Below the pieces are notes generated by a model. The model ran no database searches. It saw only the letters and a list, made by a program, of their open reading frames with translations, and was not told the origin of the DNA. Source: Leeuwenhoekiella sp. (GTDB lineage: Bacteria; Bacteroidota; Bacteroidia; Flavobacteriales; Flavobacteriaceae). From it: 64,000 bases of DNA. The stretch lies in NCBI GenBank assembly GCA_002708845.1, contig PAPI01000020.1, positions 160,717-224,716 of the forward strand. The letters are read 5' to 3'. Of this stretch, positions 1 to 64,000 are shown piece after piece (positions within the stretch are counted from its first letter, which is position 1; every line of letters starts with the position of its first letter). Position numbers and translations under genes: made by a program.

Positions 1-448
1 TTATGGCCGTAGCCTTGTTACAGGAGTAACCCTGAATCACTTTAGTCTCGTTAAGAATCTGCCAGTCATAATCTGAGCAATGCTGTTCGATTAAATAATC
101 ATCACCCATAAATTCAATTTCATTAAAAACTTCTCCGGAAGCCTGAAGTATGTAAAATGGTGTGTTTCTGGCCAATTTTGAAGCATTTTCAACTGATCTG
201 TTGCTTTGATCAATCAATTGCTCCTGAAATTCAAAATAGGCTATATCTGCATTGAAATACAGATGATACTCTAGTTGATTCAGGTGATTCGCGGCATCTT
301 TTATCTCAGTATAAATCTTGTTGTTATTGGACAAACCCTGAACAAGTTTTGACGCTGGCCTTACGCTGTAAACAGCGAACCCAGAGTTGATACTCTGGGC
401 AAAGCCGTTAGTGTAGATAAAAAATAATGTAATACAAAATCTGTACAT
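1..448 (-). CDS. GLPGLI family protein, N-terminal part (runs off left edge)
   Basis: Translating the minus strand from the ATG at 448 gives an open frame of 149 codons to the window edge; the C-terminus lies outside. It starts with a hydrophobic signal sequence (MYRFCITLFFIYTNGFAQS). The segment DWQILNETKVIQGYSCNKATA-like near the edge aligns with DWEITNEKKEILGYTCIKA in the complete GLPGLI protein at 775-1494, so the two are paralogues. The diagnostic GLPG motif would lie further left and is not visible. It follows the small secreted-protein gene at 454-693 with only 5 bp between them, so they are probably co-transcribed. GLPGLI proteins are exported and of unknown function, often encoded beside TonB receptors. 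Family assignment rests on the paralogue comparison. Confidence 0.75.
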   Translation of the reverse strand, partial: MYRFCITLFFIYTNGFAQSINSGFAVYSVRPASKLVQGLSNNNKIYTEIKDAANHLNQLEYHLYFNADIAYFEFQEQLIDQSNRSVENASKLARNTPFYILQASGEVFNEIEFMGDDYLIEQHCSDYDWQILNETKVIQGYSCNKATAI

Positions 449-453
449 ATATT

Positions 454-693
454 CTAATCTAGTTCTACTTCTTGAATTTCTGTTTCCCAACCTATACAAT
501 CCTGATAGTAATCATTAGACTTACTATATGCTTCGGCTTTATTGTAATATTGACTATAAGACTCATATAATTCTGCGGCAGTTTCTTCACAGTGCTCATC
601 TACTTTGAACTCTGTATCATTACCTAAAGTATTAAAACTAGTCAAGGTTAGAAAACCAAGACCCAATAAAAAATTTGAAAATGGCTTTTTCAT
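454..693 (-). CDS. Small exported two-cysteine protein
   Basis: 79 residues. An N-terminal hydrophobic stretch after MKKPFSN ends near residue 24 and is a likely signal peptide. The mature part is acidic and Tyr-rich (ELYESYSQYYNKAEAY) with two cysteines, the second in DCIGWETEIQE. The 70-residue protein at 1565-1777 has the same layout: signal, two Cys, C-terminal W-E-x-Q-E motif. Both sit directly upstream of a GLPGLI gene and share a 27-bp upstream sequence. No family was recognised. The two Cys could form a disulfide in the mature protein; that is inference. Confidence 0.6.
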   Translation of the reverse strand: MKKPFSNFLLGLGFLTLTSFNTLGNDTEFKVDEHCEETAAELYESYSQYYNKAEAYSKSNDYYQDCIGWETEIQEVELD

Positions 694-697
694 AAAT

Positions 698-724
698 AAT
701 TAAACAAATGATTTTGTTTCGAAA
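698..724 (-). promoter_or_regulatory. 27-bp upstream element, copy 1
   Basis: Just upstream of the small gene at 454-693. It matches 1795-1821 with a single mismatch, while the flanking DNA differs. On the minus strand it begins with the palindrome TTTCGAAA and continues into an AT-rich stretch. This is consistent with a shared promoter or operator carried along by duplication. The -7 and -33 boxes are not clear. Confidence 0.45.
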
Positions 725-774
725 TCAATACCTCAACATTTAGAAAATTTAGCAGATCCATTTAATTTTGATAG

Positions 775-1494
775 TCAATTTCTAGACTTTATTAACTTGA
801 GTAGATCAATAATCAGCTGGTTATAAGCTTCCATTGTGATAATTTTTCCTCTTTTTGGTTCTTTAATTTCTTTACATGTTTCACCAAACGCAATTTCTTG
901 AGCGTAAAACATATATAAATCATTCACAGAGCCTTCTAAAACAAGCCCAGGCAATTCATCAATTCCCTGTGGACCAGCAGGAAAATTAAGTGCCGGTGCA
1001 AACCACGCAGTTATGCGTTGTTGAATTGTAGTTAAATCATTTTGTATTTTATCCTGATAAGCTACGGCCTTAATGCAAGTATAGCCTAGGATTTCTTTTT
1101 TTTCATTTGTAATTTCCCAGTCACTGAATCTATCTTTTTTTAAGATAATATTCAATTGCTCTCCATAAGATTCGTTTTGGGCATAATGAATTGTATCGTT
1201 TCGATAGTAGCTATTTGTTCCACCAGCTAATGAAGCAGCTTTTCTGGACGCTCCATTTAGGTCTAAATCTTCAACATACTGATAAAAATAAGTGTTACCG
1301 CAAGCCAGCAATTTAAAATCAAGATCTTTTAAAATTTCTTCTTGTCCTTTTAAAATATTTCGAGTTTGTTGATTAGAGATTGTTGAATAATCAATTGGAA
1401 CAATCCGTCTCGCTCTATAAGTGACTTCAACATATGCATTACTTTGACCAAATAGACTACCGCTAAAAAGTAATATTGATATAATTAACCTCAT
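775..1494 (-). CDS. GLPGLI family protein
   Basis: 239 residues with a short signal peptide (LIISILLFSGSLFGQS). The C-terminal half carries the family hallmark: AWFAPALNFPAGPQGIDELP followed by GLVLE, the local form of the GLPGLI motif. DWEITNEKKEILGYTCIKA is the usual preceding block with its conserved Cys. GLPGLI proteins are exported Bacteroidota proteins of unknown biochemical role. This copy lies between the two small secreted-protein genes on the same strand. The 70-bp gap to the upstream small gene suggests one transcript. It is paralogous to the truncated protein at the left edge and more distantly to the one at 51915-52715. Confidence 0.88.
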   Translation of the reverse strand: MRLIISILLFSGSLFGQSNAYVEVTYRARRIVPIDYSTISNQQTRNILKGQEEILKDLDFKLLACGNTYFYQYVEDLDLNGASRKAASLAGGTNSYYRNDTIHYAQNESYGEQLNIILKKDRFSDWEITNEKKEILGYTCIKAVAYQDKIQNDLTTIQQRITAWFAPALNFPAGPQGIDELPGLVLEGSVNDLYMFYAQEIAFGETCKEIKEPKRGKIITMEAYNQLIIDLLKLIKSRN

Positions 1495-1564
1495 ATATGA
1501 AATTTTAACAGATCCTAATAAATATGACCTGTTTTATTTAATGTTTGTCCTTTGTTAAAACATA

Positions 1565-1777
1565 TTAAGGCTGTATATCTTCTTGTAGCTCCCAATCATT
1601 ATTCTCACACCAATGGTATTCCTCAGCATATTTCCTAGTGTACTCTTCACCAGTTAAGCCACTTTCATTAGCTAATCCTTCTGCCAAAGAATGACAAAAT
1701 TCCGAAGCCATTTCCTCCTCCATACCATGTGAGAAAAATGTAGAAAAGACCAGCAACATTAAAAACAAATTTTTCAT
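1565..1777 (-). CDS. Small exported two-cysteine protein, paralogue
   Basis: 70 residues. Signal-like start MKNLFLMLLVFSTFFSHG, then an acidic mature region with Cys in SEFCHSLAEG and HWCENNDW, ending WELQEDIQP. The architecture and ending resemble those of the 79-residue protein at 454-693. It is the first gene of the minus-strand group that continues into the GLPGLI gene at 775-1494. The upstream sequence at 1795-1821 duplicates that of its paralogue. Function unknown. Confidence 0.58.
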   Translation of the reverse strand: MKNLFLMLLVFSTFFSHGMEEEMASEFCHSLAEGLANESGLTGEEYTRKYAEEYHWCENNDWELQEDIQP

Positions 1778-1794
1778 AATTAATAGATTTTAAA

Positions 1795-1821
1795 AATTAA
1801 ACAAATGATTCTGTTTCGAAA
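1795..1821 (-). promoter_or_regulatory. 27-bp upstream element, copy 2
   Basis: Near-identical to 698-724 (one substitution) and placed equivalently before the small secreted-protein gene at 1565-1777. It contains the palindromic TTTCGAAA core. Probably a duplicated promoter or operator. Confidence 0.45.
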
Positions 1822-1888
1822 CATGGTAAATCTAATTATGAAAATATTATTAGTAGAATTAAAAACCATACAATAAGTAAGGAAAACC

Positions 1889-2560
1889 TTAAATAAACCC
1901 TCTATTTCTGGCTTCCAAAATAAGTTCGCGATCAGACTCACCTTCTACTTCCAAAATGATTTTGAGATTACGTTTTCGCTTTTCAACCCCGGCTTTTGAG
2001 AGGTTTAAGATTTCACAGAGTTCGGTATTTTTTGTGCTAAGGGATAGTTCATAGAGCAATTTGCGGTCTGTACTATCAATATCAATTTCAGTAGTCATAC
2101 TCCTCCGTAAATGTTCCAGAACCGTTACCGTGTAATATGGGGGTTTAGAAAGGAGACTTTGTATGCCTCTGATGAGTTCGCCGGGAGTCAGATCCCCTTT
2201 CAATAAAAGCGCATCGGGGTCAATACCCTTTAAAATACTGCGCAAACGGTAATTATCGCTCAGGGAAGTGAGTATGGCTACTTTGGTTTCCGGATACTTT
2301 TCCCGAATTTTCAATCCCAGATCTTCACCCGATAACAAGCTTTTATCACTACTCACCGGCACCTGTACATCCAGAAAGACCAGATTACATTTTGCCATAT
2401 AGCTCTGATTATTATAAAAAGTACTGGCTTCGTCCAGATTGAGTGCCACATCAATATTGAAGAGAAACGTTTTATCCTTAGCAATGTGTTCAAAAGCCTG
2501 TTTGTAGGCATTAACAATTAACGGATGGTCTTCTACTATTAAAACTTTAACTATTTTCAT
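1889..2560 (-). CDS. NarL/LuxR-type response regulator
   Basis: 223 residues. The receiver domain has the acidic pair E10-D11 (LIVEDHP) and a probable phospho-acceptor D64 in LVFLDVQVP, followed by the AILTSLSD and LLLKGDLT regions. The C-terminal part (about 160-223) is a helix-turn-helix of the short Bacteroidota kind (ELCEILNLSKAGVEKRKRNL), more divergent than a standard GerE domain. Its start overlaps the stop of the kinase gene in an ATGA junction, so the pair is translationally coupled. It is expected to be phosphorylated by that kinase. Targets cannot be told from the sequence. Confidence 0.9.
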   Translation of the reverse strand: MKIVKVLIVEDHPLIVNAYKQAFEHIAKDKTFLFNIDVALNLDEASTFYNNQSYMAKCNLVFLDVQVPVSSDKSLLSGEDLGLKIREKYPETKVAILTSLSDNYRLRSILKGIDPDALLLKGDLTPGELIRGIQSLLSKPPYYTVTVLEHLRRSMTTEIDIDSTDRKLLYELSLSTKNTELCEILNLSKAGVEKRKRNLKIILEVEGESDRELILEARNRGFI

Positions 2561-4512
2561 ATAAGTATACTAAATGACATTTGAGTTCCTGAAGAATCTG
2601 ATTGTATCGTTAAGACTCCTCCCAAACCAGTGATTCGATAATTTAAATTGGCCAATCCAATTCCCTGTTTAGCCGTTTTGACCTCAAACCCATTTCCATT
2701 ATCCTGTACAGTCCCCTCCAGGGTTTTTCCTTTTTGATTCAATGCAACTTTACAAACTGTAGCATTTGCGTGTTTCATGACGTTTTGCAGGCACTCCTGT
2801 AAGATATAGTATATCGAAATTTTAACCGAATCTTCCAGCGTATTAAAATCAATAGACCTGGAAATAGACAGTTCAAAAGAGGTGGACGTATGGGCGTTGA
2901 AGGTATCTATAAGTTTTTTGATCAATTTTTCTACACCATCCTCTGATGTCAAACTGTTTGAGGCCAAATTGTGACTTACGTTTCGTATTTCGGCCTCAAT
3001 ATCCTGAAGCTCCTTGAGATGTGTTTGGGTATCCGGATTATCAGATTCCATAAAACCCAGAGCCATTCGGGTACCAAATAATCTGCTTATTACCCCGTCG
3101 TGCAGGTCTCGGGCTATACGCTCGCGTTCCTTGACAGCAGCAACTTCTACCTTTTTCTGTTGGTCGAGCAGCAGTTTAAATACTTCGGCATTTGATTCTT
3201 TCAGGCTATTTTGCATTCGAGCTTCGGTAAGATTTGCCTTTTGCCTCTGCAGAACCAGGAATAAACCCAATACAAAAAGCAGCACTACAGCTGCAAAACT
3301 GATCCAGATGATACGCTCGGTTAAGCTTTTATTTTTGTTGATGTACTGATCGGTTTCATAACGTATACGGGCAAACTTGCTTCGTATCCCACGTTCGTCG
3401 TTTAAAAGCTGTTCATTAAGCACGAGATACCGGTCCAGATATTCCTGCTTTCCGGTAATATTGTGGAGTTTCAATAAGGCCTCCAGCTCGTATTTTGCAT
3501 TTTTTTCATCCTCAGCTAAAGCCAGCGCCATTTTAAAGTTTGACAGTGCCTCCGTAGTATCTTCCGCATCCAGGTAATATTCCCCGAGTCGTATTCTACT
3601 GACCATCATCCCGGCCTGATGCCTAATACTATCACGAATTTCCAGTGCCCTATTGGATGTTTTTAAAAAATCTTTGGAGTCACCTGCTTTCAACTGAATA
3701 TATGCATAGTTGTCTAAAACCATGGCATAAAGCTCAGTGTCAATTTGCTTTAAGTCTTTTACAGCTAAGGCCTGCTTTACATAACCTAAAGCATCATTAT
3801 AAAAGCCATTCTCTAAATAAACTACGGCAAGATTATTTGAACTATTGGCTAGAAGCTCTTGATCGTTAATTTCCAAAGCTGTGTCAATTGCCAGCTTATG
3901 ATGCTCGACCGCTCTATCAAAGTCATCCAGACCGTTATAGATAATAGCCAGATTGTTATGTACGGCGTAAATATCTTTTTTCTTGGTCTTCGGTAAAAGC
4001 TCAAGCGCTTTAAAGGAGGAATTTTCACTACCCACATAATCACGTGCTCTTTCCTGTGAGACCGCCATATTAAGCATCATTTTACCGGCTTTGGCTTCAT
4101 TCCCTAAAGAATTAAATTTTTGATAAGCTTTATAGTAAGAGGCGTAAGAACTATCTAAATAAGAAGCTCTACTGTAAAAATAGGCTAGGTCCCAATATGC
4201 ATTAGCGGCAACATTGTCATCAGATAGCTCTTTCGCCAAATTTAAGGTTGCAGCATTAATTTTTCTAAATAGCGTGGAATCTTTGGTCAGATATTCTAAA
4301 GAAAGCTTGGAAAGTATGGTAAGTCTGAGACTATCATTGGGAATGCGTTGCTCCAAATCATCAATTTCCTGCAGTGTAACATTGAAATCAGTTATTATTT
4401 TATCACTTCCGAAATTGTCGTCTTTTTTCGTTCGAGAACAGTTTATTAAGCTCAATAGAGCTACAAATAACAGCAATCGCTTTACAGCAGTAAATGAAAA
4501 TAATTCCCTCAT
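2557..4512 (-). CDS. TPR-containing sensor histidine kinase (NarX-type, HisKA_3)
   Basis: 651 residues. The N-terminus has a hydrophobic stretch ending in a lipobox-like LINC. A long periplasmic region of tetratricopeptide repeats (about 50-390) includes NNLAIIYNGLDDFDRAVEHH and NNLAVVYLENGFYNDALGYV. One transmembrane helix (IIWISFAAVVLLFVLGLFLV, near 400) leads to a HisKA_3 dimerisation domain with the phospho-acceptor H471 in ARDLHDGV. The C-terminal HATPase has DNGNGF and GIGLANL boxes. Such TPR kinases with a NarL partner are common in Flavobacteria. It is transcribed first, and its TGA overlaps the regulator ATG. The ligand is unknown. A TPR sensor ending in a lipid-anchor-like motif is odd and may simply be a signal anchor. 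Confidence 0.9.
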   Translation of the reverse strand: MRELFSFTAVKRLLLFVALLSLINCSRTKKDDNFGSDKIITDFNVTLQEIDDLEQRIPNDSLRLTILSKLSLEYLTKDSTLFRKINAATLNLAKELSDDNVAANAYWDLAYFYSRASYLDSSYASYYKAYQKFNSLGNEAKAGKMMLNMAVSQERARDYVGSENSSFKALELLPKTKKKDIYAVHNNLAIIYNGLDDFDRAVEHHKLAIDTALEINDQELLANSSNNLAVVYLENGFYNDALGYVKQALAVKDLKQIDTELYAMVLDNYAYIQLKAGDSKDFLKTSNRALEIRDSIRHQAGMMVSRIRLGEYYLDAEDTTEALSNFKMALALAEDEKNAKYELEALLKLHNITGKQEYLDRYLVLNEQLLNDERGIRSKFARIRYETDQYINKNKSLTERIIWISFAAVVLLFVLGLFLVLQRQKANLTEARMQNSLKESNAEVFKLLLDQQKKVEVAAVKERERIARDLHDGVISRLFGTRMALGFMESDNPDTQTHLKELQDIEAEIRNVSHNLASNSLTSEDGVEKLIKKLIDTFNAHTSTSFELSISRSIDFNTLEDSVKISIYYILQECLQNVMKHANATVCKVALNQKGKTLEGTVQDNGNGFEVKTAKQGIGLANLNYRITGLGGVLTIQSDSSGTQMSFSILI

Positions 4513-4638
4513 ACAAACTATTCAATTAATTTTAAGCGTCCGGGAATTCATATTTTCACTATCAATAATTACAAGAAATATAAACTAAAAAAACCCCAAG
4601 ATATATACTCAGGGTTAAATTTACAGATCGTTAAACTA

Positions 4639-4797
4639 TTAGTCCTCATCCGGATCTCTTGGCTGTTCTTTATTATTCTCAGAACCGGAATCACTGACAA
4701 CCGTTGTTTCTTCTAAAAAGCGATCGGGTTCACAGCTGGTGTTTGTTATTGAGATAGAGGCTACAAATAATAATAGTGTAAAAGTTTTAAGTTTCAT
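4639..4797 (-). CDS. Small lipoprotein (52 residues)
   Basis: The ATG at 4797 opens a 52-codon frame to the stop at 4639. The product has a basic start (MKLKTF), a hydrophobic core (LLLFVASISI) and a lipobox NTSC at Cys22. A short acidic, polar tail follows, ending in DPDED. Too short for most gene callers, but the signal and lipobox are convincing. Nothing is recognised in the tail. It lies between the kinase and the LytTR regulator genes on the same strand. The ATG is 3 bp beyond an inverted repeat at 4801-4830, so translation could be structure-controlled. Confidence 0.6.
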   Translation of the reverse strand: MKLKTFTLLLFVASISITNTSCEPDRFLEETTVVSDSGSENNKEQPRDPDED

Positions 4798-4800
4798 AAT

Positions 4801-4867
4801 TGAAGTTTTTAATGAATTAGGGAAACTTCAATTGGATCCAATCTCCCGATTATCGGGGTTTCTTTTT
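4801..4867. other. Three adjacent inverted repeats
   Basis: TGAAGTTT at 4801-4808 pairs with AAACTTCA at 4823-4830. The perfect palindrome ATTGGATCCAAT fills 4831-4842. CCCGAT/ATCGGG at 4845-4857 is followed on the plus strand by TTTCTTTTT. The last looks like a plus-strand intrinsic terminator, but no plus-strand gene ends here. On the minus strand all three lie directly upstream of the 52-residue lipoprotein gene and would form its 5' leader. Confidence 0.5.
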
Positions 4868-4973
4868 GTTAACACTACAATTTTAAGGGAATCTGCGGAA
4901 TCTCCGAAATTTTAAGCACCTTATATTGTAGATGACCTAAAACTAATGGTGAATACTACTATCTGAAGGGTAA

Positions 4974-5714
4974 CTAACCAAAAAGCACCTGCTCGTCATT
5001 TAAAAGTGTATTTTTCAAACCATCTACCAAATCCCGGAACTTTCTGGAGAACGGAACCGCATGACCATTTAAATCGGCATCAAAAAAAATCAACGATTTA
5101 CTGTAATTGATGCGTTTTACTGCACGTTTATTAATAATATAACTATTATGTATACGCAGAAATTCATCCGGAAGGTTGTCTTCAAAATATTTTAAGGATT
5201 TGAATGCAGTAACCTGCTTCTGTCCATTTAAAAATAAATCGGTCGTGTTATTATCTGCTTTCAAATATAAAATGTCTTCAACGTTTAAAAAACGATAATC
5301 AGAATACGATTTTAAACAGATTACATTATCTCGCGAAGTGCGCAATTGCAAACATTTTCTACTCTTCAATAAACTTTTACGCACATCAAGCTCGTATAAG
5401 GGATTCAAAAGATAATCCTGAAAACCTACTTTTAGCGCCTGATACGCAAAAGACTTGGTTGAGGAAATAGCCACAAGAACAGGCTGACATTCCAAAAAGT
5501 TGAGTACTTCTACGAGAGAATGCCAGTCTGACTGACGATAATCGGGGTGATCTAAATCTACAAAGAGAATAGAGGGTGGTGTCTTTAATAAAGCATTATA
5601 AGCTGTCTCTAAGCGAAATGAATAAAAGTCAAACTTATAATCGCAAATATCAAATGACTGAAAAAACTTGATTACTTCTAAGTTTCGGGTTATAACGGAA
5701 CATTTAAATTGCAT
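4974..5714 (-). CDS. LytTR-family DNA-binding response regulator
   Basis: 246 residues. The C-terminal half (about 135-240) is a LytTR domain: FLNVEDILYLKADNNTTDLF, EFLRIHNSYIINKRAVKRI and the final VPFSRKFRDLV match the family. The N-terminal 125 residues resemble a receiver, with an acidic site in ILFVDLDHP (D53 or D55) and QDYLLNP. The usual acidic pair near residue 10 is missing (SVITRNLEV), so phosphorylation is uncertain. It is transcribed toward the lipoprotein gene. The divergent mscS gene begins about 210 bp away. No cognate sensor kinase is adjacent. Confidence 0.85.
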   Translation of the reverse strand: MQFKCSVITRNLEVIKFFQSFDICDYKFDFYSFRLETAYNALLKTPPSILFVDLDHPDYRQSDWHSLVEVLNFLECQPVLVAISSTKSFAYQALKVGFQDYLLNPLYELDVRKSLLKSRKCLQLRTSRDNVICLKSYSDYRFLNVEDILYLKADNNTTDLFLNGQKQVTAFKSLKYFEDNLPDEFLRIHNSYIINKRAVKRINYSKSLIFFDADLNGHAVPFSRKFRDLVDGLKNTLLNDEQVLFG

Positions 5715-5922
5715 GGATCATCAGTTTCCTGGTTCGTATTTACCAACTTATCAAATTACAAACGTATTTTTGAAGTATTCTGCTTACTCTTAGTAAGCAG
5801 AATGCCTAATTATTCAAAAGACGATTCATCTCAAAACAACAAGTTATTTTTAAATTTGAATAAAGATTTGGCTTGCTTAAAGTTTATCGCTTACGCCAGA
5901 CCTTTTGTTTAAAATCGTTTCT

Positions 5923-6786
5923 ATGAAAACCACTTCTCTGGTTCTGGATATTAAAACCCTAGTAATCGCAGGTTGTATTCTATTGCTTACTATAATTGTC
6001 TCAATCCTGTTTGTAAAACTTTCTGGAGCTTATATTAGAAAGCGGGTTTCCTCCAACCATATAGATCCAACTAGCTATTATTTCGCCCAAAAATTTGTTA
6101 CCGCGATCATTTATATCGTAGGGATCGCTTTTGCATTGGTGCAAATTCCTGCTTTCAAAACAATAGGACATTCGTTACTCGCAGGTGCAGGTATTTTATC
6201 GCTGGTTGCCGGACTGGCTTCTCAACAGGCACTGAGCAATATTATGAGTGGTTTTCTTATTGTGATGTTTAAGCCGTTTAAAATCAATGATAAGATCACG
6301 TTTAACCAAAATTACACCGGAGTTGTGGAAGAAATCAATTTGCGGCACGTCGTCCTGAAAGATTTAGAAAACAACCGGGTCATTGTTCCCAATTCGGTGA
6401 TTAGTTCGCAGGTTATCGTCAATACCAACCTTACAGAAAATAAAATCTGTAAAATGATTGAAATAGGCATTGGTTACGGTTCAGATATCGGTAAGGCTTT
6501 AAAAATCATGGAAGATGAAGTGCTTAAGCATCCTTTTCATCTCGACAACCGCACTCCGTCTGATATTGAAAATAACGTTCCGGCAGTAGTCTGTCGTGTC
6601 ATTTCTCTTGACAGCTCATCGGTTACCCTAAAGGCCTGGGCCTATGCCGAAAACTCAAGTAACGGCTTTGTTATGTATTGCGATCTGCTTCGGTCAATTA
6701 AAGAGCGTTTTGATCGGGAAGGCATAGAAATCCCATACAGTTATCAAAATGTGATCATTCAAAACCCGAGTAAAGAGGATAGCTAA
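5923..6786 (+). CDS. MscS-family small-conductance mechanosensitive channel
   Basis: About 287 residues from the ATG at 5923; an upstream in-frame TTG at 5905 is less likely. Two or three transmembrane helices span about 10-110. The pore-lining helix is glycine/alanine rich (AGAGILSLVAGLASQQALSN), as in MscS TM3. It is followed by the beta domain FKINDKITF...GVVEEINLRHVVLKDLENNR and VIVPNSVI. The C-terminal vestibule region ends at YSYQNVII. It opens under membrane tension to release solutes during hypo-osmotic shock. A monocistronic unit; the upstream 200 bp are shared with the divergent LytTR gene. Confidence 0.93.
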   Translation: MKTTSLVLDIKTLVIAGCILLLTIIVSILFVKLSGAYIRKRVSSNHIDPTSYYFAQKFVTAIIYIVGIAFALVQIPAFKTIGHSLLAGAGILSLVAGLASQQALSNIMSGFLIVMFKPFKINDKITFNQNYTGVVEEINLRHVVLKDLENNRVIVPNSVISSQVIVNTNLTENKICKMIEIGIGYGSDIGKALKIMEDEVLKHPFHLDNRTPSDIENNVPAVVCRVISLDSSSVTLKAWAYAENSSNGFVMYCDLLRSIKERFDREGIEIPYSYQNVIIQNPSKEDS

Positions 6787-6850
6787 CTACCTCAAATACC
6801 TATAAACCAGTATTTTCCATTAAATAACGTATAAGCATCAAGATTAACCG

Positions 6851-6858
6851 TATCTTTG
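6851..6858 (+). promoter_or_regulatory. Putative -7 element (TATCTTTG) of the DEAD-box helicase gene
   Basis: TATCTTTG fits the Bacteroidota TAnnTTTG -7 consensus. It is 16 bp before the helicase ATG, giving a very short leader. No convincing -33 TTTG was found at the usual distance, so the call rests on the -7 box alone. Confidence 0.4.
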
Positions 6859-6874
6859 CAGCTTATTATATTTT

Positions 6875-8179
6875 ATGACATTTAAAGATTTAGGTCTTAT
6901 AGACCCGATCCTGAAGGCACTCGCCGATAAAGGATACACCCACCCTACTCCCATTCAACAAAAAGCCATCCCGATACTTTTAAAAGGAAAAGATTTATTA
7001 GGTTCGGCTCAGACTGGTACCGGCAAGACTGCTGCGTTTACGATTCCCATATTGCAACAAATCTACACAAAGGTAGGTTCGGGCAAGGGAGCACGTAAGC
7101 TCAAAGCACTGATTATAACCCCTACCCGCGAACTCGCCATACAGATTGACGATAATATTACTGAATACGGTAAATACACAGGTATTAAAAACACGGTGAT
7201 TTTTGGCGGTGTTAAGCAGGCTTCACAGGTCACAGCAATGCGCAAGGGCGTTGACATCCTCACTGCAACACCCGGGCGGCTGCTCGATTTGGTTAAGCAG
7301 GGTTTCATAAGTCTTAAAGATATTGAATACCTGGTGCTCGATGAAGCAGACCAGATGCTCGATATGGGCTTTATTCACGACATTAAAAAAGTACTTAAAC
7401 TGGTTCCGCACGACCGGCAATCTCTTTTCTTTTCGGCAACGATGCCAAAAGCGATTGTAGACTTGTCTAAACTTATTCTGGGCGACTTTGAAAAAGTAAG
7501 CATTGCTCCCGAAAAGCCTACTGCAGAACGCGTAGACCAGACGGTCTATTTCGTAAGCAAAAAAAGTAAAGCCAAATTACTCAAGCACCTAATCGAAACC
7601 GAAAAACCCGAAACTGCACTAGTGTTCTCACGGACTAAACATGGTGCCAATAAGATTGTAAAAATCCTGGACAAAGCCGGCATTAACTCCGCTGCCATTC
7701 ACGGAAATAAATCACAGGCAGCCCGCCAGAAAGCATTAGGAGCCTTTAAAGACGGAAAAACGCAGGTTTTAGTAGCGACCGATATCGCTGCCCGCGGAAT
7801 AGATGTTTCTGAACTTGAAATGGTAATTCAATACGATTTACCTAACGTGCCGGAAACCTATGTACACCGTATCGGCCGTACCGGAAGGGCTAAAGCCAGT
7901 GGTGTTGCTCTTGGTTTTTGTGCCGAAGATGAACGTCCGTATCTTAAGGATATTGAGAAGTTAATCAAGCAAAAAATACATGTGGTCACCGAGCATCCAT
8001 TTCTGGTTGACGGTCCTGATGATCCATCGGAAGCTCGGGAATCCCGACCACCACGTTCTAACAACCGGAATAACAATAACCGGTCCCGCAATAACCCGCA
8101 GTCTCGTAATAACGGACCCAAAAAACGTACGGCTGGTAATCCTAAAAAACGTTTCAACAGCAAACCCAAATCACAATAA
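6875..8179 (+). CDS. rhlE: DEAD-box ATP-dependent RNA helicase, RhlE type
   Basis: 434 residues with the full motif set in order: Q motif PTPIQQKAIP, motif I AQTGTGKT, Ia PTRELA, Ib TPGR, II VLDEADQMLD, III SAT, V ATDIAARGID, VI HRIGRTGRA. The C-terminal tail (about 375-434) is low-complexity, rich in Arg, Asn and Pro (NNRNNNNRSRNNPQSRNN) with KKR clusters, typical of RhlE-like RNA-binding tails. It remodels structured RNA in the cytoplasm, for example in ribosome assembly or mRNA decay. A strong terminator follows the stop, so the gene is monocistronic. Confidence 0.93.
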   Translation: MTFKDLGLIDPILKALADKGYTHPTPIQQKAIPILLKGKDLLGSAQTGTGKTAAFTIPILQQIYTKVGSGKGARKLKALIITPTRELAIQIDDNITEYGKYTGIKNTVIFGGVKQASQVTAMRKGVDILTATPGRLLDLVKQGFISLKDIEYLVLDEADQMLDMGFIHDIKKVLKLVPHDRQSLFFSATMPKAIVDLSKLILGDFEKVSIAPEKPTAERVDQTVYFVSKKSKAKLLKHLIETEKPETALVFSRTKHGANKIVKILDKAGINSAAIHGNKSQAARQKALGAFKDGKTQVLVATDIAARGIDVSELEMVIQYDLPNVPETYVHRIGRTGRAKASGVALGFCAEDERPYLKDIEKLIKQKIHVVTEHPFLVDGPDDPSEARESRPPRSNNRNNNNRSRNNPQSRNNGPKKRTAGNPKKRFNSKPKSQ

Positions 8180-8201
8180 ACTGATGGGTTTTCAATAACA
8201 C

Positions 8202-8237
8202 AATCCGCTGCATAAATTCTGCAGCGGATTTTTTTTT
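8202..8237 (+). terminator. Intrinsic terminator after rhlE
   Basis: An 11-bp perfect stem (AATCCGCTGCA / TGCAGCGGATT) with a 7-nt loop, followed by a run of T. Confidence 0.9.
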
Positions 8238-8372
8238 GAGCTCTACCGCGTACTGCTTATAGTGAAATCTCGCACACCACTCAATTATTTTTAACAGCAT
8301 TTAAACGTACAAAGCGCGCTGTCTTTAGGATTCTTTTCTATATTTAATCTGTTAAAACAACACGTAACTAAA

Positions 8373-8855
8373 ATGAAAAAATTAATCCTTCTCACCGCCT
8401 TTTCCACTCTTTTGATGGTAGGTTGTGACGACACCCGTAAAAATCTTCACGAGAAATACCTTGAATTTGTAATGCATACCGACAGTCTTGAGGTGGTACA
8501 CGATGCAATGACCGTGCATCACGAAGCCCTTAAATCAGACACGCGTACGCTTAAACAACGTATCAAAGATCTTGAAGACACAGATTCTCTGGCTTTGTTG
8601 GATCTTTCAAAACATCAGACGCTGCTAACAGAGCAGAATCAAATGCTTGCAAAACTCAAAGAAATCATCAACAGCCACGGTGAGATGAAGGCCTATTTTA
8701 TGTCAGACAGTATCAGTATTGAAGCTATGGAAGCTCGGTTGATAGAGATGGAAGCAAATAATGAAGACATCGCTTCCCGACTTTCTGAGATTAAAGCCGA
8801 ACTGGTAAAGATCGAAGAGCAGCAGGATTCAATGAATCCGCTAAAGTCAGAATAA
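8373..8855 (+). CDS. Coiled-coil lipoprotein
   Basis: 160 residues. MKKLILLTAFSTLLMVGC is a lipoprotein signal with the lipidated Cys at 18. The rest is almost wholly helical with heptad-like patterning (LKQRIKDLEDTDSLALLDL, IEAMEARLIEMEANNEDIAS, LSEIKAELVKIEEQQDS), suggesting a parallel coiled coil in the periplasm. A possible relation to small viral A-type or Lpp-like inner-leaflet lipoproteins was considered but nothing specific was recognised. Flanked by terminators on both sides, so it is transcribed alone. Function unknown. Confidence 0.8.
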   Translation: MKKLILLTAFSTLLMVGCDDTRKNLHEKYLEFVMHTDSLEVVHDAMTVHHEALKSDTRTLKQRIKDLEDTDSLALLDLSKHQTLLTEQNQMLAKLKEIINSHGEMKAYFMSDSISIEAMEARLIEMEANNEDIASRLSEIKAELVKIEEQQDSMNPLKSE

Positions 8856-8882
8856 ACGTATAGCACTGATAATTAAAATTAT

Positions 8883-8918
8883 AAATCCCTGCTGAGTAAT
8901 TCAGTAGGGATTTTTTTT
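8883..8918 (+). terminator. Intrinsic terminator after lipoprotein gene
   Basis: AAATCCCTGCTGA pairs with TCAGTAGGGATTT (one G-T wobble), followed by eight T. Confidence 0.85.
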
Positions 8919-9003
8919 GGCTTATAAAACGCAAGGCTAGGTAATTTTACGCCGTATTTTTGGTAACTTCATTGGCTTAAAACCACTTATACTTTAAGCC
9001 GCT

Positions 9004-11706
9004 ATGCTCAAAAAAATTTCCTTCCTGCTGGCAATCAGTTTGTTTTGTACTAGCAGCCTTTTGGCGCAAACTGACAAGCCCAAAGATCCTAAACTCTGGA
9101 CCCCCGAAGACATCATCAATACCGAATATCTTTCCAATCCGGTCTTTTCGCCGGATGCTTCTATGGTAGTCTGGTCTAAGCGCGTACCGGTAAAGAAAAA
9201 AGACAAGTTTATCTCAAATCTCTACCTCACGCGTCTAAACGTAAAAGAAGATGGTAAGTACATAACCACTCAACTCACGCAAGGAGAAGAAAATGATTAC
9301 AACCCTGTTTTTTCTGAAGATGGAAAAGCCATTTACTTTTTGAGTTCGCGTGATAAAGGCAAAAAGCTTTGGAAACTGAGTCTCTACGGGGGAGAAGCAG
9401 AAGAAGTTGAAGAGTTTGAAAACGGTATATCGAGCCTGCAGCTTAAAGATAAAAACACCCTGCTTTTCACCTCAAACGATGGAAAAACCCTCTATGATCA
9501 GCAAGCCGAAGAACGCAAGGATGACGTAGAAGTTATAGAAGATTCCCTGCACTGGCAACCCAGTCACATTTATTCTTTTGACCTGGATAAAAAACAAACT
9601 ACCCGCATCACAAGCAATGAAAAACCCATTGGCTCCTTTAAAGTCTCGCATAACGGGGACTGGCTGTATTATACTATGACCCGCAGTCTGAGCTATGGTG
9701 CAGATGCCCAGAAAGACCCTTACAGTTATCTGATAAATCTAAATACAAACAGCCAAAAACAGATTTTAAAAGACTTTGAGTTTCCGGTTGGTCGGGTGCA
9801 ATTTACAGCAGACGATAGCGGCTTTTACTTTACCAGCGATTATGCTTCAGACCCCGAATGGAATGGTGCAGGTATTACCGAACTCTATTTTTTCGATATC
9901 GCTTCCGCGAAAGCGACAAAGGTAAATCTCGACTGGGAGCTGGGGTTGGGTGGTGGTTACACGCTAAGCGGCAAAGACGTTGTTGCTTCCTTGGCCAATA
10001 AAGCGACTATGAAACTCGCCTATTATACTAAAAAGGGAACGAGCTGGTCTAAAAGCGATATAGATTTAGGCGAAAAGAATAATCACGTAAGCGTTGATGC
10101 AATCGCTGATGATGGCTCAAAAATTCTCTATACCTGGTCTACCGCTTCAAAACTGCCCGAATATTTTGTCGCAGACCTTAAAAAAAATAAGATTTCTAAC
10201 GAGACGGTTTTCATCAGCCTTAACAAAAAGCTGAAGGATAAATACCTGCCTAAAAGTGAAATCATCACCTGGAAGGGCTATAATGACGATGAAGTAACCG
10301 GTATTCTCTATTACCCGAAAGATTATGAACCGGGCAAAAAATATCCGTTTATGCTGAATATACATGGTGGCCCTTCCAGTCAGGATATTGATGAATGGTC
10401 TGGCAGCTGGGCATACTACCCCTCTATCTTGGTCCAGAAAAACATGTTTGTACTGATGCCTAACTATCATGGCTCAACCAATCACGGTCTGGAGTATGCC
10501 GAAGCCATAAAGGGCAATTACTATGAACCTGAACTTGAAGACATCACTAAGGCCATTGATAAATTGGCGGCTGAAGGTAAAATAGACCGCGATCAAATGG
10601 GTACAATGGGCTGGTCTAACGGGGCTATCATCAGTACCATGCTCACCGTAAAATATCCCGATATGTTTAAAGTAGCTGCACCCGGTGCCGGCGACGTCAA
10701 CTGGACTTCAGATTACGGTACCTGCCAGTTTGGAGTAAGTTTTGACCAAAGTTATTTTGGTGGTGCGCCATGGGACGACACCGATGATCTACCTTACAAC
10801 ACCAATTATCTCATTAAATCTCCACTTTTTGAGATTGAAAAAATCAAGACTCCAACCATTATTTTCCACGGAAGTGAAGACCGTGCGGTACCGCGCGATC
10901 AGGGTTGGGAATACTACCGCGGCCTACAGCAGGTAGGTAAAACACCTGTTAAATTTTTATGGTTCCCCGGGCAGCCACACGGTCTGGGTAAAATCACACA
11001 CCAGCTTCGCAAAATGAAGGAAGAAATCGCCTGGATTGACACCTATTTATTCAATAAAAAACCAGATACCAATGAAGCTTTAAAAGAGGACAGTCCGCTC
11101 GCAGCAATGCTCAAACTCGATGAAGCTGCTATGGATAAGGGTCTCTTTGGAAATTTCAAAAACAACAAACTGCTACCGGAAGTTGTGCTGCTGAAAAAAG
11201 ACTCTATCAGCCTGGGGCGTTTTGAAGTGACCAATGCCCAGTTCAGGGCCTTCAAGCCTGATTTCACTTTTGAAGCCGGAAAAGAGAACTATCCGGTCGT
11301 AACCGATAAAGCTTCGGCCGAAGCCTACGTAACCTGGCTTTCTCAACAAACCGGAGCTACCTATCGTCTGCCTAATGCCAAAGAAGCTGAAAGTCTTCAG
11401 CTAAAGGCAGCAAAAGCAGCAAAGGATCAGAACAACCTCAACCACTGGGCCGGCTACGAAATCACCCCGGAAGATGCTGCGCTACTTGAAGAAAAAGTGA
11501 GTACATTAACCCATTCCCTGCTTTGGCCTGTAGGCTCCAGTAAAGCAGTAGAATTAGGAAACGCCACGGTTTATGATCTGGGCGGAAACGTTGCCGAATA
11601 CAGTCAAAACGGCACCTATGATTACAGTGCTTATGATTATGCAGATCCTTTTAACCCCAAGCCTGTCAACAGCAAACACACCGGTTTTAGGGTGGTTAAA
11701 GAATAA
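9004..11706 (+). CDS. Exported S9 prolyl-oligopeptidase-type peptidase fused to an FGE-sulfatase-like domain
   Basis: 900 residues. Signal peptide 1-21 (ending SLLAQ). Beta-propeller of WD40/TolB-like repeats at about 30-400 (FSPDASMVVWS, PVFSEDGKAIYFLSS). Alpha/beta-hydrolase at about 430-690 with S538 in GWSNG, D626 in GSEDRAVP and H659 in QPHGLG. Residues about 720-900 form an extra domain of the SUMF1/FGE type (LGRFEVTNAQFRAF, TGATYRLPNAKEAE, VYDLGGNVAEY, GFRVVKE). That domain has no cysteine, so it cannot make formylglycine; a binding or structural role is more likely. Expected to hydrolyse peptides in the periplasm. The tricorn homologue starts 35 bp downstream, suggesting a two-gene peptide-degradation operon. 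Confidence 0.92.
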   Translation: MLKKISFLLAISLFCTSSLLAQTDKPKDPKLWTPEDIINTEYLSNPVFSPDASMVVWSKRVPVKKKDKFISNLYLTRLNVKEDGKYITTQLTQGEENDYNPVFSEDGKAIYFLSSRDKGKKLWKLSLYGGEAEEVEEFENGISSLQLKDKNTLLFTSNDGKTLYDQQAEERKDDVEVIEDSLHWQPSHIYSFDLDKKQTTRITSNEKPIGSFKVSHNGDWLYYTMTRSLSYGADAQKDPYSYLINLNTNSQKQILKDFEFPVGRVQFTADDSGFYFTSDYASDPEWNGAGITELYFFDIASAKATKVNLDWELGLGGGYTLSGKDVVASLANKATMKLAYYTKKGTSWSKSDIDLGEKNNHVSVDAIADDGSKILYTWSTASKLPEYFVADLKKNKISNETVFISLNKKLKDKYLPKSEIITWKGYNDDEVTGILYYPKDYEPGKKYPFMLNIHGGPSSQDIDEWSGSWAYYPSILVQKNMFVLMPNYHGSTNHGLEYAEAIKGNYYEPELEDITKAIDKLAAEGKIDRDQMGTMGWSNGAIISTMLTVKYPDMFKVAAPGAGDVNWTSDYGTCQFGVSFDQSYFGGAPWDDTDDLPYNTNYLIKSPLFEIEKIKTPTIIFHGSEDRAVPRDQGWEYYRGLQQVGKTPVKFLWFPGQPHGLGKITHQLRKMKEEIAWIDTYLFNKKPDTNEALKEDSPLAAMLKLDEAAMDKGLFGNFKNNKLLPEVVLLKKDSISLGRFEVTNAQFRAFKPDFTFEAGKENYPVVTDKASAEAYVTWLSQQTGATYRLPNAKEAESLQLKAAKAAKDQNNLNHWAGYEITPEDAALLEEKVSTLTHSLLWPVGSSKAVELGNATVYDLGGNVAEYSQNGTYDYSAYDYADPFNPKPVNSKHTGFRVVKE

Positions 11707-11741
11707 GTTTAAAACCATTTATCAATCATAAATCAATCTCT

Positions 11742-14700
11742 ATGAAGTATTTCAGTTTATTTTGGGTTCTATGCCTGACTTTAAATTTTTCGATTTTCGC
11801 TCAAAACATCAATACTACAGACACCCGCTTACTGCGTGAGCCGGCGGTAACTAACAATCACATCGCGTTTATTTATGCAGACGATCTTTGGGTAGCAGAC
11901 CGGGACGGTAAAAATCCGCGTCGCCTTACCGTAGATGAAGGCATCGAGCAAAATCCGGTATTTTCCCCTGATGGTAAAACCATCGCCTTTAGCGCAGAAT
12001 ATGATGGCAATACCGATGTGTATACCATTCCGGTTACCGGCGGTGTGCCTACACGACTTACCTATCACCCGTATACCGATTGGGTGCAGGGTTTTACTCC
12101 AGACGGTAAAAACGTACTTTTTACTTCCCAGCGTGCGATGTTTACCAATCGTTACGCACAATTATTTACCATTCCATTAAGCGGTGGCCATGTTACTCAA
12201 CTGAAGATTCCCAACGCATTCTGGGCAAGCTACTCGGCAGATGGTAAGCACATCGCTTACACGCCTATCCCCGATCGCTTCAACCAGTGGAAACACTACC
12301 GAGGCGGCACCCAATCACGTATTTTTATTTTTGATACCGATACCTATGAAACGGTTGAAATTCCAAAACCTGCCGACGGAAGTAACGATTCGCGGCCCGT
12401 TTTTGATGGAAACACGGTGTATTTTAAAAGTGACCGCGATGGTGAATTCAACCTGTACAGTTATGATCTGACCTCTAAACAGGTGACTAAACACACCGAT
12501 TTTAAGGATTTCGGCCTTATCAATCTGGCGGTAAGCAACGATGGAAAACTCATTTTAGAGCAAGCCGGCTATTTGCACAGCTTTGACCCTGCAACCAAAA
12601 GTCTTAACCGACTTAGGATAGGCATAGCGACCGATCTTTTGGAGTTGCGTCCCCGCTTTGTTAGTGGAAAAGAATACATCCGCAGTGGCGGAATCTCCCC
12701 TTCCGGAGCGCGTTTGGTTTCTGATTTTCGAGGAGATATTGTGACCATTCCGTCTGAAAAAGGAGATATCACCTATCTTACCCAGACTCCCGGCGTTCAC
12801 GAGACCTACCCTGAATGGTCTCCTGACGGCAAAACCATCGCCTATTTTTCAGATGCAAGCGGCGAGTATGCCTTACACATTAAAGATCAGAACAGCAATG
12901 ACCCCGCAAAAGCAATCAAACTCAATGGTACCGGTTTTTATGCCTACATTCATTGGTCTCCCGATAGTAAGAAAATCGCTTTTGTAGATAATGGGCGTAA
13001 TCTCTATATCGCAACACTAGCTTCAGGCAAGGTTGAAAAAGTAGCTCAGGATGTCTTGTATCAACCCGGAGTCTATCGCGATTTATTTGGCAGCTGGTCT
13101 GCAGATTCTAATTGGTTGGCCTATACGCTGATTACCAATACCAACTTCGAGCAGGCCTATCTTTTTTCGCTAGACGAAAACAAATCCTATCCCATTTCAG
13201 ACGGACTCGCAAATGTGACCAGCCCCACTTTTGATCCCAGCGGTAAGTATTTGTACCTAACCGCTTCTACTGACGCCGGCCCTGTAGTAAACTGGTTTGA
13301 CCAGTCTAATCAGGATATGGAATCGACTAATGCATTGTACCTGATCACACTTCAAAAAGAAGTTAAATCTCCTTTTGCTAAAGAAAATGATGTTGAAGTT
13401 CTGGCGAAAGCCGAAGCCGAAAAGGAAGCAAAAAAAGAAGAGAAAGAAGACGCAGTACCCAGCCTTAAAATTGACTGGGATGGCATCATGAATCGTATGG
13501 TTTCAATACCTGTAGGCACCGGTAATTACGGTACTTTATCTGCCCCTGAAGAAGGTATGCTCTACTACCTGTCGTATCCTGCCCATAGCGGTGCGGTTAG
13601 CCTGCATAAATACAATCTGGCTGAGCAAAAGGATGAGGAACTTATGGATGTAAATCATTACGAAATAAGCGCTGACGGTAAGAAAATGTATTACTACACC
13701 GGGGGCAACTGGTTTGTATCAGACACAGGTAAAAAATCAGAAAACGGCCCTGTCAATATGGATGCCATTCAGGTTAAAATTGATCCGCCTCAGGAATGGG
13801 CAAATATCTTCAACGAAGCCTGGCGCGTAAACCGAGATTATTTTTACGATCCCGGAATGCACGGCGTAGACTGGGATGCGATGAAGAAAAAATACGAGAT
13901 TTTTCTTCCCGACGTTCCTACTAAAGCAGACCTGTACCGTATGATGAGCTGGATGTTTGCCGAACTTTCGGTAGGGCATCATCGTTTTGACTACCGCGGT
14001 GATAGCCGGGTGGAAAAGGAATCCATCAACGGCGGACTGCTTGGCGCAGATTATACTATCAATAACGGCCGCTATCAAATTACCAAAATCTATGGAGGTT
14101 TAAATTGGAATCCCGATATGAAGTCTCCCCTAACCGAACCGGGAGTGCAGGCCAAAGTGGGCGAATACATCATTAAAGTAGATGGAAAAGAAGTAACAGC
14201 TTCAGACAACTTGTATTCCTTTTTTGAAAACAAAGCCGGTCAAATCATAAATCTTACGCTGTCTGCAAACGCAAGCGGAAGCAATGCACATGAAGAGCAG
14301 GTCACCGCAATCGAATCGGAATGGGCTTTACGCAACCGCGACTGGGTTGAGGGCAATATCAAAAAAGTAAACGAAGCTACAAACGGGCAGGTCGCTTACG
14401 TTTATGTGCCCAATACAGCAACCGGCGGTCACGAATATTTTAAACGCTATTTCTATCCACAGGCCGATAAAAAAGCAATCATCGTTGACGAACGCTTTAA
14501 CGGTGGTGGCCAGCTGGCTGATTATGTGATAGACCTGCTCAATAAGCCGATGCAGAGCTACTGGAATTTCCGCTACGGAAAAGATATGAAAGCGCCCAGT
14601 GCCTCCATTCAGGGACCTAAAGTGATGCTTATCGACGAGACCGCAGGTTCCGGTGGGGATTATCTACCATATTTATTCCGAAGAAATAATCTGGGAACAC

Positions 14701-14990
14701 TCGTAGGTAAACGCACCTGGGGCGGACTAGTAGGCGTTTTGGGGTATCCAGAATTTATTGATGGCGGAACGGTTACTGCTCCCAATGTCGCTTTCTACAA
14801 CGAAGAAGGTTTTGGGATCGAAAACGTGGGAACTCCGCCAGATGTGGAAGTAGAACAAACTCCTAAAGAAGTAATTGCCGGGAAAGACCCGCAGCTTGAA
14901 AAAGCGATTGAGATTATTCTACAGGAATTGAAAGAAAATCCGCCAAAAACCCTGACTACGCCAGAATATCCGAATAAAACGAGAAATTAA
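11742..14990 (+). CDS. Tricorn protease homologue (S41 family)
   Basis: 1082 residues. Signal peptide ends near FAQ20. Two beta-propeller regions at about 30-530 (NPVFSPDGKTIAFSAEYDGN, YPEWSPDGKTIAYFSDASG). A Lys/Glu-rich linker at about 550-575 precedes the C1 helical segment (FNEAWRVNRDYFYDPGMHGV), a PDZ domain at about 770-855 and a tail-specific protease domain. The catalytic Ser is S970 in ETAGSGGD; KRTWGG and GTPPDVEVEQTP are also family hallmarks. Archaeal tricorn is cytoplasmic; this one has an export signal and should act in the periplasm. Probably co-transcribed with the S9 peptidase 35 bp upstream. Confidence 0.93.
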   Translation: MKYFSLFWVLCLTLNFSIFAQNINTTDTRLLREPAVTNNHIAFIYADDLWVADRDGKNPRRLTVDEGIEQNPVFSPDGKTIAFSAEYDGNTDVYTIPVTGGVPTRLTYHPYTDWVQGFTPDGKNVLFTSQRAMFTNRYAQLFTIPLSGGHVTQLKIPNAFWASYSADGKHIAYTPIPDRFNQWKHYRGGTQSRIFIFDTDTYETVEIPKPADGSNDSRPVFDGNTVYFKSDRDGEFNLYSYDLTSKQVTKHTDFKDFGLINLAVSNDGKLILEQAGYLHSFDPATKSLNRLRIGIATDLLELRPRFVSGKEYIRSGGISPSGARLVSDFRGDIVTIPSEKGDITYLTQTPGVHETYPEWSPDGKTIAYFSDASGEYALHIKDQNSNDPAKAIKLNGTGFYAYIHWSPDSKKIAFVDNGRNLYIATLASGKVEKVAQDVLYQPGVYRDLFGSWSADSNWLAYTLITNTNFEQAYLFSLDENKSYPISDGLANVTSPTFDPSGKYLYLTASTDAGPVVNWFDQSNQDMESTNALYLITLQKEVKSPFAKENDVEVLAKAEAEKEAKKEEKEDAVPSLKIDWDGIMNRMVSIPVGTGNYGTLSAPEEGMLYYLSYPAHSGAVSLHKYNLAEQKDEELMDVNHYEISADGKKMYYYTGGNWFVSDTGKKSENGPVNMDAIQVKIDPPQEWANIFNEAWRVNRDYFYDPGMHGVDWDAMKKKYEIFLPDVPTKADLYRMMSWMFAELSVGHHRFDYRGDSRVEKESINGGLLGADYTINNGRYQITKIYGGLNWNPDMKSPLTEPGVQAKVGEYIIKVDGKEVTASDNLYSFFENKAGQIINLTLSANASGSNAHEEQVTAIESEWALRNRDWVEGNIKKVNEATNGQVAYVYVPNTATGGHEYFKRYFYPQADKKAIIVDERFNGGGQLADYVIDLLNKPMQSYWNFRYGKDMKAPSASIQGPKVMLIDETAGSGGDYLPYLFRRNNLGTLVGKRTWGGLVGVLGYPEFIDGGTVTAPNVAFYNEEGFGIENVGTPPDVEVEQTPKEVIAGKDPQLEKAIEIILQELKENPPKTLTTPEYPNKTRN

Positions 14991-15004
14991 TTTTAAAAAT
15001 CTAA

Positions 15005-15035
15005 AGCCTTCCCTGTAAAATGGGGAAGGCTCTTT
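15005..15035 (+). terminator. Hairpin between tricorn and DUF1684 genes
   Basis: AGCCTTCCC pairs with GGGAAGGCT across an 9-nt loop; the T tract is short (CTTT). Lying 4 bp before the next ATG, it could end the peptidase operon or attenuate the downstream gene. Confidence 0.6.
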
Positions 15036-15038
15036 ACT

Positions 15039-15644
15039 ATGAAAAAACAGTTCCTATTATACGCCCTGATTTTAGTTGGTTTTTCTGCTTTCGCTCAAAC
15101 CTCTTACGAAACAGAAATCCTTGAATTTCAGCAAGACCTTAATGCTGAATATAAAAACCCGGAGGAATCTCCGCTAACCCCGGAAGAACGGGAAGTTTTT
15201 GAAGGACATCAATTTTATCCTATCGATTCAACTTATCGAGTTGTAGCCAATTTTAAGAATTTCAAAAAACCAAAAACCATAGAATTTGCAACATCTTCAG
15301 GTCATCTAAGAAAATACGACATTTATGCAATTGCAGAATTTGAATTGCATGATAAATCCTTTAAACTTCCCATTTACCAAAGCCATTCGCTTCGGGAAAC
15401 CGAAGAATACAAAGATTACCTGTTCTTCCCCTTTACCGATTATACTAACGGTGTAGAAACTTATGGAGCCGGGCGCTATATCGACTTACGCATTCCGGAA
15501 GGGGACACTATTGTGATTGACTTCAACAAAGCTTACAATCCGTTTTGCGCGTATAGTCCCAACTATTCCTGCCCAATTCCACCCGAAACCAATGATTTAA
15601 AAACGGAAGTTAAAGCGGGGATCAGAGGTCCGGAAAATCACTAA
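15039..15644 (+). CDS. DUF1684 family exported protein
   Basis: 201 residues with a signal peptide (LLYALILVGFSAFAQ). The mature protein shows the DUF1684 pattern: SPLTPEEREVFEGHQFYPID early, GHLRKYDIYAIAEFEL in the middle, then FFPFTDYTNGVETYGAGRYI and FNKAYNPFCAYSPNYSCPIP near the end, with conserved Gly, Tyr and Asn residues. It is a beta-rich periplasmic family without an established activity. It follows the tricorn gene on the same strand but is separated from it by a hairpin, so it may be expressed separately. It converges with the PUL genes on the minus strand. Confidence 0.88.
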   Translation: MKKQFLLYALILVGFSAFAQTSYETEILEFQQDLNAEYKNPEESPLTPEEREVFEGHQFYPIDSTYRVVANFKNFKKPKTIEFATSSGHLRKYDIYAIAEFELHDKSFKLPIYQSHSLRETEEYKDYLFFPFTDYTNGVETYGAGRYIDLRIPEGDTIVIDFNKAYNPFCAYSPNYSCPIPPETNDLKTEVKAGIRGPENH

Positions 15645-15688
15645 TTAGCTTAAAATATGAGGCTATGCTAAATTTTAGCGTGATCCAC

Positions 15689-16876
15689 CTATAATTTGTG
15701 CTGCGGATTCCATTTCACAATCTTATTATTCAGCATCGAATCGATTGCCATCTGTACACAAATTGCGGTATTTGCTCCTGTTTCAAAGTCAGAGATCGGT
15801 TTGCTTCCCGTTCGTATAGCATCCCTAAAATCAGTTAGCGCCTGCTTACTGGGATCTGTGTGGGTAAACTCAAAAGGAATCCCTTTTCCGGCTTCCCAGG
15901 GAATGGTCGCTCCCGCTACTCCATCTACATCGGTTTGCTGTTTATTGTAATTGCCTTCTGGATAAAACCAGCCGTTTACATAATCTAAAATAATCGTACC
16001 TTTGTCACCAATAACCTTGATCTGGTAATCGTCTTTTGCATTGGTGGTCAGACAAGTAAAGGTAGCTTCTACACCACTGGGATAGGAAAACAGATGATGC
16101 ACATTATCATAGGTCTCGCGGCCGTCTTTCCAGTAATCAATACCCCCGGTGCCAAAAACCTGGCTGGGCGTTTCACCCAATACCCAGTTGACAAAATCAA
16201 TTTGATGCGAGCACAACTCTGCTGTTAATCCGCCGGAGTATTCCCTGTACATCCGCCAGTTGATAAGCCGTTCCAATTCCGGGTCGGGCACAGAACGTCG
16301 CCAGTTTCCGCTACGGTTCCACTGACATTCAAAAGCGGTAATTTTTCCAACCTTTCCGTCTTTGATTAAATCTACAACCTGTGTGTACAAACGCGAACTG
16401 TGGTACTGATGTCCGGTCTGGAACACCAAACCTTCCTTTTTAGCATCAGCAAGTTTCATCACCTCATCATAACCTTTAGCCAGGGTTTTTTCACCGTAAA
16501 TATGCTTCCCGGCATCCAGCGCATCTAGTTCTATCGAACCATGAGTGCCAAATGGGGTCGCGACCAATACGGCGTCGACGCTTTTATCTTCCAGCAACTT
16601 CCAGTAATCGGAATACGACTTAGGAGTTCCTTCAGCACGTTTGAGGCCATTCTCCAGTCGAAACGGAAGCACATCACAACAGGCGACCACATCCAGACCT
16701 TTGATGCCATTAATCACCGAAATCAAACCGCTGCCGCGGGAACCGGTGCCGATGACTCCCAACCGCACCGGGGCATCTGAGTTTATGTATTTATTGATAT
16801 AGGCAAATCCCGGACTCACGGAAGACACGGCTGCCGCAGCCAAACCGCTTTTAATTACAAAATCCCTGCGTTTCAT
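15689..16876 (-). CDS. Gfo/Idh/MocA family oxidoreductase, Tat-type export signal
   Basis: The ATG at 16876 is chosen over an ORF start at 17008. It gives MKRRDFVIKSGLAAAAVSS, a twin-arginine-like signal, and lies 4 bp after the stop of the upstream oxidoreductase. About 395 residues. The Rossmann fold starts at VRLGVIGTGSRGSGLI; the substrate half has EKTLAKGYDEVMKLADA (the conserved EKP-like Lys motif) and ELCSHQIDFVNWVLGE. These enzymes oxidise or reduce sugar hydroxyls with NAD(P). Exported members in Bacteroidota occur with DUF1080 proteins in routes through 3-keto sugars. Last gene of a three-gene operon with the second oxidoreductase and the DUF1080 lipoprotein. Confidence 0.9.
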   Translation of the reverse strand: MKRRDFVIKSGLAAAAVSSVSPGFAYINKYINSDAPVRLGVIGTGSRGSGLISVINGIKGLDVVACCDVLPFRLENGLKRAEGTPKSYSDYWKLLEDKSVDAVLVATPFGTHGSIELDALDAGKHIYGEKTLAKGYDEVMKLADAKKEGLVFQTGHQYHSSRLYTQVVDLIKDGKVGKITAFECQWNRSGNWRRSVPDPELERLINWRMYREYSGGLTAELCSHQIDFVNWVLGETPSQVFGTGGIDYWKDGRETYDNVHHLFSYPSGVEATFTCLTTNAKDDYQIKVIGDKGTIILDYVNGWFYPEGNYNKQQTDVDGVAGATIPWEAGKGIPFEFTHTDPSKQALTDFRDAIRTGSKPISDFETGANTAICVQMAIDSMLNNKIVKWNPQHKL

Positions 16877-16880
16877 CTTT

Positions 16881-18218
16881 TTAAACTTTTGGTTCCCAAC
16901 CCGGTTCGTAGCTTCTTCCCCATAACTGCATGGCATCACGATCGTAAATGCGTCCTGTTTGATCATCAATATCAAAACCGTGACCAATACGGTAGGCCAT
17001 GTTTGCATAATGTACCATCGCCATACTTACCGAAGCATCTTCTATAGGAGCTTTTAAAGTTTCTTTCCCGCGTATGCTTTCAAAAAAGTTAACCATATGC
17101 GCAGTAGAGGAATCCCCGCCCCCACCAAGAGCCAGACCGCTTTCTGCGGTTTCTTCACTTTGCTGGATCACTTTACCACTGCGGTCCATCAACACATAAT
17201 TAGAGCGATCTACCAGTACAGAACCCTCCGTACCAAAAATGAGCGTTCCGCGTCCGCGTCCGTAGGTATTATAGCCGTTACGGCTTTTTCCGTCCCAGTT
17301 GATGATCTTATCGCCTTCAAAGTTGAAGGTTGCATACATTGTGTCATACATTTCCCAGCCATCCTTTTTAAAATGACGTTTTTCGGCCTGCACCTCAGCA
17401 TAATTTGGAAAATGAACTCCTAGTGCCCAACGCGCAATGTCCAGTTCGTGGGTTGCATTGTTGCCGGTTTCTGCGGTACCGTAGTTCCACCCGTACCAGT
17501 GCCAGTTGTAATCCCAGGTTTCGCTGGTATACTCCCTTCTGGGCGCAGGTCCCTGCCAAAGCTCCCAGTCCAGACCTTGAGGAACAGCAGCTTTTTGCTG
17601 TAAAGGAGTTTCCCCACGCGAATTGGAATAAAACGCGACGGCCTTATACACATCACCAATTACGCCTTTGTGTATTTGATCCATAATATCAATCGTGTGC
17701 AACGACGAGCGCTGCTGATTCCCCATCTGCACCTGTTTATCAAACTTTTTTGCGGCAGCCACCAGCAATTCGTTTTCATTCATATTGTGGCTGCTGGGTT
17801 TTTCTACATATACGTGCTTACCCGCTTTAAGTGCCAGTATAGAGCCGGGCGTGTGCCAGTGATCAGGCGTTGCATTGATCAACACATCTACATCTTTATC
17901 GTCAATCACCTTGCGGATGTCGTTTTCTAATGTAGGATTGTAATCGATATGCTCTTTAAAATTTTTAAGGGCATTTAGGCGGCTTTTTTCCATCACATCG
18001 CAGAGGTACAACAGACGTACATTAGATTCTTTACGGGCAATAGGTGCGTAATAGGCTCCCAGGCGTCGCCCAAGGCCGGCTATGGCAACATTAAGTCGGT
18101 CATTGGCACCGATGATGTTGCGGTAACTGCTGGCGGCCATACCCATTGTGGTATTGCCCAGGGCGAGGGCTGTACCTCCTAATAGTGATTTATTGATAAA
18201 AGATCTGCGCGTGGTCAT
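16881..18218 (-). CDS. Gfo/Idh/MocA family oxidoreductase, Tat-type export signal
   Basis: 445 residues. MTTRRSFINKSLLGGTALAL is a twin-arginine signal. NAD-binding motif LNVAIAGLGRRLGAYYA; VDVLINATPDHWHTPGSILA and HVYVEKPSSHNMNE carry the family catalytic Lys in EKP. NATHELDIARWALGVHFP matches the substrate-binding block. The substrate is probably a sugar or glycoside exported or produced in the periplasm. It lies 9 bp after the DUF1080 gene and 4 bp before the second oxidoreductase: a tight operon. How an NAD(P) cofactor is supplied to a Tat-exported enzyme is not evident; glycosidase-like members retain bound cofactor. Confidence 0.9.
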   Translation of the reverse strand: MTTRRSFINKSLLGGTALALGNTTMGMAASSYRNIIGANDRLNVAIAGLGRRLGAYYAPIARKESNVRLLYLCDVMEKSRLNALKNFKEHIDYNPTLENDIRKVIDDKDVDVLINATPDHWHTPGSILALKAGKHVYVEKPSSHNMNENELLVAAAKKFDKQVQMGNQQRSSLHTIDIMDQIHKGVIGDVYKAVAFYSNSRGETPLQQKAAVPQGLDWELWQGPAPRREYTSETWDYNWHWYGWNYGTAETGNNATHELDIARWALGVHFPNYAEVQAEKRHFKKDGWEMYDTMYATFNFEGDKIINWDGKSRNGYNTYGRGRGTLIFGTEGSVLVDRSNYVLMDRSGKVIQQSEETAESGLALGGGGDSSTAHMVNFFESIRGKETLKAPIEDASVSMAMVHYANMAYRIGHGFDIDDQTGRIYDRDAMQLWGRSYEPGWEPKV

Positions 18219-18227
18219 AATTTTGGT

Positions 18228-19604
18228 TTATAGTTCTTTGATTTTAATGTTTTTAAAAGCGACCCGGTCGCCGTGATCCTGTAGCAGAATATTTCCCTGC
18301 TCGAAAGTTCCAAATCCCGGCCAGTCTTTGTATTTACTTTCTTCAACCAGTTGCAGGAATGCATCGGTATTTCTGTCGTATTCCAGCACTTTTACATCAT
18401 TAAGCCAGTGCTCTACGTGGTTGTCTTTGCTTACAATGCGGGCGGTATTCCATTCTCCAATGGGGTTTACTGGTTTATCGGGATCAGCCTGAATTAAATC
18501 GTATAACGAAGCCAGCGTACGGCTGCCTTCGTGATTACCAAGCTTGGCATCAGGGTGGCGGGCATCATCCAGAATTTGGTATTCCAAACCTATGGAAGAA
18601 CCTTCCCCCTTGTTCAATTCGGTATCTACATAATACTTAATACCACTGTTGGCACCTTCGGTAATTTTAAAATCTACTTTAAGGTCAAAATCCTTGTATT
18701 GTTTGGTGGTTACAATATCTCCCCCTGCAGCAGATTCTTCCCCTCCGGTAGCCAAAACAATCAGATTTCCATCTTCGATCACCCAGCCTTTATCGGGGAA
18801 ACGATCCAGCTTTCCACCGCGCCAGCCTTCGGTCGTTTTACCATCCCAGAGCAGCTTCCACCCGTCCTGAATTTCAGACTGTGTCAACCCATTTTTAGTA
18901 TTTAAAGCGGGCAGGCTCATCGGTTTAGTATATTGCTCCACGTCATCGGTAATGATGTTGATATTCTTCCAGCGGATTTCTTTCCCGGCTTCTTCATCCT
19001 TTCCGATGGAATGTACCTGTAAGGCGATAAAGCCAGTCTGTGTCTGGTCATCAACCAGATGCGCAGCTTCAACCCCGTTGATCCAGGTTTTCAGGGTATC
19101 TCCAATAGCCTCTATACGGTAATGATTCCAATCACCCTGCTTAAAGGCTTTCTGCGCTTTTGCATTGTCGGTAAGCGGATACAGCCAGCCTTTTCGTGCC
19201 TCATCATAAATACCAGCACTCCACGCCCGGTCTGAAGGGTCGATTTCTACCTGATAGCCGTGCACACGACCATCCCGGTAATCGGGATTGCTCAAACTGC
19301 GTATTTGAATTCCTGAATTCATTGTAGAATCAACCTTATAATCAAGCTCTAAAATAAAATCTCTGTAATTCTGCGTGGTAGTCAAAAATGAATTTGGGGT
19401 GTCTGGTTTAGTAATCCCAACAATTTCATCTCCCTCTATTCGGTAATCAGCCTTTCCATTAAGCTGTTTCCAGCCAGACAATGATTCGCCGTCAAATAAA
19501 GGTTGCCACGGCTCATTGGACTCATGCTGTTGGTCTTTACAGGAGCTTAAAAGCTGTAGACTTACCATAAACACCAGCGATAATCGTAGATTTTTTGAAT
19601 TCAT
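18228..19604 (-). CDS. Lipoprotein with two DUF1080 (3-keto-disaccharide hydrolase) domains
   Basis: 458 residues. Lipobox LLSSC at Cys22. The first DUF1080 domain is at about 33-215 ([55 protein letters not shown]). The second is at about 245-457 ([57 protein letters not shown]). DUF1080 folds are concanavalin-like; characterised members cleave 3-keto-glycosides after oxidation. First gene of the operon with two Gfo/Idh/MocA enzymes, which fits oxidation followed by cleavage. Surface or periplasmic lipid anchoring is likely. Confidence 0.88.
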
Positions 19605-19706
19605 AAATCGTTTTAGTTTATTTCTTGGTTTGATTTGTTCTCAAATATAGGGAATCGATATGGCTCTATTTTGAAAAATACGACATCTAGCTTATTCTTA
19701 AAAATT

Positions 19707-19735
19707 AAAGCCCACTCGAATACCGAATGGGCTTT
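19707..19735 (-). terminator. Terminator downstream of the DUF5695-like gene
   Basis: AAAGCCCA and TGGGCTTT form an 8-bp stem, extended internally past one mismatch. It follows the stop at 19765 and precedes the DUF1080 operon. Confidence 0.75.
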
Positions 19736-19764
19736 AAAACAAAAGTTAACCAAAGTAATTAAAA

Positions 19765-22458
19765 TTAGTACTCAATACTCACCTTAACTGGTTTATCTTT
19801 TAATTTCACTTTATACATCCCGCGTTCCATGGGATAATCCATTTTGAAACCTTCAGTTGTACTGATATACGCATAGGGCGTATACGCATCTTTAGGCATT
19901 AGTGTGAGCATAACTTCGCCACTCTTTTTATCGTAAGAAGCTTCCGCTACTTTCCCTGCTTCCAAAGTAATCCATAACTGCTGCGGCTCAATGTAGATGC
20001 GATTTTTAGCAGCTGTAGTAAGCTCAACATTAATATCTTTAGGGGTTTCTTCCAAATTTCCGCCGAAGGCTAACCAACCTAAATCTGCATCTTCAGTAAG
20101 GTAGGTAGCTGTATTTATAGCATACCCGTAGAAATTAGGTCCATAATCACCGGAATGATAATCAATACGTAAGGTAGAAGGATATGAATGAAAGGCAGAC
20201 GGCCCAAAACCATCCTGAGTAATATTAGAAATTGCTCCAAGTGTACCGCCATATCCCACACGTAACAAATACAGTTCGGGATTTTCACGATAGGCCGTCA
20301 ACACCGGGATCGCATTCAAGCCCGAACCGTAATGATGAATCTGACGCTCTACACGAGAGAGTTTACCTCCATATAGAAAATCCCAGTACCGGCGGGCATT
20401 TCCATTATAAGCCCAATGTGGAATAGTGGGCATATAAGCAAGAATGGCATCAAGTGTAACCTGAGCTTTCTCATCATATCCAAAATAGTCAGACCACATA
20501 AATACTTCTTCCTGCCCGGTAGAATCCCAGGGCATTTCGCTTCCAAAAGGATAATTCAGGGATTTCCAATGATCGGCGCGGGCTTTCATACGGGTTTCCA
20601 AATCCTTAGCCATCTCGGTATAACCTTCTTTCTGCAAATCGTTTAGAATAAACAAGAAAACACTGCCTTCCATCTGGCCAAATTGCGCGTAATACGGAGC
20701 ATCTTCAATCATCGCTACTGCAGTTCCATAGGCACTTTTTAAATACCAGTCCCAGTTGTGATTGGTTACCAATCCCTGATGATACCTGCCCAAACGGTAC
20801 ATCACCCAATGCGTGGCGGCCACGTGCGGATAGTTGTACGAGCGGCCGCGATCATCTGCGTGTTCTTTATTCCAGGCGGCCCAGGTTTTCCAGTTTATGG
20901 TATCACTGTAAGCCCCTTCAGGCATTTTATCGGGTTCGTAATAAAAAATGCTCTTTTTTACCGCATACTTTTGGTCACCTTCAGCATCCTGAATTACGCC
21001 CCAGAGGGTTCCGTCTATAAAGGCTTCCATTTTCTTGATTTCTTCAGCATCCGGTAAAATAAACTGTTTCATCATCGCGCCCAGATAACTTCCCGCACCG
21101 CCTTCATCACTCAATCCCGCAACCCAAACTCTGCTATCCTGAGTGAGTTGTTTTTTAGTCTCGTAATCATACGAAATTACAGATGGATTTCTTTGGAAAA
21201 TATCGCCTTCTTCATCAAACCATTGTTCGGTAGTGAGGAAATGCCCAAAGTCCTTAACCACCTCAGTTTCGGGCTTAATGACTTTATAATTAACCGTCTG
21301 CTTGAGTCCATCGGCATAAACAATAGTCAGGCGCGCACGCCCCCAGGTTTTACCCTGAACTTGATACTGCGCATAGCCGTTTCTAGCAGGCTTTTCTTCA
21401 GTAACCACAAGCGCTCCTTCCGGCTCAACACGCATAGAAGTTACCTTTTTAGGATATTTTAAAAACAATTGTGCGGTCACATTTTGAGGTAATACATAAC
21501 CGGGGATTCCTATCACCACCGGACGCTTTTCTTCAATTAATTTTTGTTGCGTGCCCTTTACTCCGATAGTGGGTACAAGTTTAAGTGCAAAATTTTTGCT
21601 TTCTCCCGGCTTGAGGATGGTAGAAGTAGGTTCATTCCATTGCTCCACTCCTTTCCACTCCTGCTCGGCATAAGCTAGACTGTGCGACATCCACTCGTGG
21701 AAACCTTCAAAGACCACGCTGCGTCTTGAAGGGTCATCGTTTAAAGGTCTATAGGCTTCAAATGGCATGTTTTCGGAAGGAAGCACTAACAGGCCGCTGC
21801 CTACTCCACTAAGTCGTTTAACTTCTAAATACCCTGAATCCTCGCCTATATACGGATCAAAGAATACGTTTTGCGCATGGGTTTCATCTAAAGATTTTCC
21901 TTCTAAAATATTGTTGAACGCCATCGGGATGCCCAAAGCACCAAGTTCAACAGTTGAAGTTGAAGTATTTTTTAGGCGTAAGCGCAAAACCAAATCGCCC
22001 TGATTGTCTTCATAATATCGCGTAATCTCTAACGGCAAATCATCAGGCAACGTGGGTCTCAAATCTGCAGCGGCAAGCACCGAACCCGAAGTTTCAAGTG
22101 GAATTACCGGTTTGCGGGCCGAAGCAGTACTGTAAGAGATCCATTCGCCTGAAGCATTTTTGATTCTGAAATTGAGATCCCCCAGCCAGTATAAACCGTC
22201 TTTACCACGAACTTCCAAACGGTCTCCCGGTGTAAAGTCAAAACCGGGTTCATCTGCCGGAGACAAGCCGGCCACAGTTTGGGACTCTTTGACCAATTTG
22301 AGTATAAAGTTTTTGGTTTTATAGGTATCAATCCCGTCTTCAAGACCCAAAGTTTCTGGTTTTGAAGCCAGATTTTCCCAATAATCCTGAGCCTGTGTGA
22401 GCTGCGAAAAGCTCAAAAACAGAAATGCCGAAAAGAGTTTTAATTTGTACGTGTGCAT
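19765..22458 (-). CDS. Large exported protein, DUF5695-like, candidate glycan-active enzyme
   Basis: 897 residues with signal peptide (FSAFLFLSFSQLTQAQ). Residues 30-330 look beta-rich (GDLNFRIKNASGEWISYSTA, ITRYYEDNQGDLVLRLRLKN). From about 400 the protein is helix-rich with aromatic/acidic signatures of an (alpha/alpha)6 fold (HVAATHWVMYRLGRYHQGLV, WDWYLKSAYGTAVAMIEDAP, YDEKAQVTLDAILAYMPTIP). This matches my memory of DUF5695 in Bacteroidota PULs, where no activity is established. Acidic residues in this half are candidate catalytic groups, but none can be assigned. Encoded between the GH43 and DUF1080 units on the same strand. A glycoside hydrolase or lyase role is inference from context and fold impression. 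Confidence 0.7.
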   Translation of the reverse strand: MHTYKLKLFSAFLFLSFSQLTQAQDYWENLASKPETLGLEDGIDTYKTKNFILKLVKESQTVAGLSPADEPGFDFTPGDRLEVRGKDGLYWLGDLNFRIKNASGEWISYSTASARKPVIPLETSGSVLAAADLRPTLPDDLPLEITRYYEDNQGDLVLRLRLKNTSTSTVELGALGIPMAFNNILEGKSLDETHAQNVFFDPYIGEDSGYLEVKRLSGVGSGLLVLPSENMPFEAYRPLNDDPSRRSVVFEGFHEWMSHSLAYAEQEWKGVEQWNEPTSTILKPGESKNFALKLVPTIGVKGTQQKLIEEKRPVVIGIPGYVLPQNVTAQLFLKYPKKVTSMRVEPEGALVVTEEKPARNGYAQYQVQGKTWGRARLTIVYADGLKQTVNYKVIKPETEVVKDFGHFLTTEQWFDEEGDIFQRNPSVISYDYETKKQLTQDSRVWVAGLSDEGGAGSYLGAMMKQFILPDAEEIKKMEAFIDGTLWGVIQDAEGDQKYAVKKSIFYYEPDKMPEGAYSDTINWKTWAAWNKEHADDRGRSYNYPHVAATHWVMYRLGRYHQGLVTNHNWDWYLKSAYGTAVAMIEDAPYYAQFGQMEGSVFLFILNDLQKEGYTEMAKDLETRMKARADHWKSLNYPFGSEMPWDSTGQEEVFMWSDYFGYDEKAQVTLDAILAYMPTIPHWAYNGNARRYWDFLYGGKLSRVERQIHHYGSGLNAIPVLTAYRENPELYLLRVGYGGTLGAISNITQDGFGPSAFHSYPSTLRIDYHSGDYGPNFYGYAINTATYLTEDADLGWLAFGGNLEETPKDINVELTTAAKNRIYIEPQQLWITLEAGKVAEASYDKKSGEVMLTLMPKDAYTPYAYISTTEGFKMDYPMERGMYKVKLKDKPVKVSIEY

Positions 22459-22639
22459 TTAAAAAGAGTTACAGTTCTATTTTGATCCCTGATAGGAATT
22501 TTTAAAAATGAAAAATAGCATAAATCGGCAATTGCAGGTATAGACATATTAGCGAGTACGCATACTATCTTATCCCTGTCAAACCTATTCAAGCTAAAGG
22601 ATAAGCATTTTTTACATAGATAGGCCGAAATAAAAGAAC

Positions 22640-24829
22640 TTAGTCTCCCGGTTGGGTTTGCTTTAAAAGTTCTTGTATTTCGTTTTCATTTAAGCCCCGG
22701 TCATAAAATTTCAGCGAAGCCAGGTATCCGCTAAAGGCTTCCCCGGCATCTGAAGATCCTATGATCATTTTAGCACTCTCAATCTGACTGGATAAGGTCA
22801 TCATCTGCGCATTATCCAGCTTACCATCTACATAGATTCTTTCGGTTACGCCATCAAAGGTTAATACGAGATGATGCCATATATCGGCTTCGGGTACACT
22901 TTTATAACCCATATCAAAATGACCATCTAAATGCGCCGCTGCACCGTAATTCCCCGAATTATAGAAAAAAGCATTGTACGAATTGGCCAGTCCGAATTTA
23001 TAACGGTCACACCAGGAGGCGAGACATTCGTCTTCATTGGAAACCTCCGGATTTTTAACCCAGGCAGCCACGGTAAAAGCAGCATTCCATGCCAGCGTTT
23101 CCGGTACGGGTTTATCTAAAATCAAGGCTCCGCCTTTAAAGTGAAAGGCCTTAATCCCGTTTGCTTCAGCTATTGTAACAGACCCGTTGGTAATGAAATT
23201 ACCCCCGTAAGTTCCCGTATTCTTTACTGAGGCAAATGGCTTACCCGTGACTAATCCTTCAGCACCCAGGTCTACGAGTTGCTGCTTAGATGCTTTGGGA
23301 GCAGGCGGGTTTGAGGATGCTTTATTTTTAAGATTAGGTAAGGGTATTTCAAAAAGCTCACTGTACACTTTCAAATTCCATACGGCGGTAAAAAGTCCGG
23401 TTTTTTCAGTTGCCAAAACCTTCAGCTTGAGATAGCGTGCTGCTACATCCCCATCATCAAGCATAGGGCTACCGGGAATACGGTTATTTGACCGGTCGGT
23501 GAAAAGCTTCCACTTCTTCCCATCGGTTGAATATTCAATTTGATACTGATAATAATAACTGGCAAATTCAAAACTGGTAGCAATTCGTTTTACGGGATAA
23601 ACCGCACCTAAATCAATTTCCAGAGATTGCGGAAGGTCATTTGAAGCAGCTTTCCACATCGTAGCGTTATCCTTATCTACCGCCTGAGATGGACTGAAGG
23701 TATAATCCATTCCCGGGATTTCTAAATGATAACTCGAGCTGGCCGTTGCCGTAGCGTTGTGCGCCAAATCTTCGGGTAGTTTGGACGTTCTTAGTTTTGA
23801 TAACGAGGTCTTATCTCGTTTTACTTTCGGCAAGGTAGAGTCATTCTCAAAGTGCAGTTCATCTACACAAATTTGCCGGGCCAGACCACCACGTGTCATC
23901 GGGTAATCGTGCTTGTGATAGGCTATATAGTAATCATCACCCTCCTTTAATACCGAATGATGTCCGGGACCGTGTACGTTTCCGTCTTCCGTAGTGCTCA
24001 AAACCGGATTATTATCACCCGGTGTAAAAGGCCCCCACGGACTATCGGCATACGAGTAACGCACATTATAAGTCTCATCGTGGCAAGAGCCGCCGCTATA
24101 CATCAACAGATATTTTTCACCTTTCTTCAACATATAGGGCGCCTCAAAAGGCTGCGGAGTTTGCTCCAACGGAATATTTCTGGCCTCGTTAATGAAGCTC
24201 CTAGTTTCCGAATCAAGTTCTCCTACAGCGTAACCGCCGTTATAATGTACCCAGGTTCCCCAATACGCGTAAATTTTTCCGTTAGTATCCTCAAAAAATT
24301 GAGCATCCAGTGAAGGAAAACCTTCACGAGGAAAGCCGTGAGAGATCACCGGTGTATCGTCTTCCTGCAATTTTTGCCAGGGACCTACGGGCGTGTCAGA
24401 CACATAACCGTAAATATTACAACCGGCCTGGCAATTTCCGAAATAGAGGTAAAACCGGCCGTCATCACCTTTAATAATATCTGGAGCCCAGTAATTACGT
24501 AGATTCACAGCCGATAACGAAGGGATTTCCATAGTGTAGTTATACCAATTTTCAAAGTCATCGCTGTACCAGACGGTGGGAGCCCCGGAAGCAAGCATCT
24601 CATTATCGGTGGTGGCATAGATATAATAAATTCCATTAAATTTTTTGATCGTAGGATCTGCAAACCAGCCCGGAATTATAGGATTAACATCAGACACCTG
24701 GTCTTGGTCATTTGAAACTTCAATACTTGAAAAAGTCTGATCTTCCTTTGAAATGCTTCGGTTATTATCGCAGGCTGTGGATAATACAAGTAAAAGGAGC
24801 ACTACTTGAAAATTGGTGAATTGAAACAT
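22640..24829 (-). CDS. GH43 family glycosidase lipoprotein with CBM32-like and LamG-like domains
   Basis: The ATG at 24829 is preferred to 24874 because it gives a lipoprotein signal (LLLLVLSTAC). About 729 residues. GH43 five-bladed propeller at about 45-350: general base Asp in GWFADPTIK, second Asp in WAPDIIKGDDGRFYLYFG, acid Glu in QPFEAPYMLKKGEKY, plus HGPGHHSVLKEGDDYYIAYH. An F5/8C (CBM32-like) module follows at about 360-510 (SQAVDKDNATMWKAASNDLP, ARYLKLKVLAT). A concanavalin/LamG-like C-terminal module has WHHLVLTFDGVTERIYVDGK. GH43 enzymes are alpha-L-arabinofuranosidases, xylosidases or arabinanases; which applies here is not resolved. Confidence 0.9.
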   Translation of the reverse strand: MFQFTNFQVVLLLLVLSTACDNNRSISKEDQTFSSIEVSNDQDQVSDVNPIIPGWFADPTIKKFNGIYYIYATTDNEMLASGAPTVWYSDDFENWYNYTMEIPSLSAVNLRNYWAPDIIKGDDGRFYLYFGNCQAGCNIYGYVSDTPVGPWQKLQEDDTPVISHGFPREGFPSLDAQFFEDTNGKIYAYWGTWVHYNGGYAVGELDSETRSFINEARNIPLEQTPQPFEAPYMLKKGEKYLLMYSGGSCHDETYNVRYSYADSPWGPFTPGDNNPVLSTTEDGNVHGPGHHSVLKEGDDYYIAYHKHDYPMTRGGLARQICVDELHFENDSTLPKVKRDKTSLSKLRTSKLPEDLAHNATATASSSYHLEIPGMDYTFSPSQAVDKDNATMWKAASNDLPQSLEIDLGAVYPVKRIATSFEFASYYYQYQIEYSTDGKKWKLFTDRSNNRIPGSPMLDDGDVAARYLKLKVLATEKTGLFTAVWNLKVYSELFEIPLPNLKNKASSNPPAPKASKQQLVDLGAEGLVTGKPFASVKNTGTYGGNFITNGSVTIAEANGIKAFHFKGGALILDKPVPETLAWNAAFTVAAWVKNPEVSNEDECLASWCDRYKFGLANSYNAFFYNSGNYGAAAHLDGHFDMGYKSVPEADIWHHLVLTFDGVTERIYVDGKLDNAQMMTLSSQIESAKMIIGSSDAGEAFSGYLASLKFYDRGLNENEIQELLKQTQPGD

Positions 24830-24969
24830 AATTTTAATTCTAAAAGGCAATTCTATTAAAGGCCAAAAACGCACCCGATGCTTCTAACGAACAACTCTGC
24901 TCAAAGAATCGAAAGTGCGTTTTTCAGAATAGCAAAGCTAACTCCCCGGAAACTCTTAAAATCCGGTTG

Positions 24970-26799
24970 CTATTCAATCTCAATATCGAAAGTGAACGTA
25001 GCCTGTACAGACTTTCCGCTTTCATATTCATAGACCAAAGCCTGTTTGATGGTATAGGTATCTCCTGTTGTTAAACGACCAGGGTACTGCCCTACACTAA
25101 ATTTTAATCCGGCTTCATCAAATTCTGAAAATACATAAGCAGTATCACCCCAATTTACTACATCACCAGCAGAACTAAACCAGTGTCCATAGCCATTTGC
25201 TGTTGTTTGTGAAATCAAATCTCCATTACTGTTTATGGCGTAAAATTTAATAGCACCTCCTATTTTGGCCGTGATTTCATTAGAAGAAAGCTGAAATGCA
25301 GTGGCTAATTGATCTGCATCTACAGCTACCGTTTTACCGGAATACGCTTCGGCATCTGCAGGAAACGTAAGGTTATACATAAAATCTTTTGATTCTGGCG
25401 TTTCGTCTCCTGATGAATCAACATATCCTAAAATATTGGTATTGGTAAACTTTACCGCATAAGGCCATTCTGCATCATTGCTGTTATCATCATCCCATGC
25501 GTGTGCACTATACTGTGTAGGCGCACCAGTAACCACCAGCCAGAGTTTGGAACAATTTTCGGGCACTGAAAAAGCGTATTCACCTTCGGCTGAACTGTGC
25601 ATCGTTCCGTAAACACGCTCTCCTCCATTTTTGAGTGCTACAAAACCATAACGCCATCCTGCGATCGAAGCATCAACCGTATTGAATCCTGCTGCATTAG
25701 CCTTGCCTTGGAAGTTTACCTGAACTTCTGTATTGGCTTCCGGCACTTTAAGTGGAATCACATTATATCCGGTTGTTTGTGGGGCATAGGTTTTAGCCAC
25801 CGTATGCGTACCATCTTCGCCTGTGGTGTAATCAAATTTTTGAGCTCCTATATAATCTTCTCCTAAATCGCGGAGTTCGTCCAAATCCCAGGTAAGCATT
25901 TTTGATGCCGCATCGTAGATCTCATCATTTAAGGCTTCGGTATCAATGCCAGTTAAGCGCATATAAGCCTGAATCGGATCTTCGGGCTGCTCGGCTTCAC
26001 GCCATAGACGGCCTATAAACTCCTGACCGTGTAATTGGGTCCAGTAATAATGGATGAAATAACTGGCGTAGCGGTAATTTTCATGATGAAGGTGTTTATT
26101 GTAATTCTCAATGTAAACGCTAAAATCATAAGCTGTAAAAACCTGTGACGGAAAAGCCTTAAATGCCTGCCACTGGGCCGTTTGTTCCCAGAAGCCATTA
26201 CCACCATTTCCTCCAAAACCATATCGAAAACCGTGACCATTTCCTAAATCGGAAAATACTTGATATTGAAAACTGTGTCCTATTTCGTGGGCTAATGTAT
26301 GCCCTGCGGGTTGTGTGGTTCCGGGGCTAATCCATAGAGCACCAATGACATCGTCATACCCGCCCCCTGTTGCCAGCCACTCATCCTGGTAATACAGGAA
26401 AATCATCATTTTGTAGGTGTTGAGCTTGGTGTTCTCGAGATTCAAATCTGCAAATTTGAGCTGCTCTACATTTAAATCATAAAACACTTCGGCTTTTTCC
26501 AGAAGGTTATCAATGTTAACTCGGTATTGCTCAGGTATGCTGGTTGATCCAGGGTCAAGATCATTATATTTCGCATCCCAAAAAATGATAAAATGTTCAG
26601 ACTCCCGGCTGCGATCAAAACTCCAGGTACTGGAATCATCTTCATAATCCATATCGCCAAACTCCTGTGGTTTGTAAATCTCAAGTTCTGATTCAACAGG
26701 TGGCTGAATTTCTTCCTCTTCAAAAGCAGAGTCTTTTGAACAAGACCAGAGGCTAATGACTATAACAAATAATGTAAGAATTCCGTTAATTTTCTTCAT
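24970..26799 (-). CDS. Exported lipoprotein, DUF6055 plus DUF4859-like, with HExxH-type site
   Basis: 609 residues. Lipobox SLWSC at Cys20. At 170-180 the sequence AHEIGHSFQYQ carries a metalloprotease-like HEIGH (171-175). SESEHFIIFWDAKYND and FWEQTAQWQAFKAFP are typical of the DUF6055 family. The C-terminal 110 residues (FQLSSNEITAKIGGAIKFYA, GHWFSSAGDVVNWGDTAY) look like a DUF4859 module. Neither family has an established activity known to me. First gene on the minus-strand side of the divergent AraC promoter region, so likely induced with the PUL. Peptidase action on a glycoprotein or proteoglycan is a plausible inference, not shown. Confidence 0.75.
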   Translation of the reverse strand: MKKINGILTLFVIVISLWSCSKDSAFEEEEIQPPVESELEIYKPQEFGDMDYEDDSSTWSFDRSRESEHFIIFWDAKYNDLDPGSTSIPEQYRVNIDNLLEKAEVFYDLNVEQLKFADLNLENTKLNTYKMMIFLYYQDEWLATGGGYDDVIGALWISPGTTQPAGHTLAHEIGHSFQYQVFSDLGNGHGFRYGFGGNGGNGFWEQTAQWQAFKAFPSQVFTAYDFSVYIENYNKHLHHENYRYASYFIHYYWTQLHGQEFIGRLWREAEQPEDPIQAYMRLTGIDTEALNDEIYDAASKMLTWDLDELRDLGEDYIGAQKFDYTTGEDGTHTVAKTYAPQTTGYNVIPLKVPEANTEVQVNFQGKANAAGFNTVDASIAGWRYGFVALKNGGERVYGTMHSSAEGEYAFSVPENCSKLWLVVTGAPTQYSAHAWDDDNSNDAEWPYAVKFTNTNILGYVDSSGDETPESKDFMYNLTFPADAEAYSGKTVAVDADQLATAFQLSSNEITAKIGGAIKFYAINSNGDLISQTTANGYGHWFSSAGDVVNWGDTAYVFSEFDEAGLKFSVGQYPGRLTTGDTYTIKQALVYEYESGKSVQATFTFDIEIE

Positions 26800-26901
26800 A
26801 AAATCGCTGTTTTTGATTGAATTAATTCAAAATTAACAGACTTCAGTATCGAAAATTTATAGAATCTACACCAGTCTTAAACCTAAGTTAACCTTCTTCC
26901 A

Positions 26902-26964
26902 AACGTTAAAATTGCGAGTAGGCGACAATATGCTAGACCAGATTCAGCCTTAAAACGTTAAAAT
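26902..26964. promoter_or_regulatory. Candidate AraC operator region in the divergent promoter
   Basis: Two direct copies of AACGTTAAAAT lie at 26902-26912 and 26954-26964, exactly 52 bp apart (about five helical turns). Between them CTAGACCAGATT (26933-26944) is the exact reverse complement of 28002-28013 in front of the GH127 gene. The region separates the DUF6055 gene (minus) from the AraC gene (plus). Confidence 0.45.
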
Positions 26965-27068
26965 CAGAGAAGTGTATATAATACATTATCCAATAGTGAT
27001 ACTATATTACCCCTATATGACCTACAAATGAAATTTTGAAGTAATTTTAAACAAACAATGCCCAACTG

Positions 27069-27911
27069 ATGAAAATTTTACCATTTAAAGTCCCTAAGCC
27101 CGGTAAGGAATCGTTAGTATATCAGGAAGATCGCGAAATGCGGTTTTACGACAAGTTACACGAGCATGAAGAGATACAGATAAGCTATATTGTAAAAGGT
27201 AGCGGATCGCTTATTTTGGGAGATACGGTTAATGAATACAAACCCGGTGACATCTTAATTATCGGCGAAAAAATACCCCACGTATTTAGATCTGATTCTG
27301 ACATAAAGGAAGAGTCGGTAATGTACAGCCTCTTTTTTACCAAAAGCTCTTTTGGTAAAGATTTCTTCAATTTAAGTGATCTTACCGGAGTCGAGAACTT
27401 CTTTAAAAAGTCTGATCACGGAATGAAGATCGTCTCGCAACAGAGCATACTATATAAGAAGTTTGAAATCCTTAAAGAGCAAAATCGCATACAACGCGTC
27501 GCAACTTTTTTACAGATTTTAGATATTCTCATTCACGCAGAGTCAACTCCTTTATCATCCTTTATCTACCAAAAACCCTATTCAGATGATGAAGGTAAAC
27601 GGATGAATGACGTGTTGCAGTTTACTTTAGATAATTATCAGGAAAACATCGCGCTGGAAGAAGTAGCTGAAAAAGCTAATATGAGTAAAAATGCCTTTTG
27701 CCGCTATTTCAAAAAACGAACTAACAAAACGTATTTTCAATTCTTAATAGATTTACGAATCGAGCAGGCCTGTAAATTACTTTATAATAAAAAGGACCTG
27801 TCTATTGGCGTTATTTCTGAATTATCAGGATTCCCCAATGTGGCCAATTTCAATCGAAAATTTAAAGAGCTGAAGCAAATGACTCCTTCTGAATATAGAG
27901 CAAGTATTTGA
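27069..27911 (+). CDS. AraC family transcriptional regulator with cupin sensor domain
   Basis: 280 residues. N-terminal cupin-like half (HEHEEIQISYIVKGSGSLIL, YKPGDILIIGEKIPHVF) probably binds a mono- or oligosaccharide. C-terminal AraC HTH_18 at about 185-280: IALEEVAEKANMSKNAFCRY, KKRTNKTYFQFLIDLRIEQA, and GFPNVANFNRKFKELKQMTP. Situated between the DUF6055 and GH127 genes, it is the only regulator inside the PUL; no hybrid two-component or ECF-sigma system is present. It is therefore the best candidate activator of the locus, acting at the matching sites at 26933-26944 and 28002-28013. Confidence 0.9.
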   Translation: MKILPFKVPKPGKESLVYQEDREMRFYDKLHEHEEIQISYIVKGSGSLILGDTVNEYKPGDILIIGEKIPHVFRSDSDIKEESVMYSLFFTKSSFGKDFFNLSDLTGVENFFKKSDHGMKIVSQQSILYKKFEILKEQNRIQRVATFLQILDILIHAESTPLSSFIYQKPYSDDEGKRMNDVLQFTLDNYQENIALEEVAEKANMSKNAFCRYFKKRTNKTYFQFLIDLRIEQACKLLYNKKDLSIGVISELSGFPNVANFNRKFKELKQMTPSEYRASI

Positions 27912-28001
27912 TCTACCTATGCTTTTAATCAACATAGTATTAAGCTTCGCTAAGATTCATAAATACTGCTTTGTATGAAATCGTAATTTTAATATTCTTT
28001 C

Positions 28002-28016
28002 AATCTGGTCTAGAAC
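28002..28016. promoter_or_regulatory. Candidate operator before GH127
   Basis: AATCTGGTCTAG at 28002-28013 is the exact reverse complement of 26933-26944. It continues into CTGGT-CTAGA-ACCAG, an imperfect palindrome. It lies 29 bp upstream of the GH127 ATG, near where promoter and operator sites would be. Confidence 0.45.
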
Positions 28017-28041
28017 CAGAATAATCCTATTTCATTATATT

Positions 28042-31000
28042 ATGAGTATATCCACGTTTAAAAATCCCTATTACCTTACACTCGTCATTCTGATTTTATC
28101 CATTTTTGGTCTGCAAGCTCAGGAAGGTGATCAAATTCTAGACGGCATTGGAGAGACCGATCTTATCGCACGTTATGCCTTAGAAGGTGATGCTAAAGAC
28201 TGGTCCAGAAATAATTTACACGCTGAATTCAGTGCTACAAATCCACACTTTGTGAGCGATTTGTTGTTTGAAAAGGTTATCGAGTTTTCAGGAAAAGCAA
28301 ATGAATTCATCAGTCTCCCTCCTCAAATTTTTAATGGCGTTGAATCCCTAAGCGTGAGTAGCTGGATGTATCTCAAAGGTGAAAATCAGGGCTTTTATCT
28401 CTTTGATTTCGGACAACCTAAGGGTAATCATTTCTTTGCCGCTCCACATAATCTGGAAGAGGCAGCCGGATTTGTAGCCGGGCTGGAAACGGATTCAAAC
28501 CCGCAGCTGGCAACCGGGACAGGAGGAATAGAACCCGGAAAATGGGCACATCTGGTCGTGGTACTCGACTTTCCTGCACAATCTTTACGCACCTATATTA
28601 ATGGAAAAGAAGCTGCGGAAGAAATGATACGTTTTGACCTTGCCGATGCTTTTACAAAAGCCGGAAACAAATTAACTATAGGTCAGTCTTTGGCAGGCAA
28701 TGCACCTGCTTTTACCGGAAAGCTACACGATTTTAGAATCTACCGAACTCCGTTAACTGAAAATCAAGTAAAGAGGATTTATAACAACGCTCTGCACGAG
28801 ACACAGGTCGTAAATGAACGCGAAGAGGAAAACGCCGGTTTACCTCAATTCGACAAAACTATACCTCAACTCTATAACGCTTTTCTTACCGGGGTTGAAG
28901 AGGTAACTGTGAGCACCGCCGTGGGTGAATTACCCAGATTACCCCGTTATTTAAAAGGAAGTTATCGCAACGGTATTACTAATGGTCCGGCTGTGCGGGT
29001 AATATGGCCTGCACCTACAGATAATGCTTCTGTTGCGGAAGCAGGCTCATATGTGGTAACCGGTAGCGTACCCGGCACCGATTTAAAGCCTCAGGCAAGA
29101 GTTATTGTTTCAGAAAACCTGTCGAAAAAAGCACCGAAGCAAAAACTTGAAGCTTTTGCACTCGATCAGGTTTATTTAAACCCTGCAACTACCGGGGAGG
29201 CTACCAAGTTAATTGAAAACCGTGATAAATTTATTGAAACTCTGGCTGAGACCAACCCCGATTCTTTCCTATATATGTTTAGAGATGCATTCGGACAAAC
29301 TCAGCCTGAAGGAGCAGAACCCCTGGGCGTTTGGGATTCTCAGGAAACAAAATTACGGGGGCACGCAACGGGTCATTACCTAAGCGCCCTGGCTCAGGCC
29401 TATGCCAGTACTGCTTACGATCCTGCCCTGCAAAAAGTCTTTAAGGATAAGATGGATTATATGGTAGCGGTGCTCTATGAGCTGTCACAGCTATCAGGAA
29501 AAGCAGAGAATCCCGGTGGTCCTGCTGTTGCAGATCCCACCGCTGTACCCGTTGGTCCCGGTAATACTACTTACAATTCAAATTTAAGTGCTGAAGGCAT
29601 ACGCAATGACTATTGGAATTGGGGTAAGGGCTTTATAAGCGCTTACCCGCCAGATCAATTTATTATGCTTGAAGGTGGCGCTAAATATGGCGGACAGGAA
29701 AACCAAATATGGGCTCCCTATTATACGCTGCATAAAATTCTCGCCGGTCTTATGGATATTTACGAAGTAAGTGAAAATACTAAGGCCCTGGAGATTGCTA
29801 CTGGTATGGGCGACTGGGTACACGCCCGCCTAAGCCAGCTTCCTACCGATACTTTAATAAGTATGTGGAATACGTATATCGCGGGAGAATTTGGTGGTAT
29901 GAATGAATCGATGGCACATTTATACAGCCTGACCAATCAGGACCGCTATCTCGAGACCGCGAAACTTTTTGACAACATCAAAGTGTTTTATGGTGATGCC
30001 AATCACACGCACGGGCTGGCTAAAAATGTAGATACCTTTAGAGGTTTGCACGCCAACCAGCACATCCCTCAAATCGTAGGTGCTTTAGAAATGTATAGCG
30101 ATACGCAGGCTCCCGAATATCTAAAGGTTGCAGACAACTTCTGGTACAAGGTAAAAAATGATTATATGTACAGTATTGGCGGAGTAGCAGGCGCCCGTAA
30201 TCCGGCTAATGCGGAATGTTTTGTAGGTCAACCGGCTACGCTTTATGAAAACGGACTTTCCGCTGGTGGGCAGAATGAAACCTGTGGTACTTACAATATG
30301 CTTAAACTTACCAGGGGTCTCTTTTTGGTTGATCCACGTACCGAATTTATGGACTATTACGAGCAAGGTTTGTATAACCAAATTCTGGCTTCTGTGGCAG
30401 AGGATAGTCCGGCAAACACCTATCATATTCCGTTAAGACCGGGCTCTACCAAGCAATTTTCAAATGCTGATATGAGTGGTTTTACCTGTTGTAACGGTAC
30501 GGCTCTGGAAAGCAGTACCAAACTTCAAAATTCAATCTATTTTAAAAGTAAAGACGATAAAGCCCTTTATGTAAACCTCTACGTACCTTCTACGTTGAAC
30601 TGGGAATCAAAAGGGATTAGTATAGAGCAGGAAACTGATTTTCCACGAGAAGATGAGACTACGTTGATTATTAAAGGTAAAGCAAAATTTGAAATAAAAT
30701 TAAGAGTCCCTGAATGGGCAACCAAAGGAATTTCAGTAACGATTAACGGAAAAGCTGAAAAGATTCAGGCAACTCCCGGAAGCTATTTGAGCATCAAACG
30801 CAACTGGAAAAATGACGATCGCATCACTATAAAAATGCCTTTTAGTTTCCACTTAAAAGCCCTGATGGATCAGCCTAATATTGCCAGTCTATTTTACGGT
30901 CCCGTACTACTGGCCGCACAGGAAACCAGTCCATTAACTGAATTTAGAAAAATACAACTCAACGCAAAAGATTTAGGAAAAACCATAACCGGAAACCCAA

Positions 31001-31095
31001 AAACGTTGGAGTTTAAAATTGACGGAATTCCCTTTAAACCTTTTTACGACACCTACGGAAGACACTCGGTATATCTGGACGTCTCTTTGAATTAA
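28042..31095 (+). CDS. GH127 family glycosidase (beta-L-arabinofuranosidase type) with LamG and Ig-like modules
   Basis: 1017 residues. Signal peptide ends near LQAQ26. LamG-like module at about 35-250 (SVSSWMYLKGENQGFYLFD, GKWAHLVVVLDF). A bacterial Ig-like Big_4 module follows at about 270-360. GH127 (DUF1680) domain at about 365-1017. Catalytic-site elements are present: E746 and C748 in NETCGTYNM, and C816-C817 in FTCCNGT. These correspond to the Glu and the Cys cluster that bind Zn and form the thioglycosyl intermediate in characterised beta-L-arabinofuranosidases. The protein is exported. Downstream hairpin at 31130-31162. Supports an arabinofuranose-containing substrate for this PUL; GH127-like enzymes acting on other sugars also exist. 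Confidence 0.92.
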   Translation: MSISTFKNPYYLTLVILILSIFGLQAQEGDQILDGIGETDLIARYALEGDAKDWSRNNLHAEFSATNPHFVSDLLFEKVIEFSGKANEFISLPPQIFNGVESLSVSSWMYLKGENQGFYLFDFGQPKGNHFFAAPHNLEEAAGFVAGLETDSNPQLATGTGGIEPGKWAHLVVVLDFPAQSLRTYINGKEAAEEMIRFDLADAFTKAGNKLTIGQSLAGNAPAFTGKLHDFRIYRTPLTENQVKRIYNNALHETQVVNEREEENAGLPQFDKTIPQLYNAFLTGVEEVTVSTAVGELPRLPRYLKGSYRNGITNGPAVRVIWPAPTDNASVAEAGSYVVTGSVPGTDLKPQARVIVSENLSKKAPKQKLEAFALDQVYLNPATTGEATKLIENRDKFIETLAETNPDSFLYMFRDAFGQTQPEGAEPLGVWDSQETKLRGHATGHYLSALAQAYASTAYDPALQKVFKDKMDYMVAVLYELSQLSGKAENPGGPAVADPTAVPVGPGNTTYNSNLSAEGIRNDYWNWGKGFISAYPPDQFIMLEGGAKYGGQENQIWAPYYTLHKILAGLMDIYEVSENTKALEIATGMGDWVHARLSQLPTDTLISMWNTYIAGEFGGMNESMAHLYSLTNQDRYLETAKLFDNIKVFYGDANHTHGLAKNVDTFRGLHANQHIPQIVGALEMYSDTQAPEYLKVADNFWYKVKNDYMYSIGGVAGARNPANAECFVGQPATLYENGLSAGGQNETCGTYNMLKLTRGLFLVDPRTEFMDYYEQGLYNQILASVAEDSPANTYHIPLRPGSTKQFSNADMSGFTCCNGTALESSTKLQNSIYFKSKDDKALYVNLYVPSTLNWESKGISIEQETDFPREDETTLIIKGKAKFEIKLRVPEWATKGISVTINGKAEKIQATPGSYLSIKRNWKNDDRITIKMPFSFHLKALMDQPNIASLFYGPVLLAAQETSPLTEFRKIQLNAKDLGKTITGNPKTLEFKIDGIPFKPFYDTYGRHSVYLDVSLN

Positions 31096-31129
31096 GAGTT
31101 GAATCATAGCTGTTAAGGCCTTAAAAACA

Positions 31130-31162
31130 AACCCCTGGAGAGAAATCTTTCCAGGGGTTTTT
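31130..31162 (+). terminator. Intrinsic terminator after GH127
   Basis: Ten-bp stem AACCCCTGGA / TCCAGGGGTT, then TTT-C-TTTT. Confidence 0.85.
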
Positions 31163-31572
31163 CTTTTCAACTAGATCCAGAACAAACTCTAAATGTTTAA
31201 AGTCCTTTAGACTAACCAGTAAAAGGATTGTTAATCTGGACAGCAATCAATGCTATCAATACCCATTTTGAAATTAAATCAAACATATACTAGATAGCGA
31301 AGTTGGTTTTCAAATTCTAACAAGAAGTTCTGAGCTCTAATACTCATAACTTTACTATAATACAGGCGCTTCAATCGGCTAATGCGAATTGCCTGGCCAT
31401 ATCTTTAAAAATTAAGGCTTAATCACAAACCTTTTTGAATTAGAAAAATCACTAAGTTTCAAAAAATGCTCAAGCAATTGGCTAGTATTCAATTATTGGA
31501 TTTAAACGCTTAATTCAAACAGAAACAATAATTTTAGTTTTACTAAAACATTCCTATTCGTAAAACCTTTCC
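31163..31572. other. Intergenic stretch without recognised content
   Basis: About 410 bp of AT-rich DNA between converging genes (GH127 and susD). No credible short gene, RNA or repeat was seen. Confidence 0.5.
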
Positions 31573-31612
31573 AAAAAAAAAAGGCCATCTTAGAATAGCA
31601 TCTAAAATGGCC
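31573..31612 (-). terminator. Terminator after susD
   Basis: GGCCATCTTAGA pairs with TCTAAAATGGCC (one mismatch). On the minus strand the stem is followed by ten T. Confidence 0.85.
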
Positions 31613-31633
31613 GTTTTAATTGTTCTATCAAGT

Positions 31634-33232
31634 TTAGTACCCGGGATTCTGAGATAAATTCGGGTTGGTATTCAATTCTTCTAAACCTATAGGAAAGAGT
31701 GTTGTATAATCACCCTGAGGTGTATGATTGTACCAGCTTTTCGTTTGATAAACCCCAAAACGGATTAGGTCTGTACGTCTTCTGGCTTCTGCAGCAAATT
31801 CCCAGGCTAATTCATCTAAGAATCTACCATAGGGTATTGTAGCCGTATTACCTGCATCTGCTACTTCACCATCCTCTCCCAAGACTCCGTATTCAACAGT
31901 CGAGTCGGCCATAAGCTCAGCTCCGGTAACACTCGCATCTGCACTATTTTCAAAAGACCTGCTTCTGACCTCACTTACAATAACAGCTGCATCATCTGCT
32001 TTATTGGTACGAAGAAGTATTTCTGCTTTCATCATGAGCACATCGGTATAACGTAACATAGGAAAATCATTACTGAGGCTTCCATTAGAACCCGCAGCTA
32101 TATCATATTTGTGACATCTAAGACCTTCTTCAAACTCACAGAAATAAATACTGGGCATAAAATTGACTAATGTAAATAATAATTCTCCCGTATCAGCATC
32201 GCGCTGCTCTCCTTCAAACCAGGTTTCTTCCAGGCGCTTATCTCCAGGCTCATAACTGTCGATGATTTGAGGATTTGCGCTGCTTCCGCCCCAAGGCTGG
32301 GCTTGCATATTAAGAACATCTCTATGACTTGGAAGAAGCATTTTCATATGTTGGTTCCACTCCCCGGCATAAATACGATCATAAGGAACTGAAAAAACGA
32401 TCTCAGGTGAGGATTGATTTTCTGTGGTGAATATCGCACCATAGTCACTATCTAATTGATATTTATTGGAGTCAATAATTTCATTACAAAGTGCAAGTGA
32501 TTTTTCCCATTGCGCTGTGCCTGTGTAAACCTCTGCATTCAAATAGACTCTGGCAAGAATCTGCATTGCTCCGTATTTGGTTAATCTGCCATACGTACTT
32601 ACATCTACAGTTTCTGAAAGGTTTGGAATTACCTCTGTAAGTTCTGAAACAACAAAATCGTAAACTTCCTGCCGCGAACTTTGTTGCGGCACCTCATCAC
32701 TAAAGTCTTTCAGTATGGGTACATTTCCATGGGTATCCAGAAGAATAGAATAGTACAAACCTCTCAAAGCTCTCAACTCCGATGTCACGGCTAAAGCCTG
32801 ATCTTCGGTAATGGGTAGTGAGCCGGATTCTATTTGTGAAATTACACGGTTGATATTATTAACCCCTCTAAAACAGGATAACCAGGTGTTTCTGGGCTGG
32901 TACTGAGTCTCATCCCAGGTATGGAAATGCATGCGTTTGTAAGTCCCACCATCATCCCAACCATTAGGCCGGGTAGGCGTTACAAAAGTATCTGCAGATT
33001 CTTCCTGTAAATCAAATAAGCCCTGCCAGCTCATAATATAACGCAACGGTGTGTAGGCCGATGCTGTCAATGCAACGATATCCTCATCTGCAGGTATAAA
33101 GCTATCTTCTGTTATTTCAGAAAAAACTTCCTCATCGAGGTTAGTGCATGAAGTTGCGAAAAACGTAAGAACTATAGCTAGTGGTGCCAGTTTCCTTAAG
33201 GCACGTAAAGTGTTTTTATCTCGTAGTTTCAT
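31634..33232 (-). CDS. SusD/RagB family glycan-binding lipoprotein
   Basis: 532 residues. Lipobox ATSC at about Cys29, then TNLDEEVFSEITEDSF, the usual SusD start. TPR-like helices carry family blocks ELRALRGLYYSILLDTHGN, YGRLTKYGAMQILARVYLNA and LRYTDVLMMKAEILLRTNKA. The C-terminus has ELAWEFAAEARRRTDLIRFG and ends NLSQNPGY, a strong SusD signature. It caps the SusC transporter at the outer membrane and captures oligosaccharides. Translated 10 bp after SusC. The only SusD in the window. Confidence 0.95.
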   Translation of the reverse strand: MKLRDKNTLRALRKLAPLAIVLTFFATSCTNLDEEVFSEITEDSFIPADEDIVALTASAYTPLRYIMSWQGLFDLQEESADTFVTPTRPNGWDDGGTYKRMHFHTWDETQYQPRNTWLSCFRGVNNINRVISQIESGSLPITEDQALAVTSELRALRGLYYSILLDTHGNVPILKDFSDEVPQQSSRQEVYDFVVSELTEVIPNLSETVDVSTYGRLTKYGAMQILARVYLNAEVYTGTAQWEKSLALCNEIIDSNKYQLDSDYGAIFTTENQSSPEIVFSVPYDRIYAGEWNQHMKMLLPSHRDVLNMQAQPWGGSSANPQIIDSYEPGDKRLEETWFEGEQRDADTGELLFTLVNFMPSIYFCEFEEGLRCHKYDIAAGSNGSLSNDFPMLRYTDVLMMKAEILLRTNKADDAAVIVSEVRSRSFENSADASVTGAELMADSTVEYGVLGEDGEVADAGNTATIPYGRFLDELAWEFAAEARRRTDLIRFGVYQTKSWYNHTPQGDYTTLFPIGLEELNTNPNLSQNPGY

Positions 33233-33242
33233 AGTATTTTTT

Positions 33243-36239
33243 TTAAAAAGTTAAATTAACCCCCAAACTCAGTGTGCGTGTTGTGGGATATTTATCGCGA
33301 TCGTCATTACCCGGAGCGAGACCGTCTCTGTTCACTTCAGGATCTACCCCTTTATAGCCAGTTATGGTAAGTAAATTGAGTCCTGAGGCAAAAACTCTTA
33401 AACGGTTGATGACGTCACTCTTTTCAGTATTGAAGGTATATCCAAGGGTTACATTATCAATTTTCCAGTAATCACCATCCTCGACATAGTGGCTTACAAA
33501 GCGTTGTACATCAGACAAAACTGCTTTCCCATAAACCTCATCAAAAGCAGAATCCAGGACATTATAGCCAATGGTCGGGTTCTCGTAAAACATTCTTGAA
33601 AAGTTCAATATTTGGAAGCCAAAAGCTCCACGCATATTCACATTTAAATCCCAGTTCTTATAATTGAACGTGTTATTCCAGCTTAGATAATGCTTCGGTA
33701 ATCCATTGCCTAAAATCTGTCTGTCTGCTGTTGAAGACTCTGTTGCCGGGATGATTTCTCCGTCAGCATTCTCAACTAACCAAATTCCATCTTCGGTTAT
33801 GTCAACAGTTTTTAATCCGTAAAAATTACCGATAGTTTCCCCTACCTCTACGATATGCGTAGCAATTTGAATGGGCTCACCGGTGTAACCGGCATAGAAA
33901 AAATCATTAGTTGTTTGAAACTGATCGTTTGAAAGCGAAACCAGTTTATTGGTATTTGTTGAGTAGGTGAACACACTATTCCAGTTAAAATCTCCCTTTT
34001 GAAATGGATTTACCGTTAGTAATGCTTCAAAACCACTGTTACTCACCTCTGCGACATTTGCAGTTATACTTCCGTACAAATAAGGCGGTGTGGGTACATC
34101 GTAGTTGTAGAGCGCATCCTTTGTATGACGGTCATAATAATCTAGAGCACCGCTAAGAACTCCGCCAAAAAGATCGAAGTCAAGTCCGATATTGAACTCT
34201 TCCTTTTTTTCCCATCTTAAATCTGGGTTGGCATTTCTAGCCGGAATTAACTCACGAATCCAGCGACCATTGTAAAAGAAATAATTACTGTAATTCAAGC
34301 TACTTAGAGACTGGTAGGAACTACCGGCATTAATACCGGTCACACCAAAACCGCCTCGTAATTTTAAATTATTAACCCAATCAACATTCTCCATAAAGGA
34401 TTCCTCATTTATACGCCATCCGGCAGAAACACCAGGGAAGCTACCCCATTTGTTTTCTGCTCCAAAGCGAGAAGATCCCTCGTGGCGTAAACTCGCCATA
34501 AGCAGGTATTTATCATCATAATTGTAAGTAACCCTACCAAAGAATGCTATGAGTTTATCAGAACTTTTAGAACTTCCCATACCCGCCTGACCCAGCGGTA
34601 AACCCTGGCCTAATCCTATATTGTTATAGGTATACGCATCAGAGGGAAAGTTTCGGTTAGTGGCGTAAAAGCCTTCGTAGACGTTGTCTTCATAGTTATA
34701 ACCGGCAAGAGCAGTGATTTTATGAAGATCGAAGTTCTTTTTGTAGTCTAAAGTAATTTGACCGTAATTTCCAACGTAGTCATCTGTACCTCTTGAGGCA
34801 TAACCTTCCAGACCGTTTTTTGTAGTTGAAACGTGATTTTTGGTTTCGTAATAACCGCGTATGTTAGAGTTGCCTTTTCGCGTATACAATCCCTGAAGCG
34901 TAAGATCATCGGTAAATGAATAAGCCAGGCTTCCTGTAAAGCGCATATTGCGATACCGGTTTTGACCATCGGCCTCTTTGAGATAAGCAACAGGGTTATC
35001 ATAAAAATAGACATCTCTCTCAAACCAGCTTCCATCTTCATTCTTTACAGGCTCCGTTGGATTACGTATTAAAGCCTGTCTAAAAACATAAGGATTAAAA
35101 CTATACCCATCACCGCCGGTATAAAATTCCTGCTCACTAACAATAACATTAAAATTGGTTTTCAGCTTACCATCAAACATGGCGTGATTCACATCAATTC
35201 GACCAGTGTATCTTTTATTGTTAGTATTTATAAAAATACCTTGCAGATTTCGATAGTTAACCGAAGCACTCAGGTTCGTGTTTTCATTTCCGCCTCTAAA
35301 TAAGACATTATGTATGGTACTGATTGAATTTTGAGTGATCTCATCAAGCCAATCAGTATCTGAACCATAATCCTGAAGATTTGCTCCTGTAAAGCTGTAA
35401 CCCTCATCGTATTTATCCCGCAATTCTGAGGCATTTAGAAAATCAAGTTTATTGCTAATGGACTGAAAGGAAACGTTACCCGTATATTCAATGGTAGGCT
35501 GCATATTATTACCGGCACCCTTGGTTGTAATGATAATCACCCCATTGGTACCTCGCGTACCATAAATGGCCGTTGCCGAACCGTCTTTTAAAACATCAAT
35601 AGACGCTATGTCTTCTGGAGCAACGGTTTGCAGGCTACCGGGTACACCATCAACTAAAATAAGCGGGGCAGAACTACCATTTAAAGTGGCAATCCCCCTT
35701 AACCTAATTTGTGTACCCGCAGTAGGATCTCCTGAAGGTGCAGAAATAGAAAGACCCGCGACCTTACCCTGAACTAATTGAGCGGCATCGCGTACATTAC
35801 CTTCAATAAATTCATCAGATTTAACGCTGGCCACCGCACTGGTAACATCGGCACGCTTTTGGGTTCCGTAACCTATTACTACTACTTCAGATAAGGATTC
35901 TAAGTTTTCTTTTAGAGAAACCGTAATATTTGTTTGATTGCCCACAGGTACTTCCTGAGTTTCAAATCCTACAAAAGAAAAAATTAGTACCGCATCGGTC
36001 TGGGTAATGGTTAGATTAAAATTACCGTCAAAATCAGTAACTGCACCATTTGAAGTGTTTTGCTCCTTTACCGTCACTCCGGGTAAAGGCATCCCCTTGT
36101 CATCTGTTACAGTCCCGGTTATACTCTTCTGAGAAAAAGAACATAGTGTAGCCATCAAAAAAAAGCTCAATAACACCAGTTTGCGCTTCTCATAGCGCAC
36201 ATAGTTAATTGGAAATAGATAAAATAGCATTTTACTCAT
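33243..36239 (-). CDS. SusC/RagA family TonB-dependent transporter
   Basis: 998 residues. Hydrophobic signal after KRKL (VLLSFFLMATLCSFSQ). A CarboxypepD_reg-like domain at about 37-110 (ITGTVTDDKGMPLPGVTVKE) precedes the plug at about 115-235 (EVVVIGYGTQKRADVTSAVA, LRGIATLNGSSAPLILVDGV, ATAIYGTRGTNGVIIITTKG), the classic SusC signature. The remainder is a 22-strand beta-barrel; the protein ends TRTLSLGVNLTF with the terminal aromatic needed for BAM. It imports oligosaccharides using TonB energy, with SusD as lid. It begins a susC-susD operon. An alternative start three codons in is equally possible. Confidence 0.95.
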   Translation of the reverse strand: MSKMLFYLFPINYVRYEKRKLVLLSFFLMATLCSFSQKSITGTVTDDKGMPLPGVTVKEQNTSNGAVTDFDGNFNLTITQTDAVLIFSFVGFETQEVPVGNQTNITVSLKENLESLSEVVVIGYGTQKRADVTSAVASVKSDEFIEGNVRDAAQLVQGKVAGLSISAPSGDPTAGTQIRLRGIATLNGSSAPLILVDGVPGSLQTVAPEDIASIDVLKDGSATAIYGTRGTNGVIIITTKGAGNNMQPTIEYTGNVSFQSISNKLDFLNASELRDKYDEGYSFTGANLQDYGSDTDWLDEITQNSISTIHNVLFRGGNENTNLSASVNYRNLQGIFINTNNKRYTGRIDVNHAMFDGKLKTNFNVIVSEQEFYTGGDGYSFNPYVFRQALIRNPTEPVKNEDGSWFERDVYFYDNPVAYLKEADGQNRYRNMRFTGSLAYSFTDDLTLQGLYTRKGNSNIRGYYETKNHVSTTKNGLEGYASRGTDDYVGNYGQITLDYKKNFDLHKITALAGYNYEDNVYEGFYATNRNFPSDAYTYNNIGLGQGLPLGQAGMGSSKSSDKLIAFFGRVTYNYDDKYLLMASLRHEGSSRFGAENKWGSFPGVSAGWRINEESFMENVDWVNNLKLRGGFGVTGINAGSSYQSLSSLNYSNYFFYNGRWIRELIPARNANPDLRWEKKEEFNIGLDFDLFGGVLSGALDYYDRHTKDALYNYDVPTPPYLYGSITANVAEVSNSGFEALLTVNPFQKGDFNWNSVFTYSTNTNKLVSLSNDQFQTTNDFFYAGYTGEPIQIATHIVEVGETIGNFYGLKTVDITEDGIWLVENADGEIIPATESSTADRQILGNGLPKHYLSWNNTFNYKNWDLNVNMRGAFGFQILNFSRMFYENPTIGYNVLDSAFDEVYGKAVLSDVQRFVSHYVEDGDYWKIDNVTLGYTFNTEKSDVINRLRVFASGLNLLTITGYKGVDPEVNRDGLAPGNDDRDKYPTTRTLSLGVNLTF

Positions 36240-36507
36240 GTGTTGGACATTTTTAGAATTACTGAATAGTTTAACAGCTTAGCGCTTGTAAACACCGAGT
36301 AAAATTATAGAGATAGCAAGCAGAGGCTTAACTAAATCTTAACACAACTTCATACTATCTTAACAATAAAATTCAAAAATCAGCGCGCAAACGTGAATTT
36401 GAGTATATAATAATCAACATAAAGAGCAAATAACTAAATATAATTCAGCATTTAGAAGGATATTGTTGACTCTAACTATTTAAAAATATATGGAAATACC
36501 TTCAGAC

Positions 36508-37206
36508 TTATTGAAGCATAATTTTGAACAACAGCTGGGGATCCGGGCAATTCTCTTTGTAGAATGCAAGATTATTTTGCGTAGAAACGCCTGGATAATC
36601 GCCCTTATTACCCTGCATATCCCGTATTATTTGAAAATGAAGATGTGGGGCGTAATCTCCGTTTTCGCTAGTATCGCCTAAAAAAGCAATGCGCTCCCCG
36701 GCTTTAAAAAACTGACCGGTTTTGAGATTTGCTAAAGAATCGACGGACAAATGCCCGTAAAGCGTGTAGAACTGCAAATCTTCAAAGCTGTGCTCCAAGA
36801 TGATGCAGGGCCCGTAGTCCCCATAGTTTTTATTGTTCTTAAAACTATGCACCATTCCTGCTACCGGAGCTAAAATAGGTGTGCCCGCAGGACACCAGAT
36901 ATCAAGCCCCAGATGAATATTGCGGCGTAATTGGGGATTCCCATTATTGAAGTAAATGCTTCGGTCGTAGATGCTGCGCTTTTCGAGGTATCCACCGTAA
37001 GCCACCTGTCCTCCAGTTTTTGAAAGATAAGTAGATATGTAGTGTTGAATCGCTTTCGCGGATGCGGTATCTACTTCTTTTAATATGACATTATCTGTAG
37101 AAAGATCTATATAGCGGTAGTCTTCAGCCTTGTAAGCAGTATCAATAACTGGCGTAAAACCAGCAGTTAGCTGCTTTAGTTTATCTGAAAATGTTGCGGT
37201 ATTCAT
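36508..37206 (-). CDS. M23 family (LytM-type) metallopeptidase
   Basis: 232 residues. The M23 domain occupies about 90-200, with zinc ligands H98 and D102 in NIHLGLDIW and H190 in HLHFQ; LYGHLS supplies a further active-site His. Related enzymes cut peptide cross-links in peptidoglycan. No signal peptide is visible: the protein begins MNTATFSDKLKQLTAGFTPV, so it may be cytoplasmic or exported otherwise. Such leaderless M23 proteins occur in Flavobacteria. It stands alone between the PUL and the sigma-factor operon, 38 bp upstream of it being a terminator for the latter. Confidence 0.88.
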   Translation of the reverse strand: MNTATFSDKLKQLTAGFTPVIDTAYKAEDYRYIDLSTDNVILKEVDTASAKAIQHYISTYLSKTGGQVAYGGYLEKRSIYDRSIYFNNGNPQLRRNIHLGLDIWCPAGTPILAPVAGMVHSFKNNKNYGDYGPCIILEHSFEDLQFYTLYGHLSVDSLANLKTGQFFKAGERIAFLGDTSENGDYAPHLHFQIIRDMQGNKGDYPGVSTQNNLAFYKENCPDPQLLFKIMLQ

Positions 37207-37244
37207 CGCGGCAAAAATACAATTCTAATTAAACTATAATGCAC

Positions 37245-37272
37245 AAAAAACCCGTTCTGGCAGGAACGGGTT
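37245..37272 (-). terminator. Terminator after the ECF-sigma operon
   Basis: Nine-bp stem AACCCGTTC / GAACGGGTT, followed by T-rich sequence on the minus strand. Confidence 0.85.
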
Positions 37273-37329
37273 AATTTGATTAAAACCAACTAATCTATTT
37301 AAACTAAACTTCAAACTTCTAACTTCTTC

Positions 37330-39051
37330 TTAATTCAATACGATATCACTAAACTTAGACGAGATCGCGATCATACTATCGGTATTGCGTGACTTGTAAA
37401 AGCCATTTACCATATTGCTGTTATAGCCTTCCATCACCTTAGCATCAATGCGGGTAGGATAATTGAGCCTACTGCGTACGCCGTTAAAGTTGAAATGAAA
37501 TGGCGAATCAGGCAGATTAAGTACCACATCGCTGTTTTCTACATTGATGTTTAAGGTCTTAAAATTTTTACCCAGTTTAGGAATCGTTAATTCACTGAAA
37601 CTTCCTGAAATCACAGCAGCATCCACCAGTTCGTGAATTACTATACTGCTGGCACGTGAATTAACCGTTATGCTTTTGGCCTTGTCAATCACGCAGTTTT
37701 TAAGATAGGTTGCCTGTAACGTGCCATAATCCCAACTGGCCACAGCAACCGGACTGTACGCCACATTGATCAGGGTTTTATCTCCTGAAATGGTCTCGGC
37801 CATAAAATCCCCGTGCGAGAGATTAACCCGGGCATTCTTAGCTTCAGTAATCTTAATGTTTCCATGGCGTACATTGAGATCAAGCCGGGCTTCTTTTGGC
37901 ATACGTATCACAATTTTACGCTTATAAGTACCGCGCGGTTTTGTCGTGTTTGCGGGAGCAGTATTGCCATTAAAACTATAGGTCATTTGCGTACTGACAT
38001 TTCCGTTGGCATCGCGGGTAACTGTTTTTTGAAGGTTACCACCCTGCTGCTCGGCCATTTCCTCCAGCTTTTTGGCAAAATCATCGCTCCATCCCTGCAT
38101 GGCTTTATCAATATTACCTCCCAGCGCCATCATATCACTCTCTAGAGCTTTGCCAAATCGCGCGCCTAAACTTTCCATTGAACTGCCAAACTGCTTACCG
38201 TAACGTTTACCCCAGGCCTCCATATCTCTACTGAAGTCTGCTCCCCAAGAATTAATATCCTTTCGCCATTTCTCAACATCGGTTACACTAACGCTGGTAC
38301 CGAATTTCTTATTCATCGCGGCCACATACGCCTTTTTATCTTTAGCATAAGCGCTTCCGTCAAAGTTCATGTTTTTACCAAAAGGCGATTCAGGCATATC
38401 CAATAAACTGCTGCCTGCAAGTCCCTGTCCGGCTTCCATCTTTTGCTTATTGTCGCGCTCCCATTTTTTCATCACCGCATCAAAATCAGCTCCCAGATTT
38501 TGCTCAATTTTCTTTTTATACTGCTCCAGGTATTTGGTGCCATCACGCTTGTAGGCTTCGTAATCAAAAGAAATATTTTTCATTGCCTTATACTGGTCTG
38601 CGGGTAACTGCACCGCAGCAAACTGCTCAAGCATCGGGCTAAATACATTCTTCATCACCGGTTGCATCATCTGCATGGATGATGAGATCAAATCGTTGAT
38701 CCCACGTACCTGCACATCTCCCATCGCCACATTAACGGCTGCCGGGGCACCACTGCTTACAATACGGATCGCCTTACTGTTGCCCTGTACACTCACCTGC
38801 CAGTTCTTAAGCAGTTGATCGAGTGCCTGATCTGAAAGATTTTCAGACTCTACATAGGCTTCAACAGCCACTTCATTTTTATTCCAGTCTTCAAAAACCA
38901 CATCGGCATATTGCGTGTCTGCCAGTATAGCTACATTGGCATCTGTTGTAAAACGCTCATCAAGCTTTTGGTCTTTTGTCTGTGCCAAAAGATTAGGCAG
39001 CCCGGCTAAAACCGCAAAAGCAAGCGCAAAACCATTTAAATAACGCTTCAT
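37330..39051 (-). CDS. Exported protein with DUF4097-like beta-helix C-terminus, ECF-sigma operon
   Basis: The ATG at 39051 (not 39102) gives MKRYLNGFALAFAVLAGLPN, a signal peptide, starting 2 bp after the anti-sigma stop. About 573 residues. The middle (about 110-350) is charged and helical with repeated FGKNMNFDGSAYAKDKKAYV-like and KRYGKQFGSSMESLGARFGK segments. The C-terminal 190 residues show a right-handed beta-helix rhythm like DUF4097/GIN proteins (RLDLNVRHGNIKITEAKNAR, VNSRASSIVIHELVDAAVIS). It is third in the sigma/anti-sigma operon and is probably an envelope protein that senses or responds to the same stress. Exact role unknown. Confidence 0.75.
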   Translation of the reverse strand: MKRYLNGFALAFAVLAGLPNLLAQTKDQKLDERFTTDANVAILADTQYADVVFEDWNKNEVAVEAYVESENLSDQALDQLLKNWQVSVQGNSKAIRIVSSGAPAAVNVAMGDVQVRGINDLISSSMQMMQPVMKNVFSPMLEQFAAVQLPADQYKAMKNISFDYEAYKRDGTKYLEQYKKKIEQNLGADFDAVMKKWERDNKQKMEAGQGLAGSSLLDMPESPFGKNMNFDGSAYAKDKKAYVAAMNKKFGTSVSVTDVEKWRKDINSWGADFSRDMEAWGKRYGKQFGSSMESLGARFGKALESDMMALGGNIDKAMQGWSDDFAKKLEEMAEQQGGNLQKTVTRDANGNVSTQMTYSFNGNTAPANTTKPRGTYKRKIVIRMPKEARLDLNVRHGNIKITEAKNARVNLSHGDFMAETISGDKTLINVAYSPVAVASWDYGTLQATYLKNCVIDKAKSITVNSRASSIVIHELVDAAVISGSFSELTIPKLGKNFKTLNINVENSDVVLNLPDSPFHFNFNGVRSRLNYPTRIDAKVMEGYNSNMVNGFYKSRNTDSMIAISSKFSDIVLN

Positions 39052-39052
39052 G

Positions 39053-39649
39053 TTATAGGGTATTAATTTGAATCTCATTGTTTTGAGATTGCTGTAATTC
39101 ATTCAATTTCTCTTTTAGCTTAAACAGTAAATCCAGACGCAATTGCAGGTTGTTAATCAAAGCCTGAATGTTCTGATCGTTAACCCCGGTTTCAATCAAA
39201 TCGGCATTAAGCCTGTCGTATTCTTTATTGAGTTCTTCAAGCTGCCCCATAAAGGCATCAACTACGGCTTTATTATCTTCGGTAACATTAAGCTGCGCAA
39301 GTTCTATATGAATACTTGCCAGATAGCGATCTTCGATTTCTTTATATTCGGGTGAAAAGTCGCTAAACTGAACCTTCTGGGCATCAGCTGTCGCTACCTG
39401 ATTGGCTTCTGTGGGCTGCACCTCTGCACCACTATTCAACGGATTGTTAAGCACCAAACCGGCTACGGCGATAAGCACCACCAGCACCGCTGCTATTTTC
39501 ATCCAAAGGTATCCTTCTGCCTTAGCTTTATTTTGCGCTCCAAAATGGGTGTCAAGCCGCGCATTAAAACGGGCTTCATGACCTTTTTTAAGCCCTTCGG
39601 CCGGGATGCTCATGTCATTTTTGAGCATTTCTCTAATATCCTGTGCCAT
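39053..39649 (-). CDS. Membrane anti-sigma factor-like protein
   Basis: The start at 39649 (MAQDIREMLKND) overlaps the end of the sigma gene by 17 bp; an upstream ORF start at 39691 is less likely. About 198 residues: a cytoplasmic N-terminus of about 50 residues, one transmembrane helix (LWMKIAAVLVVLIAVAGLVL), and a helical periplasmic part (IEDRYLASIHIELAQLNV, LQLRLDLLFKLKEKLNELQQ). Layout and position fit a membrane-bound anti-sigma factor holding the ECF sigma factor, though no ZAS zinc motif is visible. Translational coupling with the sigma factor supports stoichiometric expression. Confidence 0.75.
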   Translation of the reverse strand: MAQDIREMLKNDMSIPAEGLKKGHEARFNARLDTHFGAQNKAKAEGYLWMKIAAVLVVLIAVAGLVLNNPLNSGAEVQPTEANQVATADAQKVQFSDFSPEYKEIEDRYLASIHIELAQLNVTEDNKAVVDAFMGQLEELNKEYDRLNADLIETGVNDQNIQALINNLQLRLDLLFKLKEKLNELQQSQNNEIQINTL

Positions 39650-40178
39650 TGTACTTTGTTTTAAGTTTTTCCTGCAATTTTTTCTTTCCACGGTGCACCA
39701 GCGTGCGCGAGGCCACCTCGGTGATTTCTAATATTTCTGATATTTCCTGATGGTCGTAGCCTTCTATTAAAAAGAGCATCACGGCATAGCGGTACCGTTC
39801 GGGTAGCTCTTCAATAGCCTGTTTGATTTGATCTAGCGTAATCCCATCATCTACAGACCAGTCATTTTGCTCATCTACGGTACCCAGCACCTGCTCATTC
39901 ATAGCAACCAACTCCAGCTTTTTAGCCTTCAGCATGTCAATGCTTTTGTTGATCACAATACGTTTAAGCCAGGCACCAAAAGTAACTTCCCCGTTATACT
40001 GGTGCATTTTAGTAAACGCTTTTACAAAACCCTCCTGCATCGCTTCTTCAGCTTCAAATGAGTTTTTCAAAAACCGAAACGCCACATAATACATGCCATC
40101 GCTATATTTTTTATATAACTGCATCTGTGCGCGCCGGTCGTTTTGCTTACATCGCTCAAGTATTTCGGTAATTTGCAA
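39633..40178 (-). CDS. ECF-type RNA polymerase sigma factor
   Basis: 181 residues. Sigma region 2 at about 20-90 (MYYVAFRFLKNSFEAEEAMQ, EVTFGAWLKRIVINKSIDML) and region 4 at about 125-180 (LPERYRYAVMLFLIEGYDHQ, EISEILEITEVASRTLVHRG). It directs RNA polymerase to a small regulon, usually including its own operon. First gene of a three-gene operon with the membrane anti-sigma-like protein and the DUF4097-like envelope protein. Similar operons in Flavobacteria are linked to envelope stress. Confidence 0.93.
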   Translation of the reverse strand: MQITEILERCKQNDRRAQMQLYKKYSDGMYYVAFRFLKNSFEAEEAMQEGFVKAFTKMHQYNGEVTFGAWLKRIVINKSIDMLKAKKLELVAMNEQVLGTVDEQNDWSVDDGITLDQIKQAIEELPERYRYAVMLFLIEGYDHQEISEILEITEVASRTLVHRGKKKLQEKLKTKYNGTGY

Positions 40179-40379
40179 AATGGTAAATGGTTAGTTGCTA
40201 ATTCCTTTTCTAAAGACGAAGAGATTTCGTCTGCGTTGCAAAGTGCAACATTTTTTTTCGAATAACCTTAAGTCAACCTAAAAAGCTTTTTGATGACTTT
40301 ATTTAAAGAATGCAACGGTGATAGATATCAATCAGTTACAGAAGAAGATCAAGACTTCCCCGAAATATTAGATATAAAA

Positions 40380-40400
40380 AAACCCGCATAATGCGGGTTT
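40380..40400. terminator. Bidirectional-looking hairpin after ohr
   Basis: AAACCCGC and GCGGGTTT form a stem around a 5-nt loop, with A tracts on one side and T on the other. It serves the ohr gene on the minus strand. Confidence 0.8.
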
Positions 40401-40424
40401 TAATTCTTTCTGATTTACTCAAAC

Positions 40425-40850
40425 TTACTCGTCAAGAAGCAGGTTTAAGGTCACATCAATATTGTCCATCGTAGCACGGGAGTATGGGCAAACTTCGTGA
40501 GCTTCATTAACCAGCTCTTCGCCCTGCTCTACATCTACTGTAGGAATGTAACAATCTAATACAACAGCCAGCTGAAATAAATCCTCTTCATTTTTACCAA
40601 TTTTTACGGTTGCTGTAACGGTATAATCGCCTAGATCTACCTTTTTACTGCGCGCCACGTGTGCCAGTGCACTCCCAAAACATGCCGAATAACCCGCTGC
40701 AAAAAGCTGCTCCGGGTTGGTGCCTTCACCACCGGGTCCTCCTAAACCTTTAGGAACCGATAGTTTAAAATCGAGTGTACCATCTTCTGATGCAACGCTG
40801 CCGTCACGACCACCGTGTGCAGTCGCTTTTGCTTTATATAAAGCTTTCAT
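40425..40850 (-). CDS. ohr: Organic hydroperoxide resistance protein (Ohr/OsmC family)
   Basis: 141 residues, the usual Ohr length. The two redox cysteines are C57 in YSACFGSAL and C121 in HEVCPYSRATMDNIDV. The N-terminal ATAHGGRDGSVASEDGTLDF includes the conserved Arg near residue 15, and NPEQLFAAGY precedes the first Cys. It reduces organic hydroperoxides to alcohols in the cytoplasm using lipoylated or low-molecular-weight thiols. Single-gene unit with its own promoter (40878-40909) and terminator. No OhrR/MarR repressor gene is adjacent. Confidence 0.94.
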   Translation of the reverse strand: MKALYKAKATAHGGRDGSVASEDGTLDFKLSVPKGLGGPGGEGTNPEQLFAAGYSACFGSALAHVARSKKVDLGDYTVTATVKIGKNEEDLFQLAVVLDCYIPTVDVEQGEELVNEAHEVCPYSRATMDNIDVTLNLLLDE

Positions 40851-40877
40851 AATATAAATTTTTCAATGATTATAGCA

Positions 40878-40909
40878 ACAAGATACACAACCTGCAGAGA
40901 GTCTTCAAA
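40878..40909 (-). promoter_or_regulatory. Promoter of ohr (TTTG-N20-TATCTTGT)
   Basis: Minus-strand TTTG (40906-40909) is separated by 20 bp from TATCTTGT (40878-40885). This is close to the Bacteroidota -33/-7 consensus. It lies 28 bp before the ohr ATG. Confidence 0.55.
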
Positions 40910-40945
40910 CGCAGAGCCCATAAAGATTTCACAAAAGTAGGATTG

Positions 40946-40981
40946 GCTATTGTTATTGCTATTGCTATTGCTATTGCTATT
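40946..40981. repeat. Six tandem hexamers (GCTATT)
   Basis: Six consecutive units; the second is GTTATT, the others GCTATT. Part of a composite intergenic element that resembles 45951-46050. Confidence 0.85.
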
Positions 40982-41031
40982 AAGATAGTTTTTTGGGGTT
41001 TTGGAATTCCTAAGTTTTAAAAAGAGCGTTT

Positions 41032-41100
41032 AATCGTTGAACTGTGGAATCGTTTTACTTCTTACCACTTACCTTTTACTTCTTACTTCTTATACCCTTC
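41032..41100. repeat. Dispersed intergenic repeat, copy 1
   Basis: Contains AATCGTTGAACTGTG (41032-41046) and GGAATCGTTTT (41046-41056), then a pyrimidine-rich run of CTTCTTAC and CTTTTAC words. The same blocks recur in the same order at 45973-46045. Both copies follow a short ATTG(C/T)T tract. Confidence 0.7.
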
Positions 41101-41141
41101 TGTCTCTAATTATAAAATTTCGTATTTAAATTATTTTACTT

Positions 41142-41160
41142 TACTTTGCAATTCAAAGTA
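41142..41160. promoter_or_regulatory. 19-bp palindromic operator, creD cluster site 1
   Basis: TACTTTGCA-A-TTCAAAGTA: arms of nine with one mismatch. It overlaps TACTTTTG (41159-41166), a -7-like box, and ends 7 bp before the first gene of the cluster. Site 2 at 42186-42204 is a perfect version. Probably bound by the winged-helix regulator encoded at 41867. Confidence 0.6.
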
Positions 41161-41167
41161 CTTTTGT

Positions 41168-41806
41168 ATGGAAACCAAAAATTACCTTCAGGATATTTCT
41201 GAAATCAAGAATATGATGAGTCGCTCCTCGCGGTTTATGTCCCTAAGTGGGCTGTCTGGGATTCTTGCCGGAATATATGCACTTGCAGCTGCGGGCTATG
41301 CTCATTTTAGATTGGCAGCTATGCCCACATATACCGGTGATTCTTTAATTCTGGGTAAACTTGCTGACTTTATCGCGACCTACGATCTGGTAGAAGACCT
41401 GATGCTAACCGCCTTCATTACGCTCCTATTGGCAATCGTAACCGGAGCATTCCTTACCTGGCGTAAAGCCAAAAGACTCCATGAAAAGATCTGGAATCCC
41501 GTTTCTAAGCGCTTACTGGCCAATTTTGGTTTTCCGCTGATAACAGGCGGACTATTTTGTGGAGTTCTAATACAGTACGGTATTGTAGGGCTTATCGCTC
41601 CGGCAACTCTTATTTTCTATGGTCTGGCATTGATTAACGCCAGCAAATTTACTGTGGGTGATATTAAATATCTGGGTGTGGCTAACGTGCTCATTGGTTT
41701 AATTGCCACGCAGTTTGTGGGATATGGTTTGTATTTTTGGGCATTGGGATTTGGTGTGTTCCACATCATTTACGGGGCTATTATGTATCGCAAATACGAC
41801 CGGTGA
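41168..41806 (+). CDS. Polytopic inner-membrane protein, creD cluster
   Basis: 212 residues. A 25-residue cytoplasmic start (SEIKNMMSRSSRFMSLSG) precedes about six transmembrane helices, for example SGILAGIYALAAAGYAHF, LMLTAFITLLLAIVTGAFL, LLANFGFPLITGGLFCGVLI, and GLIATQFVGYGLYFWALGFG. Proteins of this kind commonly precede a small winged-helix regulator in Flavobacteria. Function unknown; a role in membrane stress sensing would be speculation. First gene of the cluster. The ATG is so close to the -7-like box (41159-41166) that the transcript may be leaderless, or an inner Met may be used. Confidence 0.8.
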   Translation: METKNYLQDISEIKNMMSRSSRFMSLSGLSGILAGIYALAAAGYAHFRLAAMPTYTGDSLILGKLADFIATYDLVEDLMLTAFITLLLAIVTGAFLTWRKAKRLHEKIWNPVSKRLLANFGFPLITGGLFCGVLIQYGIVGLIAPATLIFYGLALINASKFTVGDIKYLGVANVLIGLIATQFVGYGLYFWALGFGVFHIIYGAIMYRKYDR

Positions 41807-41866
41807 CCTTCACCCAACCTATCCCAAGAGGGCAAATAGTAAGCTTTAAAATCTGAACCGCACATT

Positions 41867-42166
41867 TTGAAAAACATCATTCAACATATCAATAAAGCTT
41901 TTGACCATCGCATACGCCTGGGCATCATGAGCATCCTGATGGTGAATGATTTTGCTGATTTTAATATGCTGAAAGAATTGCTGGGCGCAACAGACGGAAA
42001 CATCGCCAGCCACACCAAAGCCTTGGAAAAAGAATCCTATATCAAAGTTGAAAAATCTTTTATTAACCGAAAGCCCAATACGCGCTATATCGCCACGCCC
42101 GCAGGACGCGAAGCCTTTACTAAACATATTGAAGCTTTAGAAAAACTCATCAATCCAAATGACTAA
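41867..42166 (+). CDS. Small winged-helix transcriptional regulator
   Basis: 99 residues starting at a TTG codon (TTGAAAAAC, 41867); no in-frame ATG fits better. The sequence RIRLGIMSILMVNDFADF, MLKELLGATDGNIASHTKAL and YIKVEKSFINRKPNTRYIAT is a MarR/PadR-like winged helix of the HTH_27 type, without an effector domain. Its likely targets are the two near-identical palindromes at 41142-41160 and 42186-42204, giving autoregulation of the cluster. Its stop overlaps the Coq4-like start by 8 bp. Confidence 0.88.
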   Translation: MKNIIQHINKAFDHRIRLGIMSILMVNDFADFNMLKELLGATDGNIASHTKALEKESYIKVEKSFINRKPNTRYIATPAGREAFTKHIEALEKLINPND

Positions 42167-42668
42167 ATCAATTTTTTTATTCATTTACTTTGAATTTCAA
42201 AGTACTTTATCGATTCTAAGAGAGCTTGTTGTTGGCGCCTCTTTTGACCTGACCAGCCGTATTTATGTGCTCTTTAAACGCAATAAAGCCTGGGGAATTT
42301 CCCGGGGCGAACTGTTGCAGTATCCTGAGGACAGTCTGGGTTTTCATCTGGGTTGTTTCCTCCTCAAACAAAACTTTGAGCCCCAGCCCCACTGTGAAAA
42401 CCACGACATTTTTCACGTGCTTACGGGTTATGAGACCGATACCGCTCAGGAAATAGCGCTTCAGTTTTTTCTGTATGGCAACGGAAAACGAAGTCCGTTT
42501 TTGCACCTGGCACTGTTTGCCGGTATCATCCTATATCCCGATCACTATGCACTTTTCCGCGAAGCCTATCACAGAGGCTCAATTGCCGGACGCCTGTTTG
42601 ACCTGGATTACGAACCCATTTTGAACAAACCCTTTTATCAATTTAAAAATCAATACCTCACGCTTTAA
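42159..42668 (+). CDS. Coq4-like protein
   Basis: 169 residues. H82-D83-x-x-H86-x11-E98 (HDIFHVLTGYETDTAQE) is the metal-binding signature of Coq4, needed for ubiquinone biosynthesis in other organisms. The C-terminal YREAYHRGSIAGRLFDLDYE-like segment also resembles Coq4. This lineage is expected to use menaquinone, so the substrate is unclear. The 19-bp palindrome at 42186-42204 lies inside the first 16 codons, so either the operator is intragenic or translation starts further in at a non-ATG codon; there is no later in-frame ATG. Encoded between the winged-helix regulator and creD. Confidence 0.75.
   Translation: MTKSIFLFIYFEFQSTLSILRELVVGASFDLTSRIYVLFKRNKAWGISRGELLQYPEDSLGFHLGCFLLKQNFEPQPHCENHDIFHVLTGYETDTAQEIALQFFLYGNGKRSPFLHLALFAGIILYPDHYALFREAYHRGSIAGRLFDLDYEPILNKPFYQFKNQYLTL
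42186..42204. promoter_or_regulatory. 19-bp perfect palindrome, creD cluster site 2
   Basis: TACTTTGAA-T-TTCAAAGTA, followed by CTTTATCG. Identical in layout to 41142-41160. It sits within the start of the Coq4-like frame, where it could drive or repress an internal promoter for the Coq4-like and creD genes. Confidence 0.6.
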
Positions 42669-42679
42669 AAAATCATATT

Positions 42680-44056
42680 ATGAACACCTCAAACCCACAG
42701 CCACCCAACAAATTCATCCATTGGATTAAAAACTCCATCACCGCCCGCATGTTTATGGTGGGTTTCCTCACCCTCATTCTGCTTATTCCCTTGTTTTTTG
42801 TACAAAGTCTTATCGAGGAGCGTGCCGAGCGACAGCAGGAAGTGGTTGCTGAGATCAATGAAAAATGGGGTGAAGAAGTATTGGTTTACGGGCCGGTCTT
42901 AAAGATTCCCTATACTTCTGCAACTAAAAAAACGATCAAAAATACGGATACCAAATCCTTTGAAACACAGATCGTGCAGGAGGTGCATATCGCTTATTTC
43001 TTCCCCGAGGAGCTCACACTCAAAACCCAGGTTAATCCTGAGATTAAAAACCGAAGCATTTATAAAACCACGGTTTACAATTCCCAAACGCACTTCGAGG
43101 GCAGCTTTGCCGTACCTGATTTTAGCGATGCGCCTTCAGAACCTTCAGCGATTCTTTGGGATAAGGCACGTGTGGTTTTTCAGACTTCCAATTTAAAAGG
43201 GGTTAACGAGCAGGTCAAAATCAATTTGGAAGGAACAGCTTATCCCTTCTCCTCAAAATATGAAAAGCGACGCGCAGACAATTTAACTAACCTGGAGTTG
43301 TATACCATGGAAAGTGCGTTTATTAAACCCGAAAGCCTTCCGCAGGAACAAACAGTACGGTTTACGATGGATCTGCACATAAACGGAAGTGAGCAATTGC
43401 GCTTTATTCCCATTGGAAAAACCACCGAAGTTCAGATCACTTCAGATTGGGAAACCAATAATTTTACCGGCAATTACCTGCCTTACAATCAGGATAAACT
43501 CGCGGGAACAGGCTTTGATGCCAAATGGAAAGTACTCGACATCAACCGCCCTTTTCCACAGGAATTTTTTAATCATTTACCCGGACTGAAGGAATACGCG
43601 TTTGGAGTAAATTTTATGATTCCGGTAGATGAATATCAAAAAAGTGAACGTACCGCCAAATACGGATTTTTAGTCATTGGCCTTACGTTTTTAATTTTCT
43701 TCCTCATTCAGACACTGAGTAAAATCGCCATCCATCCCTTTCAATACCTGATGATCGGGCTGGCGCTGGTTATGTTTTATACGCTGCTGATTTCAATTTC
43801 TGAACACAGCAATTACCTCAACGCCTATCTGGTCGCCAGTGTGGCGGTTGTGCTATTGATTTCGCTTTACGCCCGAAGTATTCTTAAGAATATTAAGTTT
43901 CCGGTTTTTATCGGCCTCTCGCTGACGCTTTTGTACAGTTTCATTTACGTCATTATTCAGCTTGAAAATTATGCGCTGCTTGTGGGAAGTATAGGCCTGT
44001 TTATCATCCTGGCTCTAGTGATGTATGTCTCGCGCAAAATTGACTGGAATTCTTAA
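42680..44056 (+). CDS. creD: CreD-like inner-membrane protein
   Basis: 458 residues. One N-terminal helix (MFMVGFLTLILLIPLFFVQS), then a large periplasmic domain at about 45-325 that includes EKWGEEVLVYGPVLKIPY and PQEFFNHLPGLKEYAFGVNF. The C-terminal helices are FGFLVIGLTFLIFFLIQTL, KIAIHPFQYLMIGLALVMFY and three more. This is the CreD layout and length. In Enterobacteria creD is induced by CreBC and affects envelope integrity and colicin/beta-lactam response; no CreBC genes are here. Regulation instead seems to rest with the winged-helix protein and its palindromes. Confidence 0.92.
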   Translation: MNTSNPQPPNKFIHWIKNSITARMFMVGFLTLILLIPLFFVQSLIEERAERQQEVVAEINEKWGEEVLVYGPVLKIPYTSATKKTIKNTDTKSFETQIVQEVHIAYFFPEELTLKTQVNPEIKNRSIYKTTVYNSQTHFEGSFAVPDFSDAPSEPSAILWDKARVVFQTSNLKGVNEQVKINLEGTAYPFSSKYEKRRADNLTNLELYTMESAFIKPESLPQEQTVRFTMDLHINGSEQLRFIPIGKTTEVQITSDWETNNFTGNYLPYNQDKLAGTGFDAKWKVLDINRPFPQEFFNHLPGLKEYAFGVNFMIPVDEYQKSERTAKYGFLVIGLTFLIFFLIQTLSKIAIHPFQYLMIGLALVMFYTLLISISEHSNYLNAYLVASVAVVLLISLYARSILKNIKFPVFIGLSLTLLYSFIYVIIQLENYALLVGSIGLFIILALVMYVSRKIDWNS

Positions 44057-44083
44057 TTTCAATCCATCAAACTAAAACAGCAT

Positions 44084-44878
44084 ATGTACGGTTCATTCAT
44101 TCGTTTTTATAAAAAGGTGCGTACCAATTTCTGGCACGCACTCTTCTACCTCTTTTGCAGATGCACTTTGGCGCTGGGTTTTATCGTTGCAGGCTATGTC
44201 AAAATCATTGGCGAACGCTTTGCCAGCGGCCTCGCCATCAAGCATCCTATGGGCGCGTATCTGGAGGCGCTGCACCACACAAGCTTTTACTATCCGTTTA
44301 TTGGTGTGGCCCAGATCTTAGCCGCGATTCTATTGCTTTTTAAACGTACAGCCCTGCTGGGAGCACTGCTCTATTTTCCGATTATCGTGAACATCTGGGT
44401 GCTTTCATGGGCAGTGCGTTTTGAAGGTTCGCTGGTAACCTCTACCTTAATGGTTTTGGCCAACCTGTATATTCTGCTATACAATTATGACCGACTCAAA
44501 TTTATTTTGCCATTCGGCGAAAAGTCTCTGACGTATGTACCGCGTATTACTTTAAAAGAGATTAATGCAAAGTATTCCGCTGACCAAAGTCTGCCGCTGC
44601 GGTTTAATCCAAATCTGGCCAGCCTAAAATCACCTTTGGTTTCTAAAAAATTCCCGTGGGCCTTTTTAGGTATAGTCATCGCCTCGTTTGTAATTACCGT
44701 ATTTGCATCAAACCGCCTTTTCGAATTGATGCCGCGTAACAGTTATGAAGATTGTGTAACCCGATTTGAAGACCGAACGCCTGAAAAAGCCGGCTTTGAT
44801 TTTTGCAACTGCATTCACAATCAGGGCAAGACATTGGATACCTGTGTGGAAGAATATGAGGCACTAAAAACAAAATAA
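44084..44878 (+). CDS. DoxX-like membrane protein with Cys-rich C-terminus
   Basis: 264 residues. Four transmembrane helices in the first 150 residues with DoxX-like features: CRCTLALGFIVAGYVKIIGE, TSFYYPFIGVAQILAAILLL and GALLYFPIIVNIWVLSWAV. A fifth helix (WAFLGIVIASFVITVFAS) leads to a 45-residue C-terminal segment with Cys in YEDCVTRF, DFCNCIHNQ and LDTCVEEY. The cysteines could bind metal or form disulfides in the periplasm. It follows creD after 27 bp on the same strand, so co-expression is likely. DoxX proteins are associated with quinone or thiol metabolism. Confidence 0.75.
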   Translation: MYGSFIRFYKKVRTNFWHALFYLFCRCTLALGFIVAGYVKIIGERFASGLAIKHPMGAYLEALHHTSFYYPFIGVAQILAAILLLFKRTALLGALLYFPIIVNIWVLSWAVRFEGSLVTSTLMVLANLYILLYNYDRLKFILPFGEKSLTYVPRITLKEINAKYSADQSLPLRFNPNLASLKSPLVSKKFPWAFLGIVIASFVITVFASNRLFELMPRNSYEDCVTRFEDRTPEKAGFDFCNCIHNQGKTLDTCVEEYEALKTK

Positions 44879-44914
44879 CTCTAACGAATTAGAAATAATG
44901 AACATTGAATAACT

Positions 44915-45592
44915 ATGAAAAATTTCATTCTAAATAAATACACGACACTCAAATACCTCTTTGCAGCACTGATACTCTGCTTCTTCCTGCTGGTGTTCCG
45001 CATAAAAAGTACACACGATTATTTCGGGTTATTTCTGGTATGGAATCTCTTTCTAGCCTTTGTTCCACTTGGCATTGCCTGGTATGTGGAAGCACAAACC
45101 CAAATTCTAAAAAACAAGCTGAAAATAGCGACACTATTGGCGATCTGGCTGCTTTTTCTACCCAATGCTCCTTATGTAATCACCGACTTGGTTCACCTTT
45201 CGTATAGTCCGCCAAACTGGTTCTGGTATGACGTGATAACCATCAGTGTTTTTGCACTGCTGAGTTTGTATTTCGGCTTTCAATCTATACGCGTCTGGCG
45301 TAAGTTATTTGCAACCCAGATTACGGCAAAAGGACTCAATCTGGCGACCATTGCCGTACTGCTGCTGTGCGGTTTTGGCATTTATCTGGGCAGATTTATA
45401 CGTTTTAATTCATGGGATTTGGTGACCAATCCGTTTGATCTGGCGTACACCATTTTACAATACCTCATCAATCCCATTCAGCACCGGTGGGTATGGATTT
45501 TCACCCTGAGCTTTGGTCTGCTACTCAATGCGGGCTATTTTAGTTTTCAGTTTTGGTTAACCCAAAAACAACCCCATGATGCCACGTGCTAA
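44915..45592 (+). CDS. DUF1361 family membrane protein
   Basis: 225 residues with six to seven transmembrane helices. The DUF1361 signature LLFLPNAPYVITDLVHL, with the W..F.PNAPY pattern, lies at about 80-98. GIYLGRFIRFNSWDLVTNPF is the second family block. Function unknown. Overlaps the next gene by 17 bp. Confidence 0.9.
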   Translation: MKNFILNKYTTLKYLFAALILCFFLLVFRIKSTHDYFGLFLVWNLFLAFVPLGIAWYVEAQTQILKNKLKIATLLAIWLLFLPNAPYVITDLVHLSYSPPNWFWYDVITISVFALLSLYFGFQSIRVWRKLFATQITAKGLNLATIAVLLLCGFGIYLGRFIRFNSWDLVTNPFDLAYTILQYLINPIQHRWVWIFTLSFGLLLNAGYFSFQFWLTQKQPHDATC

Positions 45593-45947
45593 GCGACGTT
45601 ATTACGTAATCGGATTTATTATCCTTTTTGGTATTGAAGCTGCAATTGCCGGCTATCTCAAAGGCGGATTCATTCGTAGTTATCTGGGCGATCTGTTTGC
45701 GGTAATTCTCATCTATACCTTGCTGATGAGTTGTTCGCGTTTTTCCGTTAAAATGGGACTAGCCCTTACCGCGTCTATTGCCTTAATGGTCGAAATGCTT
45801 CAGCTGATTGATCTCACGCAATTTTTTGAAGGCCCGTACAAATCAGTCGCGGTGCTCCTCTTTGGCAGTCACTTCTCCTGGCTTGATTTGCTGATGTATG
45901 CGCTGGGACTTTTAGTAATTTATGCCTTAGAACGGATTAAGGTTTGA
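45576..45947 (+). CDS. DUF2809 family membrane protein
   Basis: 123 residues, four helices. GGFIRSYLGDLFAVILIYTL and GSHFSWLDLLMYALGLLVIY match DUF2809, and VEMLQLIDLTQFFEG lies between them. Function unknown. It overlaps the DUF1361 gene by 17 bp, which indicates translational coupling of two unknown membrane proteins. It closes the cluster that began at 41168. Confidence 0.88.
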   Translation: MMPRAKRRYYVIGFIILFGIEAAIAGYLKGGFIRSYLGDLFAVILIYTLLMSCSRFSVKMGLALTASIALMVEMLQLIDLTQFFEGPYKSVAVLLFGSHFSWLDLLMYALGLLVIYALERIKV

Positions 45948-45950
45948 ACT

Positions 45951-46050
45951 GTTATTGTTATTGAAAAAGTTAAATCGTTGAACTGTGAAATCTTGGAATC
46001 GTTTTCTACTTTCTACTTTTTACCTTTTACCTCTTACTTTTCCTTACTGC
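45951..46050. repeat. Dispersed intergenic repeat, copy 2
   Basis: A short TGTTATT tract, AATCGTTGAACTGTG (45973-45987), GGAATCGTTTT (45995-46005), and a run of CTACTTTTTACC/CTTTTACC words. Same order of blocks as 40946-41100. Confidence 0.7.
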
Positions 46051-46084
46051 TAACTGAGACTGCGCACCGTTTTAGCATTTTAAA

Positions 46085-47299
46085 CTATTCTTTCCCATCC
46101 ACATAATCCTGCAGATAGCTAAAGCGTTTGGTGAGTTTTCCATTTTGAGTCATTCGGGCACGATGTAAGATTCCGTCTTTATCCTCGTTGAAAAATGCAG
46201 GTAATACGTGTTCAATAAACATCTGGCCAAAACCTTCACTGGCATCTTTGGGCAACTCACAGGGTAAATTGTCTACCGCCATCACGGTAATCGCTCCGGG
46301 AGCATCCATCGCAACCTCGCTTTCGCTTTGCGCATCATACCCGTAAAACGGATCTTCAATTGTAGAAGCACGCAAGGTTGAAGCAACCGGTCCGTCGATA
46401 TCGCAGGAAACATCTGCGATGACTTCAATATTAAAATCAGGGTGTTTGGCATCTTCGCGGGTAAACAAATAAGGAGCGCCCTCGCCATAAAAATGCCCGG
46501 CAATAAAATAATCGGTTACTTTCGCGAAGCGCATAAAATCAGATTCGTAACCACTGGGGGCAGCAAAAAATTCTTTGGCATTGGGCTTCTGTCCATCCGT
46601 TCTTCGGTTATAATCGGTCACCCCAACCTTACAATACACCGCAGTTTTAAAACTTTTTGTAAGGTAATCGGCTACCGAAACCTTTTTAATACCCATCGTA
46701 TGCAGAATTTCCTGCGCACCACCGGCCACTTTTCCGGTTCCGGTAAGTAAAATTTTGAGTGCAGGCAATTCAATTTTAGCCAGTTGGGCGTGAAGGGCTT
46801 CAATACCGGTTAGGCTGTTGGCCGATGGTAAATCAAAGCTTCTGTGTTTTTTACCTAAAGCTCTAAAGCCGTTATAGGCCCCGACAATTCCTGCGTATCT
46901 ACCAAAACCAATCAGTCGCAGTCCGCTGGCTTTGGTGATAACCTCGTGGTCATACAGTTCAATATTTTTGTCCAAAACTGCACGTAATAAATCGCGATTG
47001 TAGGGTTGTTTCTTAATAGTATGGCTAAAGAAAAAGTACTTTTTATCGGGAATCAGTGCATCTACCGGTACTTCTTTAACGCCCAGCATTACATCAGCCT
47101 TTGAGACATCGGTTGTCACATCAAATTCGGCCTTTTCATACGCAACATCCGGAAACACCCTAATTTCAGACGCTTCAACGATAAACCGCGCTTTAGGAAA
47201 ACGCTCCTGTGCTTCAAGCATACCGGTAGGAGATAAAACCGTACGGCGGTCGGGTGGAGTTTTACGTTCTTTTAAAAGTGCAAAAGTAATGGGATGCAT
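46085..47299 (-). CDS. Saccharopine/alanine dehydrogenase-like NAD(P)-dependent oxidoreductase
   Basis: 404 residues, the AlaDh/PNT superfamily. The N-terminal half contains LLKERKTPPDRRTVLSPTGM, as in lysine-forming saccharopine dehydrogenase, and FFFSHTIKKQPYNRDLLRAV. The Rossmann motif is LKILLTGTGKVAGGAQEILH at about 180-200. DVSCDIDGPVASTLRASTIE and VDNLPCELPKDASEGF are typical of the C-terminal domain. Bacteroidota homologues are usually annotated only as NAD(P)-dependent oxidoreductase. It may act in lysine or related amino-acid metabolism; the substrate is not evident. Single gene, convergent with the DUF2809 gene. Confidence 0.82.
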   Translation of the reverse strand: MHPITFALLKERKTPPDRRTVLSPTGMLEAQERFPKARFIVEASEIRVFPDVAYEKAEFDVTTDVSKADVMLGVKEVPVDALIPDKKYFFFSHTIKKQPYNRDLLRAVLDKNIELYDHEVITKASGLRLIGFGRYAGIVGAYNGFRALGKKHRSFDLPSANSLTGIEALHAQLAKIELPALKILLTGTGKVAGGAQEILHTMGIKKVSVADYLTKSFKTAVYCKVGVTDYNRRTDGQKPNAKEFFAAPSGYESDFMRFAKVTDYFIAGHFYGEGAPYLFTREDAKHPDFNIEVIADVSCDIDGPVASTLRASTIEDPFYGYDAQSESEVAMDAPGAITVMAVDNLPCELPKDASEGFGQMFIEHVLPAFFNEDKDGILHRARMTQNGKLTKRFSYLQDYVDGKE

Positions 47300-47438
47300 A
47301 AAATTTAAAATTTAGGCGGAAGATACAATTTTCAGCATTTTTAGACTCCTTCATTTTGGGTCATTCTTATCAAACTTTTAATAGTTTATTGACACAAAAG
47401 CCTTTAGTTTCGCCCTATATTACTGGTAAAACATAACA

Positions 47439-48260
47439 ATGAGACTACATATAGTATTTGCACTTGCACTGGGTTTTCTAACCTCCTGCAGTGCCCAGAA
47501 AAAAATTAAAGGAGATAAAGACGTAATTTCGGTAAACGGAAACCTGACTACCGGCATCAATACGGTTGAAGTAGGAGAAGGTATTGAACTCGAACTGGCT
47601 CAGTCTAACATCAACAATTATGTGCTGACAACAGACCGAAACCTGACCAGCGTTATTCAGTTTGAAGTACGCGACAGCGTTTTGCGTATTATGCCTTCTA
47701 TGCGCATTACTCGGTCAAAAGAGCTAAATGTGTATTTAAAATTGCAAAATCCCCAACATATTATACTTAATGATAATACCAAATTTGAATCCCCGGGCAT
47801 GATTAATGCTCCTGATTTTACAATAACCGCACGCGAATCATCTGATTTTAAATTTAAATTGCGCAGTGAAAAAACACGTTTTAATTTAAGCGGCAATGCC
47901 AATGGAAGCGCTACGGTATCAACAGGAAATCTCGATATCAAAATGAGCGGTCGAACCGATCTCAAAGGGGATTTTGATGCCACTAGCAGCGTATTCACAC
48001 TTAAGGACAATGCTGAGTTTCAGCCCGAAGGTAAAACCGAAACTTTAAACCTCACCAGCTCAGACCGCGGGGATTATAAAGGCCGCAGGTTTGAAGCTGA
48101 AGAAGCCAGCCTTACATTAAGTGGACGTACGGCAACGGCAATTAACACATCAGAAAACCTGACGCTTTTCGCTCAGGATAAGGCCAATATTTCTTCTTAT
48201 GGTAAAGGCGAAATATCGATTAATGCACTTAAAGACGATGCCGCTATCGAGAAGAAATAA
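47439..48260 (+). CDS. GIN-domain (DUF2807) lipoprotein
   Basis: 273 residues. Lipobox LTSC near Cys17 (ALGFLTSCSAQKKIKG). The rest is a beta-helix of the DUF2807/GIN kind: GIELELAQSNINNYVLTTD, VYLKLQNPQHIILNDNTKFE, FNLSGNANGSATVSTGNLDI, and TLSGRTATAINTSENLTLFA. Such proteins are predicted surface or periplasmic adhesin-like heads of unknown function. A monocistronic unit upstream of the tmRNA. Confidence 0.85.
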   Translation: MRLHIVFALALGFLTSCSAQKKIKGDKDVISVNGNLTTGINTVEVGEGIELELAQSNINNYVLTTDRNLTSVIQFEVRDSVLRIMPSMRITRSKELNVYLKLQNPQHIILNDNTKFESPGMINAPDFTITARESSDFKFKLRSEKTRFNLSGNANGSATVSTGNLDIKMSGRTDLKGDFDATSSVFTLKDNAEFQPEGKTETLNLTSSDRGDYKGRRFEAEEASLTLSGRTATAINTSENLTLFAQDKANISSYGKGEISINALKDDAAIEKK

Positions 48261-48301
48261 TTCTAAGTCAATTTATAGCTTTAGGACCTGCAGAAGTTTA
48301 G

Positions 48302-48309
48302 TATCTTTG
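48302..48309 (+). promoter_or_regulatory. Possible -7 element for ssrA
   Basis: TATCTTTG matches TAnnTTTG. It lies 113 bp before the mature tmRNA 5' end, with the heptamer array in the intervening leader. A good -33 box is not apparent. Confidence 0.3.
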
Positions 48310-48323
48310 CAGGCTCAATTTTA

Positions 48324-48380
48324 GTTTGCAGTTTGCAGTTTGCAGTTTGCAGTTTGCAGTTTGCAGTTTGCAGTTTGCAG
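48324..48380. repeat. Eight tandem GTTTGCA heptamers
   Basis: Eight uninterrupted perfect copies of a 7-bp unit, then a looser series of CTTTGAACTT-like words to 48412. It lies between the GIN-domain gene and the mature tmRNA 5' end. Seven-bp units shift reading frame; no gene is encoded here. Confidence 0.95.
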
Positions 48381-48422
48381 TTTTGAACTTTAAGCTTTGA
48401 ACTTTGAACTTCTAATTCACTC

Positions 48423-48821
48423 GGGGTCGATTTGGTTTTGACAGCGGGTCTAATTGAATAGTAAGCACGTCGAGCGCTGGGACACAGCTCGTAAATCTCA
48501 GGTTTCACACTTTTTTAAACGGCGAGTCTAACTACGCCTTGGCTGCGTAATCCGAATCATAGTAGGATATGCTTAATGCCGTACGAGGTACGGCACCAAG
48601 ATACCCCTGAAAAGCCCTGGTTTGCGGCGTTTCGTAAAGGGGTACCGAAAAAGTAGACCTAGTTTTGGCAGGATCCTGATGCCACTACGAAATTTAATTG
48701 GGAATAAGGTAGCAGTTGGTAGTTGCCGACCGGCTGTTGCACGAAAATCAATTGGCAAATAAACGTGTAGAAAGCTATTGAGTTGCCCGTTTGGACGGCG
48801 GTTCGAACCCGCCCGACTCCA
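48423..48821 (+). ncRNA. ssrA: Transfer-messenger RNA (tmRNA)
   Basis: The 5' GGGGTCG pairs with CGACTCC (48814-48820) to form the acceptor stem; A48821 is the discriminator and CCA is not encoded. The 3' half has a T-arm with GGTTCGAACCC. The tag frame at 48521-48550 reads GESNYALAA plus stop, close to the common Bacteroidota GENNYALAA. About 399 nt. With SmpB it rescues stalled ribosomes and marks the unfinished protein for degradation. A terminator follows at 48857-48890. The heptamer array lies in front. Confidence 0.95.
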
Positions 48822-48856
48822 CGATCACCCATAACTGCGTTATGGATTAAAAAAAG

Positions 48857-48890
48857 AAAAGCCCATCAAATGTATTTGAATGGGCTTTTT
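48857..48890 (+). terminator. Terminator of ssrA
   Basis: AAAAGCCCAT(C)AAAT pairs with ATTTGAATGGGCTTTT around a short loop, followed by T-rich sequence. Confidence 0.85.
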
Positions 48891-48930
48891 GTTTTTAAGA
48901 CATCTGGACTGTAAGGACAGGCGGTTATGC

Positions 48931-48980
48931 TTGCAGGACGGGAGTCACTGCGGTGAAGCGATGCTAGCCCGCCCTTTATG
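48931..48980. repeat. 50-bp direct repeat, copy 1
   Basis: 45 of 50 positions match 49111-49160, exactly 180 bp away. Core words: TTGCAGGAC, GGAGTCA, TGAAGCGA, GCTAGCCCGCC, TTTATG. Non-coding; origin unknown. Confidence 0.75.
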
Positions 48981-49110
48981 TGTAGAAGATAAAAAGTTAA
49001 TCGATGCGCATTGCTCTATAAAATGTAAAAACATACATCCCCAGCCCTTTCTTAGAAGGAAGGGAGCTTTATGAAAGATTATGCCATTTCTTGCGAAAGG
49101 GATTTTGCAT

Positions 49111-49160
49111 TTGCAGGACTGGAGTCATTGCGATGAAGCGAAGCTAGCCCGCCATTTATG
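49111..49160. repeat. 50-bp direct repeat, copy 2
   Basis: Second copy of the element at 48931-48980, with five substitutions. The 354-bp stretch 48891-49244 contains these repeats and no credible gene. Confidence 0.75.
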
Positions 49161-49244
49161 AATTAAAACGAAAAGCTGAGAAGTTCAGTCACTTTGAGTG
49201 GAAATTGGCTCTCCACAATTATCAACCTCCTAAAAATCGTTGAA

Positions 49245-51890
49245 TTAAAAGGCAAATTTTAACGTGACCAATACTTGTGATGGTCGCAATCGATAACTGC
49301 TTTGCACATAATAATATTGATTATTGTACGCATTTATAAATGCATCGGTATTCAAGATATTTTGCCAACTGAGGTTTAAATCCATTTTAGGCTTTGAGAA
49401 TGTAAACTGATAGCCCAGATTCACAAAATAATTATCCCCGTTTTCAGATAACGAATTTCCATAATATTCACCACTCACACTTAAATACTGATTTTCCTTT
49501 GGATAAAAATAAAGATCTATAATGTGTTGCTGTGTTTCTATTTGCTGAAAATCCCGCACTCCAAACCCAGAACTGTAAGTTGTACGCGTACCTGAATAGT
49601 TAGCGATTAACCAGCTCGAAATCTCAGCATACACGCTTCCTCGTAGCGTAAAACTTCGGGTATTCACCTCAGCCAGGGTATTATTTAAAAGCTGCTGCCG
49701 CTTGGATAAATTGTAGGAAGTATTCAGTTTAAATGTGGTCTTTAGTTTTCTAAAATACTTGCTCCCACCTGCACTTATACTATGATTATCAAAGCTATTA
49801 TCGCGCGCCACTGCTTCTAAAATTGTTGTTCCATTTTCTCCTATATTAGAACTATATAGCAAATTATTTTCAGTAAAACTATACGAGTAAGATGCATTTA
49901 AAAACAATTGCTTTAACGGATTTCGATAATTCAGTCCTCCTCTATAATTTTGTCGTGCTTCTTCGGAAATTGGCGCGTTGTAACGATTTAAATTTCGATA
50001 GCCATTCAGTAAAAAACCATAATACAGTTGCTGAAGTTCTCCAAAATTATAACTTAGTCCTACTGATGTTTTTACCTCCCAGAAGGCGGAAAGTTTTTTA
50101 TCTAAAGAGAATCTGGGCTCAAAAACCAATCGATCTAAATCTCTTTGCTCTTCAAAATTAGCATCTTCAAGCTGAAAACTTTTAAATGCAAACGGCGTAC
50201 TTAAACTTAAATTCCAGGTTTCATCCTTACTTTTAAAACGGAACGAATTTTTAAAATAAATCGAAGTTTCTACAAATTCGGTTCTATTTTTAAAATCTGC
50301 ATCTATAACTTCTTCCCCGTTTTCAAGAAAAATATCGGTATCCAATTGCTGATTCTCGATTGAAAATCCAAATTTTGGTGATAGCGTAAACCTGCCGAGT
50401 GCTTTGGTAAATCCGGCAGAATTATCAGTATACAGTTTGCGAGCTGAAACCAACTGGCGAATTTCCCTATAAGGATCGCCATCATTAAAAATGGCTTCAA
50501 ATTGGCCTGGCTGCACTAAAAGATCCTGATTACTTTGTGTAAAACCAGTGTTCGAATTAAAAGTTATCAATTGTTTTCCCAGAGTCCTGAGCAACTGAAG
50601 ATCGTTTTTGATTCCGAAAAAAGGAGTATGCAACTCTTGTTTAATTTGCGCATCGGGACGATTGATGAGACCACGATTAGCATTCCAAAACCCATTGAAC
50701 GATAGATGATTCTTTAGGTATTTTTTATCTGCATTGTTTTCAAAAGTGAGTTGCCCTTCCAGTTTGTTTTTGAAAATAGCATTAGTGGTGTTTTCGATTA
50801 CATCAATTGTGTCAGTAGGCGTAAAATAGCGTGTTTGTGTGTTCCCATCCTGCTGTTGATAATCATTGAGGTAAGAGATATTGAGTTTTAGGTCTGTATC
50901 TTGTTTGATACGCTGTAAAATGTTTGCTGAACCTAAATGTACATTGTTATCCAGCCAGCGTTCCGCTCGAAATGGCGGCAGTGCTACATTCTGGATCGAA
51001 AGCCAATCGGTTTTATCAATATTAAAATTATCCCCGGCATACTTAATCGAAAAATTGCGGATTTCACCTGAAGGGTCGTTGCCTGTATTATTGGTCTGGT
51101 AGGAAACGATTGCCTGTCGCTTTTTAGTAAAGATCATTGGAGTAACCTTTGATTGCCACAACAAAGGTGCAGCGCCCATCCCGGCAGTGGCCGTGCCGCT
51201 TATAGTTACATCTTTCTTAAGCTTGATATTTATCGAAGCGCGCTCTGAAAATTCTAAAGTATCCAAGACTTTTACCGGCTGATGATTTTCTAGAATCTCG
51301 ACTTTAGAAACCGCCTCTACAGAAAGGTTATTATTTGCTAAACTGTATCTTCCCTCCAATAAGTTTAAACCTTCGATGTAATAGTTCTGGATGGGCTCAT
51401 TATTATAATAAATCTGCCCGTTTGGTTGAATAGCTATTCCGGGTAATTTCTTTAAAATATCAGCGATCACCCGGTCGTTTTTACCTTTAAAGGCTGCTAC
51501 TGAAAAACTTAAGGTGTCACCACGTTGCTGTATAATTTCAGATTTAATAAGCACCTCTTTTAAAGATTCTGAAGAAGGCGATAGCTTAACTTCTAGTGCC
51601 TGTGTTTCATTTGCGATTGTTTTCTTAAACGTTTGAAAACCCAGATAGGAAACTTTTAAAAGCAGGGAATCAAGATCTGTTTTAACAGCTAGTTTGAATT
51701 TTCCATTTACATCTGAAATCGCATAAGCTAATATCGAAGAAACAGAATCTTTACTGATCAATACCGTTGCGCCACTAAGTTTTTCATTTTGTTTGTCAAA
51801 AACCTGTCCTGAAATTTCTTTTTGAGAATAACCCGTAAAAAAAACAAATATCAATACCAGGAAAAGAAAAACCTGTTTAGAATTATTCAA
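49245..51890 (-). CDS. TonB-dependent receptor-like outer-membrane beta-barrel protein
   Basis: 881 residues. Signal peptide (VFLFLVLIFVFFTGYSQ). CarboxypepD_reg-like domain at about 23-110 (EISGQVFDKQNEKLSGATVL). Plug domain at about 115-235 (DRVIADILKKLPGIAIQPNG, YIEGLNLLEGRYSLANNNL). Barrel to the end (RPSQVLVTLKFAF, terminal Phe). It lacks a partner SusD. It follows a GLPGLI gene after 24 bp on the same strand, an arrangement often seen for GLPGLI proteins. The transported ligand is unknown; this type of receptor is often linked to peptides or metal. Confidence 0.9.
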   Translation of the reverse strand: MNNSKQVFLFLVLIFVFFTGYSQKEISGQVFDKQNEKLSGATVLISKDSVSSILAYAISDVNGKFKLAVKTDLDSLLLKVSYLGFQTFKKTIANETQALEVKLSPSSESLKEVLIKSEIIQQRGDTLSFSVAAFKGKNDRVIADILKKLPGIAIQPNGQIYYNNEPIQNYYIEGLNLLEGRYSLANNNLSVEAVSKVEILENHQPVKVLDTLEFSERASINIKLKKDVTISGTATAGMGAAPLLWQSKVTPMIFTKKRQAIVSYQTNNTGNDPSGEIRNFSIKYAGDNFNIDKTDWLSIQNVALPPFRAERWLDNNVHLGSANILQRIKQDTDLKLNISYLNDYQQQDGNTQTRYFTPTDTIDVIENTTNAIFKNKLEGQLTFENNADKKYLKNHLSFNGFWNANRGLINRPDAQIKQELHTPFFGIKNDLQLLRTLGKQLITFNSNTGFTQSNQDLLVQPGQFEAIFNDGDPYREIRQLVSARKLYTDNSAGFTKALGRFTLSPKFGFSIENQQLDTDIFLENGEEVIDADFKNRTEFVETSIYFKNSFRFKSKDETWNLSLSTPFAFKSFQLEDANFEEQRDLDRLVFEPRFSLDKKLSAFWEVKTSVGLSYNFGELQQLYYGFLLNGYRNLNRYNAPISEEARQNYRGGLNYRNPLKQLFLNASYSYSFTENNLLYSSNIGENGTTILEAVARDNSFDNHSISAGGSKYFRKLKTTFKLNTSYNLSKRQQLLNNTLAEVNTRSFTLRGSVYAEISSWLIANYSGTRTTYSSGFGVRDFQQIETQQHIIDLYFYPKENQYLSVSGEYYGNSLSENGDNYFVNLGYQFTFSKPKMDLNLSWQNILNTDAFINAYNNQYYYVQSSYRLRPSQVLVTLKFAF

Positions 51891-51914
51891 TATTTTTTGA
51901 TTGATGATGATTTG

Positions 51915-52715
51915 TTATTGCTGAAGTTCAATAGGATTATTTCGCTCCTTATACTTTTTAGTGAGTTCTTTCTTTTGTTTAGCTTCATCCTCTTCGCTCC
52001 AACCAAATTTGACACCAGCCTTTTGCATAGTACCAATTGGATCACGATTATAATCGTCCCGAACCTGATCAAGTTCTTGCTGAGAAACAGTTTTGTAATT
52101 ATCTAAATTCAAAAGTCTGTCCACCGGTGCTTTTAATTCCTGAAATCCTGTTAAATTAAAATGATACTGATTTTCCTGGTCTGAAATCTCTACAATGAGT
52201 CCCGGTAAACCACTAAATTTATATGGGCCGTCCAAAAATGGTAATTCCGGTGCAAACCAGGCGACATAATTTCTGCCGGCAAAGGAACCTAGAGCTTTTT
52301 GAACCCTAAACCCCAGTATAGTCTTAGTCTCTGGCTGAATTTCCCAATCAATTGTTTTTAGGTCCTGTAAATATTTCAATTCATATTGGAATACCTTTTC
52401 GGCTAAAGTAAGCTTATTATCCTCATAATCTTTGTAGATAGAGTACTTAAAATCGGTCATTTGATTGTATTCGCCCATCCTCATAAACACAGGATTTGGC
52501 AAGTGCTCCAAAGAATCTTTAACCGCTTTACCTAAACTGGAATATCGCGAGTGGCCCTTACCTAAATAAAGTACACCTGTTTCAGATTTAATGGAATTTA
52601 TATCGGTAGAATCTTCCTGATATTCTAAACGATACGTTGCTTTATACGAATAGGATTTTTGCGCCTGTAAATTTCCCAAACCAAGGAAGAATAAAGCGAG
52701 TATAAGTTTTCTCAT
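51915..52715 (-). CDS. GLPGLI family protein
   Basis: 266 residues. Signal peptide (LILALFFLGLGNLQAQ). The motif FSGLPGLIVEISDQENQYHF is a canonical GLPGLI, preceded by WFAPELPFLDGPYK and TKTILGFRVQKALGSF. It ends in a Lys/Glu-rich helix (EEDEAKQKKELTKKYKER). It is transcribed just ahead of the TonB receptor gene (24 bp gap), so the two probably work together at the envelope. The third GLPGLI protein in this window. Confidence 0.93.
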   Translation of the reverse strand: MRKLILALFFLGLGNLQAQKSYSYKATYRLEYQEDSTDINSIKSETGVLYLGKGHSRYSSLGKAVKDSLEHLPNPVFMRMGEYNQMTDFKYSIYKDYEDNKLTLAEKVFQYELKYLQDLKTIDWEIQPETKTILGFRVQKALGSFAGRNYVAWFAPELPFLDGPYKFSGLPGLIVEISDQENQYHFNLTGFQELKAPVDRLLNLDNYKTVSQQELDQVRDDYNRDPIGTMQKAGVKFGWSEEDEAKQKKELTKKYKERNNPIELQQ

Positions 52716-53410
52716 ATCTAAAGTTCAATAGAATTATTCTTTTTTGCCAATTCTGCGTGATATTTTCTTGAATTATCTTTTGATTTTATCAGCCGAATTT
52801 TGACGATCAAAGGTTTATTAAGTTATTTAAAACCAGCAAAACAAAGTATCTAACGGGCTTAGGTATAATACAGAAGCCACTATAGTGAACATCTATTAGT
52901 CATAGCCTGCCCTATTCCACAATTTTAAAATCAACCGAACCTAATCGCATTAGAATTTAATTAATTGGACCCCAAATCACCACAGCCCGTAATTTTACCG
53001 GATTTGGTAATGGAGCAAGTATTTAAATATACCCGTTTAAAACCTGTCTTTTGCTCCTGCCCGTATCCCTAGACTCCTTCCGCAACGCCAGAGAGAGCGT
53101 TTGACTATTTCCGAAATGTCACCTCGAGCGCGTCACACGGAGCGCAATCGAAGTGCAAGCGAGAAGCCTGGTTTTAGGACCGGAATGATACAAATAACAA
53201 AAAAAATTAAGCAAATCCCGCTATAAAAACGGACCTACAGCTCGTCAAGAAACCGAAGCCGTATTGTTTTAAAATAGGAATAACCTCTTAATAATATGTT
53301 ATTTAAGATTCCATGAACACCTTACCCCAAAATATCCCCCTAAATTATACTTTGAATTCAATATTCTGCTCAATCAGGATATTGCACTCACAAAACCTAA
53401 CCGCCTTTAT
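52716..53410. other. Intergenic region with one flavobacterial-type repeat-like stretch
   Basis: About 695 bp between divergent genes. The stretch 53096-53175 has words such as CCTCGAGCGCGTC and GAGCGCAATCGAAGTG that resemble a repeat commonly seen between Flavobacteriia genes; only one copy was seen here. No small gene or RNA was recognised in the rest. Confidence 0.4.
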
Positions 53411-53878
53411 ATGAACACCCATCAAGTCCATTTTACAGTAAACGGAGAACCGGTCCAGGTTTCCATCGAACCATGGACCACCTTACTAGACTACCTGCGC
53501 TACCATCAAAAACTTACAGGCACCAAAAAAGGTTGTGATCACGGCCAGTGCGGTGCCTGCACGGTTCTCGTTGACGGTAACAGTGTCAATTCCTGCCTGT
53601 GCCTGCTGGTGAGTCTCGACGGAAAAGAAATTACCACTATTGAAGGGCTCGGAACCCCAGATAATTTAAGCTCAGCACAACAGATTTTCATTGAAGAAGA
53701 TGCTTATCAATGCGGTTACTGCACCCCGGGACAAATTTGCTCCTCCATCGCCATGCGCAAGCGGGGGGAAATCCATTCCGAAGCAGACCTTAAAGATTGG
53801 ATGAGTGGCAACCTCTGCCGTTGTGCCGCCTATAAGAATATAACCAAAGCTGCCCGTCGCATCTACGAAGAATCCTAA
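53411..53878 (+). CDS. paoA: Molybdenum aldehyde oxidoreductase, 2x[2Fe-2S] subunit (PaoA-like)
   Basis: 155 residues. Plant-ferredoxin-type cluster: CDHGQCGACTVLVDG (Cys 40s) plus NSCLCLL. The second, XDH-type cluster: CGYCTPGQICSS and GNLCRCAAYKNI. It transfers electrons from the molybdenum site to FAD. Unlike E. coli PaoA, no twin-arginine leader is present (MNTHQVHFTVNGEPVQ), so the complex should be cytoplasmic. First of three overlapping or near-overlapping genes (3 bp gap to the next). Confidence 0.93.
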   Translation: MNTHQVHFTVNGEPVQVSIEPWTTLLDYLRYHQKLTGTKKGCDHGQCGACTVLVDGNSVNSCLCLLVSLDGKEITTIEGLGTPDNLSSAQQIFIEEDAYQCGYCTPGQICSSIAMRKRGEIHSEADLKDWMSGNLCRCAAYKNITKAARRIYEES

Positions 53879-53881
53879 GCT

Positions 53882-54859
53882 ATGAAACCATTTGAATATA
53901 CCCGACTCTCGAAAGACGATCTTGCTACCGGCACCATCCCCATAGATTCCACATTTCTTGCCGGCGGAACCAACTTAGTAGATTTGATGAAATACGGGGT
54001 CGAAGAACCCAATAGCATCGCAGATGTAGGTGAGCTGCCTTACAATCAGATTGAAGAATCTGCTTCCGGTTTGATGCTGGGAGCCCTGGTTACCAATGCA
54101 GACACCGCTTATCATCCAACAGTGAAAAATAAGTATCCCCTGCTTAATAAAGCCATTCTTTCGGCAGCCTCAGCCCAACTACGTAACCGAGCTACCAATG
54201 GGGGTAACCTCTTGCAACGCACCCGCTGCTATTACTTCTACGATACGGCAATGCCCTGTAATAAGCGCGAACCCGGCAGTGGTTGCGCGGCAGTCAACGG
54301 ATTCAACAGAATTCATGCCATTTTAGGCACTTCAGCATCCTGTATTGCTACTCATCCCTCAGATATGTGCGTAGCCTTAGCCGCGCTGGAAGCAAAAGTA
54401 CACGTGCTGCGCAAAGGAGATTCCCTCGTTATTCCTTTTGACCAACTCCACAGGCTTCCGGGCAATCAGCCTGAAAAAGACCACAACCTGTTACCTGGAG
54501 ATTTGATAACGCATATCGAGCTTCCTGAAGAAGGTTTTTCCGGGAATTTTGAATACTTAAAAATCCGCGATCGCGAATCCTATGCCTTTGCACTTGTTTC
54601 TGTCGCAGCATGTCTCAAGCTTTCTGAGGGCAGGATTGAAGACATACGTGTAGCCCTGGGAGGGGTTGCTCACAAACCCTGGAAGCTCAAAGAAGTAGAA
54701 CAGGAATATATCGGCAAGGCTGCAAGCCCTGAACTTTTTCAGTCTTTAGCCGAAAAATTAACCCGGGGAGCTCAAGGCTTTGGAACCAACGATTTCAAAA
54801 TCCCGCTTGTCAAACGTGCTATTGTACGTGCTTTAACTAACGCTTTAAATCCAGCCTAA
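53882..54859 (+). CDS. paoB: Molybdenum aldehyde oxidoreductase, FAD subunit with extra Cys cluster (PaoB-like)
   Basis: 325 residues. FAD-binding fold with FLAGGTNLVDLMKYGVEEP and RNRATNGGNLLQRTRC. The inserted segment with Cys in RTRCYYF, PCNKREPGSGCAA and GTSASC corresponds to the [4Fe-4S]-binding loop of PaoB/YagS-type subunits, which most xanthine dehydrogenases lack. C-terminal CO_dh_flav_C-like region (FEYLKIRDRESYAFALVSVA). It passes electrons from the iron-sulfur subunit to an acceptor. Its stop overlaps the next start (TAATG). Confidence 0.92.
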   Translation: MKPFEYTRLSKDDLATGTIPIDSTFLAGGTNLVDLMKYGVEEPNSIADVGELPYNQIEESASGLMLGALVTNADTAYHPTVKNKYPLLNKAILSAASAQLRNRATNGGNLLQRTRCYYFYDTAMPCNKREPGSGCAAVNGFNRIHAILGTSASCIATHPSDMCVALAALEAKVHVLRKGDSLVIPFDQLHRLPGNQPEKDHNLLPGDLITHIELPEEGFSGNFEYLKIRDRESYAFALVSVAACLKLSEGRIEDIRVALGGVAHKPWKLKEVEQEYIGKAASPELFQSLAEKLTRGAQGFGTNDFKIPLVKRAIVRALTNALNPA

Positions 54860-57048
54860 TGCCGAATATAGGAAACAAACAACAACGTGTTGACGGACCT
54901 CTAAAAGTAAGTGGCCAGGCAACCTACACTGCAGATATCGCTTCCCCGTTTTACCATGCTTATGTGTTGCAAAGCAGTATTGCCTGCGGCAGCATCATGG
55001 AGCTGGATACTTCGGCAGCTGAAGCTTTTACGGGCGTAAAGGCTATTTTCACCCATAAAAACTTACCCGAGCGTTTAAAAAACATGGTTGATTATACCGA
55101 TCCGCTTTCACCCCCGGGAACACCATTCCGTCCTTTTTATAATGATAAGATACTGTATAACGGCCAGCCAATAGCCCTGGTAGTTGCCGAAACTTTTGAA
55201 CAGGCACGCTATGCGTCCAGACTCATCAAAGTGACTTACGAGCAAAAGGAGTTCAAAGGCAGCTTAGAAGAAAATCTCAAAAACGCCAGTGCAGACCGCG
55301 CTCCCGAACCCGCATCAAATAGGGGCGATTTCGAGAAAGCCTTTAAAAATTCAGATGTTAGCATCACACAGGAGTACCGCCAGTCACGTAATTACCACAA
55401 CCCGATGGAACCCCATGCCACCAGCGTGGTCTATAAGGATGACGGTAGCATCGTGGTATATGATAAAATACAGGGAGTTGCCAGTTCCTTAAAGTACCTG
55501 AATGGCGTATTTGGCCTTGCTGCTGACAAGGTTCAGGTGAAAAGTGATTTTGTAGGCGGTGCCTTTGGCTCCGGACTCCGACCGCAATACCAGCTGTTTA
55601 TGGCAACCCTGGCATCATTAGAATTAAAGCATAACGTACAGATGGTGATGACCCGCGCGCAGATGTTCAGTTTTGGATATCGGCCGGAAGTCATCCATAC
55701 CATGAAACTGGGATGTTCCAAAGACGGAACCTTACAGGCTCTTTCCCACCACACCGTGGGCGAAACCTCCACCTTTGAAGATTTTAATGAGACCATTGTA
55801 GACTGGTCTGGACTCTTGTATAAATGCGAAAACGTAAACCTGGAATACAAACTTACTCCGGTTCAGAGTTACACCCCGCTTGATATGCGTGCCCCGGGTG
55901 GCGTTTCCGGTGTATATGCACTGGAGTGCGCAATGGATGATCTGGCTCATAAAGCAGGCATTGACCCGCTGGAGTTCCGTCGTAAAAATTATGTGGACTA
56001 CGACCAGAACGAAGACAAACCCTTTACCAGTAAAGAACTCAGAGCGTGTTATGACCGCTGCGAAGAATTGTTTGGCTGGAAAAATAGAAAAGATAAAACC
56101 ACTAACGAATCCCACGTACGTACCGGCTTTGGTATGGCAACAGGCTCCTGGGAGGCCCTGCAGCAAAAAGCTTCCGTTTCGCTAACTATGGATGCAACAG
56201 GTAAATTTACCCTTAAATGCGCCACAGCCGATATTGGAACAGGAACCTATACAGTGATGTCCCAGATCGCTGCAGACAAGTTAGGGGTACCTTTAGATCA
56301 TATTGATTTTAAACTGGGCGATACCGCCTTCCCCGATTCTCCGATTGAAGGAGGCTCCTGGACGGTCTCCTCGGTAGGATCTGCCGTAGCCGGGGTGTGT
56401 AAAAAGTTTCAGTACCGCATCGCAGATGTCTGGAAACGCAAGTACCCGGACTATCAGGATGCAGCCTTTGAGGACATTACCTTTGAAGAAGGTAACCTGG
56501 AATACGATTCAAAGTCCTTCAGCTTTACGGAAATCATGCAGCAGGCGTCCAAAGAAGAGTTAAGCATCTCGCATAATGAAGCGCCGGCTGAAGGTCAGGA
56601 TACCCATTCCGGTTACGCTCACTGCTGCGTGATGGTTGAAGTTTCGATAGATAAAGAACTTGGAGTTATTAAAGTGCCGCGCATTACCAATGTTTCTGCC
56701 GCTGGCAAAATCATCAATCCCAAAACAGCTGAGAACCAGTTACTGGGCGCAATGGTCTGGGGGCTTGGGATGGCCCTTCGTGAAGAAGGTATGGTAGACA
56801 CCCGCTATGGCCGCGTGATGAACGCTAACTTTGCCGAGTACCACATTGCAGTTAATGCTGATGTTCACGACGTACATACCGAGTTTGTAGAGGAAAAAGA
56901 CGACAAGGTAAATCCGCTGGGCGCCAAAGGGGTTGGTGAGTTGGGTATTGTAGGTCTGGCATCCGCAATAAGCAATGCTATTTTTGATGCTACCGGAAAA
57001 AGACTGACTAAACTGCCGATGCTGCTGGATGATGTGTTAGAAGTCTAA
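54859..57048 (+). CDS. paoC: Molybdenum aldehyde oxidoreductase, catalytic subunit (PaoC-like)
   Basis: 729 residues. Xanthine-dehydrogenase-type Mo-binding subunit: KVSGQATYTADIASPFYHAY at the start, FVGGAFGSGL, MRAPGGVSGVYALECAMDDL, and the catalytic Glu in GAKGVGELGIVGLAS near the C-terminus. PaoABC-type enzymes oxidise aldehydes. Needs a molybdenum-cytosine or -guanine cofactor; the dedicated chaperone gene (paoD/xdhC type) is not found nearby. Third gene of the operon; repeat-rich DNA follows. Confidence 0.93.
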   Translation: MPNIGNKQQRVDGPLKVSGQATYTADIASPFYHAYVLQSSIACGSIMELDTSAAEAFTGVKAIFTHKNLPERLKNMVDYTDPLSPPGTPFRPFYNDKILYNGQPIALVVAETFEQARYASRLIKVTYEQKEFKGSLEENLKNASADRAPEPASNRGDFEKAFKNSDVSITQEYRQSRNYHNPMEPHATSVVYKDDGSIVVYDKIQGVASSLKYLNGVFGLAADKVQVKSDFVGGAFGSGLRPQYQLFMATLASLELKHNVQMVMTRAQMFSFGYRPEVIHTMKLGCSKDGTLQALSHHTVGETSTFEDFNETIVDWSGLLYKCENVNLEYKLTPVQSYTPLDMRAPGGVSGVYALECAMDDLAHKAGIDPLEFRRKNYVDYDQNEDKPFTSKELRACYDRCEELFGWKNRKDKTTNESHVRTGFGMATGSWEALQQKASVSLTMDATGKFTLKCATADIGTGTYTVMSQIAADKLGVPLDHIDFKLGDTAFPDSPIEGGSWTVSSVGSAVAGVCKKFQYRIADVWKRKYPDYQDAAFEDITFEEGNLEYDSKSFSFTEIMQQASKEELSISHNEAPAEGQDTHSGYAHCCVMVEVSIDKELGVIKVPRITNVSAAGKIINPKTAENQLLGAMVWGLGMALREEGMVDTRYGRVMNANFAEYHIAVNADVHDVHTEFVEEKDDKVNPLGAKGVGELGIVGLASAISNAIFDATGKRLTKLPMLLDDVLEV

Positions 57049-57094
57049 GCAGGCTTTTTCAGCATGGGTGACGGGTATTCGTTAATTGTTTTTA

Positions 57095-57117
57095 TCCTCA
57101 TCCCCCCGCCCTTCTCC
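57095..57117. repeat. 23-bp direct repeat, copy 1
   Basis: Identical to 57341-57363, with a run of six C flanked by TCCTCAT and GCCCTTCTCC. Part of a composite repeat region between paoC and the DUF6266 gene. Confidence 0.85.
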
Positions 57118-57269
57118 TTTGACTACTTCCCTAAGGTCGGAGTGGGAGCTCAATTTTAACGTATAATATATTGAAAAACTTAATTACGCAAACCGACTTT
57201 AGGAGGTTCCACACCTCAGAATCACGATCAATCTAAACTTTAGCAATACTGACTACTCATAACCTTTCC

Positions 57270-57295
57270 TTTCTTTTGTCTTGATACAAAAGAAA
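57270..57295. repeat. Hairpin-forming repeat element
   Basis: TTTCTTTTGT and ACAAAAGAAA (10 bp) around CTTGAT. This word is familiar from intergenic repeats in Flavobacteriia. Confidence 0.7.
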
Positions 57296-57340
57296 TAACC
57301 CGTCTGGTCAGCCGGGCAGGAAGATCAAGGCTTATGCTTC

Positions 57341-57376
57341 TCCTCATCCCCCCGCCCTTCTCCCGACGGAGAAGGG
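57341..57376. repeat. 23-bp direct repeat copy 2 with 9-bp hairpin
   Basis: 57341-57363 repeats 57095-57117 exactly. Overlapping it, CCCTTCTCC (57355-57363) pairs with GGAGAAGGG (57368-57376) around CGAC. Confidence 0.85.
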
Positions 57377-57568
57377 TGCTTGATTGTTACTCAACTTGAA
57401 GATAAGGTACGGAATGCTATACCCGAAAGGGTACACGGATTTTCAATCCCTCGGTTCAGAATAGCCGCGGGAAGCTCCGAGATTCAGGAGCGATAGCGAC
57501 GCGGAACTGACAAGGCGGTTTTCGCCCCCAAGGCGAAAAATTCCTAAGCGAGGGGCTCTTTTCTTTTG

Positions 57569-57602
57569 GTTCGTTTTCTTTGGAGAAGCAAAGAAAATGA
57601 AC
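57569..57602. repeat. Long imperfect hairpin in repeat region
   Basis: GTTCGTTTTCTTTG pairs with CAAAGAAAATGAAC (one mismatch) across 6 nt. The 57049-57630 stretch has no credible gene; a 67-codon frame inside it is repeat-derived. Confidence 0.7.
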
Positions 57603-57626
57603 AAAACATCCTATAGCAACTAAAAC

Positions 57627-57653
57627 AAAAAAACCTGCACACACGTGCAGGTT
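57627..57653 (-). terminator. Terminator of the DUF6266 gene
   Basis: AACCTGCAC pairs with GTGCAGGTT around ACAC. On the minus strand it is followed by seven T. Confidence 0.85.
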
Positions 57654-57672
57654 CTCCACAAAAAAGACCCCC

Positions 57673-58320
57673 TTAGGTCAAGGTAACTTCCCCTAAATAC
57701 ACACTGGTTGCAGCCTTCTCTTCAGAAGCCGTAACAAAAGTGGCATACAGGCTCACGTCCATCCCCGCCATATAAGCCGGGAAAGTTAAGACCGCAGCAG
57801 TGGCATCGCGTAATACCCCGTCTTCAAAGGTCACCGCCTGCCCCATCGTTTCCACATAGCCTACGGCAATCAGCTTGTCGGTAGCTTTTGCAGCACCCTG
57901 CCCGCTGTTGTCTGCCCAGGTGAGGTTAACCACGTGGTTTGCCGCAACGGCAGCCGCCGGATTGGCCAGCCCCTGCAGGTCCCCTTTACTGATGAGCACC
58001 TTGGCCGTGTTGATGGTAAAGCCTCCGCTGCCATCGGGTTCTACCACCTCGGTGATGTAGTAGGAAGTGGCCAGGTTCATAGGCGATTTATCATCCTGTT
58101 CCTGCCCAAAAAACCGACTTACTACAGACCGAATGGGATTTAAAAATGCAACCGCCACCCCAAAACGCAAACGCTGTTCTTTTTGCAGTTCGGTGGGAAT
58201 GCGTTTCCGCCGGGATGTGGGTAAGCTGCGCATGACATTCTTGCCCCGCCAGTTTACTCCGATTACCGTACCTACTTTTCCGTTGAATCCTCCCAGGATT
58301 CCTTTGTCAAATGTTGCCAT
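57673..58320 (-). CDS. DUF6266 family protein
   Basis: 215 residues, Bacteroidota-specific as far as I recall. The N-terminus MATFDKGILGGFNGKVGTVI then GVNWRGKNVMRSLPTSRR is the family hallmark. The rest is Ala/Gly/Val-rich and beta-strand-like, with TWADNSGQGAAKATDKLIAV and AYMAGMDVSLYATFV. No signal peptide, no catalytic motif. Function unknown; the hydrophilic, beta-rich composition is compatible with a structural or phage-derived protein, but no phage neighbours are present. GC content is visibly higher than in neighbours, suggesting transfer. It has its own promoter (58360-58390), terminator and an upstream tandem array. Confidence 0.88.
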   Translation of the reverse strand: MATFDKGILGGFNGKVGTVIGVNWRGKNVMRSLPTSRRKRIPTELQKEQRLRFGVAVAFLNPIRSVVSRFFGQEQDDKSPMNLATSYYITEVVEPDGSGGFTINTAKVLISKGDLQGLANPAAAVAANHVVNLTWADNSGQGAAKATDKLIAVGYVETMGQAVTFEDGVLRDATAAVLTFPAYMAGMDVSLYATFVTASEEKAATSVYLGEVTLT

Positions 58321-58359
58321 AATACAATGGTTTTTAAAAGGTTAAACATTTAGTATAGC

Positions 58360-58390
58360 CAAAGTAATTCGGGTTTTCCGCACTTCCAAA
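58360..58390 (-). promoter_or_regulatory. Promoter of the DUF6266 gene (TTTG-N19-TTACTTTG)
   Basis: Minus-strand TTTG (58387-58390), a 19-bp spacer, then TTACTTTG (58360-58367): near the Bacteroidota -33/-7 consensus. It lies 40 bp before the ATG. The decamer array begins 5 bp beyond the -33 box. An 11-bp word CGGGTTTTCCG (58370-58380) in the spacer recurs at 58593-58603. Confidence 0.6.
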
Positions 58391-58395
58391 AAACT

Positions 58396-58525
58396 GCACG
58401 GTCTCGCATAGTATCGCATACTATTGCATAGTCTTGCAGGCGTTTGCAGGCATTTGTATACGATTGCAGGCAATTGCACGGTATAGCATACCATTGCAGG
58501 CTTTCGCATACGCTCGCAGGGTGCA
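58396..58525. repeat. Thirteen degenerate 10-bp units in exact register
   Basis: Units start at 58396 and every 10 bp to 58516. Plus-strand consensus GCA-(TA/GG/CG)-S-NN-T-Y. Column 1 is G and column 3 is A in 13 of 13; column 2 is C in 12; column 9 is T in 12. Columns 4-5 take only TA, GG or CG; column 6 is G or C; columns 7-8 vary freely. No spacers and no indels. Confidence 0.95.
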
Positions 58526-58545
58526 GGCACAAAAACAGCCCCTTT

Positions 58546-58589
58546 GTTCGGGTATCGTTCGGGGATTGTTCGAGAATCGTTCGGGGATG
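58546..58589. repeat. Four degenerate 11-bp units (GTTCGGGGATY)
   Basis: Four contiguous units starting at 58546, 58557, 58568 and 58579, all beginning GTTCG; variation is confined to columns 6-8 and 11. It lies 20 bp after the decamer array. Confidence 0.9.
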
Positions 58590-58693
58590 CTGCGGGTTTT
58601 CCGAACAAATCGCGATAAAAAGCTCTTGCGGGAGGGTATTTTTTGCGAAGGAAATACGGGTTAAGGCAGGGTCAAACTAAGCCTAAAGCAAGT

Positions 58694-58759
58694 CAACTCC
58701 CAGGCAACTCCTACTCAAAGCCTACTCAAAGCCTAGGATAGAGTATGAAGAGAGTATGA
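58694..58759. repeat. Six 11-bp units of two types
   Basis: Units at 58694, 58705, 58716 and 58727 follow CAA-(CT/AG)-CC-(C/T)-A-(GG/CT). Units at 58738 and 58749 follow A(T/G)AGAGTATGA. The two-letter alternatives combine in a mosaic. The remaining 58760-58910 holds no recognised feature. Confidence 0.85.
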
Positions 58760-58910
58760 AAACGGGTTTTAAGAGGGTGGAATTTAAGATTTCATTAACA
58801 GTTACGCCGCTTTATGAGTTTAAGGAGTATATAGAAATGCTTTGTAGTAATAAAAGTTATAAATTAAGATTTGCTTTTAAACTGAAAAGGACAGCTATTT
58901 ACTTAATCAA

Positions 58911-59846
58911 TTATCGCTTACTTATATTTCTATATTTTGCAATAATCTGATCAATGCCTGTTTTCCATTGTTGAATTTTTTCACTAAGCTCCAAATCCTC
59001 TTCCCACATTTTATGATTCCAATCAGCATATAAATAAATGGGTTCTTTAATACTGTTCCAGTAATACTTAAAACCACTAAACTCATACTCTTCATAGGTT
59101 TGCTTCCACTCCCCAAAAAGCTCATTTAAGGTACTATCAGGCTCATTGATCGTTAATATCCAACGGCGATCGTCCCAACTTACTTCAATACGGTCATAAT
59201 AGTTCAAACAAGTAGCATTGTAGACATCTCCATAAATCTTCTGAGGTGAAAATTTCTTATTTAAAAAATACCTGCTAAACAGGTCGCACAATGCCTGACA
59301 TTGCTCGTAGGCTGACATTAATATGGTTACGTCAAATTTAGATTCCCTGTAATACCTGCTAATATGTTCTACAGAAGCACTTACAACAATCGCGGCCATT
59401 TCCCTTTTGGCGTCATTAAAAAAGTCGCTACTATCAACCTCAATTTCCTGATCGCAAAAAGTGTAAACACCTAAGCTATCTCCTAATTCCTGATGAACAA
59501 ATAAGCTACCCATTTCCCTATTATTAAGTTCTGAGTATTCATACAGATTCATCGAACCAATGATCAACACATCTCCATTAAAATAGCACTTACTGTGTAT
59601 ATGTGGATGGTGCAGTAAACTGATATTTCCCAAAGACAGTAATTTGCTTTTCTCCCTATCATTCAATTTGTTTTCCCGGTAAATCAATATGATCTGCACC
59701 CTGTTTTTATTTGCAACCTGTAATGCTTTAAAAATGGTTTTAGAAATTTGAACATAAGGAACAATTAAAACGAGTTCATTTTCACTGCTTTTTATAAGTT
59801 CCGGAATAAATTGATTGAGGAGTTGCGTATTAAGAAATAAAGGCAA
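58911..59846 (-). CDS. Phospholipase D-like (HKD) domain protein
   Basis: 311 residues. Residues 1-130 form a PLD-like domain: VLIVPYVQISKTIFKALQVA and the HxK...D site H84-S-K86...D92 followed by GSMN (97-100). There is one extra residue between K and D compared with the classic HxKx4D. Only one HKD is seen, so a dimer would be needed. The C-terminal half (about 190-311) is unrecognised. Such single-HKD proteins are usually nucleases or nickases in restriction loci. Last gene of the minus-strand group that starts with hsdR. Confidence 0.82.
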   Translation of the reverse strand: MPLFLNTQLLNQFIPELIKSSENELVLIVPYVQISKTIFKALQVANKNRVQIILIYRENKLNDREKSKLLSLGNISLLHHPHIHSKCYFNGDVLIIGSMNLYEYSELNNREMGSLFVHQELGDSLGVYTFCDQEIEVDSSDFFNDAKREMAAIVVSASVEHISRYYRESKFDVTILMSAYEQCQALCDLFSRYFLNKKFSPQKIYGDVYNATCLNYYDRIEVSWDDRRWILTINEPDSTLNELFGEWKQTYEEYEFSGFKYYWNSIKEPIYLYADWNHKMWEEDLELSEKIQQWKTGIDQIIAKYRNISKR

Positions 59847-59873
59847 GGTATTGTAATTTAATAAATAGATAAT

Positions 59874-60791
59874 TTAGACGTCTTTCATCGCATCCCAAAA
59901 ATCAGTATCCAGCTTTTTGAGTTCGATGGTTTGTACGGTTTGCATCCCCAGACCGTAATCGTAAATATAATCGGCAAGTTGATTACCGTCTATTAAAATG
60001 ACTGTAGCGTGTACAGTATTGGCATAATCAATAGCCGATTTTGCAAAAGAAGAAGTGGTTATAAATACACCTTTGGCATTGGCATTACCTGATAATGCGC
60101 CTACAAACTTCTGAATATCTGGTCTTGAAATTGTATTTTTTTCTTCATAGCATTTAGCCTGAATATAAATACGACCTAACCCCAACACATCTTCGCGGAT
60201 TATGCCATCAATACCCCCGTCATTAGACTTGCGAGTTACCAGCCCGGAATCTTTAATCTCTCCTCCATACCCCATAGCCTGCAAAAGCTTAACCACCAAA
60301 GCTTCAAACTCATAAGGTGATTTAGATCGGATGGTATTTAAAATCTCTGCTTTACGGGTATCTTTAATATTTGCAAAAGAATTGTATAGTTCTTCTGCAG
60401 GGGTCAAATCATTGCTCTGGGTGGGCCGTGTTACAACAGGTTTAGAAGCGTCTTTTTGTTTAACAGGTTCACGCTCGCTTAACTTTTGGTCAATATAATT
60501 ATGTATTTCATCTGGTTTCTCAAGTAGAGCTTCACCGCTACTATTAATTTCATAATAGCCGCGTTTAGGTTTGCTAACCAGATCTGCCATATTGAGATAA
60601 CTCAACGCCCAGGTTACCCGGTCATAAAAAATATGCCCGTTACCCGAAGGATACATTTCTGTAATTTCCTCCTCAGTAAGATTAAAATAAGTTCCTAATA
60701 GTTCTACAAAATCTTTAAGCTTTAAAGTCCCGTGTTGCTTGAGTAATTCTAAAGCTGGGATACGGATTTCGTCGTGTTTAGGTATGGGCAT
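59874..60791 (-). CDS. mrr: Mrr-type restriction endonuclease
   Basis: 305 residues. N-terminal Mrr_N winged helix at about 1-95 (EIRIPALELLKQHGTLKLKD, ALSYLNMADLVSKPKRGYYE). Linker at about 105-145. Mrr_cat at about 155-270: FEALVVKLLQAMGYGGEIKD, the active-site D195 in NDGGIDGII and Q211-A-K213 in IYIQAKCYE (PD-(D/E)xK fold). Mrr cuts DNA with foreign methylation. Encoded between the P-loop protein and the PLD-like protein, 27 bp from the latter. Confidence 0.93.
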   Translation of the reverse strand: MPIPKHDEIRIPALELLKQHGTLKLKDFVELLGTYFNLTEEEITEMYPSGNGHIFYDRVTWALSYLNMADLVSKPKRGYYEINSSGEALLEKPDEIHNYIDQKLSEREPVKQKDASKPVVTRPTQSNDLTPAEELYNSFANIKDTRKAEILNTIRSKSPYEFEALVVKLLQAMGYGGEIKDSGLVTRKSNDGGIDGIIREDVLGLGRIYIQAKCYEEKNTISRPDIQKFVGALSGNANAKGVFITTSSFAKSAIDYANTVHATVILIDGNQLADYIYDYGLGMQTVQTIELKKLDTDFWDAMKDV

Positions 60792-60844
60792 TTTTTTTAA
60801 AATTTATGCGGGTTTTAATACTATTATTCTGCAAAATAATTAAA

Positions 60845-61270
60845 TCAAATTCCTCTTAACCACGTCTGTAACTCTGTCAAAACGCGATTACTTTGCTGGG
60901 TTGACCAAGGAGCTACAACTCTTATCCATTGCGATAAATAAACCAATTGGCTATTATTATACGTATTTAAAAATTCAGTCACCGCAGTTAATGACGATAA
61001 TCTGGTTCTACAACAACAAACAATTACATCACAATCTTGATTATGAATTTCTAATAATCTCTTTTGAACATAGTGATATTCATCTCCCTGAGTTATGATT
61101 CCAATTCTAAAACCATTAATTTCTACAACTCCAAAGCGGTCAGGACCAGTGCCATCAGTTTGAATATTATTTGTCTGATTAGGATAATTTAAAAGCCAAT
61201 TAATTAAGTTGTTTAAAATTGTAGTTTTTCCACTATCGCTTACTCCTTGTAGGATAAGAATTTTTTTCAT
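60845..61270 (-). CDS. Small P-loop NTPase in the restriction locus
   Basis: 141 residues. Walker A GVSDSGKTT at about 9-17; a hydrophobic strand CDVIVCCCRTR near 85 may be Walker B. No helicase or AAA second-region motifs. It lies 31 bp after hsdR and 54 bp before mrr, so it is part of the island. A kinase-like or GTPase-like partner of a nuclease is possible, but nothing specific is recognised. Confidence 0.65.
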   Translation of the reverse strand: MKKILILQGVSDSGKTTILNNLINWLLNYPNQTNNIQTDGTGPDRFGVVEINGFRIGIITQGDEYHYVQKRLLEIHNQDCDVIVCCCRTRLSSLTAVTEFLNTYNNSQLVYLSQWIRVVAPWSTQQSNRVLTELQTWLRGI

Positions 61271-61300
61271 TTATAAATTATTTAAGTATTACATTCTAAA

Positions 61301-64000
61301 TTAAGCACTCCACTCCCCAAACTGTCCCTCAGCCTGTTCCATAATGTCCTGAAGGATTTCGTTGAGTTTGGTGATGCTTATCTTACCTCTAAGTTCTTTT
61401 TTAACGGCCAGGCGTATGCTGGCTTTGGCATTCTCTTTTTTGGTCCAGTCTAATTGCAGGTTATTCTTTACTGCTTTAACCACACCGTGTACAATGTCCT
61501 GAATTGGGCCTTCCTCTTTGATAATTTCCTTTTTAGCTGCCAGAATATCGTAGAAGGCCAATTCTTCTTCGCTAAGCCCCAATTCTGCTATACGGGTATC
61601 TTCTTTTTGGAGTTCTTTGGCGCGTTCTACCAGTTCGGCGATGGTGGCGTAACTGTCTAAAGCATTGTTGTGGTAGCGGTCAATAACCTTTTCCAGTTCT
61701 TCTTTAAGACTGGTATACTTTTTTATGTTTTTATGCAGTCGCAGTTTGATCTCATCTTTAAGAATGTTTTTGATGAGTTCTATTTTTAAAGCATTGCCAT
61801 CTTTTTCTTGCTTAGCACCTAATAGGAAGTTATCATCCAAAATGGCAATATCCGGTCGCTCAATACCGGCCATCGCAAACACATCTACGATATCTTCACT
61901 GTCTATACTTTGACTTATTAACTCCTTTACCTTTTCTTTTTGCTCCCCGCGCGTGGTGGTTACACTTTTTGCGTTACGCACCGCTTTGCTTACGTGCTGC
62001 ACAAACAAAACATCTACAACGGTATATTGTATGGCAGACTGACTTTTTACAATAGACAACAAGCCGCTCATCGTCTTTTCAGCTTTCATAAATTCCATAG
62101 AAGCTTCATCGTCTTTGATGATGTGGTTTAAAGCTGCTTTTACCAAAAGTACTTTATCGGCCTCCCGGAGTCCTTTCCAATTGTGGTAATCTACGTGTTC
62201 CGGTAAATAGGCGATACAGCTTTGCAACTGATCATAAAACAACTCTAAGGCCTGCTCCATATCTACGGTAGGTTTGCCTTTACCCCCACTTCCGGTATAT
62301 TTAGAGGTGGCTGTTTTAAGGTTATCCCCAATGCCTATGTAATCTACAATCACCCCGTTTTGCTTATCCTTAAATACCCGATTGGTACGAGTAATGGCTT
62401 GCATCAGGTTATGCCCACGCATAATTTTGTCTACATACATCGTATGAACACAAGGGGCATCAAAACCGGTAAGCCACATATCTCTTACGATTACAATTCG
62501 CAACGGATCTTCCGGATTCTTAAAACGTTTTTTGAGTGCTTCGGTACTGTGCTTGGTACGGAAATGTTCATTCCACGCCACGGGATCTTTGCTGATGTTA
62601 CCGGTCATCACCACGGCGATTTCTGGGCAATCTTCCAGTTCCTTTAGCGCATCGTACATTTTCACACAGTTCCGTCTGCTCATACATACGATCATCGCTT
62701 TCCCGTCCAGAGTTGCAATACGTTTGGTATAATGACTGAAAATATCTTGGGAAATCTTAGCCACCCGATCTGCACTCCCGGCTGCATCTTCTATAGCAGC
62801 CCATTTTAAATTGGGATTGTCTTCGTCTGCTTCGGTAATCGCATCTACCTCTGCGTCTATATCTTCATTCCACAAATGCAGCTTAGCCAGACGGGGTTCG
62901 TAATAGATTTTTACGGTAGCATTATCTTCTTCGGCCTGGCGGATGTCGTAAATATGAATCAGGTCTCCAAACACCTCCTGGGTATCGGCATCTTTGCTGT
63001 CTACAGGCGTACCGGTAAAGCCAATAAACGACGCATTGGGCAATGCCCGGCGCATATTACTGGCAAAGCCATCCAAAAGTCCGTATTGCGTACGGTGGGC
63101 TTCATCAGCCATCACAATGATATTTTCACGGGTACTCAGTACCGGATGCTCCAGTTCTTTTAACGTGTCCTCGGTACCAGTTTTAAGGCGGAACTTCTCA
63201 ATGGTGGTAAAAATTACACCTCCTGCTCCTGCACTCAGTAGCTTGCGTAAATCGTCTGTAGTATCTGCGTGTTGCACATCACCCACCAGATCTTTAGCCA
63301 ATACAAAATTTTCATACAGCTGAAAGTCTAGATCGCTACGGTCTACCTGCACCACTATCGTAGGGTTCTTAAACTGCTTCATGCTACGCAGTATGCCAGT
63401 ATAGATGGCCATAAATATACTCTTACCAGAGCCCTGCGTATGCCAAACTACACCTATGCGGCCATTGCCCACAGGGCGAACAGCCTTTTGGGCTGCCGCA
63501 ACGGCATAGGTAACCCCAAAATACTGATGATATTTTGCACCCTTTTTTATCAAGGTGCCGTTATGGTCTTCATGAAAGATGAAGTTCTTTATGTAATTGA
63601 GCAGACGGTCTTTAGGGAATAATCCAAATAACATCGTATGCACCTGCAAATCTTCATCATTAAAGGTTTGCTTACCATCAATACTCTTCCAGGCTGCAAA
63701 CCACTCCTGCCCGCTGCTATACATACCGTGCTGCGCCTCATTACCATCACTTATTACCGTGAGCGCGTTATATTCAAAGAGTAAGGGAATATCCTTTTTA
63801 TAATGTTGTATCTGGTTATGCGCTTCTTTGATATTAGTATGCTCATCATACCAATTCTTAAGTTCAAAGACTACTAGTGGCAAGCCATTGATGTAGATAA
63901 TGATATCTGGCCTGCGTTTGTTTTTACCCGTGATACTAAACTGATTCACCGCCCAGAAGCTGTTATTCTCTGGATTTTCAAAATCTATGGGGTAGATATG
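61301..64000 (-). CDS. hsdR: Type I restriction enzyme R subunit (HsdR), N-terminus beyond the right edge
   Basis: The frame stays open through 64000 (HIYPIDFENPENNSFWAVN precedes), so the gene starts outside the window; a GTG at 63949 is not a real start. 899 residues are visible. PD-(D/E)xK nuclease: PDIIIYINGLPLVVFELKN. SF2 helicase: Walker A WHTQGSGKS, Walker B MADEAHRTQYG, GFTGTPVDS, MSRRNCVKMY and MQAITRTNRV. The C-terminal helical domain has an HsdM-binding character. HsdM and HsdS should lie upstream, outside the window. It translocates and cuts unmodified DNA. Confidence 0.95.
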   Translation of the reverse strand, partial: HIYPIDFENPENNSFWAVNQFSITGKNKRRPDIIIYINGLPLVVFELKNWYDEHTNIKEAHNQIQHYKKDIPLLFEYNALTVISDGNEAQHGMYSSGQEWFAAWKSIDGKQTFNDEDLQVHTMLFGLFPKDRLLNYIKNFIFHEDHNGTLIKKGAKYHQYFGVTYAVAAAQKAVRPVGNGRIGVVWHTQGSGKSIFMAIYTGILRSMKQFKNPTIVVQVDRSDLDFQLYENFVLAKDLVGDVQHADTTDDLRKLLSAGAGGVIFTTIEKFRLKTGTEDTLKELEHPVLSTRENIIVMADEAHRTQYGLLDGFASNMRRALPNASFIGFTGTPVDSKDADTQEVFGDLIHIYDIRQAEEDNATVKIYYEPRLAKLHLWNEDIDAEVDAITEADEDNPNLKWAAIEDAAGSADRVAKISQDIFSHYTKRIATLDGKAMIVCMSRRNCVKMYDALKELEDCPEIAVVMTGNISKDPVAWNEHFRTKHSTEALKKRFKNPEDPLRIVIVRDMWLTGFDAPCVHTMYVDKIMRGHNLMQAITRTNRVFKDKQNGVIVDYIGIGDNLKTATSKYTGSGGKGKPTVDMEQALELFYDQLQSCIAYLPEHVDYHNWKGLREADKVLLVKAALNHIIKDDEASMEFMKAEKTMSGLLSIVKSQSAIQYTVVDVLFVQHVSKAVRNAKSVTTTRGEQKEKVKELISQSIDSEDIVDVFAMAGIERPDIAILDDNFLLGAKQEKDGNALKIELIKNILKDEIKLRLHKNIKKYTSLKEELEKVIDRYHNNALDSYATIAELVERAKELQKEDTRIAELGLSEEELAFYDILAAKKEIIKEEGPIQDIVHGVVKAVKNNLQLDWTKKENAKASIRLAVKKELRGKISITKLNEILQDIMEQAEGQFGEWSA

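Follow-up and report, generated by a model that had tools for sequence, protein, structure and literature searches.

Helically phased repeat arrays upstream of DUF6266 genes in Leeuwenhoekiella and other Bacteroidota

Upstream of a gene of the DUF6266 family (PF19781), the 64,000-nucleotide stretch of DNA analysed here (the window, from contig C20 of the 4.35 Mb draft genome of a Leeuwenhoekiella sp.) carries an array of 13 degenerate decamers. Arrays of 10- or 11-bp units recur upstream of DUF6266 genes in other genomes of Bacteroidota, with words particular to each locus, with decamer rows in a shared register to promoter-like boxes, and with an array type that is inherited together with the gene clade. 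These results suggest that the array constitutes an undescribed kind of gene-specific control element. What we infer is that a protein binds the array, along with its identity and whether it activates or represses. The open-licence library searched yielded no mention of DUF6266 or PF19781, and no description of such repeat arrays by title or abstract.

The composite element in the window

The decamers constitute one half of a composite element; the other half (58546-58609) combines an 11-bp array with a short arm in the opposite orientation. Read along the gene strand, the order is the opposed arm TTTGTTCGG, four CCCGAAC 11-mers, the linker, 13 decamers, TTTG, 20 nt, TACTTTGG and the start codon. 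The features are as follows:

57673-58320, minus strand: DUF6266 gene (PF19781), 215 aa
58359-58366, minus strand: TACTTTGG, -7-like box (TAnnTTGG), 20 nt after TTTG, named by eye
58387-58390, minus strand: TTTG, -33-like box, 4 nt past the GCA core of the last unit
58396-58525, minus strand: array of 13 degenerate decamers, plus-strand GCA-[TA/GG/CG]-S-NN-T-Y, gene-strand core TGC
58526-58545, minus strand: linker, gene strand AAAGGGGCTGTTTTTGTGCC, with counterparts in relatives, by eye, such as AAAACCCCTGTTTTTTTGG
58546-58589, minus strand: four 11-bp units, GTTCGGG/GTTCGAG plus NATN (gene strand CCCGAAC)
58601-58609, plus strand: opposed arm CCGAACAAA, which pairs with TTTGTTCGG in the 11-bp array to give 9-bp arms around a 49-nt loop
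58652-58760, minus strand: second 11-bp set, two copies of CCTACTCAAAG plus AGAGTATGAAG, the window's best period-11 signal

An earlier description of this DNA, made from its letters alone (the sequence-only reading), had taken the decamers as the unit; these are real, but they belong to a composite of which they make up only one half and which also comprises an inverted 11-bp array; the four units of that array (GTTCGGGNATN at 58546-58589) had not been counted with them. The 11-bp set around 58652-58760 is perhaps a separate element.

The thirteen units at 58396-58525 keep an exact 10-bp register with no indel, as had been claimed, and the phasing of nearly one helical turn is likewise supported. 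Column 1 is G and column 3 is A in 13/13 units, whereas column 2 is C in 12/13 (unit 7 reads GTA) and column 9 is T in 12/13 (unit 13 has C), so that the invariance once ascribed to GCA and T9 holds for G1 and A3 but was slightly too strong for C2 and T9. Columns 4-5 read TA in six units, GG in five and CG in two, column 6 is restricted to G or C, columns 7-8 vary freely, and column 10 accepts C, T or A; these counts match the restricted and free columns originally described, including the notion of 'word-like' units under column constraints. A slipped microsatellite, already rejected in the sequence-only reading, is excluded by the 13 differing units, the zero indels and the column rules.

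The information content of the array is 1.09 bits per column. The top 130-bp period-10 frame of the whole window coincides with it (1.14, start 58393), while the runner-up frame more than 200 bp off scores 0.574 and the maximum among 2000 mononucleotide shuffles of the array is 0.39; the 10-bp autocorrelation over 100 bp (0.64) is also the highest in the window.

Other observations were made around the element. A defence-like cluster (58911-63949) adjoins the array and encodes a PLD-like protein, an Mrr endonuclease, a small GTPase-like protein and a type I restriction subunit; the PLD-like neighbour was seen again in genome G130 and in Leeuwenhoekiella nanhaiensis. The DNA between the array and the PLD gene is unrelated in two Leeuwenhoekiella-like genomes (locus L042, 5860-6773, versus window 58483-58905), with a 256-aa open frame in L042 and the second 11-bp array in the window. 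Elsewhere in the window, a heptamer array (48323-48411; AGTTTGC x8.7, then TTTGAAC units) lies just before the tmRNA gene (48423-48824), and further 6-7-bp arrays are found at 40946, 41055 and 46003. Heptamer repeats of TAACTGA are known from a few Bacteroidetes, according to PMC4679880.

Association with DUF6266 genes and probable relatives

PF19781 is present in 49/249 genomes of a family sample and in 18/296 of a class sample. A high-scoring, near-uniform group of DUF6266 (E about 1e-80 or lower), here labelled E90, was considered apart. An array of 10- or 11-bp units within 400 bp upstream was found at 27/45 non-E90 DUF6266 loci, compared with 3/113 control regions (Fisher p 2e-15), a p-value that overstates the strength of the contrast because the cut-off (autocorrelation of 0.66 at 10 or 11 bp) was set after the first scoring of loci and because the loci are related; the size of the contrast is independent of it. 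The 45 loci take in the window itself and several per genome, from related genes, and they are a part of all DUF6266 matches: L217, L219, L233, L234, L236 and L240 were dropped as fragments or poor rows, L182-L191 were scored separately, and L348-L351 were added later. Control regions were those upstream of mechanically called open frames of at least 150 aa in L182-L219, some of which are perhaps not genes. The three control matches correspond to an unmasked DUF6266 locus (L217), a solitary array of genome G153 (L218) and the region upstream of a gene of a second protein family in L186.

Downstream of DUF6266, 0/45 loci reach the cut-off at period 10 or 11; upstream, periods of 5-9 and 12-19 bp reach it in 0-2/45 loci, and 20 bp (2 x 10) in 12/45. 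The remaining 18/45 non-E90 loci fall below it, as do 11/13 E90 loci, the scored E90 set comprising 10/30 loci from the family sample and 3/6 from the class sample; the two E90 loci that pass (L160 and L177) do so at 11 bp. By eye, several E90 loci display two 11-mers around TACCAAGTCCG. E90 genes, such as those at L158, L160, L175 and L177, are closely similar across many genera and have perhaps spread laterally; by eye, a conserved open frame precedes them. As a separate observation, 7-bp periodic repeats occur downstream of DUF6266 in L212, L213, L214 and L248 (autocorrelation 0.67-0.91).

The suggested link to DUF6266 and the search of Bacteroidota genomes for similar arrays were thus both borne out, the former more broadly than supposed, with two qualifications: solitary copies without DUF6266 exist, including one in the genome from which the window comes, and the proposed consensus GCA-(TA/GG/CG)-S was seen in this lineage only, other DUF6266 loci using other words. 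A composite-pattern search matched 13/249 genomes, mostly by chance as judged by eye, the matches in the window's own genome and in G153 looking real. A contig pattern scan returned at least 119 stretches, and most of those looked at were ordinary tandem repeats of other phyla; the scan also yielded the Leeuwenhoekiella loci L042 and L025 and the Bacteroides clarus locus L086.

The control match in L186 led to the second protein family, which displays the N-terminal pattern GxIGxxxFxxxxGxxxxR (by eye). Its upstream regions pass the cut-off in 5/28 cases (p 0.008 versus the 113 controls), other periods doing so in 0-2/28. The family's member in the window's own genome, on contig C27 (L379, C27:96866-97495), aligns at residues 7-61 to the DUF6266 profile (E 3.7e-7, 30 proteins searched), received no name from Pfam, and carries within the 140 bp upstream five 11-bp units around TGCTACCACAC with an autocorrelation of 0.91. 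Matches of the other members to the profile are weak (E 5e-4 for the next best and at least 0.006 for the rest); judged by sequence, the second family as a whole is probably akin to DUF6266.

A looser parallel is found in the HU-HIG genes of Bacteroidota (PF18291). As in DUF6266, some of these genes have locus-specific repeats upstream: HU-HIG genes of Bacteroides clarus (L086, 5800-6731), where decamers occur, and of genome G279 (L332-L337) have upstream decamer or about 22-bp arrays, with locus-specific words and, in some, opposed arms. Unlike in DUF6266, a period of two turns is the more frequent one, and a sequence in common with DUF6266 was not established. Among 14 HU-HIG genes from one genome and two from others, 22-bp repeats were seen in 5/16 regions, a count at a period without control. 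A role for HU-HIG was reportedly proposed by Burroughs et al. in 2017. A separate dispersed repeat of about 205 bp, unrelated to the array, occurs on many contigs of G245 (L270, query 1030-1236) in dozens of copies, some in tandem, its core matching both strands.

Words, promoter register, inheritance and solitary copies

Across DUF6266 loci the spacing is constant and the words are locus-specific, with examples such as CTAACTATATG (L230), CGCCTWTCGTT (L238), CTTTGACTCTT (L241), CCATAGAT (L217), GTGTCAATRT decamers (L194) and GGTCAAACGC (L196). Genome G521 holds six DUF6266 paralogues with six 11-mer word sets (0.68-0.86, in a looser 22-bp window without control), two of which have only three units; three of the four G521 loci scored at the 0.66 cut-off pass. 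Genomes with two or three decamer arrays, solitary ones included, use one common dictionary. Orthologous arrays differ in number and words, the window having 13 units versus 8 in L. nanhaiensis. At a likely syntenic place the words have changed from TGC in the window to GTCA in G130, or the reverse (PLD neighbours 42% identical), and G155 and G134 have a DEAD-box neighbour in common (78% identical), yet their words differ; in these two cases compared, the loci look stable.

A TTTG-like box (TTTG, or ATTG/CTTG) lies exactly 4 nt from the last decamer core in 10/17 DUF6266 decamer loci (raw count) and at 4-5 nt in 13/17; exactly 4 nt is also found in 7/15 other loci, that is, 14 solitary elements and one DUF6266 pseudogene. 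L200, L264 and L284, whose unit chain was broken by the script, were left out of this count, and by eye the distance is 4 nt there too. In the window, the claimed position of the array beside a promoter was supported, TTTG lying 5 bp from the G at 58396 from which the sequence-only reading had counted (4 nt past the core). The boxes at decamer loci resemble flavobacterial motifs, namely sigma-A TAnnTTTG and SM5 TAnnTTGY, as given in PMC9723704. From the 4-nt register shared across loci, decamer rows tend to stop at one set distance from the promoter-like boxes, and so on one set face of the helix.

In a quick tree of 62 rows with long branches and 22 open forks, the decamer trait (14/62 rows) needs four changes. 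Eleven of the 14 decamer rows sit in one clade of 12 rows, in which L202 lacks decamers, and the remaining three (L204, L205 and L237) branch near that clade. Genomes G115, G040, G069 and G202 each hold one decamer-clade DUF6266 with decamers and one sister-clade DUF6266 without them; in none of the four, therefore, does array type go with the genome, and in each it goes with the gene.

Copies of the element were also found away from DUF6266. The pattern CYCGAACRANNCYCGAAC gave 34 matches in 15/249 genomes, compared with 7 reverse-read control matches (counted from the table). One match, in G192, falls inside an open frame and is probably due to chance, and another, in G038 (L262), carries a DUF6266 pseudogene. 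By our count, 14 places are solitary, some of them without decamers; a search for DUF6266 in 13 of the 14 (the third G024 place was left out) gave only weak matches (E of 0.005 or above). G539, G540 and G541 hold five more loci without DUF6266 and two with it. The array of G110 occurs in a genome with no DUF6266 match, and the sole DUF6266 of G153 belongs to the E90 clade and lies on another contig from the array; in both, the binder may be encoded elsewhere. Contig C22 of the window's own genome carries a second copy, composed of hairpin, linker and seven decamers with words identical to the window's, and shows no DUF6266 remnant beyond a 55-residue match (E 0.085) some 3 kb away. L. aestuarii shares this second array locus, also with seven units; between the two, 7/28 free and 3/42 core positions have changed, two of the core changes being one TA-to-CG switch, which is no more than suggestive of constraint on the core columns (p 0.08, one array).

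Candidate mechanism, alternatives and meaning

With moderate confidence, we propose that the array is a promoter-anchored, helically phased operator for a candidate cognate protein, with words specific to the gene lineage. Of the possibilities named in the sequence-only reading, the protein-binding platform is still the best candidate. A small DNA-binding protein would find one site in every decamer and every 11-mer, and the one-turn spacing would place all copies on one face of the helix; the protein could then build an unbroken row, or a solenoid, up to the -33 box and thereby control how the gene downstream is transcribed. Words would be lineage-specific because protein and array evolve together, and solitary copies may represent further targets or relics.

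The likeliest binder would be the gene's own product, DUF6266 or a relative, giving autoregulation; this is a guess. It is supported by the paralogue-specific words and co-inheritance, and weakened by the solitary arrays, which are the strongest result against DUF6266 binding its own array, and by the lack of a recognised DNA-binding family. Indeed, searches of Pfam, NCBIfam and PHROGs gave no DNA-binding domain in DUF6266, no ribbon-helix-helix family was matched, and no solved relative was found by sequence (best E 0.59). An AlphaFold2 model from the window protein and that of L. nanhaiensis (two rows, 74% identical) had a pLDDT of 27.6 and was discarded.

Contiguous, degenerate, phased units that end at a promoter resemble cooperative operator or centromere arrays, an analogy that extends to two plasmid systems. 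PMC9426499 and PMC5016525 describe ParR/parC repeats (11-bp direct repeats in R1, 10-bp in pB171) located at the promoter with family-specific words, wrapped as a solenoid, the promoter being repressed. Like these, the window has contiguous 10-12-bp direct repeats at a promoter; unlike them, its array is chromosomal, its arms are inverted, words vary between paralogues and binding is a proposal, and no actin-like ParM was present among the six window proteins scanned (DUF6266, PLD, Mrr, GTPase-like, type I restriction subunit and molybdopterin oxidase). In omega (ParB)/parS of pSM19035, 7-10 contiguous short repeats overlap the promoters of several genes and are read cooperatively, as PMC9499535 reports. 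The solitary arrays here may be compared with these, but the parS units are 7-bp WATCACW, the protein is RHH, and the system is on a plasmid with a ParA partner, while the units here are 10 and 11 bp with other words. By the tests made, the array falls outside both ParMRC and omega/parS.

A wider version of the proposal is tentative, and we hold it with clearly less confidence than the operator itself: a superfamily of mostly stand-alone Bacteroidota genes (DUF6266 and its probable relatives with a similar N-terminal domain) may have, paralogue by paralogue, their own phased-word dictionary, often arranged as 11-bp arms facing each other and, in one clade, joined by a promoter-locked 10-bp row. 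Such dictionaries would be cognate protein-DNA identity tags of a new class, insulating paralogues and turning over while the grammar is kept. Its probability was lowered slightly because the profile matches of the second family are weak beyond the C27 member.

The opposed arms are the part least explained by the operator model, and they bear on an alternative in which a folded strand is recognised: 11-mer arms would pair into a long hairpin (ssDNA or RNA), words would be free if both arms change together, and decamers would be a side feature. In its favour, inverted repeats scoring at least 12 are enriched upstream of DUF6266 (19/45 regions versus 62/529 control windows, which include coding DNA; p 1e-6), with 7/45 versus 24/529 at a score of at least 14. 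Arms of 17-33 bp around 24-30-nt loops occur in L208, L210, L212, L215 and L216, and by eye L348 forms a near-perfect hairpin of 11-mers. In the sister clade (e.g. L206, L208, L210, L212 and L216), arms of 17-33 bp enclose 24-31 nt and, by eye, a CCC..TTTAC-GGG motif recurs. The opposed arms of the sister clade keep the reading alive. Nevertheless, 26/45 regions score below 12, and opposed arms made of decamers were seen nowhere. Upstream regions had no better RNAfold z-scores than downstream ones (mean best z -2.65 versus -3.26), and Rfam 15, searched at the gathering score over 9 sources, gave nothing except the tmRNA at 48423-48824 of the window. In decamer loci read by eye, moreover, the array lies upstream of promoter-like boxes and should be absent from the gene's mRNA. 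Altogether, we consider a folded strand unlikely.

Somewhat less likely again is a dispersed non-autonomous element, similar to MITEs or REPINs and composed of hairpin and decamers, with DUF6266 as partner or host and solitary copies that would have transposed. It would account for the two to four copies per genome by pattern (G245, G024, G155, G097, G134 and the window's own; four in G539) and for the dictionary common to a genome's copies where decamers are present. Two G245 copies aligned to a third start at the same base (query 1434), the solitary L270 copy immediately precedes an open frame that by eye is oxidoreductase-like, the homology between L025 and L012 stops beside the element, and that between L042 and the window stops within or beside it. 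However, copies are few, no transposase was found among the six window proteins, and the window DUF6266 protein as query gave no relative in viral contigs, phages or plasmids. The G155/G134 and window/G130 loci, moreover, look static, and no empty site was found, flanks not being conserved across the element in the one genus examined. REPIN/RAYT systems are alike in comprising small dispersed hairpin elements that accompany one gene family (two copies in the window's own genome, several elsewhere) and differ in that here there is no Y1 (RAYT) transposase, the linked gene is DUF6266 and copies are few. The array element is not known to carry the GTAG-type REP of REPIN/RAYT.

Improbable in our judgement is an operator for a general factor, such as a nucleoid protein or the C-terminal domain of RNA polymerase alpha, which would read phase or curvature and not words. 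The helical spacing, the register to a -33-like box and the solitary arrays agree with it; the strong column constraints of the window array, the different words at paralogous loci of one genome, and the tracking of gene clade by array type in four genomes argue against it. Neutral satellite repeats persisting in long intergenic regions are very improbable: the near-identical units of L194 and L196 indicate that duplication does occur, but the recurrent promoter register, the column rules and the DUF6266 link across the class sample oppose this.

The array connects an uncharacterised family, DUF6266, with a recognisable cis-element and so gives a handle on its possible role. Locus-specific words at fixed spacing constitute natural libraries for the co-change of a protein and its repeated sites, and the arrays allow the study of how a register is kept while words turn over. 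Should each paralogue read its own words alone, these elements would represent a chromosomal counterpart of plasmid centromere specificity.
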